NCBI GenBank assembly: GCA_009778325.1
Contig: WRJZ01000035.1
Location: 1-49,081 of the forward strand
Length of the DNA: 49,081 nt
Direction of reading: 5' to 3'
DNA from: Candidatus Endomicrobium neocapritermitis
GTDB lineage: Bacteria > Elusimicrobiota > Endomicrobiia > Endomicrobiales > Endomicrobiaceae
Position 1 is the first letter of the stretch. Every line of letters starts with the position of its first letter. The notes beneath the pieces are model-generated. The model was not told where the DNA came from and did no database searches. It saw only the letters and a list, made by a program, of their open reading frames with translations. Below, in pieces: positions 1-49,081 of the stretch. The position numbers and the translations under genes are program-made.

Positions 1-240
1 AGGCTTGCCCGTGAAGAATCTGAGCGTAAAGCAAAAGAAGAGCAGGAAAGGCTTGCCCGTGAAGAAGCCGAACGCAAAGCAAAAGAAGAACAAGAAAGGC
101 TTGCCCGTGAAGAATCTGAGCGTAAAGCAAAAGAAGAGCAGGAAAGGCTTGCCCGTGAAGAAGCTGAGCGTAAAGCAAAAGAGGAACAGGAAAGGCTTGT
201 CCTTGAGGAAGCCGAACGCAAAGCAAAAGAACAAGCAAAG
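1..240 (+). repeat. 48-bp in-frame tandem repeat (5 copies visible)
   Basis: Copies start at 1, 49, 97, 145 and 193. Copies 1 and 3 are identical across all 48 bases, while copies 2 and 4 differ slightly, suggesting recent 96-bp duplication or conversion. Each unit encodes 16 residues of helical, charged coiled coil. The array probably continues upstream of the window, and copy number may vary between strains. Confidence 0.9.
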
Positions 241-2922
241 CTTGAAGCTAAGCTTGCTGAAAGAACACAAGCTGAGAAAGAAAGGAAAGAGCGAAAGGCC
301 AAGCAGGAAGCTGAAATGCAGGCTGCTCTTGAAGCTGAAAAAAGAGTGCAGGAAGAAGCTAAAGCTGCCGAACAAGCTAAGCTTGCGGAAGAAAAAGCAA
401 AATTAGAAAAAGATCAAAAAGAAGCTGCTCTGGCAGAAGCTGCCTTGGCAGCTGAAAAGCAAGCGGCCGAAGAAAAAGCCGCTGCCGAACAAGCGAAGCT
501 TAAGCAAGAGGAACAGGAAAAACAATCCGCGCCTGAAGCCGAGAAAAAAGTTCAGGAAGAAACAATACAAAAAGAACATGAATTCAAGGCGGATGAAAAT
601 CCTCAGAAGACGGAAACGAAAAAAGACTATTCAAATATCACGACTTTCGGCGAAGCAAGCGAAGCTTTGGCAGCCGAACCTGATAATTTTAACCATTATA
701 TGAAACGCGCGCTTTTATATGAACGCAAAAAAGACAATTTAAACGCTTTCAACGATTATAAGAAGGCTGAAAAATTAACGGAAGGGAAAGATGCTTCTGT
801 ATTTGCGGCAAGAGGAAATTTGTATTTTGTTACCAATAAGATGAAGGAAGCGGAGGCGGACTTTACAAAAGCTCTTGAGATAAATCCGAATGACGCTGGC
901 ATTTATTTAAAGCGAGCTCAGGTAAGGCAGGCTTTGGGGCAAGAAACGGCTTTTATGGAAGATATTGAGAACGCCGTAAAGCTTGACGATAAAAATCCTC
1001 AGGCATATGTCATGCGCGCGGAACATAATGTTTACAAGAATGCTTTTCAGAAAGCGTTAGACGACGTAAAAAAAGTGCTTGAACTTAAACCAGATAATGC
1101 CAGCGTATATTATTTTGAAGGATTTATATACTTTAACCTCAAGGACTATAACGGCTGCTATGAAAACATGCGCAAGGCCCTTGAGCTTAAAACCGAAGAC
1201 AGGGAAGTGTACAAATATCTTGGCATATGCTGCTGCAAACTTGAAAAATATCAGGATGCCGTAAATTATCTTTTTAAAGCATTGGAGTACGGAATACAGG
1301 ATAAAGCTGTGTATTCAAGCAAAGCGGAAGCGGAATTTCAACTCGGAAATTTCGATAAGAGCGCAGAGGATATTTCAAAAGCTATTGATTTGGATTCCAG
1401 GGATTTCTCGTTTTATTTGTTGAGAGCGAGAGTTTACGGAAAGAAAAATATGACGGAAAAGGCTTTAAAAGATTATGAAAAAGTTTTGAAATTCAACTCT
1501 TCGAATATTGAGCTCAGAGTCGAAAAAGCGCAATTCCTTTTTAATCATGACGCGTACGAACTTGCCGTAAAAGATTTCACGGAACTTATAAGGCTTGAAA
1601 ATATGAATGCGGAGTTCTACAGGGACCGCGGTTTATGCTATAAAAAACTTGGAAAAGAAAAGAACGCGCAGGAAGATTTTGAGAAGGCGTGCAAACTAAA
1701 TCCCGCGATTGACGTTCCTATAGAAAAACCTAAAGCGGAAGCTGACGTAACGGTAAAAAAACAGGAAGCCGCTAAACCTGAAATAAAAGCTGGAGAAGAT
1801 AAAAAAGAGACTGCCGCAGAAAAAATAAAAGATGAGAAAAAAACGGAAGTTCAGTCAAAACCTCTTGAAGATAAAAAAGAAAATACTGCTGAAATTAAAC
1901 AGGAACCGGAACAAAAAAAGGAAGAAGCTGCGGCAAAATCAAAAGGAGAAGCAAAGCAGGAGGAAAAAGCTAAAGAAACGAAAAAAGAAGAGAAACTTGC
2001 CGCTAAGTCTGAAAATGTATCGGATAAGTTAAAAGAAAAAACAGACGGCAAGAAGGACGATGTTCTGCCTAAGGCGAAATCTTCCGATGTATTGGCACAG
2101 GCAGGTAAAAATATTCTCCCGAAAGCTAAAGAGCAGCCTAAAGAAAAAGAAGACAAAGCAGAAAAACCGGGCTTTTTTGCAAGGCTGTTCGGTAAGAAAA
2201 GCTCTGTCTCCGGCGATGAGCAGCCTAAAAAAGAAGAATTGAAAAAAACAGAACTTCCTAAAGCCGCTCCAAAGTCTGAACTTCCGAAAGCGGAAGCAAA
2301 GACAGAGCTGCCTAAAAAAACAGAGCTTCCAAAGGCTGAACCTAAGACGGAACTTCCCAAAGCTGCTCCAAAATCCGAATTGCCGAAAACGGAAGCTAAG
2401 ACTGAAAAGCGCGACCCAAAGGCCGCACCGGCCCCGTTAGCTTCAAAAAAGGCTCCGCCCGCGATGAATGCGGATTCTGTTTTCAACAGGGCAAACGCCA
2501 ATATGAAAAATAAAAAATATGAAGCCGCGCTTGAAGATTTTACTAAAGTTTTGGAAATAGACCCTTACTACCTGCAGGCTTATATACTGAGAGCTGATTT
2601 ATACATTATGTTTGACGATAAAGATAAGGCGATAAAAGATTTGAGCAGGGCAGCAGAGATATCTCCTGCCTCCGTCCTTGCATACTTTAAACGCGCGGAA
2701 ATTTATTTTTCAAAAGACATGTTTAACGAAGCTTTTGCGGATTATAAAAAAGTTTCGGAAATAAATCCAAGGCACGGCGGAGCGTATATGGGAATGGGAC
2801 ATATATACGCTAAGCACGGGCAAAAAGAAGAAGCTATTGCCAGTTATCAGCTTGCAAAAAAGTCAGACCTAAAATACGGCAAACCAGCTGATACCGAAAT
2901 TAAGAAATTGTCAGAACAGTAA
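1..2922 (+). CDS. Large TPR-repeat protein with N-terminal charged coiled coil (5' end outside window)
   Basis: The frame is open from base 1, so the gene begins upstream of the window. The visible part starts with a highly charged alanine/glutamate/lysine/arginine coiled coil whose first ~65 residues are tandem copies of the 16-residue unit RLAREESERKAKEEQE. About ten TPR units follow (nt ~650-1720; typical motifs such as ALEINPNDAGIYLKRA), then a Lys/Glu-rich low-complexity linker with an ELPKAAPKS/ELPKAEAKT repeat (nt ~2257-2406), then three to four more TPRs to the end. TPRs normally act as protein-binding scaffolds; the partner is not evident. No enzymatic motif is seen, and signal peptide or membrane anchor cannot be judged without the N-terminus. 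The gene converges on queE and shares a bidirectional terminator with it. A tandem-repeat element begins directly after the TAA stop. TPR assignment is secure; the role is unknown. Confidence 0.9.
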   Translation, partial: RLAREESERKAKEEQERLAREEAERKAKEEQERLAREESERKAKEEQERLAREEAERKAKEEQERLVLEEAERKAKEQAKLEAKLAERTQAEKERKERKAKQEAEMQAALEAEKRVQEEAKAAEQAKLAEEKAKLEKDQKEAALAEAALAAEKQAAEEKAAAEQAKLKQEEQEKQSAPEAEKKVQEETIQKEHEFKADENPQKTETKKDYSNITTFGEASEALAAEPDNFNHYMKRALLYERKKDNLNAFNDYKKAEKLTEGKDASVFAARGNLYFVTNKMKEAEADFTKALEINPNDAGIYLKRAQVRQALGQETAFMEDIENAVKLDDKNPQAYVMRAEHNVYKNAFQKALDDVKKVLELKPDNASVYYFEGFIYFNLKDYNGCYENMRKALELKTEDREVYKYLGICCCKLEKYQDAVNYLFKALEYGIQDKAVYSSKAEAEFQLGNFDKSAEDISKAIDLDSRDFSFYLLRARVYGKKNMTEKALKDYEKVLKFNSSNIELRVEKAQFLFNHDAYELAVKDFTELIRLENMNAEFYRDRGLCYKKLGKEKNAQEDFEKACKLNPAIDVPIEKPKAEADVTVKKQEAAKPEIKAGEDKKETAAEKIKDEKKTEVQSKPLEDKKENTAEIKQEPEQKKEEAAAKSKGEAKQEEKAKETKKEEKLAAKSENVSDKLKEKTDGKKDDVLPKAKSSDVLAQAGKNILPKAKEQPKEKEDKAEKPGFFARLFGKKSSVSGDEQPKKEELKKTELPKAAPKSELPKAEAKTELPKKTELPKAEPKTELPKAAPKSELPKTEAKTEKRDPKAAPAPLASKKAPPAMNADSVFNRANANMKNKKYEAALEDFTKVLEIDPYYLQAYILRADLYIMFDDKDKAIKDLSRAAEISPASVLAYFKRAEIYFSKDMFNEAFADYKKVSEINPRHGGAYMGMGHIYAKHGQKEEAIASYQLAKKSDLKYGKPADTEIKKLSEQ

Positions 2923-2923
2923 A

Positions 2924-2978
2924 ACGGCAATTACGAATTACAAATTACGAATTACGAATCAACGGCAATTAACAAAAA
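2924..2978. repeat. Gene-end tandem oligomer element, AATTACG family
   Basis: Starts one base after the TAA of the TPR gene. It consists of AACGGC, then several copies of AATTACGA/AATTACA, then CAACGGCAATTAAC. The same sequence occurs after the murI stop (5004-5050, opposite orientation) and between the two RND genes (27535-27598). It has no coding capacity. The heptameric layout resembles the short tandemly repeated repeats described in filamentous cyanobacteria, but relatedness is not shown. Confidence 0.75.
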
Positions 2979-3001
2979 CAAATAAAAATTAAAAAATCGC
3001 G

Positions 3002-3037
3002 AACAGCCGATAATAGATTGAATTATTATCGGCTGTT
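3002..3037. terminator. Bidirectional intrinsic terminator between TPR gene and queE
   Basis: A perfect 14-bp stem (AACAGCCGATAATA, 3002-3015, pairing with 3024-3037) encloses an 8-base loop. It is flanked by an A-rich run on the left and a T-rich run on the right, so it can end transcription from both sides. Its position between convergent genes supports this. Confidence 0.85.
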
Positions 3038-3039
3038 TA

Positions 3040-3762
3040 TCATTTTATGCGGTAAATTTTATGCATTTGCGTCATTAGGTGCGCGTTTGGCAGTTCTTTT
3101 AGGATGTAAGAGTAAAATTTGTAAAGGTTTACCGGTTTAGGAATGTCTTTTTTGGTTGTTGACGGCTGGAGTATAAAATGGGTATTCTTTGAAATTTTTT
3201 TTATTATTGCCGCGCTTTTTTGTATTTCTTTAAACTTTGTTTTATTTGTTATCACGCATTTAATAAAAGATTTCTTTTTTGAAAGTTTTAAAAACTCTTC
3301 ATGTTCCTTCCAAAAGCTTTTTTTGCAATCCGAAGCAAGCTTAAAGTCCATTGAAACCACATCGCATAAATTTAGAATTTTTTTAAGCTGTTTAGGCATT
3401 GTTGAATTTGTTTCAAGGTATATTGAAAAACCTTCTTTTTTCAGGGCGGGAATAATGTATGCGAGAAAGCCGGCATAAATAAGAGGCTCACCGCCGGTAA
3501 ATGCTACCGATGGTTTTCCGCATGTAAAACTTTTTTTATTTGCTTTATATGTTTTTTTGATTTGTTTGAGCAGTTCGCAGGCCGTAATATAAACGGCTTT
3601 ATCTGAAATTTTAATTGAATACGCGGTATCGCAGTAACCGCATTTTATATTGCATCCTGCAAACCTCACAAAAATCTGCGGAAGACCGGTATACAAACCC
3701 TCTCCCTGATAAGAAAAAAAGACTTCATATATTGGTGCTGTTTTTAATTCTTTACTACTCAC
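3040..3762 (-). CDS. queE: 7-carboxy-7-deazaguanine synthase QueE (radical SAM)
   Basis: Radical SAM enzyme that rearranges 6-carboxytetrahydropterin to 7-carboxy-7-deazaguanine, the second committed step toward preQ0 and queuosine. The protein is 240 residues. The cluster-binding signature CX3CX2C (CNIKCGYC, near residue 37) follows the family-typical YEVFFSYQGEG start region, and the SAM-contact motif FTGGEPL is present. It is the last gene of queD-queC-queE; its GTG start lies 3 bases after the queC TGA. No ATG exists near the N-terminus. The GTG and the first few codons (MSSKE) fall inside a TAGTGAG-type heptamer repeat, so the repeat appears to have been used to build the start. Confident assignment. 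Confidence 0.95.
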   Translation of the reverse strand: MSSKELKTAPIYEVFFSYQGEGLYTGLPQIFVRFAGCNIKCGYCDTAYSIKISDKAVYITACELLKQIKKTYKANKKSFTCGKPSVAFTGGEPLIYAGFLAYIIPALKKEGFSIYLETNSTMPKQLKKILNLCDVVSMDFKLASDCKKSFWKEHEEFLKLSKKKSFIKCVITNKTKFKEIQKSAAIIKKISKNTHFILQPSTTKKDIPKPVNLYKFYSYILKELPNAHLMTQMHKIYRIK

Positions 3763-3776
3763 TACTCACTCCTCAC
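3755..3776. repeat. TAGTGAG-family heptamer repeat spanning queC stop and queE start
   Basis: On the minus strand the junction reads AGTGAGGAGTGAGTAGTGAG, the same heptamer family found at 14405-14498 and 34921-35039. It encodes the last residues of QueC (SSEE), the QueC stop, and the start plus first residues of QueE. Confidence 0.7.
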
Positions 3777-4428
3777 TGCTTTTTAAAATAGGATCTCTCA
3801 CCCCGGCTTCCCGAAAACCTTTTGCCCTGAGTTTGCATGAGTCGCATTTTCCGCAGGGGCTTTTGTCTCCGTTATAACATGTCCATGTAAGTTCATACGG
3901 GACATTAAGTTTTATGCCGAGTTTTATTATCTGTGCTTTAGACATCTTCGCGATCGGAGTCTTAACCCGTATTGCTGTCTTTAAAGCTTTTAAAACACCG
4001 TTGTAAGCTTTTATAAATGCCGGAGTGCAGTCCGGATAGTTTGAAAAATCAACCGAATTTACTCCTATGAATATTGATTTCGCGTTTATGGATTGCGCGC
4101 AGGATAAAGCGAAAGAAAGGAATAATGTATTTCTTCCCGGCACATAAGTTGACGGCACAATACCGGAGATTGTTTTATGAACGGGAATTTTTTTGTTTTT
4201 ATTTGTTAAAGAATCTTTTAGCCACGGCAGAGAAACTTTAACAACCGAGTAATCTGCTTTTAACAATTTCGCTATTTTTACGGCGGATTTTATTTCTTTA
4301 TCATGCTTTTGCCCGTAGTCAAAAATAAGACAATGGCACTTATACCCTTTTGATAAAGCGTAATAAAGCACAGCCGTCGAATCCAGACCGCTTGAAAATA
4401 ATATAACTGCCTTTTTTTCTTTTTTCAT
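3766..4428 (-). CDS. queC: 7-cyano-7-deazaguanine synthase QueC
   Basis: ATP-dependent conversion of 7-carboxy-7-deazaguanine to preQ0 with ammonia. The N-terminal PP-loop (FSSGLDSTAVL, at residues ~11-21) binds ATP, and the C-terminal zinc site is visible as CYNGDKSPCGKCDSC. The frame extends upstream to 4494, but that would add 22 residues unlike the family and overlap queD. The ATG at 4428, giving MKKEKKAVILFSSG, matches the usual family start about ten residues before the PP-loop and leaves a 26-nt gap after queD. Length from this start is 220 residues, normal for QueC. The last residues (SSEE) come from a heptamer repeat. Assignment is secure; only the start is inferred. Confidence 0.94.
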   Translation of the reverse strand: MKKEKKAVILFSSGLDSTAVLYYALSKGYKCHCLIFDYGQKHDKEIKSAVKIAKLLKADYSVVKVSLPWLKDSLTNKNKKIPVHKTISGIVPSTYVPGRNTLFLSFALSCAQSINAKSIFIGVNSVDFSNYPDCTPAFIKAYNGVLKALKTAIRVKTPIAKMSKAQIIKLGIKLNVPYELTWTCYNGDKSPCGKCDSCKLRAKGFREAGVRDPILKSSEE

Positions 4429-4454
4429 TTTAGCGTTAACAATATAAATATTTT

Positions 4455-4823
4455 TTATTCGGATACAATAGCGGAAGAGCTTTCGCTTTCCCATACTTCC
4501 ACTTCGCAGACTTTTGCCGTATTTGTTTCGACTTTTTTCAATTCGGCAAATATATAAGCGGCAATATTTTCAGCGGTGGGGTTAATTGTATTAAAAGGGG
4601 GAATATCATTAAGGAATTTATGGTCAAGGTAATGCATAATCTTATCCAAATGGGCTTTTATGTCGGTGAAATCAAAAAGCATGCCGGTTTTATCAAGTTC
4701 CGTTCCGCAAAACGCCGCGCGCACTTTCCAGTTGTGCCCGTGCATATTCTCGCATTTGCCTTTATACTCTCTCAGACAATGCGCGGAAGCAAAACTTTTT
4801 GTAACCGACAATTTATAATTCAA
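4455..4823 (-). CDS. queD: 6-carboxy-5,6,7,8-tetrahydropterin synthase QueD
   Basis: Converts dihydroneopterin triphosphate to 6-carboxytetrahydropterin, the first step from GTP cyclohydrolase product toward queuosine. The 122-residue length is normal for the T-fold family. Zinc ligands are recognisable as ASAHCL and the HGHNW pair, with the catalytic Cys in KCENMHGH; the LDHKFLND and PTAENIA segments are also family-typical. The start is TTG at 4823, chosen because an AGGAGA ribosome site lies 7 bases upstream and no ATG precedes the conserved SVTKSFASAH region. First gene of queD-queC-queE. No preQ1-type riboswitch is recognisable upstream; that space contains REP-like palindromes. GTP cyclohydrolase and QueF are not in the window. 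Confidence 0.94.
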   Translation of the reverse strand: MNYKLSVTKSFASAHCLREYKGKCENMHGHNWKVRAAFCGTELDKTGMLFDFTDIKAHLDKIMHYLDHKFLNDIPPFNTINPTAENIAAYIFAELKKVETNTAKVCEVEVWESESSSAIVSE

Positions 4824-4870
4824 AAGTTTCTCCTAATCATAATCGGGTCTCTTGAAAAACCCTATTTGTC

Positions 4871-4895
4871 ATCCCCGAATGTAGTAATCGGGGAT
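4871..4895. repeat. REP-like palindrome
   Basis: ATCCCCGA (4871-4878) pairs with TCGGGGAT (4888-4895) around a 9-base loop; the stem is flanked by a GTCAT box. It is one of a cluster of small palindromes in the 225-base gap upstream of queD. Confidence 0.7.
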
Positions 4896-4927
4896 CCAAG
4901 TTAGTCGTTAAAAAACATAAGGAATAG

Positions 4928-4991
4928 ATTGCGGATCAAGTCCGCAATGACGATAATAGTAAAAATGGATGCCCGATAGAGACACTCGGGT
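4928..4991. repeat. Pair of REP-like palindromes
   Basis: ATTGCGGA-loop-TCCGCAAT (4928-4948) is followed by CCCGA-loop-TCGGG (4972-4990). Each is followed by an ATGAC box, the same box found reversed beside 4871. Repeats of this general form are widespread in bacterial intergenic regions; no transposase is nearby. Confidence 0.65.
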
Positions 4992-5003
4992 ATGACAAAA
5001 AAA

Positions 5004-5050
5004 CATTGCCTTTGTCGTTCGCCGTTGATTCGTAATTTGTAATTGCCGTT
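5004..5050. repeat. Gene-end tandem oligomer element, AATTACG family (downstream of murI)
   Basis: Read on the minus strand it begins in the murI stop (GAATAACGGCAATTACAAA), continues with AATTACGA copies and ends CAACGGCGAACGACAAAGGC. It is nearly the same sequence, in the same position relative to a stop codon, as the element after the TPR gene. Confidence 0.75.
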
Positions 5051-5876
5051 ATTCCAAGTCTATTTTTTTTACTTTATTTATTTTACCGCTGAAGAATTTC
5101 GCGCCGATTTTTTTGAATTTTTCAGGGTTGTCGCTTACGTAAAAAGAGACGCTTCCTTTCTTTTTTGAATCATTAGCAAACCCGTTTTTTGCCAACAGCG
5201 TTCCGACTTTCATTGTTATCGCGTCCGCTGAATCTATAAGAGTTATTTTATCTCCGGCTGTTTTACGCAAAACCGTTTTTAAAAGAGGGTAATGCGTACA
5301 GCCTAAAACCAAAGTGTCTATTTTTTTTGCTATAAGCGGAGCCATATAAACGTCCGCTGTTTCGGAAGTTATTTTATTGTCGGTCCATCCTTCTTCGACA
5401 AGAGGAACAAACAAAGGGCATGCCTGCTCAAATACGTAAGCTTTTGAAATTTTCTTTATCGCTTTCGCGTACGATCTGCTGTTTATGGTTCCTTCCGTTC
5501 CGATAATGCCTATTTTGTTTGTTTTCGTTGAAGCCGCGGCTGATTCTGCTCCGGGCTCTATTACTCCTATAACCGGCACGCTTACGCTTTTTTGAAGCGC
5601 CGGCAAAGCAAAGGCTGAGGCCGTATTACAGGCCACGACTATAAGCTTAACGTCATTTTTCAATAAAAAAGCCGCTATATCTTTAGAAAATTTTATAACG
5701 GTATCCTTGGATTTTGAGCCGTACGGAACATGGGCGGTATCCCCGAAATAAATTAAATTTTCATTCGGAAATTTTTTGTATATTGCGGACATAACCGTAA
5801 GCCCGCCGAAACCCGAATCAAAAATGCCGATAGGTTTTTTATTTTGTTTTGGGTTTAATTTTGTCTTTGCGCGCAT
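5049..5876 (-). CDS. murI: Glutamate racemase MurI
   Basis: Interconverts L- and D-glutamate to supply D-Glu for peptidoglycan stem peptides; cytoplasmic. The 275-residue protein shows the expected catalytic pair: the first Cys in VACNTASA and the second in GCTHYPLL, together with the N-terminal GIFDSGFGGLTV and VPYGSKS motifs. The ATG at 5876 overlaps the end of the upstream amidase gene by 38 bases. A start closer to the conserved region is possible, since the first ~14 residues (rich in K, N and P) are not conserved in the family. Last gene of the envelope operon 9359-5049; an AATTACG-type repeat starts in its stop codon. Secure. Confidence 0.95.
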   Translation of the reverse strand: MRAKTKLNPKQNKKPIGIFDSGFGGLTVMSAIYKKFPNENLIYFGDTAHVPYGSKSKDTVIKFSKDIAAFLLKNDVKLIVVACNTASAFALPALQKSVSVPVIGVIEPGAESAAASTKTNKIGIIGTEGTINSRSYAKAIKKISKAYVFEQACPLFVPLVEEGWTDNKITSETADVYMAPLIAKKIDTLVLGCTHYPLLKTVLRKTAGDKITLIDSADAITMKVGTLLAKNGFANDSKKKGSVSFYVSDNPEKFKKIGAKFFSGKINKVKKIDLE

Positions 5877-7599
5877 AATATTTTTTTATTCCTTCATAAA
5901 TTGAATCCGCTGTTGCAACCTGGAAATTTTTACGGTTAAGTTTTGATTCATCCGAATAGTTGCTTATAAAAGCGCTTTCGACAAGCACGGCAGGCATTTG
6001 TGCGCCTCTAAGCACGTAAAAGTTAGCCTGTCTGACTCCTCTGTTCGGGATCTTCAGCCTTCCGGGAGTTTCTCCGGCTATAAAGCTGCCCAGCTCGGAA
6101 GACTCGTTAATATATTCATTCACCATCATTGACCATAACATATCCTGAAGCATCGAACGTTTTTTTGAAGGCTTGCCTTCAAGCTCTATAACGGAGTTTT
6201 CCAGTCTTGCCGTAGCCGCGGACTGCTCGTCGGTCGCTTTTTCGGATAAGAAGTAAATTTCAAATCCCGTAGCGCTTTTGTTAAAATTCGCGTTACAGTG
6301 TATTGAAACAAATAAATCGGCTTTATTGTCATTTGCAATTTTTGTTCTTTCCACCAAAGGTATAAAAGTATCGTCGCCCCTGGTCATAATTACTTCATAA
6401 TCCGTATCGTTTCTTAAAATTTTTGCAAGCTCATGGGCGATTGAAAGATTGATATTCTTTTCTCTCGTGCCGTTCGGCCCTACCGCTCCCGGATCTTCGC
6501 CGCCGTGTCCCGCGTCAACAACAATAATTCTTTTCTTTTTGAGAAGTTTTTTCTTCGGAGCCGTGTTTTCCGGAAGCAAACCTTCAACGCCGGACAGGTC
6601 GTCAATAATCGCGTAGCTGTCGTCAACTATGGATTGTTCTTCAAAACTGATTATCTGCACTTTAGCCAAATCCTGATTATCCTGACCGAATTCTATCGGC
6701 GAGAGCGTTTCCGTAATTTCGGATCCGCCGGAATCTTCGGCTTGGAGTTTCGCGCTGTCTTTTAAATAATCCGGCAAAGTATCATACTCTTCCGCTTCCG
6801 GTACGGATGAATTCGAGAGCATTGTTATGTCTACGGGCAAAGAATGTTCTATATCTACTGCTATTCTGTAAGGGTTTTTAAGTTTTGAAATTTTTACTAA
6901 TTTAGGCGTTTGCTGAAGATTTATTTTAAATACCGCGTCTTTCCCTTCGGTATTATAAAGAATGTCCATAATCGCGCCGTTGTTTGCGTAAACAAAATCC
7001 CTTTGCACCTGTCCGCGGTGAACATTTAAAATTATTGAACCGGACGCTTTTGACACGGTGTAAGGAAGATTTTCACTTAGCTCTATAATTACCTGTGTTT
7101 CTTCAGGCCTTGTAAAATACCTTACCGCGGAAATATTCGCGTACGGGATAACATTCAATACATTAGTCTTGCTGTTCCATGAAGTTTCCGCTTGCGCGGC
7201 ATCGGCAAACTCTTTTAACGTGAGAACTTCAGGCGAAATGTAGAGCTCGCCGTTTATTACTCTTGAAGGCATTTCGGTTTTTGATAATGTTTTGCCGAAG
7301 AATACTTCTTTGCTGTTTCCTCTTATAACAACGGTTTTATTGTTGGGGAAAGTAAGAGTAGCCCTTTTGCTAACCTGACCGAATGCCGTATTCGCATTAT
7401 ATATTTCAGCGACTTCTTTTATATGTAAAAAGTCCGTTTTATCGGTTACCGCGTACGCGCTGACGCCGGAAAAAACGTTTCCGTCAATAATTACGAAAAC
7501 AGGTTTTGTTTTAAGCGTGCCGCTTTTTTCCGCCGCAAATGCCGCCGAAAAACAAAACAGCATAAGGCAAGAGATAAATAAATTAATAAATTTCTTCAT
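5839..7599 (-). CDS. N-acetylmuramoyl-L-alanine amidase, AMIN + Amidase_3 type
   Basis: Zinc amidase that cuts the MurNAc-L-Ala bond in peptidoglycan. The 586-residue protein has a signal peptide (residues 1-22, hydrophobic core then AFAA), a ~90-residue segment resembling the copper-amine-oxidase-N/stalk type domain, an AMIN-like domain (about 150-260, with the TQVIIELSE strand motif), a low-complexity linker, and the catalytic Amidase_3 domain from about residue 357. Catalytic residues are visible: His in VVDAGHGGEDPGA, Glu in GTREKNINL, His in FVSIHCNAN, and Glu in LVESAFISN. An insertion between the second His and final Glu may be the autoinhibitory helix known in AmiB/AmiC. It overlaps the neighbouring genes on both sides. 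Secure as AmiC-like; the exact paralogue name is not assigned. Confidence 0.93.
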   Translation of the reverse strand: MKKFINLFISCLMLFCFSAAFAAEKSGTLKTKPVFVIIDGNVFSGVSAYAVTDKTDFLHIKEVAEIYNANTAFGQVSKRATLTFPNNKTVVIRGNSKEVFFGKTLSKTEMPSRVINGELYISPEVLTLKEFADAAQAETSWNSKTNVLNVIPYANISAVRYFTRPEETQVIIELSENLPYTVSKASGSIILNVHRGQVQRDFVYANNGAIMDILYNTEGKDAVFKINLQQTPKLVKISKLKNPYRIAVDIEHSLPVDITMLSNSSVPEAEEYDTLPDYLKDSAKLQAEDSGGSEITETLSPIEFGQDNQDLAKVQIISFEEQSIVDDSYAIIDDLSGVEGLLPENTAPKKKLLKKKRIIVVDAGHGGEDPGAVGPNGTREKNINLSIAHELAKILRNDTDYEVIMTRGDDTFIPLVERTKIANDNKADLFVSIHCNANFNKSATGFEIYFLSEKATDEQSAATARLENSVIELEGKPSKKRSMLQDMLWSMMVNEYINESSELGSFIAGETPGRLKIPNRGVRQANFYVLRGAQMPAVLVESAFISNYSDESKLNRKNFQVATADSIYEGIKKYYARKDKIKPKTK

Positions 7600-8143
7600 T
7601 TTTATGTTTAAAAACCACCTTTTTCCCGTCTATGTATAACTCTTTTATCGACGCGTGTCCGTACGCATTAACGGCGATTTTCGCGGAAACTCTATTTATG
7701 TTTCTGGCATGTTCTATTTCTTTGCCTTCATCTTCCGGAACAAAGAAATTTTCTATTCCGTAAATTATAGCTGGTCTTGGATATTTGTCAATGAGTCCTT
7801 TTATGAACAATCCTTTTGGCGGGCGTTCCGTGTATATGTCTCCGCCGATATAATAGTCCCCGTCTTTTATGAGCGTTACGTAAACGGTTTGTCTGTTGTA
7901 AAGGTTTTCTTCATCAACATATCCGCCGTATTCGTTGATAATTTTCTGGTTTTCCGATATTTCGCTTATCTCGTAATTTAAAATCACATAATCGCCTCGG
8001 AACAAATCTCTCGGGTCAACCGGAACGGTTCTAAGCATAATTTCCGTGCCGAAATTAAGAAGATACTCTTTGTAGGCAACATAAGAGCTTATCATTAAAA
8101 ACCACGCCGCAAGTAAAATGAGAAATAAATTTTTTCTATTCAC
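7583..8143 (-). CDS. GDYXXLXY-domain membrane-anchored protein
   Basis: A 186-residue protein with one N-terminal transmembrane segment (residues ~6-24) and the family signature: FRGDYVILNYEIS, where GDY-x-x-L-x-Y is exact. The rest is predicted beta-rich and extracytoplasmic. Function of this family is unknown. It is very often encoded next to DUF2157 membrane proteins, as here, where the two genes overlap by 8 bases. Its 3' end overlaps the amidase start by 17 bases. The translational coupling to an amidase and murI hints at an envelope role, but that is inference. Confidence 0.88.
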   Translation of the reverse strand: MNRKNLFLILLAAWFLMISSYVAYKEYLLNFGTEIMLRTVPVDPRDLFRGDYVILNYEISEISENQKIINEYGGYVDEENLYNRQTVYVTLIKDGDYYIGGDIYTERPPKGLFIKGLIDKYPRPAIIYGIENFFVPEDEGKEIEHARNINRVSAKIAVNAYGHASIKELYIDGKKVVFKHKNEEIY

Positions 8144-9359
8144 TTAACTTAAACTCCGTTTTTATTGCCCGTCTTTTGTGTTCAAAAAACAATGCCGAGC
8201 CTACAAGTATGATTCCGCCCGCAAGAAAAAATATCGAACGCGGCAGAAGTTTCCAGAAAACGTCAAAATATTTAACGGCCATAAAAACTACAAGCCAGAA
8301 AATTCCCAAATTAACGTAAAACATTCTTCTTTTCAAATATCCGGACAGTATCAATCCCAAAACCGATAACGCGAAGAAAATGTTTGTGTATATTGTAAGT
8401 CCCGAACGATAGCCGTAGTAGTAATACGTATCATACTCAGGCGTAAATATATGCCGGATTATATCCGCGTTGCTAAGCAGAATACAGTACAATAAAATGC
8501 AAATCATAAAGATTGTTTCAAAAGTATTTGCTTTTCTTTTAGCGGGATTAAAAATAAATGAGCAAAGAAGAATAAGTATGGAGCCCGCCAGCATCAGGTT
8601 GCTTAAATTTAACGAATATCCTTTAAACGAAATAAATAAAGCGTTTGTAATAACCGGTTTTGCAAAGTAATGAAACGTTGTTAAAAATAAACAGAAGAAA
8701 ATTATAAAAACGGAAATTTTTTCAAAAACCGGAGAAAGATCTTCATATTCCGTTATGAAATCATGCAGTTTTCCGAAAGCAAAAGTAAATAATGCCACTA
8801 CGGCAAAAAGCATAGCCAAAGAGCCTTCGTAATCGCGAAAAGCGTCGCGGTTAAACATAAATACCGCAAACCATACAAAAAATAATACGCTTACAAGAAC
8901 CGCAACGGCTTTTGATTTGAACAAATACACAAATGGTAAAATCGACAGCATCCATATTAATACTAAAAGGTTCAGGTTGTGGGTTGATTCGATGTGGTAT
9001 ATTTGCGCCGTAAGAAAGATTGCCGCGCCGAAAAGCATTGTGCTCAAAAACATAAGAGAACTGCCTGTTTTCGGATAGTTTTTATTTTCGTATTCAAGAT
9101 AATATCCGCCGTAAGCCGCGGCTAATGTCAATGCCATAAGCGAGAAAATTTTGACAAGATGAGGAATCTGCTGCCAGTTTGCGGCAATAAAGAGAATAGC
9201 TCCGATACCCACAAGTACCGAGCCTATTATGGAAAAAGTGAAGATGATTTTTTTTGATGTCTTTTCGGAAGATTCTTTTTCAATATCGGCAAGCATCTGT
9301 TTTGCCTGCTGAGCGTTTATCAAACCTTCGTTAAGCCATTTCTCAATGTGTTTTTTCAT
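8136..9359 (-). CDS. DUF2157 polytopic membrane protein
   Basis: The 407-residue protein starts with a short cytosolic helical segment (LNEGLINAQQAKQML), typical of DUF2157, followed by about eleven to twelve hydrophobic helices and a basic C-terminal tail. Function unknown. It opens the operon DUF2157-GDYXXLXY-amidase-murI. No Shine-Dalgarno is visible before the ATG at 9359. A TATAAT hexamer lies only ~12 bases upstream, so the mRNA leader may be extremely short. Confidence 0.88.
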   Translation of the reverse strand: MKKHIEKWLNEGLINAQQAKQMLADIEKESSEKTSKKIIFTFSIIGSVLVGIGAILFIAANWQQIPHLVKIFSLMALTLAAAYGGYYLEYENKNYPKTGSSLMFLSTMLFGAAIFLTAQIYHIESTHNLNLLVLIWMLSILPFVYLFKSKAVAVLVSVLFFVWFAVFMFNRDAFRDYEGSLAMLFAVVALFTFAFGKLHDFITEYEDLSPVFEKISVFIIFFCLFLTTFHYFAKPVITNALFISFKGYSLNLSNLMLAGSILILLCSFIFNPAKRKANTFETIFMICILLYCILLSNADIIRHIFTPEYDTYYYYGYRSGLTIYTNIFFALSVLGLILSGYLKRRMFYVNLGIFWLVVFMAVKYFDVFWKLLPRSIFFLAGGIILVGSALFFEHKRRAIKTEFKLSE

Positions 9360-9370
9360 TTTATATGATA

Positions 9371-9376
9371 ATTATA
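9371..9376 (-). promoter_or_regulatory. Possible -10 hexamer for the DUF2157 operon
   Basis: TATAAT on the minus strand inside ATTTTATGTATAATT. The same 15-base string recurs upstream of the methyltransferase gene at ~13124-13138. No good -35 is seen. It would place transcription start within about five bases of the DUF2157 ATG. Confidence 0.4.
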
Positions 9377-9433
9377 CATAAAATACAGGCATAATAAAAA
9401 TTTCGTTCCCAATTATCGCTTGTTGAACGGTAT

Positions 9434-11197
9434 TTACGATATGTACATGCGAAGTGTTTTTATAATTTCATTAAGATCAAGGGGCTTGCCTATATGTCCG
9501 TTCATACCGGCTTCAAGACAGCGCTCAATATCTTCCTTAAATACGTTCGCGGTCATGGCTATTATCGGCACAGTTTTGGCTTTTGGATTGTCAAAAGCCC
9601 GAATTCGGCGCGTGGCTTCAAACCCGTCCATCTCGGGCATTTGCAAATCCATGAAAATCACTTCATACTTATCCGGCTCTTCGCAAAACATACGGACAGC
9701 TTCCGCGCCGTTTACCGCGCAAGTTATGTCTAACGACGTCGGTTCAAGCAATGCCGTCACAATCTCGCGGTTAATGTCTATATCCTCCGCCAGTAAAACT
9801 CTGTGTCCTCTAAAGATGCCGGAAATATCCGCCGCCTTATCAGTGTGCTGCTCAGGCGCTTCGAGATATTCGCTTATCATATCCGCAAGCCCTTGCTTTT
9901 TAATTTTAGCGCGTCTCATTTTGGTGGTAAAGGCGAACGTGGACCCTTTTCCGATTTCGGATTCAACCCATAGTTCTCCGCCCGTCATTTCAACAATAGT
10001 CTTGGAAATTGCAAGCCCGAGACCCGTTCCTCCGAATTTGCGCGTAGTATCGGTTTCAGCCTGCGTAAAAGCCCGGAAAAGACGGGCTTGCTGCTCTTTG
10101 CTTATGCCGATACCAGTATCGGCTATGGTTATTTTTATACTGCAGATTCCGTCTTCCTCTCCTAAAAAGTAAGTATTAAGGCTGATAGACCCTTCTGCCG
10201 GCGTAAACTTTACCGCGTTTTCAAGCAGGTTTGTTATAACCTGCGCCAGACGCTGGTCGTCGCCGATCATGATTTGCGGAATCTTTCTGTCTACATTTAC
10301 GGTAAACTTTTGCTTCTTTTCCTTCATGCGGAAATTAATAACGTTGACGACCCGCTGAAGCATTTTTTCAAAATCAAATTCTACCGGCGTGAGTTCCAGT
10401 TTGCCGGCTTCAATTTTAGACATATCCAAAATATCATTAATAATGCCAAGCAGATGCTTTGAAGCGTCGTTAATTTTAGTAAAGCTGTAATTTTTCCGCT
10501 CTATATCTGCGGCGGATATGCCTATATTCGTCATGCCGATGATAGCATTCATCGGCGTGCGTATCTCGTGGCTCATATTGGCAAGAAAATTACTTTTTGC
10601 CTTATTTGCGGATGTAGCGTTATTAAGCGCCTCTTTTAGTTTGTCCTCTATTTCTATACGCTCGGTCATATCATGAAAACTTACAAGAAGTCCGTCATTG
10701 AGTTCGCTCTCATAAGCAAACGGAATAACGCTTACGGAAAAGTTTCGCGCATTACGCGACGAGCCTACATAGAGTTTTGCGTCAGAGGAGTGAATTTCGT
10801 TTGTTTTGAGAACTTTTTTAAAGATATTTTCCATATACTCAATCCATACATCGTCGGCAAATAAGGAAAATACCTGCCTGAAAGATTTGTGCTGCAAAAA
10901 TTCGAGAGTTGGGATGCCGGTAAGTGTTAAGAAACTTTTTGTGGACAGCAGAAACTTCATCGCGCTGTCAATGAGAATGATAATGTCCGGAGTGTTCTCC
11001 ATAATGACTTGAAGCTGCTTTCCCTGCTTTGATTTTTCCACGGCAATAACCGCGCTGAGGTTTTCCTTGGCGCTTGTAACGTTTCTGTATTTCATCATAT
11101 TGTCATTAGCCAGATTAAGCTGGCGTGTAAGTTTTTTATTTTCCAGCCTGAGATGTTTAATTTCTTCGGCTAATTTCTCAACTTCAATCGTACCCAA
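9434..11197 (-). CDS. Soluble hybrid histidine kinase (PAS-HisKA-HATPase-REC)
   Basis: The 587-residue protein starts with an N-terminal coiled coil (1-60), then a PAS domain (about 65-185, ending in the PAC-like FHDMTERIEIEDKL). HisKA has the phospho-acceptor His210 in NMSHEIRTPMN, and the ATPase domain shows the N box (NLLENAVKFT), G1 (ADTGIGIS) and G2 (GGTGLGLAIS). A C-terminal receiver domain carries acidic ED near its start, the phospho-Asp in FMDLQMPEMDG and the Lys in GKPLD. No transmembrane segment is seen, so it should be cytosolic. The start is TTG at 11197 with GGAGG 4 bases upstream. It lies 27 bases downstream of a FIST-domain gene, the probable sensory partner. No HPt protein is nearby. 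Confidence 0.93.
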   Translation of the reverse strand: MGTIEVEKLAEEIKHLRLENKKLTRQLNLANDNMMKYRNVTSAKENLSAVIAVEKSKQGKQLQVIMENTPDIIILIDSAMKFLLSTKSFLTLTGIPTLEFLQHKSFRQVFSLFADDVWIEYMENIFKKVLKTNEIHSSDAKLYVGSSRNARNFSVSVIPFAYESELNDGLLVSFHDMTERIEIEDKLKEALNNATSANKAKSNFLANMSHEIRTPMNAIIGMTNIGISAADIERKNYSFTKINDASKHLLGIINDILDMSKIEAGKLELTPVEFDFEKMLQRVVNVINFRMKEKKQKFTVNVDRKIPQIMIGDDQRLAQVITNLLENAVKFTPAEGSISLNTYFLGEEDGICSIKITIADTGIGISKEQQARLFRAFTQAETDTTRKFGGTGLGLAISKTIVEMTGGELWVESEIGKGSTFAFTTKMRRAKIKKQGLADMISEYLEAPEQHTDKAADISGIFRGHRVLLAEDIDINREIVTALLEPTSLDITCAVNGAEAVRMFCEEPDKYEVIFMDLQMPEMDGFEATRRIRAFDNPKAKTVPIIAMTANVFKEDIERCLEAGMNGHIGKPLDLNEIIKTLRMYIS

Positions 11198-11224
11198 GGT
11201 ACCTCCCCAATTGGCACAGTAAAT

Positions 11225-12388
11225 TTAAAATACGCAGGCGATAACCGTATTGTTATGGAAGCTGTTTGCGTTTGCCGCGTTTCTAACGGGACAAACTTCT
11301 CCTCCGGAATAGCCGAATATATACGGGATCCTTTTATCAATAGTTTTATTTACTATTTCCGTTTCCGATAAAATCTCGGTGCCTAACGCGTAGCTTCTTG
11401 CAAGGCATGAGTGCAGTATAAGAGTGCTTATGTTTTCGGTTTGCAATATGTTCTCAATAGTGCGCACGGTAGTTCCGAGAACGTCTTTTTTGTCCCACAT
11501 TCCGAGATTAAATTTTGTTCCTTCCGGTATCAGGCCGCCGCATATGCCGTGCCCGTCTTCGCTCCATGACAATAAAACTCTGGATACCGGGACTCCTTCG
11601 CCGCCGTAATCAAGGATAAACGGTATTGAGTGGAGCACGTCTTTGATTTTTCCGTTTTCGGCCAACCCCATCTTTTCCATATATTTAAGGATTGAACAGC
11701 CGTTGACTTCTTTTACAATGTTTCCGTCGGACTTGGTGATTGTCGCTGTTTGCGAGAAAATGTATTCGGGTGAAAACGACGCGTAAATGAATTTAGGGTT
11801 AATGTTCCCGCTTGCGGCAATAATACCGTAAAAATCTCTTCCGACCTTATCATTGAATACGACATAGCTGTCTAAATAATTCACCGTGTTGTCTATGGCA
11901 AGCGTACCGAAATTAGGCACTCCGCCCGAAACCTTATTAAGCGCATCGACATAATTATCTCCCGCGTATTTAAGCATTAACGGGGCGGCGCTGAGGATAA
12001 GCTTCGGAGTCTCGGCATGTCCCGAGAGGGCGTTTTTATACATTTGTTCAAACGGCTTTTCCAGCCCGTTTTCAAGAGATGGGGAACAAGCAGCGGTAAA
12101 TACGACATCATCGGAGGTAATCATCAGGATAGAGAAATCAAGCTGGCCAAAGCCGCGGTTCGTTGAGATTGCGGTAGTGGTGGTTCCGATGATCGGGAAT
12201 TTGAGCTTTTTATAAAGCTCCGCAACTATGCCGTTTGTTGCGAATTCATGATAACAAAGGACAACGGCTACCGTGCTTTTTAAACAATTTTTTTCCGGTT
12301 CAAGCTGTTCCAATATTTCTGATACGGCAAGTTCAACATTATCAATTTCGTTTGTAAACGCAGAATAAGATTTGATCATTTCTGTCAC
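11225..12388 (-). CDS. FIST (N and C) domain sensory protein
   Basis: A 387-residue protein with FIST_N (about 30-225) and FIST_C (about 225-370) features. The typical layout includes GTTTTAISTNRGF in the N part and the C-terminal GYSGGEVCP, with a downstream Asn-His-Asn stretch. FIST domains are proposed to bind small ligands such as amino acids in signal-transduction proteins. No output domain and no membrane segment are present, so signalling probably goes through the hybrid kinase encoded 27 bases downstream. The ATG at 12388 is preceded by GAGAGGTG, a good ribosome site. Domain call fairly secure; ligand unknown. Confidence 0.85.
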   Translation of the reverse strand: MTEMIKSYSAFTNEIDNVELAVSEILEQLEPEKNCLKSTVAVVLCYHEFATNGIVAELYKKLKFPIIGTTTTAISTNRGFGQLDFSILMITSDDVVFTAACSPSLENGLEKPFEQMYKNALSGHAETPKLILSAAPLMLKYAGDNYVDALNKVSGGVPNFGTLAIDNTVNYLDSYVVFNDKVGRDFYGIIAASGNINPKFIYASFSPEYIFSQTATITKSDGNIVKEVNGCSILKYMEKMGLAENGKIKDVLHSIPFILDYGGEGVPVSRVLLSWSEDGHGICGGLIPEGTKFNLGMWDKKDVLGTTVRTIENILQTENISTLILHSCLARSYALGTEILSETEIVNKTIDKRIPYIFGYSGGEVCPVRNAANANSFHNNTVIACVF

Positions 12389-12426
12389 CTCTCTATAAAA
12401 TATTGTTTTGTATATAACCGGACATC

Positions 12427-13104
12427 TTAAATTTTTGCCAGATAAACAGAAAAATTATAGTACTTATAAATAATATCAACAATAGAAAATCCGCTTTTTT
12501 TAAGCATATCAATATGAGTCATCAGCTGGGCAGGCCTGTCTTCCGCATAATAGTTCGGCAGCCACTTGTCCGTTATTTCCTGTTTGGAAACATTTTTTCT
12601 CATAAAGCTCTTCCATTTTTCCATATATGCGTTTTGTATGATATCATCTTCACCTAAAACAACGTCAATATTGATGAAGACGCCGTCAGGCGTTAATGCT
12701 TCGTATATTTTCTTATAAAATTCTAATTTTGCATTATCATTTTCCAGATGATGAAGAGCTAATGACGATACGATTAAATCATATTTTTCAGGGAAAGCAA
12801 AACTGTTGAAATCCGCTTGAATATATTTGCCGCTGCCGGCTTTAGTTTTTGCTATTTCGAGCATATTGGGGGAAATATCAACGCAGGTAATATCAGCGTT
12901 TTTAAAATTACTTTTTATTTCTTTTGCTATTGTACCTGTTCCGCAGCCTAAATCTATTATTGAAAAACTGCTGTCTTTCGCAAAAGGAATAACGGAAACC
13001 AGCGCCTCGATCATATCGTTATAATGAGGAATAAGTTTTTGAATGATAGAGTCAAACTCTTTTGCTTCTTCTTCAAAATGAACTTTTATTCTGTCGATAA
13101 TCAT
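12427..13104 (-). CDS. Class I SAM-dependent methyltransferase
   Basis: A 225-residue Rossmann methyltransferase. Motif I is IIDLGCGTGTIAKE, motif II ends in the acidic TCVDIS, and motif IV is LIVSSLALHHLE, typical of Methyltransf_11/25 and UbiE-like small-molecule enzymes. The substrate cannot be told from sequence. It sits 38 bases upstream of the FIST gene and could be the first gene of that signalling operon. The ATG at 13104 has AAGGAT upstream. Confidence 0.85.
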   Translation of the reverse strand: MIIDRIKVHFEEEAKEFDSIIQKLIPHYNDMIEALVSVIPFAKDSSFSIIDLGCGTGTIAKEIKSNFKNADITCVDISPNMLEIAKTKAGSGKYIQADFNSFAFPEKYDLIVSSLALHHLENDNAKLEFYKKIYEALTPDGVFINIDVVLGEDDIIQNAYMEKWKSFMRKNVSKQEITDKWLPNYYAEDRPAQLMTHIDMLKKSGFSIVDIIYKYYNFSVYLAKI

Positions 13105-13125
13105 ATTTTATCCTTTTATTGAGCA

Positions 13126-13131
13126 ATTATA
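13126..13131 (-). promoter_or_regulatory. Possible -10 hexamer for methyltransferase-FIST-kinase operon
   Basis: TATAAT on the minus strand, 22 bases before the methyltransferase ATG, within the same ATTTTATGTATAATT string seen upstream of the DUF2157 operon. The -35 is weak. Confidence 0.45.
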
Positions 13132-13164
13132 CATAAAATATAAAAACAATGAAAGATTTTCTGT

Positions 13165-13195
13165 TTTCAATATATAAAGGTTTTTTTTGTATAAT
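13165..13195 (+). promoter_or_regulatory. Possible promoter of the acrA-like operon
   Basis: TATAAT at 13190-13195 with a weak TTTCAA -35 (13165-13170) at 19-base spacing, upstream of the lipoprotein start at 13239 and divergent from the methyltransferase operon. Confidence 0.45.
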
Positions 13196-13238
13196 AAATC
13201 ACGGCATATTTTTTACAAAATTAAATAAGCGAGGCATT

Positions 13239-14420
13239 ATGAATCTAAAAATTTACACGGCGGCGGTTGCGTTTTTTTCTTTATCTCTTTTATTTTCTGC
13301 GTGCGGCAAGGGTATTGAAAAAATACCGGAAGTTCCAAAAGTCGTAGGAGTTCAAAGCATAAAAAGCGACATTTTGTGGGATATCGAATATCCTGCGCAG
13401 GCCGCGGGTTCTCTTGAAGTCGAAGTGCGCGCGCAGGTAGGCGGCATACTGAAGGAAAAGATGTTTAAGGAAGGCGAGTTTGTCGAGGCCGGAAAGCAGC
13501 TGTTTCTTATAGATCCGGAACCGTATCAGGCAGCTTATGATAAAGCGAAAGCCGGACTTGCCAAAGCCAACGCCGCACTGACAAAAGCGCAGGCCGACTA
13601 TTCCAGAATGAAATCTCTTTTCGCGCAGGACGCGGTAAGCAGGAAAGATTATGACGACGCTAATGCCGCGTATGAAAGCGCTAAAGCCGAAGTTGAAGCC
13701 GCCAAAGCCAATCTTAAAGACGCTGAAATCAATTTAAAATATACCAAAGTTGTCGCGCCGATTTCAGGAATAACGGGCGCCTCTCTGCAGGATATAGGAA
13801 GCCTTATTTCCGCAGCCGGCGACAAGGGATTGCTTACCACTATAGTCCAGATTAATCCTTTGCAGGCTGTGTTTTCAATACCCGGTTCAAACGCGGACAG
13901 CGCCAAAAAAGGGCTTGTCTCCGGCAAACTGGAAACGCAAAAACCTATCGGGCAGCAGGCAATAACGGTTAAAGCTATAATTGACGATGATATTGTTTAT
14001 CCTTTTGACGGAAAACTTATTTTTCTTGATAACAAGCAGGACGCAAATACCGGTTCAATAGCAGTGAAAGCCGAATTTCCAAATCCCGAAAGTAAAAGGC
14101 TGATGATGCCGGGAAGATTTATAAGAGTTAAACTAGAAGGAGTCACATATAAAAACGCGGTAATAGTTCCGCTGACTGCCGTTTTGGAAACGGCCGCAGG
14201 TCCTGCCGTATACGTGATAGGCGGCGATAATATAGCGAAATCCGTTCCCGTAACTTATACGATCGCAGGCAATCTGGCAATAATTACTTCGGGTCTTGAA
14301 GGCGGAGAAACGGTTGTTTCCGAAGGCGTAATAAAAGTAGTTCCGGGAAAACCCGTGGAAGTTCAGAAAGAAGAATTCGAACTTCCGGAAAAATACAGAA
14401 AGTCAGTTAGTAGTGAATAG
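13239..14420 (+). CDS. RND efflux periplasmic adaptor (AcrA/MexA family lipoprotein)
   Basis: Membrane-fusion protein linking an inner-membrane RND pump to an outer-membrane factor. The ATG at 13239 is chosen because GAGG lies just upstream and the protein then begins with a signal peptide ending in the lipobox-like LLFSAC; the frame opens 30 codons earlier without these features. Length is 393 residues. The expected order is visible: barrel-sandwich/lipoyl halves (VRAQVGGILKEKMFKEGEFV and KVVAPISGITGA) around a long alpha-hairpin rich in Ala and Lys, then beta-barrel and membrane-proximal domains (VIVPLTAVLET). First gene of the adaptor-permease-outer-membrane operon. Its last residues (SSE) and TAG stop are inside a TAGTGAG repeat. 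Confidence 0.93.
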   Translation: MNLKIYTAAVAFFSLSLLFSACGKGIEKIPEVPKVVGVQSIKSDILWDIEYPAQAAGSLEVEVRAQVGGILKEKMFKEGEFVEAGKQLFLIDPEPYQAAYDKAKAGLAKANAALTKAQADYSRMKSLFAQDAVSRKDYDDANAAYESAKAEVEAAKANLKDAEINLKYTKVVAPISGITGASLQDIGSLISAAGDKGLLTTIVQINPLQAVFSIPGSNADSAKKGLVSGKLETQKPIGQQAITVKAIIDDDIVYPFDGKLIFLDNKQDANTGSIAVKAEFPNPESKRLMMPGRFIRVKLEGVTYKNAVIVPLTAVLETAAGPAVYVIGGDNIAKSVPVTYTIAGNLAIITSGLEGGETVVSEGVIKVVPGKPVEVQKEEFELPEKYRKSVSSE

Positions 14421-14498
14421 TGAGTAATGAGTAATTTTTGAGTGCGCTTTGCGCACCTGGAATAAGCGGAGCAAAGCTACGCACAACAACTACTCACT
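14405..14498. repeat. Gene-end element, TAGTGAG family with central hairpins
   Basis: The left arm is TAGTGAATAGTGAGTAATGA overlapping the adaptor stop codon. The centre has a GTGCGC-TTT-GCGCAC hairpin and a GCGGAGCAAAGC-type hairpin. The right arm is the inverse, ACTACTCACT. The ribosome site of the next gene starts right after it. A near-homologue lies after the cysteine desulfurase gene (34921-35039), sharing the GTGCGC hairpin. Confidence 0.8.
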
Positions 14499-14508
14499 GG
14501 AGGAAAAG

Positions 14509-17500
14509 ATGTTCTCAAAATTTTTTATTGAAAGGCCGATATTTGCCACCGTAATTGCGCTCATAATTTTTATAGCGGGCATTATAGCAATGCGCAACCT
14601 TCCTATAGAACAGTATCCAGATTTGACTCCTCCGTCAATTTCTGTTCAAGCGCAGTATCCGGGCGCGAGCGCGGAAATCATAGCCGAAACGGTTGCCGCT
14701 CCTTTGGAAGGACAGATAAACGGCGTTCAGGATATGATATACATGAATTCCGTTTCAGACAGCAACGGATATTTAAATCTTATGGTTTATTTTAACATTG
14801 GCACGAATCCCGATATGGCGATGATAAACGTCAACAACAGGGTTCAGGCCGCGATGAATCTGCTGCCCGAAGAAGTACGCAAATACGGCGTTACAGTAAA
14901 TAAAAAATCTTCGACAATGCTGCAGCTTATGGCGTTTACTTCACCTAATAATACCTACGATTTGATTTACGTCGCCAATTACGTTCTTTTAAACGTCATC
15001 GACGAGCTGAAAAGAGTTGAAGGCGTAGGCGACGCGACCCTTATGAGCAAAAGCGATTACGCCATAAGAATATGGCTGAGCCCCGACAAACTTAAACGGT
15101 TCAACCTTACGCCTGCGGACGTTTATTCCGCGGTTGCGGAACAAAACAGGCAAAGAGCCGCAGGAAAAATCGGGCAGCCTCCGGTTACCGTGGAAGTGGA
15201 CAGGACTTATTCCATTATTGCTGAAAGCAGGCTTACAAGCCCCGCGGAATTCAAAGAAATTATCATCAGGGCAAATCCCGACGGAACAACTTTAAAACTC
15301 GGAGATGTCGCCAGAGTTGAACTGGGCGCTATGAGTTATGATATTGAAAGCAGCAAAAACGGCGTTCCCGCGATGGCGGTCGCCGTTTATCTTTCTCCGG
15401 GCGCCAACGCGATAAAAACCGCCGACGGAATAAACAAAAAAATGGCGGAACTTGCCGAAAAATTTCCCGCCGATCTGCAACATTCTGTGGTTCAGGATTC
15501 AACGGTCTTTGTGCGCGAATCCATAAAAGAAGTAACTCACACTCTTATTGAAGCAATACTTTTGGTGTTTTTAGTTGTATTTTTATTTTTGAAAAGCTGG
15601 CGTCCGACGCTTATACCATGCGTCGCCGTGCCGATTTCCATAGCCGGCGCTTTCGCGGGAATGATGCTTATGGGATTTTCGATAAACACTTTGACATTGT
15701 TCGGAATTGTCCTTGCCATCGGCATAGTCGTTGACGATGCCATTGTGGTGATAGAAAACGTGGACAGAATTATGGAAGAGGAAAAACTTCCGGTAAAAGA
15801 GGCGACGATAAAAGCGATGTCGGAAGTTTCCGGACCGGTAGTCGCGATAGTTTTGGTTTTATGTTCCGTCTTTGTGCCGATAGCCTTTATGGGCGGTTTC
15901 ACGGGAGTTATGTATAAACAGTTTGCGATTACCATAGCCTTTTCCGTAGTTGTTTCCGGGCTTGTTGCGCTGACTTTGACGCCGGCTATGTGCGCCATGC
16001 TTCTTAAAAAAGAAGAAAAAAAGGAAAAAGGTTTCTTTGCGGCTTTTGACAGACTGTTTGATAAAATTACAAATTTTTACACCGGGAAAGTCGCGTTTTT
16101 CGTAAAACATGTTTCAACCGCTTTGATTGTAGTTCTGATAATATGGCTTGCGGCCGGACTTATGTTTAAAAAAATCCCCGGAGCGCTTTTGCCGGCTGAA
16201 GATCAGGGCTATATAATGGCCGCGGTTATGACAGACCCTGCGTCGCCCGTTTCAAGAACAAGAGAGGCGGTAAGAAAAGTCGAAGATATCATTTTATCCA
16301 TACCCGGCGTCAGGGAAGAACTCAATTTTTCGGGATTTGACATAATAAGCGGCGCAGCCCAAAGCAATGCCGGCGGATTTTTCATACGTCTTGACCCGTG
16401 GAGCGAAAGAAAAGGCATTAAGAAGTCGGCCAGAGGAATAATTTACCAGATAGCGCTGAGATCCGCGAAAGAAGTTCCGGAAGCGTTTGTCATGCCGTTT
16501 AATCCTCCGGCGATTATGGGATTAAGCACTACGGGCGGGCTTGAAGGCTATATACAAAGCAAAGGCGGCGGTTCGTTAAAGGAACTGGCGTTTAAAACCC
16601 AGGAAGTGGTAGAAGAGCTTTCAGCCAGACCCGAACTTACCGGAGTAAGGACTAATTTTAACGTCCTGTCTCCGAAATACAGAATGAAAGTCGATACCGT
16701 AAACGCGCACTCTAAAGGCGTAACATTGGACAATTTGTACGCGACTATGGCGGCGACTTTTGGGCAAACTTACATAAACGATTTCACAAAATCCAACAGA
16801 AGTTTCAAAGTTCTGATGCAGGCGGACGGCGATTACAGGGCGCGTCCTGAAAATTTATCGGGAATTTTTGTGCGTTCAAGTAAAGGCAATATGATACCGC
16901 TGTCCAATCTTGCCGTTTTGGAAAGGACATCGGGACCCGATATGGTGGAACATTTTAACTCTTTTCCGTCGGCAAAAATTCTTGCCAATCCGGCTTCCGG
17001 CTATTCGAGCGGGCAGGCCATAAAAGCCGTTGAAGAAGTTTGCGCGAAAGTTTTGGGAACAGATTACGCTCTCGCGTGGACGGGTTCCACGTATCAGGAA
17101 AAACTTTCTTCAAGCAGCGCTTCGTCGGCTTTAATTCTTGGCATAATATTCGTTTTTCTTATACTTGCCGCGCAATACGAAAAATGGAGTTTGCCGCTTG
17201 CGGTTCTTTCCGCGCTTCCTTTCGCGGTTTTCGGCGCTTTGCTCGGCATTATGGTAAGAGGCATGCCTAATGACATTTATTTTCAGGTGGCGCTTATCAC
17301 TCTTGTCGGCCTTGCGGCTAAAAACGCGATACTTATCGTAGAGTTTGCGTCGGAGCTTAATATAAAGCACGGTCTTTCTTACGAGGAAGCCGCTATAAAA
17401 GCTTCGAAAATGCGTTTCAGGCCTATAATAATGACTTCGCTGGCGTTTATCTGCGGCTGTATACCGCTTGCGATAAGTTCAGGAGCGGGAGCGGCAAGCA

Positions 17501-17643
17501 GGCACGCAATAGGCACTGCCGTAATAGCAGGAATGATAGGCGCGACCGCCATAGCGCCGTTTTTTATACCGTACTTTTTCGCGCTGATACTTAAACTTGC
17601 CGATAAATTAAGTTTTAAAAAGAAAAGCGGGGAATCTAAATGA
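14509..17643 (+). CDS. RND multidrug efflux permease (AcrB/HAE1 family)
   Basis: Proton-driven inner-membrane pump that extrudes hydrophobic compounds. The ATG at 14509 has GGAGG 5 bases upstream; the 20 codons upstream in frame are derived from the repeat element and are rejected. It is 1,044 residues, close to AcrB (1,049). It begins with the standard FFIERPIFA and has twelve transmembrane helices in the usual 1+5, 1+5 pattern with two large periplasmic loops. The proton-relay residues are intact: the Asp pair in GIVVDDAIVVIEN (TM4) and Lys in GLAAKNAILIVEF (TM10). Follows the adaptor gene and overlaps the outer-membrane factor gene at ATGA. A fully canonical pump; substrate unknown. Confidence 0.95.
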   Translation: MFSKFFIERPIFATVIALIIFIAGIIAMRNLPIEQYPDLTPPSISVQAQYPGASAEIIAETVAAPLEGQINGVQDMIYMNSVSDSNGYLNLMVYFNIGTNPDMAMINVNNRVQAAMNLLPEEVRKYGVTVNKKSSTMLQLMAFTSPNNTYDLIYVANYVLLNVIDELKRVEGVGDATLMSKSDYAIRIWLSPDKLKRFNLTPADVYSAVAEQNRQRAAGKIGQPPVTVEVDRTYSIIAESRLTSPAEFKEIIIRANPDGTTLKLGDVARVELGAMSYDIESSKNGVPAMAVAVYLSPGANAIKTADGINKKMAELAEKFPADLQHSVVQDSTVFVRESIKEVTHTLIEAILLVFLVVFLFLKSWRPTLIPCVAVPISIAGAFAGMMLMGFSINTLTLFGIVLAIGIVVDDAIVVIENVDRIMEEEKLPVKEATIKAMSEVSGPVVAIVLVLCSVFVPIAFMGGFTGVMYKQFAITIAFSVVVSGLVALTLTPAMCAMLLKKEEKKEKGFFAAFDRLFDKITNFYTGKVAFFVKHVSTALIVVLIIWLAAGLMFKKIPGALLPAEDQGYIMAAVMTDPASPVSRTREAVRKVEDIILSIPGVREELNFSGFDIISGAAQSNAGGFFIRLDPWSERKGIKKSARGIIYQIALRSAKEVPEAFVMPFNPPAIMGLSTTGGLEGYIQSKGGGSLKELAFKTQEVVEELSARPELTGVRTNFNVLSPKYRMKVDTVNAHSKGVTLDNLYATMAATFGQTYINDFTKSNRSFKVLMQADGDYRARPENLSGIFVRSSKGNMIPLSNLAVLERTSGPDMVEHFNSFPSAKILANPASGYSSGQAIKAVEEVCAKVLGTDYALAWTGSTYQEKLSSSSASSALILGIIFVFLILAAQYEKWSLPLAVLSALPFAVFGALLGIMVRGMPNDIYFQVALITLVGLAAKNAILIVEFASELNIKHGLSYEEAAIKASKMRFRPIIMTSLAFICGCIPLAISSGAGAASRHAIGTAVIAGMIGATAIAPFFIPYFFALILKLADKLSFKKKSGESK

Positions 17644-18989
17644 AAAAATTAATAATGTTTTTTTCGGTATGTTTTATTCTGTCTTCATGCACAATGGGGA
17701 AAGATTATGCCAGACCGCAGATTGATTTGCCCGAAGGCTCTTCCGTTGACGCGGGCGCGTATTCTTCCGACAGATGGTGGGAAAGTTTTAACGATGACGT
17801 TTTAAACAAACTTGTGCAAAAAGCTCTTTCGTATAATCAGGATTTAAAACTTGCGATCGCAAGAGTCGACGAAGCAAGGGCTGTCGCGGGAATCTCAGAG
17901 GCTTCAAAAAAACCGTCGTCAACGGCTGTGTTGGAAGGCAGCGACGCAGGCGGCAGGGAAAGTTATTCTCTCAGCGCCGGAATGTCTTACGAGATCGATT
18001 TATGGGGAAAATATAAAAGATTGTCGGAATCGAAAAGAGCCCAGCTTCTTGCAGCCCAGGCAAACAAGGATGCCGTCAAAATCGCTTTGACTGCGGAAGT
18101 CGCGAAAATATATTTCGCTTTGCGTTCAAATGACGCGCAGCTCACGATAGCCGAGCGTACGCTTGAAGCAAGAAGAGAAACTGTTGAAATATACAAAAAA
18201 CGGCTGGCGGAAGGATTAGTGTCAAACCTTGATTTGCAAAGAGTTACGGCGGAAATGTATTCGGTTGAAACTAACGTTCAAAGCATAACAAAGGCCATAG
18301 GCGAAAATGAAACGGCTTTATCGGTGCTTATAGGGTCTAATCCCAGAGAAATAGCAGGCGGAAATATAGAAAGGGGCAAAGAAATTGAAAATATTGCGGT
18401 TATACCCGAAGTGCCCGAAGGCATACCTTCAAACCTGCTTGAAAGAAGACCCGACATTATGCAGGCTGAAGAAATTCTGGTTTCAGCGAACGCCGAAGTC
18501 GGCGCTGCAAGAGCCGCGTATTTTCCTTCGATAAGCTTAACCGGAGGATACGGTTATGCAAGCCCGTCTCTTGCCGATTTGTTTTCTAACGGAATATGGC
18601 ATTTTGCCGGTTCTGTCGCACAGCCGGTTTTTCAGGGCGGCAAGCTGAAAGAACAGCAAAAACAGGCGCAGGCAAAATACGATCAGGCGCTTGCTTCTTA
18701 CAATAAAACCATTCAAAACGCTTTCAAAGAAACTTTGGATGCTTTAAACGCGAACAAAATTAACAGGGAAACCGTAATTTCCGTTGAAAACCAAAAAGAG
18801 GCTTTGCAAAAAGCGTATTCGATAGCGTTGAAACAAAAAGAAGCGGGACTAATAGGGCTTCTTGACGTTTTAGATTCAGAAAGAAATTTTTTGGCAGCCG
18901 AACTTTCATATGTTAAAGCAGTACAAAACCGGCTGAACGCCGTTGTAGACGTTAACAAGGCGCTAGGCGGAGGCTGGAGTTATGAATAG
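17640..18989 (+). CDS. Outer-membrane efflux lipoprotein (OprM/NodT family)
   Basis: Outer-membrane channel of the tripartite pump. The signal peptide ends in a clear lipobox (ILSSC, Cys16), followed by GKDYARPQ, typical for OprM/CusC-type factors. Two OEP repeats with long helical hairpins are present; LLERRPDIMQAE and AAYFPSISLTGGYG are family hallmarks. Length is 449 residues. The ATG overlaps the permease stop (ATGA), indicating translational coupling. Confidence 0.94.
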   Translation: MKKLIMFFSVCFILSSCTMGKDYARPQIDLPEGSSVDAGAYSSDRWWESFNDDVLNKLVQKALSYNQDLKLAIARVDEARAVAGISEASKKPSSTAVLEGSDAGGRESYSLSAGMSYEIDLWGKYKRLSESKRAQLLAAQANKDAVKIALTAEVAKIYFALRSNDAQLTIAERTLEARRETVEIYKKRLAEGLVSNLDLQRVTAEMYSVETNVQSITKAIGENETALSVLIGSNPREIAGGNIERGKEIENIAVIPEVPEGIPSNLLERRPDIMQAEEILVSANAEVGAARAAYFPSISLTGGYGYASPSLADLFSNGIWHFAGSVAQPVFQGGKLKEQQKQAQAKYDQALASYNKTIQNAFKETLDALNANKINRETVISVENQKEALQKAYSIALKQKEAGLIGLLDVLDSERNFLAAELSYVKAVQNRLNAVVDVNKALGGGWSYE

Positions 18990-19455
18990 AAACGGTAATG
19001 GTTTATCCGGGGAATTTTATGTTTTATCAAGATTATTAAGGAAAGGATTGGACGCTTCATTGACATTCGGCAACACAAAAGCTGTTGATATATTTGTAAG
19101 AAATCCTAATACAAGAAAAAGTTTTAATATAGAAGTTAAAACCACAGCTTTAGAAAAAGAATATGGAGGGAAATGGGGAAAACATTTGTTTTGGTGGTTG
19201 AAGGAAAGTATTTTGGAACGGAAGGAATATAGCGATAAATCTTTTTATTTTGCTTTCGTTTGGCTGCAGCCTAATGATAACTATGAAGTTTTTATTGTTC
19301 CCGGTAAAGAAGTAATAAATTATGTGCGGTTTGCCAGAAAAAAAGCAACTGAATTGGGGTTAAAGCAAAATTATGACGTTCGTATCGGAGATAGTACAGA
19401 ATATACGCTTGATAAAAAAAAGTACAAAAATAATTTTAATCCGTTTATCAAGTAA
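18982..19455 (+). CDS. Small PD-(D/E)XK nuclease-like protein of unknown function
   Basis: A 157-residue protein overlapping the end of the outer-membrane factor gene by 8 bases. Residues consistent with a PD-(D/E)XK core are visible: Glu11 in the first helix (SGEFYVLSRLL), Asp36 in KAVDIFV, then Glu51 and Lys53 in FNIEVKTTA. This D-x14-ExK spacing is typical of small restriction/repair nucleases and DUF4365-like proteins. Codon usage looks more AT-rich than the pump genes, which may mean a separate origin. There is no partner methylase or helicase nearby. The nuclease call is inference from motif pattern; there is no evidence it acts in efflux. A terminator follows. Confidence 0.6.
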   Translation: MNRNGNGLSGEFYVLSRLLRKGLDASLTFGNTKAVDIFVRNPNTRKSFNIEVKTTALEKEYGGKWGKHLFWWLKESILERKEYSDKSFYFAFVWLQPNDNYEVFIVPGKEVINYVRFARKKATELGLKQNYDVRIGDSTEYTLDKKKYKNNFNPFIK

Positions 19456-19478
19456 TACTTTTTGGCGGTTATAAAAAT

Positions 19479-19530
19479 AAAAAAAGACGTTTGAGAGTTT
19501 GAGCATTGAACTCTTCAAATGTCTTTTTTT
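19479..19530. terminator. Bidirectional intrinsic terminator
   Basis: Seven A's, then GAC and a ~15-bp stem with one mismatch and one bulge, ending GTC and seven T's. It can end the plus-strand efflux operon and, in the other direction, the tmRNA transcript. Confidence 0.85.
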
Positions 19531-19572
19531 GCAGGCAATTGAAAATTATTTTGCAAAGGATTTTGACAACGG

Positions 19573-19740
19573 CATGATGTACGCCTTCGGCGCATGATGT
19601 CGCTGCGCTAATGATGTATTGCCTTCGGCAACATGATGTAATGTGTCCTGTCGTTAATGTGTACGAAGTACATACATCATTTCCGAAGGATACATCATGC
19701 ATGCAGTGCACACCATGTCCCGCAGGGACACATCATTGCC
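19573..19740. repeat. Left arm of ~168-bp inverted repeat bracketing tmRNA
   Basis: Made of about seven small hairpins (for example ACGCC-TTCG-GCG, TTGCC-TTCG-GCAA, GTAC-GA-AGTAC) separated by CATGATGT-like 8-mers. The reverse complement of the whole arm matches 20150-20318 almost end to end; differences are mostly single bases in loops. It starts 5 bases from the tmRNA 3' end and is preceded by AACGG. Confidence 0.85.
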
Positions 19741-19744
19741 TTTA

Positions 19745-20143
19745 TGGAGGTGGCGGGAATCGAACCCGCGTCCGAAAATGCTTCAGTACGACCGCTACAG
19801 GCTTAGTCCGGAAGATTTATCTCGTTTATAATGCCGTCTCCGGACGGGATTACATTATAAACCAGCGCCGTTTTGATTTCATTTCAGACTGACGGCACAA
19901 GCCGCCCGAAACTAACCTGCCCTTGTCGTTTTATCCCTATAGCAGGTGTCTAAGGTAAAACGAAGCCGCTTAAGCGGCTATTGGCAATAACCCAAATCCC
20001 ATCATTGGCATGGGATTTACGTTCTGCACTGGAACGATATTGATATCGTTGTTTATTTTGCGGTCGATTTTTACGGAGCCATCGACCAACTCCGGCCTGC
20101 TGTCTGTACCTCTGACCATCTCCGTCGAGACCTGTACACCCCC
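19745..20143 (-). ncRNA. ssrA: Transfer-messenger RNA (tmRNA)
   Basis: One-piece tmRNA of about 399 nt that rescues stalled ribosomes. The 5' GGGGGUG pairs with 3' CACCUCC (one G-U), followed by the discriminator A. The 3' CCA is not encoded. The T arm (GCGGG-UUCGAUU-CCCGC) and the 5' tRNA-like part (CUCGACGGAGAUGG) are typical. The mRNA-like frame ends at TAA (19970-19972), inside the AGCCGCTTAAGCGGCT palindrome expected of helix 5. By alignment with the E. coli ANDENY start, the resume codon is probably AAC at 20051-20053. That gives a ~27-residue tag beginning NNDINI and ending GFGLLPIAA, long but with the usual small-hydrophobic C-terminus. The resume codon is inferred; the gene call is secure. 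Confidence 0.95.
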
Positions 20144-20149
20144 GTTAAC

Positions 20150-20318
20150 GGCAATGATGTGTCCTTGCGGACATGATGTGCACTACGTGCATGATGTATC
20201 CTTCGGAAATGCTGTATGTACTTCGTACACATAAACGACAAGGACACATTACATCATGTTGCCGTAAGGCAATACATCATTAGCGAAGCGACATCATGCG
20301 CCGAAGGCGTACATCATG
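20150..20318. repeat. Right arm of ~168-bp inverted repeat bracketing tmRNA
   Basis: Inverted copy of 19573-19740, starting 7 bases before the tmRNA 5' end and running into the tadA stop codon (the ACATGA ending tadA is repeat sequence). No promoter fits between this arm and tmRNA, so the tmRNA precursor probably includes it. Confidence 0.85.
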
Positions 20319-20793
20319 TCTTTGATTTTTTTCTCTTTTTTTCAAAGAACTTTCTTATTATATCAGCGCACTCATCTTTCAGTATGCCGCTTTTAAATTC
20401 TATTCTGTGGTTCAGCTTTTTATTATTTGTGATTTTGAAAACACTGCTGCATGCACCTGCTTTTTTATCGTATGCGCCGAAAAAAATTTCTTTTATTCTG
20501 GCATTCACCAAAGCGCCGGCACACATTGTGCACGGTTCTATTATAACATAGATACTGCAGCCGTTCAAACGGTAATTTTCAAGTTTTTTTGAAGCTTTTC
20601 TCAGCGCGACGATTTCCGCGTGCGCCGTAGGGTCTTTATCAATTATACATCTGTTAAACCCTTTTGCGATTATTTTATTGTCTTTTACTATAACAGCCCC
20701 GACAGGAACTTCGCCGATATCCTGCGCCTTTTTCGCCTGCTTAAGCGCCTCTTTCATAAAGTAAATGTTTTTTTTTAATTGTTCATTGTTCAT
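20314..20793 (-). CDS. tadA: tRNA-specific adenosine deaminase TadA
   Basis: Zinc deaminase converting A34 to inosine in the tRNA-Arg(ACG) anticodon. The 159-residue protein has the full catalytic set: His-Ala-Glu in TAHAEIVAL, the PCTMCAGAL zinc cysteines, and VPVGAVIV upstream. The C-terminal FFEKKRKKS resembles the basic TadA tail. The ATG at 20793 lies inside an AACAATG heptamer repeat, so MNNEQLKKN is repeat-encoded. Met13 (20757) is an alternative start, but Bacillus TadA also has residues before the MKEA helix. No Shine-Dalgarno is seen for either. It follows ybgC by 9 bases and precedes tmRNA on the same strand. Confidence 0.9.
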   Translation of the reverse strand: MNNEQLKKNIYFMKEALKQAKKAQDIGEVPVGAVIVKDNKIIAKGFNRCIIDKDPTAHAEIVALRKASKKLENYRLNGCSIYVIIEPCTMCAGALVNARIKEIFFGAYDKKAGACSSVFKITNNKKLNHRIEFKSGILKDECADIIRKFFEKKRKKSKT

Positions 20794-20816
20794 TGTTATT
20801 TGTTAATTGCCTTTTT
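20772..20816. repeat. AACAATT-family heptamer repeat at ybgC/tadA junction
   Basis: On the minus strand, GGCAATTAACAAATAACAAT is followed by further AACAATG/AACAATT copies. It encodes the last YbgC residues, its TAA stop, the tadA start and the first TadA residues. Longer relatives are at 31308-31430 and 32864-32992. Confidence 0.75.
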
Positions 20817-21210
20817 CAAGGTATTTTTCCAAAAGTTCTCTGATGTCCTGCGGAAATCTTACGGGTTTCAACGATTTATTTACAAACGGGTGTTTTGTTT
20901 TTCCGGTAACAAGAACTTTATCTCCGTTTTTCACTGCATATGAGCAGGTTATGCTGGCAGCGGTTATTTCGCTGAGTCTTGTTTCTATTGTTATAAGGTC
21001 ATCATATTTTGCCGGCGCGTGATAGCTGCATTCCGCATAAATTACGGGAAAGTAGAATCCCCGTTTTTCAATAACGCTGTAAGGCAGGCCCGCTTCCCTG
21101 AGCAATTCGGTTCTGCCTCTTTCATAAAAAGTCAGATAATTCCCGTAATAAACCATGCCCATTTGGTCAGTATCGGCATATGCCACTCTTATTTGTAAAA
21201 CATTTGCCAT
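20803..21210 (-). CDS. ybgC: YbgC/FadM-family acyl-CoA thioesterase (hotdog fold)
   Basis: Hydrolyses acyl-CoA thioesters; in proteobacteria YbgC is linked to Tol-Pal and phospholipid metabolism. The 135-residue hotdog protein carries the family signature with the catalytic Asp: YADTDQMGMVYYGNYLTFYE, followed by ERGRTELLREAG. The ATG at 21210 has AGGAG 5 bases upstream. No tol genes are in the window; it is paired with tadA instead. Transcribed from a promoter at 21344-21372, with a long leader that includes an octamer repeat element. Substrate not determinable. Confidence 0.9.
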   Translation of the reverse strand: MANVLQIRVAYADTDQMGMVYYGNYLTFYERGRTELLREAGLPYSVIEKRGFYFPVIYAECSYHAPAKYDDLITIETRLSEITAASITCSYAVKNGDKVLVTGKTKHPFVNKSLKPVRFPQDIRELLEKYLEKGN

Positions 21211-21229
21211 GACAGCTCCTTATTTAGAG

Positions 21230-21328
21230 GCTTAGAAGTTCGGAAGTTCAGCAGCTCGGAGAAGCTCTGGTCGTTTTGTCTTTGTTTTTTGCCGTTGCCG
21301 AGCTGCTGAGTTGCCGAACTTCCGCCTT
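21230..21328. repeat. Octamer-repeat element (GAAGTTCG family) in ybgC leader
   Basis: Arms of GAAGTTCG/GAAGTTCA/GCAGCTCG octamers (21230-21266) and their inverse (21295-21326) surround a core that on the minus strand reads CAACGGCAAAAAACAAAG then ACAAAACGACC. The same core and arms recur in opposite orientation at 33606-33717. The transcribed ybgC leader could fold into a long hairpin here. Confidence 0.8.
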
Positions 21329-21343
21329 TAAAATTTAATGAGA

Positions 21344-21372
21344 ATTATATTATTTTTTCCTTATACGGTCAA
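21344..21372 (-). promoter_or_regulatory. Sigma70-type promoter for ybgC-tadA
   Basis: Minus strand: TTGACC (21367-21372), 17-base spacer, TATAAT (21344-21349). Close to consensus, divergent from the TolC operon promoter. Confidence 0.8.
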
Positions 21373-21395
21373 GGTTTCAAAAAATCAAAAACTCA

Positions 21396-21424
21396 TTGAC
21401 AAATTAACAGATTTCTTATATACT
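21396..21424 (+). promoter_or_regulatory. Sigma70-type promoter for the TolC-MFP-RND-RND operon
   Basis: TTGACA (21396-21401), 17-base spacer, TATACT (21419-21424). A 12-base direct repeat TATACTCAAAAT occurs at 21419-21430, overlapping the -10, and again at 21448-21459 in the early transcribed region. This is a possible operator pair. Confidence 0.82.
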
Positions 21425-21480
21425 CAAAATGATAAATATATCAAAAATATACTCAAAATAAGACGAAAATGGAGCTGGAA

Positions 21481-22938
21481 TTGAATGCCAACATAACGAA
21501 AAAGACCATAGGCTTGATTGTATGCGGTTTTTTTTTATTAACTTTTGTTCCTGAAAAGGTTTTAGCCGCGTCTTCAATGTCAAATGCCGCGAATGATGAC
21601 TTTTTGAACCAGGCTATGAAAATCGCGGAAGCCAGAAACAGAAGAGTTTTGGTGGCTGCCGATCAGGTTAGGCTTGCGGAAATAAGAGTTATCAGGGCAG
21701 GCCGTTCGTTTTTTCCTCAGGTACTGTTACAGCAGAGAACTTCCAAAGGTAAAACCAAGATGGGGCAAAATATGCCAAGTCTTGCCGACGCGGAATATAA
21801 CTCGGAAGAATACGGAGTGAGAGCGATCCAGACGATTTATGAAGGTTATAGGACCAAAGGCACTTACAGATATGAAGTCATGATGGTTGACGCAGCAAGA
21901 TTTAATTATACTAAAACGCGCGAAGAACTTTTCGCAAGCATTAAGCTTGCCTATTATGAGTACCTTACTTTGAAGCAGGAATATAAAGCTCTGAGCAAAG
22001 CTTTTGATATTGTAGACCAGCTTATGACAAAAGTCAGAAAGGAGTTTAAGGCAAGGGCTATTTCCGACTTGGACATGACCGAGGCTGAAAATTTTAAAGA
22101 TAAAGTCGAAGACATGCTTTCCGCTTCGAGAATAAATTTGGATTTTTCCACAAAAAGACTTATAGAAACCATCGGCGTTAATACTCTTGACGATATTAAC
22201 GCGGTTGTTTCCGACGAATTGACGGACGATACGCCGGAAATCACTTTTACCATTCAGGATTTGCTCAGCTTCATTCTTACGAATAATCTTGATGTGCAGA
22301 CGGCGAAAATTCAGGCTTTAATGGCTGACATGAGGATAAGAATTAACCGCGCGAAAGTTATACCTAAATTTTATGTTGAAGGCTTTTACGGCAGGAGCGG
22401 CGAAGCTTTTACCACCGAGCCTCTGAATCTTACGGCCGCATGGAGCGTTGTGGGAAGGATGTCATGGAGTTTGTGGGGAAACTCTCTGGAAGTCGCGTAT
22501 GACAATGAAAGGACTGACCCCTCGACCATAGTTGACGCCAGCAAAAGAATAGAGACGACTACGTGGGACGTAAGACTTTCCCTGCTTGATGATATAACTT
22601 ATTTTGTAGACGCGAAGGAAGGGAGCGTCGGGTTAAATCAGGCAAATGCCGATTTTGTGGATACGCTCAAAACAAGAAGACTTGAAGTTGAGAGAGCTCA
22701 TAACGACTATCTTAATTCGCTTAACAGCTCGCGCACGTACAGAAAAGAGATACAGCTCAGGGAAAGAAAGCTTGCTTTGATGAGAAAAAGGAACGATTTA
22801 TATGAAGTTCCGACAGTGAGCCTCATGGAAGAATCCTGGAAATACGCGGAAGCAATTTCAGCGTATTCAAGAGTGACATTTCAGAATCATGCCGCCGTGA
22901 CGGAAATGGAAAGGCTTACGCTCATGCCTTTGAGATAA
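21481..22938 (+). CDS. TolC-family outer-membrane efflux protein
   Basis: Outer-membrane channel of the second efflux system. A signal peptide (TIGLIVCGFFLLTFVPEKVLAAS) is followed by OEP-type helical hairpins; the AEIRVIRAGRSFFPQVLL and SLLDDITYFVDA regions fit the family but divergence is considerable. The start is uncertain: ATG at 21469 has no ribosome site, whereas TTG at 21481 lies 6 bases after GGAG, and this genome uses TTG elsewhere, so 21481 is preferred. Length is 485 residues from there. No lipobox, unlike the other outer-membrane factor here. First gene of a four-gene operon. Confidence 0.85.
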   Translation: MNANITKKTIGLIVCGFFLLTFVPEKVLAASSMSNAANDDFLNQAMKIAEARNRRVLVAADQVRLAEIRVIRAGRSFFPQVLLQQRTSKGKTKMGQNMPSLADAEYNSEEYGVRAIQTIYEGYRTKGTYRYEVMMVDAARFNYTKTREELFASIKLAYYEYLTLKQEYKALSKAFDIVDQLMTKVRKEFKARAISDLDMTEAENFKDKVEDMLSASRINLDFSTKRLIETIGVNTLDDINAVVSDELTDDTPEITFTIQDLLSFILTNNLDVQTAKIQALMADMRIRINRAKVIPKFYVEGFYGRSGEAFTTEPLNLTAAWSVVGRMSWSLWGNSLEVAYDNERTDPSTIVDASKRIETTTWDVRLSLLDDITYFVDAKEGSVGLNQANADFVDTLKTRRLEVERAHNDYLNSLNSSRTYRKEIQLRERKLALMRKRNDLYEVPTVSLMEESWKYAEAISAYSRVTFQNHAAVTEMERLTLMPLR

Positions 22939-22976
22939 AACAGTTTGAATTTATATATATTTTACCGGAGGGTGTT

Positions 22977-24212
22977 TTGGAAAAGATTAAATATTACTTT
23001 TTTATGATTAAGGACAATCTTTCGCATACGCTTGCCAATTACAGGGCGCAGTCGCCTGAAAGATTTAAAAAGATGGTTTATTTTTTGGCGATTACCATGT
23101 TTTTGATTTTCGCGGGTATTACGGTTTATCTGCTTTTTATCAAAAAAAATGCCGCTGAGGAACAGAAGGATAACCTTATTCAGGTAAAAGTAATAAGAGT
23201 AGTAAAACAGGATTATACCGAAAAATATAATATTATGGGAACCATTAGGGGCGCTATTGAAAATGATATGCGTTTTGAGATAGAAGGATATCTTGCTAAA
23301 TATTATTATAAAGAAGGAGATTTTATACCGAAAGGCAATCATATTTGTTCTCTTGACCCTACAGACGCTTTAACAAAGGCGGATTACGCGCAGAGTAAAT
23401 ACAGAAGCGAAAGTTCCGCTTTTATGGCCGCGAAAGAAAGATATCAAGTTTATGAAGAGTTATTCAGAACGAAAGCTTTGGCGGAAAGCAAGCTTTATGA
23501 AGCAAAATTTGAAATCCAGTCTGCGGAAGCGCGCGTGAAAGCCGCGCTGTCGGAGCTTGAGCTTGCGCAGTCGAACCTTAAAAAGACTAACCTCGCGGCG
23601 CCAAGCGACGGAATACTCGCGCAGATAATAATAAAACCCGGAGAATATGTTACTCCGCAGGACGTTGTCTGTAAATTTATAAGCAATTCCGGAACAAATC
23701 TTGAAGTCGATATTCCTGAAAAAGACATACAAAGGCTCGCTGTCGGGCAAATAGTTAAAATTTTCAGCGACTCTTACCGCGACAGGGAGTTTGACGGAGT
23801 TCTCTATGAGATTTCACCGGTGGTAAATCCCAGAACCAGAACTTTTAACGTTAAAATAAGAGTTGAAAATGAAAAAGGAGAACTTCGTTCGGGAATGTTC
23901 GGAAGAGGAGTAATTCATCTTAAAGTATGGAAAAATGTCGTTCTTGTCCCATCCGACAGCGTCATATCTCTTAACAATACGACATTTTTGGTGCCTGTAG
24001 TCGCTCCCGATTCAAGAACTCCCGGACAGGGCATAATCCAGATGAGACCCTGCGTCATAGGCGATAAAGTAGGCGACAGGACTGTTGTCCTGGAGGGGTT
24101 AAACATCGGAGAGCTTGTAGTGTCCGAAACGCAGGGGCAGCTGTCTGACGGCACCGAAGTGAAATTTTTAGAAGTTACTCCCGATGAAGAAGCCGCTCCC
24201 GCAGAGTATTAA
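22977..24212 (+). CDS. RND efflux membrane-fusion protein (HlyD/AcrA family)
   Basis: Periplasmic adaptor. The start is TTG at 22977 with GGAGG just upstream. It is 411 residues with a single N-terminal transmembrane anchor (residues ~36-57) instead of a lipobox. Lipoyl/barrel-sandwich halves are visible (EGYLAKYYYKEGDFIPKGN and LAAPSDGILAQIIIKPGEYV) around a short helical hairpin, then a beta-barrel (VSPVVNPRTRT-like strand ISPVVNPRTRTFNVKIRVE). It lies 38 bases after the TolC-like gene and precedes two RND permeases. Confidence 0.9.
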   Translation: MEKIKYYFFMIKDNLSHTLANYRAQSPERFKKMVYFLAITMFLIFAGITVYLLFIKKNAAEEQKDNLIQVKVIRVVKQDYTEKYNIMGTIRGAIENDMRFEIEGYLAKYYYKEGDFIPKGNHICSLDPTDALTKADYAQSKYRSESSAFMAAKERYQVYEELFRTKALAESKLYEAKFEIQSAEARVKAALSELELAQSNLKKTNLAAPSDGILAQIIIKPGEYVTPQDVVCKFISNSGTNLEVDIPEKDIQRLAVGQIVKIFSDSYRDREFDGVLYEISPVVNPRTRTFNVKIRVENEKGELRSGMFGRGVIHLKVWKNVVLVPSDSVISLNNTTFLVPVVAPDSRTPGQGIIQMRPCVIGDKVGDRTVVLEGLNIGELVVSETQGQLSDGTEVKFLEVTPDEEAAPAEY

Positions 24213-24219
24213 AATGGTA

Positions 24220-24342
24220 TCTCTAAAAACTTATAAAAATCGATGCAATCCAAAGAGCGCTGAACTTGTTTCAGCATCTCGGAAGTTTACTTCCGTAACT
24301 CTTTTCAGCATCAGGGTGACATAGTGAGGATATTTTTAGAGA
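24220..24342. repeat. Small inverted-repeat-bounded palindromic element inside the efflux operon
   Basis: Terminal inverted repeats TCTCTAAAAA (24220-24229) and TTTTTAGAGA (24333-24342) enclose smaller palindromes (GCTGAA-TTCAGC type, GGAAGT-TTACTTCC) and an AGGGTGACA box. It is non-coding, MITE- or REP-like in size. It separates the adaptor and first permease genes, and the permease downstream has no clear ribosome site. Confidence 0.65.
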
Positions 24343-24363
24343 AATCCAAAAACTAACTTAACT

Positions 24364-27300
24364 ATGTTTATTGAATTAGGTATAAAAAGGCCTGTTACCA
24401 CTCTTATGATAGTGCTTGCATTGATGATGTTTTCATCTATCATGCTGGTACGTATCCCCGTTGAATTAAATCCCAACATGCAGACAGGAATGGTCAGCGT
24501 AATAACCAGACTGCGCGGAGGCGTCGCTTCCAGCGAAGTTGAAAAATACGTTACCCGTCCGCTCGAGGAAGTTTTTTCGGAGCTTAGCGGCTTAAAAGAA
24601 ATGATTTCTTCGTCGAAAGAATCGGAATCCAACATAATGATGACGTTCCATCACGGCGTTGATACGGATTTTATCATCATTGACATACGCGAAAAGCTTG
24701 CTATGGTAAGGCACCTCCTTCCGAAAGAAACAGAAAAACCTATTATCGCGAAATTTGAACAATCCGACGCGCCGATAATGATTATTTCGCTGAGTTCCAG
24801 TAAGCACAGTCCGGAACAGCTCAGAGAAATAGCCGAAGAACAGATAAAAGAAAAGTTAATGCGCGTTTCGGGAGTTGCAAACATTGAAATCGGCGGAGGC
24901 CGTGAAAGAAAACTGCTGATAGAGATAGATAACGCTCTATTGCTCAAGCACAGTCTTCCCATTCTTGAAGTGGTCCAAAAAATAAATTTGTCGAACATAT
25001 CAATCTCGGCCGGAAATATAATAGACGGAAGAGATAAAGATTATGTCATAAGAGCGACAGGCGAGTATAACGATATAAGAGAAATTGAAAACACCGGCAT
25101 AGCTCTTACCAGCGCAGGTTCGATTATAAGGATAAAAGATATTGCCACGGTAAAAGACTCTTATTACGAGCCGACGTCTTTCGCAAGGCTTAACGCGAGC
25201 GACGTCGTATCTTTATACATTCAAAAAGAGTCTACGGCTAATACTATAAGCACCGCCAGAGACGCTCTGAGAGTAATTGACGGCTTTCAAGGCGTATTGG
25301 ATGAAAATATTGTAGTAACGGTGGTTAAAAACGACGCCGAGTACATCATTAAAGCGATACGTTCCCTGTGCGAAGCGCTTGTAGTCGGGGCTCTTTTGCT
25401 GGCGGGAATTTTATTCCTTTTTATCCGCAATATGAGAAACATCATTATAGTCGGAACCACTCTTCCGCTCAGTCTTTTTATGTCTATTCTGCTCATGTAT
25501 TTTACGAAACAGACTTTCAATGTTATGACGCTCAGCGGCCTTGCCATGGGTATGGCAAACGTTATGGACAACGCCATAGTCGTTATTGAAAATATATCGT
25601 TTCATCATCACAGAAAAACGTTTAAAACGAAAGAGGAGCTTGTCGTTAAAGGAACGGCCGAGTTATGGCAGCCTATTTTCGCTTCAACCGTCACGACGAT
25701 AGTCGTGTTTCTTCCCCTTGTGTTTTTGGAGCCCGAAATAAGGCAGCTTTACATACCTTTCGGCGCTACGATTACTTTTGCTTTGATAGCCTCTCTTATA
25801 AGCACGATGATTTTTGTGCCTCCCCAGATATTCAGATGGCAGAATAACTTTGAACTTGAATTTCAGAGCTGGTACATGAAAATAAGACTGTATTACGGAA
25901 AAATGCTCAAATTCGTTTTCAGAAGACAGACATACGTGTGGATTTTTGTTTTCGCTTTGTTTTTGATTTCGTTAAAGATACTGCAAAGCAGAGATTCCGA
26001 GTTTCTTGACGCCGGAGACGTAAACACTTTCAGAATAGGAATACAGTTTCCTCCCGCTACGCGCATAGAAATTTCCAACGAAATCGTAAAAAAGATGGAG
26101 AAAGATCTTCTGTCATACAGGGATGACGTTGAAAGGGTTTCGTCAAAAGTAGAAAAACTGCACACGTTTGTCGAAGTAAAAGTTTACAAAAACGCGGAAT
26201 ATTTTAAGGAAGAGTTTCGAAAGCGTTTTGCCGAGTATACTCCGGCTTTTGTGTATTATCAGGATTCAAACGCCGCCGGCGCAAAAGAAATGTACGTGGA
26301 TTTTTACGGGCAGGATTACGATACTTTAAAACAGCTTGCTTTTTCCGCTTCGGGACGATTGCAGCAGGTAAAAGGGCTTACCGATGTAAAAATAAGGATG
26401 CGCGAAGACGAGCCTGAAATCAATCTTTTTGTCGACAATGACAGACTCGCCCGTTTCGGGCTTACGGCATATTATTTCGGAAATACGCTGCACTGCCAGA
26501 TAAGAGGGCTTATCGCGACTCAGTACAGGACTGAGGGAAAACAGATTGAAACGATCGCAAGGCTTGTGCCGGGCAGCGTGCGCAATGTGGACGATGTGCT
26601 GTTTTTATCCATCATAAATCCCCAAAAAGACGTTGTGCGCGTCGGGCAGGTAGCCGACGCCCAGGAAATTAAATCAACCCAGGAAATATGGCATAAGAAC
26701 AAAAAACGTTTTATTCAGGTAAGCGCGAACAGAAATAAAACCGGATTGACGACCGCCGCCGCCGGAATAACAACCGCGTTAAAAGGCATCGCGTTTCCCA
26801 GAGATTATTCGTTTAATATATCCGGAGATTACGAAAAAACGGTCAGCAACCAGGGGCAGTTCAGGATGGCGGTCGCGCTGACGATTATTTTAATATTTTT
26901 TGTTTTGACTTCTATTTTTGAATCATACAAACAGCCGTTTTTGATTATGGGGGCGCTGCCGCTGAGTCTTATAGGCGTTGCTTTTTCTCTTTGGATATTT
27001 AAGAAACCCATAAGTTTGGGCGTGTGGATAGGCATAATGATTTTGTTCGGTTCGGTAGTTTACGGCTCGATTATTATCGTCGATAAAATTAACCAGAGAA
27101 GACACGGCAGAAAAAATATGATGAGGGTTATTTTTGAATCCTGTAAAGAGAGGCTTCGTCCCGAACTTATTACGTTTTTAATGAAAACGCTCGGTTTGCT
27201 TCCGATGGTTCTCAGCCGCGACGAAGCCGCCTCAATGTGGCGTTCTCTCGGCCTTACCGTGCTGTGCGGCACGATAACAGGCACAATGCTTACGCTTTTG

Positions 27301-27534
27301 ATTATTCCTACGGCGTATTATCTGATGGAAAATCCCAGAAAAAGCTTTTACGGTTTTCTCGGAAATATGAAATTTTTGCTGGTTCTTTTTAATAAAATTA
27401 ACGCCGGCGAAAGTTTGAAAAAGATAAAAGAAAAAACTCTTAAAAAATTGCCGGGAAAAGCGGATATTCCTGTTGCTCCTGACATAAATGTCGGAAATAG
27501 AAATTTGCCTAAAATCCCGAAGATAAAACTGTAG
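24364..27534 (+). CDS. RND efflux permease, divergent (first of pair)
   Basis: Inner-membrane RND transporter of 1,056 residues with the usual two halves of membrane and periplasmic domains, starting FIELGIKRPVTTLMIV. TM4 reads GMANVMDNAIVVIEN: only one Asp of the AcrB Asp407-Asp408 pair is present, the second being Asn. TM10 reads SVVYGSIIIVDKI, where AcrB has its essential Lys940 in AKNAI. Such variants occur in other RND subfamilies, so it may still function with different coupling, possibly together with the neighbouring permease. The ATG at 24364 lacks a visible Shine-Dalgarno; the gap before it is occupied by a palindromic element. An AATTACG-type repeat starts right after the TAG stop. 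Confidence 0.9.
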   Translation: MFIELGIKRPVTTLMIVLALMMFSSIMLVRIPVELNPNMQTGMVSVITRLRGGVASSEVEKYVTRPLEEVFSELSGLKEMISSSKESESNIMMTFHHGVDTDFIIIDIREKLAMVRHLLPKETEKPIIAKFEQSDAPIMIISLSSSKHSPEQLREIAEEQIKEKLMRVSGVANIEIGGGRERKLLIEIDNALLLKHSLPILEVVQKINLSNISISAGNIIDGRDKDYVIRATGEYNDIREIENTGIALTSAGSIIRIKDIATVKDSYYEPTSFARLNASDVVSLYIQKESTANTISTARDALRVIDGFQGVLDENIVVTVVKNDAEYIIKAIRSLCEALVVGALLLAGILFLFIRNMRNIIIVGTTLPLSLFMSILLMYFTKQTFNVMTLSGLAMGMANVMDNAIVVIENISFHHHRKTFKTKEELVVKGTAELWQPIFASTVTTIVVFLPLVFLEPEIRQLYIPFGATITFALIASLISTMIFVPPQIFRWQNNFELEFQSWYMKIRLYYGKMLKFVFRRQTYVWIFVFALFLISLKILQSRDSEFLDAGDVNTFRIGIQFPPATRIEISNEIVKKMEKDLLSYRDDVERVSSKVEKLHTFVEVKVYKNAEYFKEEFRKRFAEYTPAFVYYQDSNAAGAKEMYVDFYGQDYDTLKQLAFSASGRLQQVKGLTDVKIRMREDEPEINLFVDNDRLARFGLTAYYFGNTLHCQIRGLIATQYRTEGKQIETIARLVPGSVRNVDDVLFLSIINPQKDVVRVGQVADAQEIKSTQEIWHKNKKRFIQVSANRNKTGLTTAAAGITTALKGIAFPRDYSFNISGDYEKTVSNQGQFRMAVALTIILIFFVLTSIFESYKQPFLIMGALPLSLIGVAFSLWIFKKPISLGVWIGIMILFGSVVYGSIIIVDKINQRRHGRKNMMRVIFESCKERLRPELITFLMKTLGLLPMVLSRDEAASMWRSLGLTVLCGTITGTMLTLLIIPTAYYLMENPRKSFYGFLGNMKFLLVLFNKINAGESLKKIKEKTLKKLPGKADIPVAPDINVGNRNLPKIPKIKL

Positions 27535-27598
27535 CAACGGCAATTACGAATGACGAATTACGAATTACGAATCAACGGCGAACAACATAAAATAAAGG
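27535..27598. repeat. Gene-end element, AATTACG family, between the paired RND genes
   Basis: CAACGGCAATTACGAATGACG, AATTACG copies and ATCAACGGCGAACAAC begin immediately after the TAG stop of the first permease. The element ends just before the AAAGGG ribosome site of the next gene. Confidence 0.75.
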
Positions 27599-27605
27599 GT
27601 GAATA

Positions 27606-30600
27606 ATGAGCATTTTAAGGCTTCCGGTTGACAGACCGGTTACAACGGTTATGATATTTTTATCCATAGGGCTTCTCGGTTTGATTTCTTACACGAGGAT
27701 ACCCCAGGAGCTGTTTCCTTCAATGGAGTATCCGCAGATAACCATTGTCACAAAATACGAAGGAGCAGGCCCTGAAGAAGCGGAAAAACTCATCAGCAAG
27801 ATGGTTGAAGAAACCGCCGGAACAGTTAAAAACATTAAAAGAGTTTCATCTATTTCAAAAGAAGGAACGTCTATCGTAACGTGCGAGTTCAGGTGGGGAA
27901 CAAACATGGACTTTGCCGCCATGGATGTCCGTGAAAAAATAGATTTGATCAAAGAGGCTCTTCCCCGCGACGCGTTGGAACCCGTAGTTTTGAAGTATAA
28001 TCCCACGCAGGTTGAAGCAATGATGCTTTCGGTAAGCTATAACAGCGGGTCGGTTTCGGCTTTGAGAATGGCCGACCTCAGAAGAATCGCGAAGAAAAAT
28101 CTTAAAGACGAGCTTGAAAGGCTTGAAGGCGTGGCTAAAGTCGAGCTTCGCGGAGGCGAAGAAAAAGAAATTATTATTGAAGTGGATAAAGGAAGGCTTC
28201 TGGCCAATCAGGTGTCGATTACCGAAATTATCACTTCGCTGCAAAACGCCAATATCACTTATCCCGCAGGAACCATTAAAGAAGAAAAGCGCGAATTTCT
28301 TGTCAAAACCGTCGGCGAATTCAGGGACATAGAAGATATAGCCGGGCTTTCTTTCAGCAAGATAGATTACAATATACAGCATAATATGAGCACAAAAAGA
28401 ATCCGCAACCAGCTGCAGGAAACCGGCGATAAAATAATATTCCTTAGAGATATTGCCGAAATAAGAGAGTCGTTAAAAGACAGAAGAGGTTATTCCAGGT
28501 ACAACGGCGATGAAAATATTTCCGTCAGCATATACCAGCAGTCCGGTTCAAACCTTATTAATTTGTCTAACACGGTGCGCAGAAAGCTGCAGGAAATCAG
28601 AGAACAGGGAAAAATACCGGAAGACGTGGACATTAAAATCACTTCCGACCAGTCGGACTTTATTAAGGAGTCTCTTGCAAACCTCTACGCGAACGGTCTT
28701 CAGGGTATACTGCTGTCGTTTATTCTTCTTTATTTCTTTATGAGAAGCTTTATGGCTTCCACTATTATCAATGTCGCTATTCCAGTCGCGCTGTTTACAA
28801 CGCTGAGCATTATGTATTTTCAGGATATATCAATCAATACCATGTCGCTCGGAGGTTTGACCGTAGGCATAGGCATGGTTATTGATAACTCCAACATGGT
28901 GCTTGAAAATATTTTGATGCAGTATCATAAAAATAAGGTATCGGAAAAGAAAGAGGCGATTTACGCCGCGACCAGAAGTTTGCTGGCGCCTATTTTGAGC
29001 GCTACGTTTACGTCGGTCGCGATATTTATTCCTTTCGTTTTTGTGGCGGGCATGATAGGGCAGCTTTTTAAACAGCTTGCTTTGACGATAACGTTTTCGC
29101 TCTTATCGTCGATTTTTGCCGCCATGTTTTTGGTTCCGCGTCTTGCGCTGACCGCGGATTTAAGCAAGCAGTCGATAACGGCGGGAATGAAATTTATAAA
29201 CGGATATTTTACCCCGATATTCAAAAAAGCTTTGGACTGGAGAATGGGTAAAGTGGCGTTTTTCATTTTAATATATGTTTTTGTCGGAGTCGTGTGCTTT
29301 ATGCTTATTCCGAAAGAGTTTATGCCTAAAGTAGACGAAAGAAGATTTGTTTTAAATATGACGCTAAGCCCCGATACTCCGCTTGAAATAACAAATTCCA
29401 CAAGCAAAAGAATAGAAAAACTGATAGCGGGATATCCTGAAATAAGAGACATATCCGTCAGCGTGGGTTCAACGGGCGAAAGCGCGGGAGTCGCGGCCAT
29501 AGAGTCGCTTGCCACATACCAGGCCAGAATAATAGTAAGATTAAACAGAGAAGGTATGTCGACGAATGAGCTTGTCGCCGACATTGCGAACGAAATAAGA
29601 AAATGGAATATCCGGGGTTTAGAAACCGAATTTATAACGCAGCAGGGATTGTTCGGCACGGGCGTCGGCGCGTCTTCCGGACTCTTGGTTGAAATCAGAG
29701 GGAAAGATTTGGCAATCCTGAAAAGGTCTGCGGATGAAATAAGAAAAATAATGGAAAATATGCCTCAGTTTTACGGCATCAAACTCGACCCTCCGGATGA
29801 AGTTCCGGAATTGAGGCTTACGATTGACAGAGAAAGAGCGTCTGCTTTCGGTCTTTCCACCCAGGATATTTCGGCGATGACTCTTGCCTCTATCAAAGGT
29901 TTTGTCGCGACAAAACTTAAACGGAAAGACGATGAAATGGACATAAGAGTCAGAATGCGGCCCGAAGACAGGGACAGTCTCGAAAAAGTTCTTGAGATGA
30001 CCGCTTATTCGCCTTGGGGAATGACGCTTTCGCTCAAACAGATTGTTGACCATGAATTTGTTAAAACGCTTCCCGCCATTAAAAGAATCGAGGGCGAAAG
30101 AACATATCTTCTTTCAGCAAATGTCAGGGGCAATTTTACGAGTGCGGTAAGGGAAATAGAAGAAATACTGAAAGACAAATATAATAATGACGACGTTCAC
30201 TGCGTTATTTCCGGCGAAATGCTTGCCATGCAGGAAGCTCTCTCCCAGATTTCATTCGCTTTAATTCTGGGCGTTATAATCATATTTATGATTTTGGCAT
30301 CGCAGTTTGAATCGCTTTACCAGCCTTTAATAGTTATGATTGCCGTGCCGCTTGGAGTAGTGGGATCTTTGTTTGTGCTCTTTATTACAATGCAGTCCAT
30401 AAATTCCATTTCTATGTTGGGCTTTATCATGCTTGTCGGCAATGTTACCAATATATCAATTTTGCTTGTTGACAGATATAACAGGATGCTGGAAACAGAG
30501 TCGGCGAAAAACGGCGGTAAAAAACTTGATATGATTACTCTTAAAAGAAAGGTCGTTGAAACAACCGTCAACCACGTAAGGCCTATCGCCATGACGACTC

Positions 30601-30818
30601 TTACAACAATTACGGCAATGCTTCCTTTGGCAGCCGGTTTCGGCGGAAAAACATCGACAAACCAGCCGATGGCTATTGCCGTGGTAGGCGGGCTTGCATT
30701 TGCGCTTGTTCTGGCTTTGGTTTTTGTGCCTTATGTTTATCTTACCGCAAAAGGCATGAGAAATACCGAAGACAGCGAGTTATTTATGTGGAACGATGAA
30801 AAGACAAATAACATATAA
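27606..30818 (+). CDS. RND efflux permease, divergent (second of pair)
   Basis: A 1,070-residue RND transporter, start ATG at 27606 with AGGGTG upstream and N-terminus LRLPVDRPVTTVMI. TM4 reads GMVIDNSNMVLEN, again Asp-Asn in place of Asp-Asp, and TM10 reads GNVTNISILLVDRY with Thr at the Lys940 position. Both permeases of this operon therefore share the same relay changes, unlike the canonical pump at 14509. Two consecutive RND genes behind one adaptor recall MdtBC-type heteromeric pumps, but assembly is inference. The last residues and TAA stop merge with an AT-rich inverted element. Confidence 0.9.
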   Translation: MSILRLPVDRPVTTVMIFLSIGLLGLISYTRIPQELFPSMEYPQITIVTKYEGAGPEEAEKLISKMVEETAGTVKNIKRVSSISKEGTSIVTCEFRWGTNMDFAAMDVREKIDLIKEALPRDALEPVVLKYNPTQVEAMMLSVSYNSGSVSALRMADLRRIAKKNLKDELERLEGVAKVELRGGEEKEIIIEVDKGRLLANQVSITEIITSLQNANITYPAGTIKEEKREFLVKTVGEFRDIEDIAGLSFSKIDYNIQHNMSTKRIRNQLQETGDKIIFLRDIAEIRESLKDRRGYSRYNGDENISVSIYQQSGSNLINLSNTVRRKLQEIREQGKIPEDVDIKITSDQSDFIKESLANLYANGLQGILLSFILLYFFMRSFMASTIINVAIPVALFTTLSIMYFQDISINTMSLGGLTVGIGMVIDNSNMVLENILMQYHKNKVSEKKEAIYAATRSLLAPILSATFTSVAIFIPFVFVAGMIGQLFKQLALTITFSLLSSIFAAMFLVPRLALTADLSKQSITAGMKFINGYFTPIFKKALDWRMGKVAFFILIYVFVGVVCFMLIPKEFMPKVDERRFVLNMTLSPDTPLEITNSTSKRIEKLIAGYPEIRDISVSVGSTGESAGVAAIESLATYQARIIVRLNREGMSTNELVADIANEIRKWNIRGLETEFITQQGLFGTGVGASSGLLVEIRGKDLAILKRSADEIRKIMENMPQFYGIKLDPPDEVPELRLTIDRERASAFGLSTQDISAMTLASIKGFVATKLKRKDDEMDIRVRMRPEDRDSLEKVLEMTAYSPWGMTLSLKQIVDHEFVKTLPAIKRIEGERTYLLSANVRGNFTSAVREIEEILKDKYNNDDVHCVISGEMLAMQEALSQISFALILGVIIIFMILASQFESLYQPLIVMIAVPLGVVGSLFVLFITMQSINSISMLGFIMLVGNVTNISILLVDRYNRMLETESAKNGGKKLDMITLKRKVVETTVNHVRPIAMTTLTTITAMLPLAAGFGGKTSTNQPMAIAVVGGLAFALVLALVFVPYVYLTAKGMRNTEDSELFMWNDEKTNNI

Positions 30819-30872
30819 AATGTAAAAAGTAATGTGTGGTTTTTTACGTTTTATATTTTATATATTATATGT
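30811..30872. repeat. AT-rich inverted-arm element at the end of the RND operon
   Basis: ACATATAAAATGTAAAAAGTA and an inverse arm (TTTTTTACG, TTTTATA, TTTTATATATTATATGT) flank a short GTGTGG centre. The left arm contains the TAA stop of the second permease. It could fold as a terminator-like hairpin ahead of ruvX. Confidence 0.6.
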
Positions 30873-30878
30873 TGTTAA

Positions 30879-30886
30879 GGGGGGGG
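30879..30886 (+). repeat. Homopolymeric G8 tract in ruvX ribosome-binding region
   Basis: Eight consecutive G's follow AA, 7 bases before the TTG start of ruvX, and form its Shine-Dalgarno. G tracts of this length are prone to slippage, so spacing could vary. Confidence 0.8.
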
Positions 30887-30893
30887 TAATTTT

Positions 30894-31319
30894 TTGGGCA
30901 GAATAATGGGAATAGATTACGGCATAAAAAGAATCGGCATTGCCATGACCGATATTATGCGGATTATGTCTTCTCCTTTTGACACAATAGACAGCAGCGA
31001 ATCTATACGAAAAAACGCGGCTGCCGTGGTCGAAATAGCAAAAAATAACGATGTTTCGGCAATTGTCGTAGGCATTCCGGTAAATATGAACGGCACAGAA
31101 GGCGAAATGGCGCAAACCGTAAGAAAATTTATTGAAGAACTTAAAAAAATTACCGATATGCAAATTTTTGAAATAGACGAAAGACTGACAACCGCCCAGG
31201 CTGAAAGAATGCTTATTGACGAAGGCGACGTTTCGCGGGATAAAAGAAAAGGATTGAAAGACAGGCTGGCTGCATCGTTCATTTTACAGACTTATTTAGA
31301 TACAATGAACAACAATTAA
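30894..31319 (+). CDS. ruvX: YqgF/RuvX-family RNase H-fold protein (putative pre-16S rRNA nuclease)
   Basis: RNase H-fold nuclease implicated in pre-16S rRNA 5' processing in E. coli and proposed as a Holliday junction resolvase. The 141-residue protein shows MGIDYGIKRIGIAMTD with the first catalytic Asp, VVGIPVNMNGTEGEMA, the Glu in EIDERLTTAQAERML, and the final Asp in KDRLAASFILQTYL. TTG at 30894 is chosen because the G8 tract sits just upstream; ATG at 30906 is the alternative. The C-terminal MNNN and stop are encoded by the start of an AACAATT repeat. Confidence 0.93.
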   Translation: MGRIMGIDYGIKRIGIAMTDIMRIMSSPFDTIDSSESIRKNAAAVVEIAKNNDVSAIVVGIPVNMNGTEGEMAQTVRKFIEELKKITDMQIFEIDERLTTAQAERMLIDEGDVSRDKRKGLKDRLAASFILQTYLDTMNNN

Positions 31320-31430
31320 CAATTAACAAGTAACAATGAACAATTGTTGTGATTTTGCGAAGCAAAAACCTGTTAATATGTTTTGATAAGGCTTAGCCTT
31401 ATCAAAACTCCGACATTATTAATTGTTATT
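31308..31430. repeat. Gene-end element, AACAATT family with central hairpins
   Basis: Left arm: AACAATTAACAATTAACAAG and further heptamers, overlapping the ruvX stop. Centre: TTTTGCGAAGCAAAA and a long hairpin built of TTTTGATAAGGC and its inverse. Right arm: TTATTAATTGTTATT. The next gene's GGAG follows directly. Confidence 0.8.
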
Positions 31431-31440
31431 TGGAGTTTTT

Positions 31441-31938
31441 GTGCATTACATAATCGACGGCTACAATGTAATTAACTGCAGCGATAAGTTTGCGGCTTCC
31501 ACGCTTGAGGGCAGGCGCAATAAGTTTATTGATTTTATATCGCAGAACAGGCCGCACGGAAGCCTCAGAAACAGCATTACCGTTGTGTTTGACTGTAAGT
31601 CGAAAAATCCTTACGAATCAAACGGATATAACCGGTCGCATATAGGAAACATAGAAATAATTTTCAGCGACGGGATTATTTCGGCCGACGATATTATTGC
31701 CGAAATCGTCGATAATGCCGAAAATCCTTATGAAATAACCGTTGTGACAAACGACAAAGGAATAAGACGCCGCACGGCTCCGAGCGGCGCAAAGCATGAA
31801 GCCGTTGAAAGTTTTTTGGATAAAGGTTCGAAACAGAAAAATATAAACAGGTCCCGGGAAGCTTTATCAGGAGATATAAAAGAAGAAATAAATGAGGAGT
31901 TTGAACGGCTGTGGTTAAAAAAGCGCGGTATAAAATAA
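31441..31938 (+). CDS. NYN-domain (YacP/Rae1-like) ribonuclease
   Basis: PIN-like NYN domain protein of 165 residues. Family acidic residues are in YIIDGYNVIN, VFDCK, and the SADDIIAEIV / VVTNDKGIRRR segments, matching the YacP group. Bacillus Rae1 (YacP) cuts mRNA in the ribosomal A site; whether this one does is unknown. Start is GTG at 31441, preceded by GGAG 5 bases upstream; the frame opens 6 codons earlier in repeat sequence. Overlaps mltG by 28 bases. Confidence 0.88.
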   Translation: MHYIIDGYNVINCSDKFAASTLEGRRNKFIDFISQNRPHGSLRNSITVVFDCKSKNPYESNGYNRSHIGNIEIIFSDGIISADDIIAEIVDNAENPYEITVVTNDKGIRRRTAPSGAKHEAVESFLDKGSKQKNINRSREALSGDIKEEINEEFERLWLKKRGIK

Positions 31939-32885
31939 TAATATTTACGGCAATGATTTGCCTGTTTGCGGCGGGGTGCGCGTGCAACGGCGGCAATGCG
32001 GAAAAAATTGCTTTTCAGGTTAAAAGCGGCGAAAGCGCGTCTTCAGTCGCTTTGCGTTTAAAACAGGAGAATCTGATTTGTTCCAAAAATTTATTTTTGG
32101 CTTATGCCAAGTTCACAGATTCTGCGGATAAAATAAAAGCGGGCTATTATGAGTTTTCCGCAAAAGACGGCATGTTTAAAATTTTGAATGAGCTCAAAAG
32201 CGGTTCAAAAAGCCTGATAAAATTTACAATTCCGGAAGGCAGCAATATAAAACAAACGGCGGAAATTATAGCTTCCAAAACAAATATAAGCGCCGAACGG
32301 TTCATACGGCTGGCCTATGAAGAAAATATGGAAGGATACTTAATGCCTGAAACATATTTTATCGACCCTTCAATGAAAGAAGAAGATATTATCGCGGTAA
32401 TGAGAAAAGAGTTTGACAGAAAAGTTACGCCTGAAATGTATGAAAGAGCCAAAGAACTTAACATGACAATGGATCAAATAATAACTCTTGCTTCAATTAT
32501 TGAAAAAGAAGCGGTTAAACCGGATGAACGCGCTACAATATCCGCCGTTTTTCATAACAGGCTGAAAAAGAACATAAGGCTTGAATCATGCGCGACCGTT
32601 TTGTACGCCATGGGCGTCAATAAAGCAAGGCTTACCGCTGAAGATCTCTTTTTTGATTCGCCTTACAATACCTACAGGCATTCAGGGCTTCCTCCCGGTC
32701 CTATTTGCAGCCCTGGGATTAAATCAATAGAAGCGGCTTTATATCCGGAAAATTCAAGCAGTTTATTTTTTGTTTCCCAGGGAAACGGCAGCCATCTTTT
32801 TGCCGAAAATTTTGAAGAGCATGTAAAAAATAAGCGGGAAACAAAGAAAATAATAAAAAAAAGGCAATTAACAATGAACAATTAA
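31911..32885 (+). CDS. mltG: Endolytic peptidoglycan transglycosylase MltG (YceG-like)
   Basis: Cuts nascent glycan strands and is thought to set glycan length. The 324-residue protein has an N-terminal hydrophobic segment followed by FAAGC, a lipobox-like site, where most MltG proteins have only a transmembrane anchor. A LysM-like part (FQVKSGESASSVALRLKQEN) precedes the YceG domain. The catalytic Glu is in SIIEKEAVKPDE, with RLESCATVLYAMG and the GLPPGPICSPG hallmark. Starts GTG at 31911 inside the NYN gene (GAGGAG 11 bases upstream). The C-terminal QLTMNN and TAA come from an AACAATG repeat. Confidence 0.92.
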   Translation: MVKKARYKIIIFTAMICLFAAGCACNGGNAEKIAFQVKSGESASSVALRLKQENLICSKNLFLAYAKFTDSADKIKAGYYEFSAKDGMFKILNELKSGSKSLIKFTIPEGSNIKQTAEIIASKTNISAERFIRLAYEENMEGYLMPETYFIDPSMKEEDIIAVMRKEFDRKVTPEMYERAKELNMTMDQIITLASIIEKEAVKPDERATISAVFHNRLKKNIRLESCATVLYAMGVNKARLTAEDLFFDSPYNTYRHSGLPPGPICSPGIKSIEAALYPENSSSLFFVSQGNGSHLFAENFEEHVKNKRETKKIIKKRQLTMNN

Positions 32886-32992
32886 CAAATAACAATGTCG
32901 GAGTTTCGGCTTTGCCGAAACCTATTGCAAGTTTTCGCAAGGCGAAAACACAACAATTATTAATTGTTCATTGTTCATTGTTAATTGTCGTC
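32864..32992. repeat. Gene-end element, AACAATT family with central hairpins
   Basis: AATTAACAATGAACAATTAA heptamers overlap the mltG stop. The centre has GTTTCGG-CTTTG-CCGAAAC and GTTTTCGC-AA-GGCGAAAAC hairpins. The inverse arm (TTATTAATTGTTCATTGTTC) ends just before the sigma-like gene. Same design as 31308-31430 with different hairpins. Confidence 0.8.
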
Positions 32993-33004
32993 GGATTAAT
33001 TCAA

Positions 33005-33415
33005 ATGCAGATAATCGTAAAACTTCAAGATGAATTATACGGCCTGGCTTTGCGTTTTACGGGCGACTCCGAAAAATCGAAAAAGGCCGTAATAAAAGCC
33101 TTTAATAAGATTTTAAAATCTTATCATTGCGATTCTTCGGAGACAAGAGTCGAATTGTATAAAAATCTTTTTAACAATATCGGTTTTTTCAGCATCTGCA
33201 AAAAAAGCCTTGATAAAGCGGGTTTTATAAATATTGCTAAACACAGCCTCAGCGTTTTTGACAAAAAAGTTTTTGTTTTAAAATATGAAGCTGATTTTAC
33301 GGTGAATGAGATTTCATATATTTTGAGATCTTCGTCCGAAAAAATAAAGAAGTCTCTTTTAAAAAGCACTGAACGCGTATCGGACGCTTTGAAGGATTTG
33401 GAAAATGAAATGTAA
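33005..33415 (+). CDS. Mini ECF-like sigma factor
   Basis: A 136-residue protein whose C-terminal ~55 residues look like sigma region 4: FDKKVFVLKYEADFTVNEIS, followed by the helix-turn-helix YILRSSSEKIKKSLLKS. The N-terminal part (LQDELYGLALRFTGDSEKSK) resembles an eroded region 2, shorter than in standard ECF factors (~180 residues). The ATG at 33005 is preferred because the upstream in-frame 31 codons are repeat sequence. It overlaps a zinc anti-sigma-like gene by 11 bases, which strongly supports a sigma/anti-sigma pair. Whether it still activates transcription is uncertain. Confidence 0.7.
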   Translation: MQIIVKLQDELYGLALRFTGDSEKSKKAVIKAFNKILKSYHCDSSETRVELYKNLFNNIGFFSICKKSLDKAGFINIAKHSLSVFDKKVFVLKYEADFTVNEISYILRSSSEKIKKSLLKSTERVSDALKDLENEM

Positions 33416-33608
33416 AGAAGCCGTTTGCGAGATAATTCCTTTTTATTGCGGCGAATTAGACGAAGGCAGAGAGAAAGAATATAAAAGACATACCGCAATC
33501 TGTAAAGACTGCGCCAGATTTTCTTTTAAAATAAGAAAAGCCGTTAAATATTTGAAAGAAAATAAACCCGTGAATTTGCGGATTGATTTATCTTTTGAAA
33601 TAAAATGA
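33405..33608 (+). CDS. Small soluble zinc-binding anti-sigma-like protein
   Basis: A 67-residue protein carrying the ZAS signature HX3CX2C (HTAICKDC, residues ~27-34), preceded by Cys15 and the PFYCGELDEG helix typical of zf-HC2 anti-sigma domains. There is no transmembrane segment or C-terminal sensor domain, so it would be a free cytosolic inhibitor, like RsrA-type ZAS proteins but smaller. The ATG at 33405 overlaps the sigma-like gene end. An octamer repeat element follows the stop. Confidence 0.72.
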   Translation: MKCKEAVCEIIPFYCGELDEGREKEYKRHTAICKDCARFSFKIRKAVKYLKENKPVNLRIDLSFEIK

Positions 33609-33717
33609 AAACAGCGGAAGCTCAGAAGTTCGGAAGCTCAGCAGCTCAGCAACGGCAAAAACAAAGGCAAAACGACCAGAGCTTCTCCGGGCTTCTGAGC
33701 TGCCGAGCTGCCAATCT
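33606..33717. repeat. Octamer-repeat element (GAAGCTCA family) after the anti-sigma gene
   Basis: GGAAGCTCAGAAGTTCGGAA and further octamers, then the core CAACGGCAAAAACAAAGGCA followed by AAACGACC, then the inverse arm (GGGCTTCTGAGCTGCCGAGC). It shares core and arms with 21230-21328 in opposite orientation. It ends just before the cysteine desulfurase ribosome site. Confidence 0.8.
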
Positions 33718-33735
33718 TCTAAAAGGATGACGGAA

Positions 33736-34926
33736 ATGGAAAAGAAAAAAATTTATCTGGATAACAGCGCGACAACGCAGGCTGCTCCCGAAGCCGTAAA
33801 AGAAATGATTCCTTATTTTTCGGATATATACGGAAACGCGTCGAGTTTTCATTTTTTCGGCAGGGAAGCAAAAAAGGCTCTTGATGAAGCCAGAGCAAAA
33901 ACAGCCTCTCTTTTGAACGCCGCACCCGAAGAAATTATTTTTACCGGATGCGGGACTGAAGCGGACAACATTGCCATATTCGGCGTTCTTAATGCTTACG
34001 GTAAAAAAGGTCATGTGATAACCAGTAAAATCGAACATCACGCGGTGCTTTATTCATGCAGGCATCTTGCCCAATCGGGTTATGAAGTGACGTTTCTTGA
34101 TGTTGACGGCAGCGGAGCGGTTTCGGTTGACGCTTTAAAAAAAGCCGTCAGGGAAGACACTCTTCTTGTAAGCATAATGCATGCCAATAATGAAGTCGGC
34201 ACAATCCAGCCGATAGAAGAAATTGCCGCGGTTTTAAAAGAAATCAACAAAGACAGGAAAGACAAAATATACTTTCATACCGACGCTGTTCAGACTGTCG
34301 GCAAAGTTAAAATTGACGTTAAAAGACTCGGCGTTGATTTGCTCGCGATATCCGCTCATAAATTTCACGGACCTAAAGGCATAGGGGTTTTATATGTAAA
34401 AAAAGGCACGGGCATATCCCCTGTTATGTTCGGCGGTCATCATGAAAACGGCCTGCGCCCGGGAACCGAAAATGTCGCTTTTGCGAAAGGGCTTGCCAAA
34501 GCTTTGGAGTTTTCCGTAGCTGAAATGGACGAACACGATAAGCATATATTAAGCTTGAGGGAAAAACTTAAAAAAGGCATTTTGGAAAAAATTCCCGAAG
34601 TTATAATAAACGGCAGCAATGAAAAAGCCGTGTCCGGAATTTTAAATGTCAGCTTTAAATATATAGAGGGCGAGTCTTTGCTTGCAATGTTAGACATGAA
34701 CGGCATAGCCGCTTCAACGGGCTCGGCCTGCGCGTCAGGTTCATCCGAACCTTCGCATGTTTTATCCGCAATGTGCGTTGACCCGATAAGCGCGCAGGGA
34801 GCGATAAGGTTTTCTTTCGGTTATACAAATACGCATGATGAAGTTGATTATGTTTTGGAAGTTTTGCCTGGCATAGTGGGAAAACTCAGAAATATGTCGC
34901 CGGTATGGCAGTCAAAAAGACAGTGA
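33736..34926 (+). CDS. Cysteine desulfurase (NifS/IscS family)
   Basis: PLP enzyme that takes sulfur from cysteine as a persulfide. The protein is ~396 residues. Signatures: YLDNSATTQAAPEAV at the N-terminus, SKIEHHAV with the PLP-stacking His, DAVQTVGK, the PLP Lys in SAHKFHGPKGIG, and the active Cys in STGSACASGSSEPSHVL. The ATG at 33736 has AAGG 9 bases upstream; ATG at 33727 would abut that site. It is followed by mnmA, suggesting it supplies sulfur for 2-thiouridine in tRNA. No iscU is nearby. The final KRQ and TGA stop run into a TAGTGAG repeat. Confidence 0.94.
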   Translation: MEKKKIYLDNSATTQAAPEAVKEMIPYFSDIYGNASSFHFFGREAKKALDEARAKTASLLNAAPEEIIFTGCGTEADNIAIFGVLNAYGKKGHVITSKIEHHAVLYSCRHLAQSGYEVTFLDVDGSGAVSVDALKKAVREDTLLVSIMHANNEVGTIQPIEEIAAVLKEINKDRKDKIYFHTDAVQTVGKVKIDVKRLGVDLLAISAHKFHGPKGIGVLYVKKGTGISPVMFGGHHENGLRPGTENVAFAKGLAKALEFSVAEMDEHDKHILSLREKLKKGILEKIPEVIINGSNEKAVSGILNVSFKYIEGESLLAMLDMNGIAASTGSACASGSSEPSHVLSAMCVDPISAQGAIRFSFGYTNTHDEVDYVLEVLPGIVGKLRNMSPVWQSKRQ

Positions 34927-35039
34927 ATAGTGAGTAGTTAGTAGTGAGTAATTGTTGTTCAGGGCTTTGCCCTGCTTATAAATAGGTGCGCAAAGCGCAC
35001 TCCAAAACTACTAACTATTCACTATTTACTGTCGTTAAA
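34921..35039. repeat. Gene-end element, TAGTGAG family with central hairpins
   Basis: Left arm AGTGAATAGTGAGTAGTTAG, overlapping the desulfurase stop. Centre: CAGGGC-TTT-GCCCTG and GTGCGC-AAA-GCGCAC hairpins. Right arm CTACTAACTATTCACTATTT. It shares a GTGCGC hairpin and arms with 14405-14498. Confidence 0.82.
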
Positions 35040-35047
35040 AGGTTAAT

Positions 35048-36058
35048 ATGGAAAAAATTTTAGTAGGCATGTCCGGCGGCGTTGATTCCTCGGTGAGCGC
35101 GTATTTACTGAAAAAACAGGGATATGATGTTTCCGGCGCGACGCTTGTTCTTCACGACTGCGTAAAGACGGAAGCTGAAGACGCTAAAAAAATATGCGAT
35201 ATGCTCGGGATAAATCATTTTGTCTTTGAGTTTAAACAAAAGTTTGAAGAAGTCGTAATAAAAAATTTTATTGAAAGCTATATTTCCGCCAAAACGCCCA
35301 ACCCGTGCATTATCTGTAATGAAAATATAAAATTCGGAGTTCTTCTCGATAAGGCCAAAGAGTCGGGCTTTGATAAAATTGCCATGGGACACTATGCAAA
35401 GATTGAGTCTGAAAACGGCATTTTTAAATTGAAGAAAGGAAAAGACGTTCAAAAAGATCAGTCTTATGTTCTTTACAGACTCGGGCAGGAGCAGCTCTCG
35501 CATGTTTTATTTCCGCTTGGCGGTTTAACCAAACAAGAAGTCCGCTCAATTGCGTCGGAAGCTTTGCTTCCCTCTGCCGAAAGAGAAGAAAGCCAGGAAA
35601 ATTGTTTTATTGAAGGCTCATACACAGATTTTCTTTTAAATAATCTCGAGCCTTCAAAAGTACGCCCGGGAGATATTTATGATACGCAGGGCAGGAAGCT
35701 CGGCAGGCACAAAGGGTTGATTTATTACACAATCGGCCAGCGAAGCGGGCTCGGAATTACAACCGAAAAACCCGTTTACGTAATAAAAATTGATATTTTG
35801 CATAATGCCTTAATAGTGGGACCAAAAGAAGAAATATATTCAAAAGAGATGGAAGTTGACGATATAAAATTTACTTCGCAAGAAGCCGCGTATCCGTTTG
35901 AAGCGGAAGTGAAAATACGCCGCATGCACAAACCGGCAAAAGCCGTTGTGTATGAAGATAAAGTTATTTTTGAAGAGCCCCAGGCTTCCATAACGCCGGG
36001 ACAGTCAGCAGTGTTTTATAAAGGCGATACGGTTATCGGCGGCGGGTTTATCAAATAA
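35048..36058 (+). CDS. mnmA: tRNA-specific 2-thiouridylase MnmA
   Basis: Adenylates and thiolates U34 of Lys, Glu and Gln tRNAs. The 336-residue protein has the PP-loop GMSGGVDSSVSAYLL, the first catalytic Cys in NPCIICNENIKFG, MGHYAKIE, the KDQSYVLYRL motif and the second catalytic Cys in ESQENCFIEG, then the C-terminal barrel (PGDIYDTQGRKLGRHKGL). AGG lies just upstream of the ATG. It follows the cysteine desulfurase gene, its likely sulfur donor. An octamer element begins right after the stop. Confidence 0.96.
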   Translation: MEKILVGMSGGVDSSVSAYLLKKQGYDVSGATLVLHDCVKTEAEDAKKICDMLGINHFVFEFKQKFEEVVIKNFIESYISAKTPNPCIICNENIKFGVLLDKAKESGFDKIAMGHYAKIESENGIFKLKKGKDVQKDQSYVLYRLGQEQLSHVLFPLGGLTKQEVRSIASEALLPSAEREESQENCFIEGSYTDFLLNNLEPSKVRPGDIYDTQGRKLGRHKGLIYYTIGQRSGLGITTEKPVYVIKIDILHNALIVGPKEEIYSKEMEVDDIKFTSQEAAYPFEAEVKIRRMHKPAKAVVYEDKVIFEEPQASITPGQSAVFYKGDTVIGGGFIK

Positions 36059-36059
36059 A

Positions 36060-36169
36060 GTGAAGCAGAAGTTCAGCAACTCAGAAGTTCGGAAGCTCGG
36101 TAACGGCAACAACAAATCTTTTGTCTTTGCTGAACTGCCGAGCTTCCGACCTTCCGAGCTGCTGCCGTT
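36060..36169. repeat. Octamer-repeat element after mnmA
   Basis: GCAGAAGTTCAGCAACTCAG and more octamers, a core with TAACGGCAACAACAAA and its partial inverse TTTTGTCTTTG, then the inverse arm of GAGCTTCC/GACCTTCC units. Begins 2 bases after the mnmA stop. Confidence 0.8.
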
Positions 36170-36173
36170 TAAT

Positions 36174-36202
36174 TTGCTAATATTTTTTAAAACAAGTATA
36201 AT
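36174..36202 (+). promoter_or_regulatory. Sigma70-type promoter for the 48-residue gene
   Basis: TTGCTA (36174-36179), 17-base spacer, perfect TATAAT (36197-36202), ending about 30 bases before the GGGAGG ribosome site. Confidence 0.75.
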
Positions 36203-36237
36203 TACTAAAAATATAAGAAATTGAGGGAGGAAGTATT

Positions 36238-36384
36238 ATGTATATAGATTTTGCGTCAGACTGGCCGGCGTATTTTTTTATGGCCGCATTCTTAGCGTTT
36301 ATTGTTTATGTTATTATTAAAGGACATCCTAAAGTTGAACAAGGCGTAGTTGCCGAAAAAATACAGGAAACTAAAAATAAATAA
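36238..36384 (+). CDS. 48-residue single-pass membrane protein, unrecognised
   Basis: ATG with a strong GGGAGG ribosome site 7 bases upstream. The product starts MYIDFASDWP, has a hydrophobic helix (about residues 11-27, AYFFMAAFLAFIVYVII), then a charged tail ending ETKNK. It is flanked by its own promoter and a strong terminator, so it is a monocistronic gene. I do not recognise the family. Small respiratory-complex subunits such as CcoQ have a similar size and layout, but nothing supports a specific name. Confidence 0.75.
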   Translation: MYIDFASDWPAYFFMAAFLAFIVYVIIKGHPKVEQGVVAEKIQETKNK

Positions 36385-36400
36385 TATTTAAAAAAATTTA

Positions 36401-36439
36401 AAGCTCTGAGGCTTATTATACTGCCTCAGGGCTTTTTTT
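36401..36439 (+). terminator. Intrinsic terminator after the 48-residue gene
   Basis: A 12-bp stem (AAGCTCTGAGGC with GCCTCAGGGCTT, one T-G pair), 10-base loop and seven T's, 16 bases after the stop. Confidence 0.9.
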
Positions 36440-36504
36440 ATTTCCGGGTTACAAAAAAGGAACTCAATTGAAAAAATATTGAAAAATATTTGAAAAAAAT
36501 TTAC

Positions 36505-36533
36505 TTGTAAAAATAAAAAGAAATTGGCATAAT
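36505..36533 (+). promoter_or_regulatory. Sigma70-type promoter for the giant Pmp-like gene
   Basis: TTGTAA (36505-36510), 17-base spacer, CATAAT (36528-36533), in a very AT-rich stretch. Predicted leader about 65 nt before the ATG at 36606. Confidence 0.7.
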
Positions 36534-36605
36534 CTAATTATTATTTAAATAAGATATTTTTATAGTAATATAATTTATATATATTTAAAGAATAACGGGA
36601 GGCAT

Positions 36606-39600
36606 ATGATTTGCAAATCTGTGTCGAAAAAGTGTAAAGCCAACAGAAATTTTCTCATTTTTATTTTTTGTTTTTTATTGTTGACATTTTTAAACACCGA
36701 CCTTTTTTCCGCAGATCAGAACATACCAAACGCAGGTTTTGACCAGACAGTACTTCAGAATGATATCGACACTTCTTACAATTCCGGCGACAGGCTTATA
36801 TTCGAGGCAGGAACATTCGATTTCACATCAAACCTAACAATACCCGGCAAATCTTTTACTCTCATGGCAAACGTTTTTGAAAGCGTTATTTTGAACGGCC
36901 AGAACGCATACAGTATTGTTATTTACGAAACTCCGCTGACGATTTTACAAAACCTTATATTTTCAAATTTTAACGGAGCAATAACTTCCACTTCTACTTT
37001 GCTTGACCTTTCGGGCTCGTCAAACGTCATATTTGACCTTAACGACAATACATCCGGTCCTGGCGGGGCATTATATTCCGAGGGCGACATATATCTGACA
37101 AATACTTCGTCGCTAACCTTTTCAACCAATACCGCTTCAACGGACGGAGGAGCGGTTTTCGCCGCTGGAACAATAGATTTTACAAATGCGGATTCTTTGT
37201 CTTTCCTGAATAATACGGCGACAAGCGGCTCTGGCGGAGCCGTTTACGGAACAGTAAATTTTACAAATGCGGATAATATTTCTTTCACCGAAAATACCGC
37301 GGGAACGTCCGGCGGAGCGATTTACGCGCTTTCCGGCTCAACGTTTTCATTCGTAAACGTAAGTTTTACGAGCAACACGGCCTCGTCAAGCGGCTCGGGC
37401 GGAGCAATATATTCCGAATCCGGCATGACGTTTGCAAACACAGGCACCGCTGAATTTAGAGCTAATGAGGCGGGAACGTCCGGCGGAGCGATTTTCGCAA
37501 ACGGAGACATAACTTTTTTAAATACGATTTCATTTTTGAACAACAAGGCTCTTAACGGTTCCGGCGGAGCCGTTTATTCCACTGGAAGCGTGACTTTTCA
37601 AGCGCCCGTTACGTTTTCGGGAAATACTGCGGCAAACGGTTCGGGCGGAGCTGTTTACTCTACAGGTACGGTAAAATTTTATTCAACTGTTAACGCTGCA
37701 AATAATACTTTGTCCGGAGGAGGTTCCGGCGGAGCAATATACGGCATAGTTGATTTTTTAAACGCCCAAGCAGTAACTTTCACGGGCAATTCGGCCGCAG
37801 GCGGGCGGGGCGGAGCGGTTTACGCGCTTGCCGGTTCTTCATTGACTTTTTCCCAAGACGCAACATTTTCAAACAATACCGCGCAGTACGGCGGGGCGAT
37901 ATTTGCTAACGGCGACAATATTTCTTTTACCGGCGCGAACGCGACTTTCAATTATAACACCTCCTCGCTCGGCAACGGAATAATCGACGGTTTTACGAAC
38001 ATATCGTTTGCTCCGGGCATAAACTTAACCGCAATAGGCAATAACGCGGTTAACGGAGGATTTTTATATCTTGTTAACCAGGGGCCTTTTACTTTTAACG
38101 GAACCGTCAATCTGACAAGCAATACGGCAAGCAGCTACGGCGGCGCGTTTTATTTGGACAATACAAACATGACTTTTGCCGGAAATACGACTATAAGCTA
38201 CAACCGGTCATCGTTAGGCAACGGCGGCGCCATATATCTTGCCAACGGTTCAACGCTCGACTTTACCAATACGGCGTATCTTACAGCTTACGGCAACAGG
38301 GCAGAGGGCGGTTCCGGCGGCTTTTTGATTCTTGACAATCATGCGGATTTAATTTTTTATAATACCGCGGACATATCTTACAATTACGCCGCAAATTCTG
38401 GCGGCGCTTTTTATTTAATAAGCACGACTTCGGCTTTTAGCGGAGCCGCTACGATAAATTATAATACGGCTGCAAGCGGTTCGGGCGGCGGCATATTTTT
38501 GGAATGGACCGCTTTTGCGTATTTTTTAAACTCAAATTCTTTAATGGCGATAGGCAATAAGGCCGCGCAAAACGGCGGATTTATGGCGTTAGGCAATCAG
38601 CCGAGTTTATTTTTCGGCGGACCGACGACAATAGGGGACAATACCGCGACAAGCGGCTCCGGCGGCGCAATATATTCAACCGGAACAACAACAATACAAT
38701 TTAATAATGCGGTAAACGTTTACGGAAATACCGCGGGAACGCACGGCGGAGCCATATATTCGTTTAGTTCCGTAGGTTTTGTAAACGGCAATACGATAAA
38801 TTTTACGGGAAACACGGCTACAAGCGGTTCGGGCGGCGCGATATACGCAAACACTATAAATTTAAACGGAATAACAAATGCAGCGTTTAATACAAATACA
38901 GCTGGAGCATCCGGCGGCGCGCTTTACGGGCAAATTGATTTTACGGGTTCCAGTGGATTGACGTTTACGGGAAATACGGCCGGGACATTGGGCGGCGCTG
39001 TTTACGCGGCTGCAGGTTCTACGCTGGCGTTTTTGAACGTGACATTTACAAGCAATACGGCGCAGCAAGGCGGCGCTGTTTACGCTAACGGCGATAATAT
39101 TTCTTTTGACGGCGCAAGCGCGGCTTTTAACTATAACAAATCCACGGCCGGCAACGGAATAATCGCCAACTATGCGTTTTTATCGTTTCTTAACAGCGCC
39201 ATGACTATAACCGCGATAGGCAATCAGGCAAACAACGGCGGATTTTTATATCTTCTCAATCAGGGACCTTTTACTTTTGACGGAACCGTCAATTTATTAA
39301 GCAATACGGCAAGCGGTTACGGCGGCGCGCTTTATTTAGACAACACAAACATTACGTTTACCGGAAATACGACCATAAGCTACAATAGATCCCTGACCGG
39401 CAACAGCGGCGCCATATATCTTGCCGGCGGTTCAACGCTCGACTTTGCCAGTACGTCGTATCTTACCGCTTACGGCAACAGGGCAGAGGCCGGTTCCGGA
39501 GGCTTTTTGCTTCTTGACAGCCACGCGGATTTAATTTTTAACAATCCCATAGACATATCTTACAATTACGCCGCAAATTCGGGCGGCGCTTTTTATTTAA

Positions 39601-42600
39601 TAAGCACGACCTCGGCTTTTAGCGGAGCAACTACAATAAATTACAATACGGCTGCAAGCGGTTCGGGCGGCGGCCTGTTTCTAGAAAGTACCGCTTTTGC
39701 GTATTTTTTAAACTCAAATTCTTTAACGGCAATAGGCAATACGGCCGCACAAAACGGCGGATTTATGTCGTTAGGCAATCAGCCGAACTTAATTTTCGGC
39801 GGACCTGTAACAATAGGAAACAATACGGCGACAAGCGGCTCGGGCGGAGCTATATATTCAACCGGAACAACGGCCATACAATTTAATAATGCGGTAAACG
39901 TTTACGGAAACAGAGCGGAAACGTCCGGCGGAGCCATATATTCGCTGAATTCCGTAGGATTTGTAAACGGCAATACGATAAATTTCACGGGAAACACTGC
40001 GACAAACGGTTTGGGCGGCGCGATATACGCAAACACGATAAATTTAAACGGAATAACGAATGCCGCGTTTAATACAAATACGGCGGGAACGTCCGGCGGC
40101 GCGCTTTACGGGCAAATTGATTTTACGGGTTCCGACGGATTGACGTTTACGGGAAATACAGCCGGAACATCGGGCGGCGCGGTTTACGCGACTGCAGGTT
40201 CTACGCTGACGTTTGTGAACGTGACATTTACAAGCAATACGGCGCAGTCCGGCGGCGCAATATTCGCTAATAACGACAATATAAATTTTACCGGAAATTC
40301 GGCAGAGTTTTACTATAATACGTCTTCTGCCGGAGACGGAGTGGTAACGGGCTTTAATACAATAAATTTTGGAACTACAAGTATAACGGCAATAGGCAAC
40401 CGGGCCGTAAACGGCGGATTTACAGCGTTAAATAATAAAAACAGTATAACTTTCGGCGGCGCTGTAGTCATGGGAACCAATACCGCGACAACCGGCTCTG
40501 GCGGAGCAATATACGCTACGGGAAATACGACCATAACTTTTAGCAATTCGGCGTGGTTTTACGGCAATCAGGCGACATCGGGTTTCGGCGGCGCGATATA
40601 TTCGGCAAGCGATATAGGTTTTGCCGGAAATACAAACAGTATAAACTTTACGGGCAATAGAGCAACATCCGGCGGCGCGATTTATACCTTGGGCAACGTA
40701 AATCTGAACGGCGCTACAAATGTAACTTTTTCAAACAACGCGGCTTCGTCGCAGTCCGGCGGCGCGATAAACGCTGCTGCTACTACCGTCGATTTTACGG
40801 GCGCATCAGGCATTACGTTTACCGGAAATTCCGCATACACTTCGGGCGGAGCAATCAACGCTTCAATAGTTAATTTTACAAACGCCTCGGTTTCGTTCAA
40901 CTCAAATTTTGCGACAAGCGGTTCCGGCGGAGCAATCAACGCCGCTACAATTAATTTTACAAACGCTTCGGTTTCATTCAATTCAAATTACTCGACAAGC
41001 GGTTCGGGCGGCGCGATAAACGTCACAAGCCTGCTGGATTTTACAAATGTCCAAAACACGTCTTTTTACAATAATACCGCAATGAGCGGCTCCGGCGGCG
41101 CGATAAATGCCGCGGGAGCGACTGTTAATTTTGCAAACGCTCTTTCATTTACAAATAACAGAGCGTATACCGGCGGAGCGATTTATTCGGGAAACAGCGG
41201 CACTTTATCTTTTGCGCCGGGAAGCTCTCTTACGTTTACCGGCAACACCGCGACCAACGAAGGCGGAGCGATATGGTTAAATAACGGCAATACGACTACC
41301 GATTTTACGAACGCGTATATATCGGCGCAAAACAACCGTTCAAACAATTCCGGCGGATTTATGCAAGCGTATAATTCACTTGTTATATTCAGAGACGTAA
41401 ATTTTTCCGGAAATAATGCAGTTCTCGGAGGAACTTTCTCCGGAAGCAATGCGGGCTTTAGATTTACCGCAACTACAACGACATTCGCAAGCGGATTTGC
41501 CGATACCAGCGGCGGCGGATTGTATTTAGTAAGCGGCTCAACGGCGGATTTTACGGCTACGGGTCTTACGGCAACGGGTATTTATGCCGGCGCTTCTGGC
41601 GGTTTCGCGTATCTTGACAGTTCAAACATAATGCTCGGCAGCGCTACAATATCCGGCGGCAGCGCGGGAGTTTCCGGCGGCGCGATATACGCTCAAAACG
41701 GTTCCACGATAACGTTAACTTCAAACGAAGCGGTATTTTCAGCCAATGCGGCTGCCGCGGGCGGCGCGATATACGCAAACAATTCTTTTTTTAATCTTGC
41801 GTCCGGAAGCACGCTTACGTTTACGGGAAATACGGCGACGAGTTCCGGCGGCGCGATGTATATAACCGGCGTACAAGGGCAGGATTTCAGAAACGACTAT
41901 ATTAACGCAAGCGGCAACAGCGCGTATGCCGGCGGATTTATGTATGCCGACAGCGCGGGTACTTTAATATTTAATACTGTTAATTTTACAAATAACACCG
42001 CGTCTTACGGCGGAATAATTTATTCAAGCAATACTACGTCTTCGTTTACCGCGACAAATACGGCATTATCAAACAGCAGCGCGTCGGTAGCCGGCGGGGC
42101 GTTATATTTAACGAATAACTCTGTAGCCGATTTCAGCGGAACATATTTGAATGTAGCCGGAAACAGCGTTTCGGGACCAGGCGTTATCGGCGGCGGCTTT
42201 GCATATCTGAGCAACTCTCAGATTATATTACACGCGGCGTCCGTTATAAGCAATAACAGCGCGGGCTCAGGCACCGGCGGCGCCATATACGCGTCAAGCG
42301 GCTCGCTAATATCGTTAACGTCTTTAAACACGAATTTTTCGACAAATACCGCGGCTTTAGGCGGAGCGATGTATGTAAATAATTCTACATTCAGCTTTGC
42401 TTTAGGAAGCACGGCTGAGTTTTACGGCAATCAGGCGGCAACATCCGGCGGCGCCATATATCTGGCAAACAACGGGACAGTGGATTTCAGCAACACGTAT
42501 ATAAGAGGCGTCGGAAATATTGCGGGTTATGCCGGCGGATTTTTGTATTCGGACACTGCGCAGCAAATAATATTCGGCGAAGTAAGTTTTGCGAGCAATA

Positions 42601-45600
42601 CTGCGCAATACGGAGGCATATTATACGGCAGCAATACGGGTTTTTATTTTACGGCTTCGCCTACGACAATGCTGTCAAACAGCAGCGCGTCCGTATCCGG
42701 CGGGGTAATGTATTTAACGGGCGGTTCGCTTGCGGATTTCAGCGGAACAATTCTTAACGCGTCAGGCAATACGGCGGTAACAAGCGGCGGGTTTGCGTTT
42801 TTAAATAATTCGTCGATAATAATCAGCACATCCAACGTAAGCGGAAATCAGGCGGCTTCCGGAGGATTTATTTACGGGCAAAGCAACAGCGCCGTAACAA
42901 TAAATAACGCGCTGGTGAACGCAAACACGGCAGGCGGAATGGGCGGCGCGATATATTTGTCGGGTTCGTCAATGACAATAACAAGCAGCACTTTTAGCGG
43001 AAACACTGCGGCAAGCGGCGGAGCCATAGCAATACAAGCGTCAACAATGACAATAGACAGCACAATCGGAGCCGTAACATTTACCGGAAATGCCGCGACA
43101 GCATCAGGAAACGATATATATACCGATAATTCCGTAATAAACTTTGTCGCGGGCAGCCGTATAACAATATCAAGCGGAATATATGTAGGAAGCAATAATA
43201 ACGCGATTTACAAAACAGGGCAGGGCGAATTGTATATAAGCGGAACGGACTATATACAGGGGCTTTTCAGCCAGACAGCTGGAACAACAACAATAAATCA
43301 GGCGGATTTTACGTTTGCCGCCGGAACCTGGACGGTAACCGGAAGCAGCGGAGTAGTAGTAACAAATTCAAGCATGACGGTCGCTTCAAATGTGATTTCA
43401 ACGTTTACGGGCAATACCGCAGCGCAAGGCAATAGCGGCGGCGCGATGTACATAGCTTACAGCACCGCAGATTTTCAGGGAGGCATGCTGTTTAATGCGA
43501 ACAGCGCGGACTCCGGCGGAGCGGTATATTCTGCAAACTCAAATTTGTCTTTTGGCGGAAACGTAAGTTTTATCAACAATATATCTCTTATCGGCGGAGC
43601 CATATATTCAACCGCTTCAGCAATGAATTTTAACGCGGCGGGAGGCAATATAACGTTTAGCTCAAACATAGCTTACGGCGGCGGCGCGATAACGACTGAA
43701 AATTCAACGATGAGTTTCATCGCGGCAGGCAGCGGGAGTATATTATTTAGTTCGAACACCGCAACCAACAGCGGCGGCGCGATATATACGCAAAATTCGT
43801 CAATGAGTTTTAGCGCCGCGGGCAATAATATAACATTCAGTTCAAACAGCGCAAGTGTTGACGGCGGAGCAATATTTGCAAATGTTTCGACAATGAGTTT
43901 TAGCGCGGCAGGCGGTAATATAACATTCGGTTTAAACAACGCAGGTACCGGCGGAGCGATATATGCGTCCGGGGCATCAATGAGTTTCATTGCGACAGGC
44001 GGCAATAATATAACGTTCAGTTCAAACAGCGCGACCGGTACGGGCGGAGCAATATACGCGGAATCCGGCAGTAATATTTCTTTAAACGGAACTTCGTTTA
44101 CAGGAAATACCGCGGTCTCAAGCGGCGGGGCGATATATTTAACTCAAAGTTCAATGTCGTTTGGGGGCAATACGGTTTTTACTAATAATATATCGTCGGC
44201 AGCCGGCGGCGCTATATATACGGACAATAATAATATCAATTTTGCGGGAAGCACGCTTACGTTTATCGGCAATCAAGCGTTAAACGGCGGTTCCGGCGGT
44301 GCGATATACATTGCAGTTTCGCCATTTACGTTTAACGCTTCGTCAATTACATTTATCGGAAACATCGCGGCAAGTTCCGGCGGCGCCGTGTATGCGACGG
44401 ACCTGAGTTTTGCAAACTCTAAAAATATTGCATTTACAAACAACACTTCCGTTACGGGTTCCGGCGGAGCTATTTACTCTTATGATGTTACCTACTCTAC
44501 TAATGTAGACTTTAGCAGCGCGTCAAATATTGCGTTTACAGGCAACACAGCCGGGACGTCCGGCGGAGCGATATTCGCCGGAAGCGGTATGCTTGCTGCG
44601 GCAGGTTTTTCAAATACGTCAAACGTTACGTTTACAGGCAATACGGCCGGTACCTACGGAGGAGCGATATTCGTCAGCGGTCTTATCGGTGTGGCGGATT
44701 TTACAAATGCGTCAAACGTTGCGTTTACGGGAAATACGGCCGGGACGTCCGGCGGAGCGATATTCGCCAGCGGTACCGGTTTGGCAAATTTTATAAACGC
44801 GTCAAGCGTCACATTCGCAGGCAATGTCGCAAGCAGTTCGGGCGGCGCGATATCTGTCGGCAACAGTGTATCTTTTTCCAGCGCGGCAGACGTCACATTT
44901 ACGGATAATGAGGCCGGCGGAGCCGGCGGTGCGATTTTCTCTAACGGTTCGGTAGTAGATTTTTCAAACGCGTTAAACGCCAAGTTTACGGGCAATACCG
45001 TAACCGATATCGGGGCAATAACCGGTGTCAACGGCGGCGCGATTTATGCTGCCGGTTCCGTAAATTTTTCCAGCGCGACGAACGTCAATTTCACTTTAAA
45101 CTCCGCAACCGGGTGGTTTGTTTTCGGCGGTGCGATTTCAGCGGGCGGAGCCATAAATTTTTCAAACGCGTCAAATGTTTATTTCACTACCAACTCGGCA
45201 ATAGGGGATTACGGTTCGGGCGGCGCGATATACGCTAACGGCAATTTGGTAGATTTTTCAAATACGTCAAGCGTTACGTTTACAGGCAATACGTCGGGCT
45301 GGCAAGGCGGCGCTATTTACGGAATTGGCGCGTCTATGAGCTTTGCCGGAGCAACGAATCTGACATTTAACGAAAATGCGGCGGCAGCTTCGGGCGGCGC
45401 GATATACGCGTCCGGCGAAGCGATAAGTTTTGTCGGCGCAAACGGCGTTAATTTTACTTCGAACACGGCAATCGGAGCAGGCGGAACGGGCGGCGCGCTG
45501 GCCTTAAACAGCGGAACAAGAGCGGATTTTACAGGCGCGTCTATGAGCGCCTACGGAAATATTGCAACGTCAAGCGGAGGTTTTGCATATTTAAATAATT

Positions 45601-48600
45601 CGGAAATAGTATTCGGCAGCGCGACAATAACAAACAGCAGCGCGAATTACGGAGGAGCGGTATACGCTGACGCCGGTTCAACGCTGACATTTACGGCGGC
45701 AAACACGGTATTTAACAATAATAACGCGATATTGGGCGGAGCGCTGTATTTAAATAATTCGGATTTCAATTTTATATACGGCAGCACGGTAACGTTTACG
45801 GGAAATACCGCGACAAGTTCGGGCGGAGCGGTATATATGATTACGAGCGGGGAAGTAAATTTCAGCAGCATGCACGTTGTGGCAATAAGCAATACGGCGA
45901 CAAACGGAGCGGGCGGATTTTTGTATACCAATGCTGGTACTACCGTGACGTTTAAGGATGCCGTATTTTTGACAAACCGCGCAAATATCGGCGGAGTATT
46001 ATACGGTGAGTTCGGAGAGAGTTTAATATTTACGGGAACAACAACGTTTCAATACAATACCGCGACAAGTTCCGGCGGAGGGATAGCGCTGATATCGGGT
46101 TCAACGGCAGATTTCAGCGGAGCGTATTTGGACGCTACCGGGAACTCGGCAGATAAAGGCGGATTTGCGTATTTGGACAATTCGAACATAATAATCGCAA
46201 GCGCGACTATATACGGCAACAATGCGGCAACAGCCGGCGGAGTAATTTATGCTTCAAACGGTTCGCTTTTAACTTTTATTTCTACGCAAACCGTATTTAC
46301 AAACAATACGGCGTTAATGGGCGGAGCAATGTATGTTGACAACTCCACGTTTAATTTTACGGAATCGGCGTCATTCTTCGACAACCACGCGTCAAGCGGC
46401 GGAGCAATATATCTTATAGGTACAAACGAGCAGGATTTCGGCAGGATATTCGTAACGGCGGTAGGAAACAGCGCTGATGAAGCCGGCGGATTTATGTACA
46501 GCAAAGGGGTAACGATAACATTTGAGGATACATTCATAGCAAGCAATACGGCAAAAACCGGAGGAGTGCTGTACGGTGATGAGTCAACCTATAAATTCAT
46601 TGCGGATTCGACAACCTTTTTAAACAGCAGCGCGACAATAGCGGGCGGAGCAATAGCGGCGGTAAATAATTCATTAATTGATTTCAGCGGCACAAATATG
46701 ATAGCGGTCGGAAATTATGCGGGAGACGGCGTTACGGCGTCAAGCGGCGGATTTGCGTATTTGGACAGTTCGGAGATAAGAATAGGTACGTCAACGATAT
46801 ACGGCAACAGCGCGATAGGCGGAGCGGGCGGAGTGATATACGCGACCAACAATTCGACATTGACGTTTGTAAATCCGGCGATGGTATTTACGAGCAATAC
46901 GGCAAGGCTTGGCGGAGCTTTATATGTTGACAACTCCGAGTTTAGTTTTGTTACGGGAAGCACGGCGACATTTATAGGAAATGTCGCGACAAGTTCCGGC
47001 GGAGCAATGTATCTTACGGGAACAGGCGAAAGAAATTTGGGGACGATATATACCGAAGCCATAGGAAACAGAGCCGGTTGGGCAGGCGGATTTATGTATG
47101 CGGAAGGAGTGAAAGTAACGTTTGCGGCGGCGGAGTTTTCCAGCAATACGGCGTCATACGGCGGAATTTTTTACGGAAAGGGCGCGTATTTTGATTTTTC
47201 GTCCGCTCCGGTTACGAATTTAGACTACAGCAGCGCGTCGGTTGCCGGCGGAGTATTATATTTGGAAAGCGGCTCAACGGTTGATTTCAGCAGCACTGTC
47301 CTTAGCGTTGTCGGCAACCTCGCGGTGTCAAGCGGAGGTTTTGCGTATATAGACCAATCTAATTTAATATTCGGCGACGCGCTCATAGAAAACAACAGGG
47401 CGGCTAACGGCGGCGGCGGAGTAGTTTACGCGGGCAATCTTTCTACGGTAACTTTCAGCATTCCGGAAACTATTTTTTCAGGCAACAACGCAAATTACGG
47501 CGGAGCATTGTACATTTCAAATTCGTTTTTCGATTTGACCAAAGCAAGCACAACGTCTTATTACGGAAACATCGCGGCAAGTTCGGGCGGAGCGATATAT
47601 CTTACTGGAACGTCTTTAACGGATTTCAGCGATGTTTTTGTAGACGCACAAAATAACAGAGCGGGCGAAGCCGGCGGATTTTTGTATTCCGGCACGGCGC
47701 AGAAAGTAATATTCGGAGAAGTGAACTTTGAAAGCAACACTGCAAAATACGGAGGAATAGTATACGGAAACCAATCGGGTTTTTATTTTACGGCCGCAGA
47801 TACGGAGATAAATAGCAGCAGCGCATCAATCGCGGGTGGCGCTGTCTATTTGACAAATAACTCTTTAGCGGATTTCAGCGGCACGAGCCTGACGGCAACC
47901 GGGAATATCGCGGTGTCAAGCGGCGGCTTTGCGTATTTGGATAATTCGTCAATAATAATAAGCACGTCTGCTATAAGCGGTAATCAGGCTTCGGGAAGCG
48001 GGGCGTTAGGCGGATTTATTTACGCTCAAAACAGAAGTTCGGCAACAATAAATAACGCGTTTATAAACGCAAACACGGCGGCAGGCAGCGGCGGAGTAAT
48101 ATATTCATCCGCTTCAATAACTACGATAAGCAGCAGCGTGTTCAGCGATAATCAGGCCGGAGGGACCGGTTACGGCGGAGCGATATACGCCGCGGCAGGT
48201 TCGACAATATCGTTTACGGCGGACAGTACCTATTTTTCAACAAACACGGCTGCGTACGGCGGAGCAATATATTTGGACAGTTCGCATATGGATTTCGCAA
48301 GCGGAAACACATTAACGTTTAACGGTAACATAGCCGCAAGTTCCGGCGGCGCGATATATATATCAAACAGCGGAAATATAGATTTCAGTAACGCGATAGT
48401 AAACGGAACGGGAAATACAGCTACGGAAGCCGGCGGATTTTTATATTCCGACACGGCGCAGAGAATAACGTTCGGAGCGGTAAATTTTGCAAACAACAGA
48501 GCGAATTACGGAGGAGTATTATACGGAAGCAATACGGGATTTTATTTTGTTGATCCGGTTAAGACGCAACTTTCAAACAGCAACACAAGCATATCGGGCG

Positions 48601-49081
48601 GAGTGCTGTATTTGGTAAGCGGATCGACAGCGGATTTTACGGCGACAAACCTTGAAGCGATAGGAAATATAGCGACGTCAAGCGGAGCGTTTGCATATTT
48701 GGACAGTTCAAAGATAATAATAGACGGCGCGGATATAAGTACAAATACGGCGGCAATGGGCGGAGCAATATACGGACAAAACAACAGCGTGATAGAAATA
48801 AATAACGCGTTGGTAAGCGAGAACACGTCCACGGTAAAAGGCGGAGCGATATATGCGGTAAATTCGTTGGTGACAATAACAAGCAGCACGTTCAGCGGGA
48901 ACGAGTCAGCGCTAGGAGGAGCAATAGCGCTGGAAAATTCGACAATGACAATAGACAGTACAAACGGAGCGGTAATATTTACGGGCAATGTGGGGACAAA
49001 CGGAAACGACATATATGCAAGCAGTTCAATAATAAACTTTAATGCGGTAAATAATCAGATAAGAATAGAAGACGGAATGTA
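36606..49081 (+). CDS. Giant secreted Pmp-like beta-helix repeat protein (3' end outside window)
   Basis: A continuous frame of at least 4,158 codons from ATG at 36606 (GGGAGG 3 bases upstream) to the window edge; frame was checked at many repeats and no in-frame stop was seen. A signal peptide has a basic start, a core of mostly F/L/I, and probable cleavage after FSA (residue 36). The rest is built of short repeats combining FxxN (FTGNTA, FSSNTA, FTNNTA) with GGAIY/GGAVY/GGFLY. This is the two-motif pattern of Chlamydia polymorphic outer membrane proteins and suggests a right-handed parallel beta-helix. At residues ~2203-2213 it has KTGQGELYISG, like an autotransporter passenger repeat, before the FxxN/GGA series resumes. 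Likely a surface adhesin or S-layer-like protein. The export anchor (autotransporter barrel or other) lies beyond the window. Confidence 0.88.
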   Translation, partial: MICKSVSKKCKANRNFLIFIFCFLLLTFLNTDLFSADQNIPNAGFDQTVLQNDIDTSYNSGDRLIFEAGTFDFTSNLTIPGKSFTLMANVFESVILNGQNAYSIVIYETPLTILQNLIFSNFNGAITSTSTLLDLSGSSNVIFDLNDNTSGPGGALYSEGDIYLTNTSSLTFSTNTASTDGGAVFAAGTIDFTNADSLSFLNNTATSGSGGAVYGTVNFTNADNISFTENTAGTSGGAIYALSGSTFSFVNVSFTSNTASSSGSGGAIYSESGMTFANTGTAEFRANEAGTSGGAIFANGDITFLNTISFLNNKALNGSGGAVYSTGSVTFQAPVTFSGNTAANGSGGAVYSTGTVKFYSTVNAANNTLSGGGSGGAIYGIVDFLNAQAVTFTGNSAAGGRGGAVYALAGSSLTFSQDATFSNNTAQYGGAIFANGDNISFTGANATFNYNTSSLGNGIIDGFTNISFAPGINLTAIGNNAVNGGFLYLVNQGPFTFNGTVNLTSNTASSYGGAFYLDNTNMTFAGNTTISYNRSSLGNGGAIYLANGSTLDFTNTAYLTAYGNRAEGGSGGFLILDNHADLIFYNTADISYNYAANSGGAFYLISTTSAFSGAATINYNTAASGSGGGIFLEWTAFAYFLNSNSLMAIGNKAAQNGGFMALGNQPSLFFGGPTTIGDNTATSGSGGAIYSTGTTTIQFNNAVNVYGNTAGTHGGAIYSFSSVGFVNGNTINFTGNTATSGSGGAIYANTINLNGITNAAFNTNTAGASGGALYGQIDFTGSSGLTFTGNTAGTLGGAVYAAAGSTLAFLNVTFTSNTAQQGGAVYANGDNISFDGASAAFNYNKSTAGNGIIANYAFLSFLNSAMTITAIGNQANNGGFLYLLNQGPFTFDGTVNLLSNTASGYGGALYLDNTNITFTGNTTISYNRSLTGNSGAIYLAGGSTLDFASTSYLTAYGNRAEAGSGGFLLLDSHADLIFNNPIDISYNYAANSGGAFYLISTTSAFSGATTINYNTAASGSGGGLFLESTAFAYFLNSNSLTAIGNTAAQNGGFMSLGNQPNLIFGGPVTIGNNTATSGSGGAIYSTGTTAIQFNNAVNVYGNRAETSGGAIYSLNSVGFVNGNTINFTGNTATNGLGGAIYANTINLNGITNAAFNTNTAGTSGGALYGQIDFTGSDGLTFTGNTAGTSGGAVYATAGSTLTFVNVTFTSNTAQSGGAIFANNDNINFTGNSAEFYYNTSSAGDGVVTGFNTINFGTTSITAIGNRAVNGGFTALNNKNSITFGGAVVMGTNTATTGSGGAIYATGNTTITFSNSAWFYGNQATSGFGGAIYSASDIGFAGNTNSINFTGNRATSGGAIYTLGNVNLNGATNVTFSNNAASSQSGGAINAAATTVDFTGASGITFTGNSAYTSGGAINASIVNFTNASVSFNSNFATSGSGGAINAATINFTNASVSFNSNYSTSGSGGAINVTSLLDFTNVQNTSFYNNTAMSGSGGAINAAGATVNFANALSFTNNRAYTGGAIYSGNSGTLSFAPGSSLTFTGNTATNEGGAIWLNNGNTTTDFTNAYISAQNNRSNNSGGFMQAYNSLVIFRDVNFSGNNAVLGGTFSGSNAGFRFTATTTTFASGFADTSGGGLYLVSGSTADFTATGLTATGIYAGASGGFAYLDSSNIMLGSATISGGSAGVSGGAIYAQNGSTITLTSNEAVFSANAAAAGGAIYANNSFFNLASGSTLTFTGNTATSSGGAMYITGVQGQDFRNDYINASGNSAYAGGFMYADSAGTLIFNTVNFTNNTASYGGIIYSSNTTSSFTATNTALSNSSASVAGGALYLTNNSVADFSGTYLNVAGNSVSGPGVIGGGFAYLSNSQIILHAASVISNNSAGSGTGGAIYASSGSLISLTSLNTNFSTNTAALGGAMYVNNSTFSFALGSTAEFYGNQAATSGGAIYLANNGTVDFSNTYIRGVGNIAGYAGGFLYSDTAQQIIFGEVSFASNTAQYGGILYGSNTGFYFTASPTTMLSNSSASVSGGVMYLTGGSLADFSGTILNASGNTAVTSGGFAFLNNSSIIISTSNVSGNQAASGGFIYGQSNSAVTINNALVNANTAGGMGGAIYLSGSSMTITSSTFSGNTAASGGAIAIQASTMTIDSTIGAVTFTGNAATASGNDIYTDNSVINFVAGSRITISSGIYVGSNNNAIYKTGQGELYISGTDYIQGLFSQTAGTTTINQADFTFAAGTWTVTGSSGVVVTNSSMTVASNVISTFTGNTAAQGNSGGAMYIAYSTADFQGGMLFNANSADSGGAVYSANSNLSFGGNVSFINNISLIGGAIYSTASAMNFNAAGGNITFSSNIAYGGGAITTENSTMSFIAAGSGSILFSSNTATNSGGAIYTQNSSMSFSAAGNNITFSSNSASVDGGAIFANVSTMSFSAAGGNITFGLNNAGTGGAIYASGASMSFIATGGNNITFSSNSATGTGGAIYAESGSNISLNGTSFTGNTAVSSGGAIYLTQSSMSFGGNTVFTNNISSAAGGAIYTDNNNINFAGSTLTFIGNQALNGGSGGAIYIAVSPFTFNASSITFIGNIAASSGGAVYATDLSFANSKNIAFTNNTSVTGSGGAIYSYDVTYSTNVDFSSASNIAFTGNTAGTSGGAIFAGSGMLAAAGFSNTSNVTFTGNTAGTYGGAIFVSGLIGVADFTNASNVAFTGNTAGTSGGAIFASGTGLANFINASSVTFAGNVASSSGGAISVGNSVSFSSAADVTFTDNEAGGAGGAIFSNGSVVDFSNALNAKFTGNTVTDIGAITGVNGGAIYAAGSVNFSSATNVNFTLNSATGWFVFGGAISAGGAINFSNASNVYFTTNSAIGDYGSGGAIYANGNLVDFSNTSSVTFTGNTSGWQGGAIYGIGASMSFAGATNLTFNENAAAASGGAIYASGEAISFVGANGVNFTSNTAIGAGGTGGALALNSGTRADFTGASMSAYGNIATSSGGFAYLNNSEIVFGSATITNSSANYGGAVYADAGSTLTFTAANTVFNNNNAILGGALYLNNSDFNFIYGSTVTFTGNTATSSGGAVYMITSGEVNFSSMHVVAISNTATNGAGGFLYTNAGTTVTFKDAVFLTNRANIGGVLYGEFGESLIFTGTTTFQYNTATSSGGGIALISGSTADFSGAYLDATGNSADKGGFAYLDNSNIIIASATIYGNNAATAGGVIYASNGSLLTFISTQTVFTNNTALMGGAMYVDNSTFNFTESASFFDNHASSGGAIYLIGTNEQDFGRIFVTAVGNSADEAGGFMYSKGVTITFEDTFIASNTAKTGGVLYGDESTYKFIADSTTFLNSSATIAGGAIAAVNNSLIDFSGTNMIAVGNYAGDGVTASSGGFAYLDSSEIRIGTSTIYGNSAIGGAGGVIYATNNSTLTFVNPAMVFTSNTARLGGALYVDNSEFSFVTGSTATFIGNVATSSGGAMYLTGTGERNLGTIYTEAIGNRAGWAGGFMYAEGVKVTFAAAEFSSNTASYGGIFYGKGAYFDFSSAPVTNLDYSSASVAGGVLYLESGSTVDFSSTVLSVVGNLAVSSGGFAYIDQSNLIFGDALIENNRAANGGGGVVYAGNLSTVTFSIPETIFSGNNANYGGALYISNSFFDLTKASTTSYYGNIAASSGGAIYLTGTSLTDFSDVFVDAQNNRAGEAGGFLYSGTAQKVIFGEVNFESNTAKYGGIVYGNQSGFYFTAADTEINSSSASIAGGAVYLTNNSLADFSGTSLTATGNIAVSSGGFAYLDNSSIIISTSAISGNQASGSGALGGFIYAQNRSSATINNAFINANTAAGSGGVIYSSASITTISSSVFSDNQAGGTGYGGAIYAAAGSTISFTADSTYFSTNTAAYGGAIYLDSSHMDFASGNTLTFNGNIAASSGGAIYISNSGNIDFSNAIVNGTGNTATEAGGFLYSDTAQRITFGAVNFANNRANYGGVLYGSNTGFYFVDPVKTQLSNSNTSISGGVLYLVSGSTADFTATNLEAIGNIATSSGAFAYLDSSKIIIDGADISTNTAAMGGAIYGQNNSVIEINNALVSENTSTVKGGAIYAVNSLVTITSSTFSGNESALGGAIALENSTMTIDSTNGAVIFTGNVGTNGNDIYASSSIINFNAVNNQIRIEDGM
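37890..40253 (+). repeat. 1,182-bp tandem duplication inside the giant gene
   Basis: Copies 37890-39071 and 39072-40253 align throughout at a constant 1,182-base offset (394 codons), for example GGAACCGTCAAT at 38100 and 39282, and AAACAC at 38849 and 40031. The reading frame is preserved. The start of a third copy is visible at 40254. Confidence 0.85.
42531..43260 (+). repeat. Giant-gene module A1 ending in the KTGQGELYISG unit
   Basis: Begins AGGFLYSDTAQ, passes through NNSSIIIS-type and TITSSTFSGN segments to GNDIY, then IYKTGQGELYISGTDYIQG. The span from AGGFLYS to GNDIY (193 codons) is matched by 48429-49007 (192 codons). Confidence 0.75.
48429..49081 (+). repeat. Giant-gene module A2, homologue of 42531-43200
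   Basis: Same order of segments as module A1 (AGGFLYSDTAQ, GSNTGFYF, TITSSTFSGN, MTIDST, GNDIY) at an offset of ~5.9 kb. The window ends a few codons before the position equivalent to KTGQG. Confidence 0.75.

Follow-up and report, generated by a model that had tools for sequence, protein, structure and literature searches.

A dispersed palindromic element with an oriented preference for tRNA-gene ends flanks the tmRNA gene of a termite-gut Endomicrobia genome

Introduction

MITEs such as Correia, ERIC and RUP are short, non-coding, dispersed intergenic sequences with terminal inverted repeats, which form transcribed hairpins and are present at a given site in some genomes and absent in others. 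The element described here resembles them in all of these properties. Unlike them, it has neither a detectable target-site duplication nor a parent IS that we could find, its interior is built of reiterated 7-mers and mini-hairpins, and it shows a flush, oriented preference for tRNA and tmRNA ends. The retrotransposons Ty1 and Ty3 of yeast and TRE of Dictyostelium target safe sites at or close to tRNA genes, and they rely on RNA polymerase III factors and on reverse transcription. Our element, unlike these, is non-coding and resides in a bacterial host, and no reverse transcriptase (RVT_1) was found in its own genome or in four congeners, which led us to reject a reverse-transcribed origin. 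The word 'tRNA' appears nowhere in the text of a 2024 review of prokaryotic MITEs (PMC10969869).

REP, BIME and REPIN sequences, which are associated with REP-associated tyrosine transposases (RAYTs), are likewise palindromic and intergenic, form chains of opposed hairpins, occur in genomes with RAYT and leave no visible duplication (PMC2817692, PMC3116915, PMC3733652). They consist of a 20-40 bp palindrome with a GTAG or CGTC tag and flank the RAYT gene, whereas our element is a 180-bp unit that lacks a conserved tag and does not flank the RAYT genes. Marine Beggiatoaceae contain intergenic heptamer repeats, TAACTGA (MacGregor 2015, cited in PMC4853749), which, as described there, also reiterate a short word in direct and inverted orientation between genes; the word is a different one, and the citing passage does not mention placement at tRNA ends (PMC4853749). 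A genome paper on Endomicrobia mentions only CRISPR and IS where palindromic elements are concerned (PMC11257099), and the open-access papers that we searched yielded no description of the elements reported here.

We analyzed a 49,081-nucleotide stretch of Candidatus Endomicrobium neocapritermitis (contig WRJZ01000035.1, called the window for simplicity) in the context of its own termite-gut genome (G000; 2.38 Mb, 54 contigs) and of the congeners G001-G004. Our data support an interpretation of the sequences around the tmRNA gene as mobile elements and extend it by a new point, namely the oriented, flush preference for tRNA-gene ends.

Results

The tmRNA gene lies between two inverted copies of a palindrome

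The tmRNA gene (ssrA) was identified by Rfam (RF00023 match at 20143-19742 on the minus strand, 162.4 bits, E 2.4e-64, threshold 47 bits); ARAGORN did not detect it in a scan of the window. Its neighborhood comprises tadA and a terminator-like hairpin, which is the probable end of the ssrA transcript (Table 1), and the adjacency of tadA and ssrA is conserved in G001, G002 and G004. The two arms around ssrA are inverted and 93% identical over ~178 bp (BLAST, E 4e-69), which together with the Rfam match confirms what had been read from the sequence alone, a tmRNA between near-identical inverted arms. That sequence-only reading had placed the arms 5 and 7 bases from the mature ends, but the actual distances are 0 and 2 nt: the left arm opens with TAAAGGC at the base following the discriminator A (19745), and TAACGGC of the right arm begins 2 nt upstream of the mature 5' G (20143). 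The stop codon of tadA (20314-20316) falls within the right arm.

Both arms carry ATGATGT words in one half and ACATCAT words in the other, with short hairpins between them. The sequence CATGATGT occurs nine times in the window, always within the arms (0.65 expected, maximum of 3 in 100 shuffles). Many of the hairpin loops had been taken for UUCG; the loops consist of 3 nt, and in 75/84 cases they read T-N-C in one half or G-N-A in the other. UUCG tetraloops were ruled out by the stem register, since C(UUCG)G would disrupt the stems.

In G002 and G004, the tmRNA gene encodes ...CACCTCCACCA, CCA included. The TAA of the element stands in place of this encoded CCA in G000, so that CCA would have to be added to the tmRNA once it is trimmed. 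Read by eye, the tag of the G000 tmRNA is long (~29 residues, KINNDINIVPVQNVNPMPMMGFGLLPIAA) and readable in G002 too; for the G001 tmRNA, ARAGORN gives a different short tag.

Table 1. Features of the ssrA locus and related palindromes in the window.
Feature	Position	Strand	Remark
Terminator-like hairpin past left arm	19479..19530	.	T7/A7 flanks; inverted repeat and fold
Left arm, on the 3' side of the tmRNA; one copy of the ATGATGT palindrome	19567..19744	-	TAAAGGCAATGATG end right after discriminator base
tmRNA gene (ssrA)	19745..20143	-	Rfam RF00023 match
Right arm, 5' of tmRNA, second, inverted copy	20146..20324	+	TAACGGCAATGATG end 2 nt from mature 5' end
tadA (tRNA adenosine deaminase-like)	20314..20793	-	immediately upstream of ssrA
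Related word-repeat palindrome, GAAGTTCGGAAGTTCAGCAGCTC family	21213..21330	.	ends GCC[GT]TTAA
Related palindrome	32859..32993	.	AAAGGCAATTAACAATGAAC...GTTAATTGTCG
Related palindrome	34915..35037	.	AAAGACAGTGAATAGTGAG...CACTATTTACTGTCGTTA
Related palindrome	36060..36170	.	CAGCAACTCAGAAGTTCGG...GAGCTGCTGCCGTTTAA
Further class members	30802-30874, 31280-31460, 33612-33720		AA[AC]GGCA...TGCC[GT]TT ends

The arms are copies of a dispersed element that is polymorphic among congeners

With the left arm as query, BLAST returned 35 matches in G000, corresponding to ~20 copies; this census rests on the matches and on fetched stretches, and copy number and some flanks are approximate because many copies are cut by contig ends. 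The element measures ~180 bp with a longest stop-free stretch of 60 codons and terminal inverted repeats TAAMGGCA(A)TGATGT / ACATCATGCCGTTR, i.e. it is short, non-coding, multicopy and dispersed as MITEs are. Copies were found between protein genes (e.g. pstS-pstC) as well as beside RNA genes, and at least five full copies are located away from tRNAs. Other pairs of copies are 88-95% identical, and since the arms resemble each other no more than they resemble other copies, they are best read from these identities as two independent insertions. A longer variant of ~245 bp with additional GTGCGCAAAGCGCAC and GTGCGGCTTTGCCGCAC hairpins was seen in L021 (contig C52 of G000; 2181-2445 and 7480-7724) and L025 (1628-1858). 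Some copies in G000 (L006, L019, L021 2181-2460) stop just upstream of a ribosome binding site (AAAAAGGAGG, AAAAAGGGGG), where they may provide 5' leader sequence.

Among 100 genomes (G000 and 99 relatives), the element is present in four, all of one genus (G000, G001, G002 and G003); it was found neither in the congener G004 nor in the 95 genomes outside the genus. A pattern search of named genomes gave one match, on contig WRNH01000006.1 (Endomicrobia bacterium isolate Th196P4bin33). A virus, plasmid or phage origin was discarded, with zero matches among viral contigs, plasmids and phages. Between G000 and G003 the words change from ATGATGT/ACATCAT to ATGATAC/GTATCAT, together in both halves.

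ssrA is present once, at the conserved tadA-ssrA locus, in G000, G001, G002 and G004. In G002 and G004, ssrA follows tadA directly and carries no arms; G001 has the element on the 3' side only (...CACCTCCACCTGATAAATACAATGATG), its 5' side being occupied by an unrelated palindrome. A role specific to tmRNA, one of the options initially envisaged, is not supported, given these armless and one-sided loci and the occurrence of arms without ssrA.

The sequence-only reading had also considered a mobile cassette that captured ssrA or inserted on both sides of it. Insertion on both sides is supported by the dispersal of the element, its absence at ssrA in two congeners and its one-sided presence in the third, whereas capture does not agree with the single copies at tRNAs and between protein genes. 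For a composite cassette, in which inverted copies travel together with the captured ssrA, one could invoke the bracketed ssrA itself and a second inverted pair of copies on C52 that brackets 5 kb; however, that segment consists of ordinary pst genes, no arm-ssrA-arm unit was found elsewhere, copies occur singly and the tadA-ssrA locus is conserved. We therefore rejected the composite cassette, to which we assign almost no likelihood.

The element belongs to a large class of word-repeat palindromes

The termini of the element are common to hundreds of palindromes with other reiterated words inside (AATTACGAATTACG, AGAGAATAGAG, GAAGCTCGGAAG, AATTAACAATTAAC and others), several of which lie in the window (Table 1). 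We estimate that the AA[AC]GGCA...TGCC[GT]TT class has more than 400 members in the G000 genome, and it is nearly absent from G004. Palindromes per 100 kb amount to 18.8 in G000, 15 in G001, 23.5 in G003 and 2.5 in G004. No target-site duplication was detected in 49 class members, and the empty sites of the ATGATGT element itself are too diverged to settle the matter. Near-perfect inverted repeats of ~250-280 bp that start with TAGGGTGTGTCGACATATATAA form a different family (L200 14737-14992, L201 8060-8340, L214 876-1134).

One defined end of the element faces tRNA and tmRNA genes

To relate the copies to RNA genes, we listed the 43 tRNAs of G000, which together with the tmRNA make 44 genes, and inspected the flanks of the 20 copies with a readable facing end. 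Ten of the 20 facing ends lie at most 10 nt from a tRNA or tmRNA end (chance expectation 0.01-0.07, depending on the genome share counted as intergenic). The neighbors are tRNA-Tyr, Ser(cga), Leu(tag), Leu(taa), Glu(ttc), Met, Ala(ggc) and the tmRNA on their 3' side, and Pro(cgg) and the tmRNA on their 5' side; one further copy lies 30 nt from Pro(ggg). The orientation is uniform: in all ten cases it is the TAA[AC]GGCAATGATGTGTCC end that faces the RNA gene. The diverged version in G003 adjoins tRNA ends at six out of eight loci (Ser, Leu twice, Ala, Pro twice). At several of these tRNAs, the spacers of G004 and G001 are free of the ATGATGT element; the spacer between tRNA-Tyr and tRNA-Gly, for example, is 13 bp long in G004, is occupied by a GGTAAAAGG-type palindrome in G001 and contains the ATGATGT element in G000. 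In L125 (contig C77 of G003), a duplicated 3' fragment of tRNA-Glu lies ~240 bp downstream of tRNA-Glu and is directly followed by a copy of the element. Some copies away from tRNAs likewise come after hairpins (L011, L014, L018 and L024, by eye).

The sequence-only reading had called for a search for the hairpin array elsewhere and had held that relatives with an armless ssrA, and arms found randomly at other places, would argue against a tmRNA-specific role. Both armless relatives and dispersed copies exist, but the placement of the copies is not random, half of them being at tRNA ends.

Such a pattern could also arise without any targeting if palindromes flood these genomes and the ones bordering tRNA genes survive because they are tolerated. 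The density of ~19 palindromes per 100 kb in G000 fits this idea, as does the presence of other word families in tRNA spacers, including different families in the same spacer across species. However, in an unbiased 400 kb only one out of 75 other palindromes is tRNA-adjacent, compared to the 10/20 facing ends of the element (Fisher 2e-7), the orientation is uniform and the tRNA-end pattern recurs in G003. We thus regard the complete absence of targeting as unlikely, while part of the preference could reflect selection, with insertions immediately next to tRNA genes being spared.

Given that eight 3' ends and two 5' ends are taken among 44 genes, chance would flank 0.36 genes on both sides, a calculation which assumes independent ends and to which copies at contig ends add uncertainty. 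Enclosure of ssrA hence requires no special cause.

Candidate enzymes for mobilization

Among the mobilizing gene types tested in G000 (RAYT, reverse transcriptase, IS110 and IS630), RAYT was the only one found; IS110 and IS630 transposases were dismissed as movers, neither having been detected there. No transposase gene of these types with ends matching the element was found in G000. There are three RAYT genes in G000, two in G001 and none in G004, and none was detected in G003, which is 70% complete. It is conceivable, though doubtful, that the RAYTs of the genome mobilize the element specifically, acting on single-stranded DNA: RAYT genes are present in G000 and G001 and lacking in the palindrome-poor G004, the other enzyme types went undetected in G000, the ends of the element are rich in hairpins and the 49 related palindromes show no duplication. 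Against this stand the repeats at the RAYT genes themselves (L251, L253, L254, L255, L256), which are flanked by inverted GGGGACG...GTTGAC repeats, GGGGACG(T/G)AG(T/G)A(G/A)TTGAC, and not by AAMGGCA ends; the ATGATGT element is absent from their flanks, unlike in REP/BIME systems. The element also has no conserved tag (GTAG in 5/20 copies, CGTC in 0/20), no RAYT was detected in G003 (although that genome is 70% complete), and G063 has five Y1 genes yet no palindromes in 60 kb. Owing to the different flanking repeats and the imperfect correlation, a connection between RAYT and the element can only be conjectured.

The probable presence of the arms in the ssrA transcript

There is no room for a promoter between the right arm and the tmRNA, as had been pointed out before, and a terminator-like hairpin lies past the left arm; both arms are therefore probably transcribed as part of the precursor. 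In folding calculations, the precursor with paired arms reaches -455 kcal/mol, compared to -230 +/- 9 kcal/mol for shuffled sequences and to a sum of -291 kcal/mol for arms and tmRNA folded separately, and the arm-arm duplex by itself is computed at -303 kcal/mol with 166 pairs. According to these models the arms could pair in the transcript, and the 5' arm could fold alone first. The proposed long stem around the tmRNA is thus thermodynamically real, but it is expected of any two inverted copies, and we saw no sign of selection for it.

Across copies, hairpins HP1, HP2 and HP4 display compensatory changes: two-sided changes that keep the pairing number 31 cells versus 8.6 in shuffled data (score 0.127 versus 0.052), with a sharp drop when partners were slid. 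This fits a conserved DNA or RNA fold. It may instead stem from template-switch correction of imperfect palindromes, and the covariation is therefore no proof of RNA function.

Taken as a selected maturation device, the arms would form a duplex cut by RNase III, or their hairpins would guide RNase P and 3' trimming. The strong precursor and duplex folds, the compensatory changes, the terminator and the promoterless gap speak in favor. However, G002 and G004 lack the arms and G001 has one on the 3' side only, so that the arms are not conserved with ssrA among relatives as a tmRNA maturation element should be; copies are found between protein genes as well, those away from ssrA show the covariation too, which moreover has the alternative source named above, and double flanking is near what chance provides. 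We consider such a device very improbable, and a selected role of the arms in tmRNA maturation is unsupported.

Discussion

The arms around ssrA are most probably two independent insertions of a non-autonomous mobile palindrome of ~180 bp, similar to MITEs and REPs, with an oriented preference for tRNA-gene ends. The element is dispersed, it is polymorphic among congeners, and it prefers these ends in one orientation. We infer that insertion itself is targeted, with the acceptor-stem palindrome or a hairpin base in single-stranded DNA as possible targets, and that the element is moved by an enzyme acting in trans, perhaps a transposase of the HUH/RAYT type.

Its near-symmetrical termini, TAA[AC]GGCAATGATGT / ACATCATGCCGTT[GA], enclose four 7-mers of the forward type (ATGATGT) and four of the reverse type (ACATCAT), with small hairpins between them, so that the element can fold either into a single branched cruciform or into a series of hairpins. 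The ATGATGTGTCC end would favor tRNA and tmRNA gene ends as insertion sites, in most cases right after the discriminator base or CCA and sometimes just upstream of the 5' base. That this end can lie on the 3' or the 5' side of a tRNA fits a mechanism recognizing the acceptor stem, as a palindrome, or the base of a hairpin. As the same end faces the RNA from either side, two hits on one gene would resemble flanking inverted repeats.

More tentatively, the element may represent a bacterial mobile palindrome that recognizes tRNA and tmRNA genes by their acceptor stem, be it as palindromic DNA or as a hairpin, or by the end of the mature RNA, and that inserts with a defined end of its own directly at the mature 3' or 5' terminus, while its 7-mers co-evolve to maintain a ladder-like fold; it would possibly be the first tRNA-end-seeking element of its kind in bacteria.

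Should tRNA ends prove to be genuine insertion targets, the element would be a bacterial counterpart of the eukaryotic tRNA-seeking transposons that needs no RNA polymerase III factors. With its many copies, empty sites in congeners and concerted word changes, the element makes both the targeting rule and the mobilizing enzyme testable. For the organism, a pair of insertions can surround an essential RNA with what may be a 166-bp duplex, and the cell must still process its tmRNA correctly.
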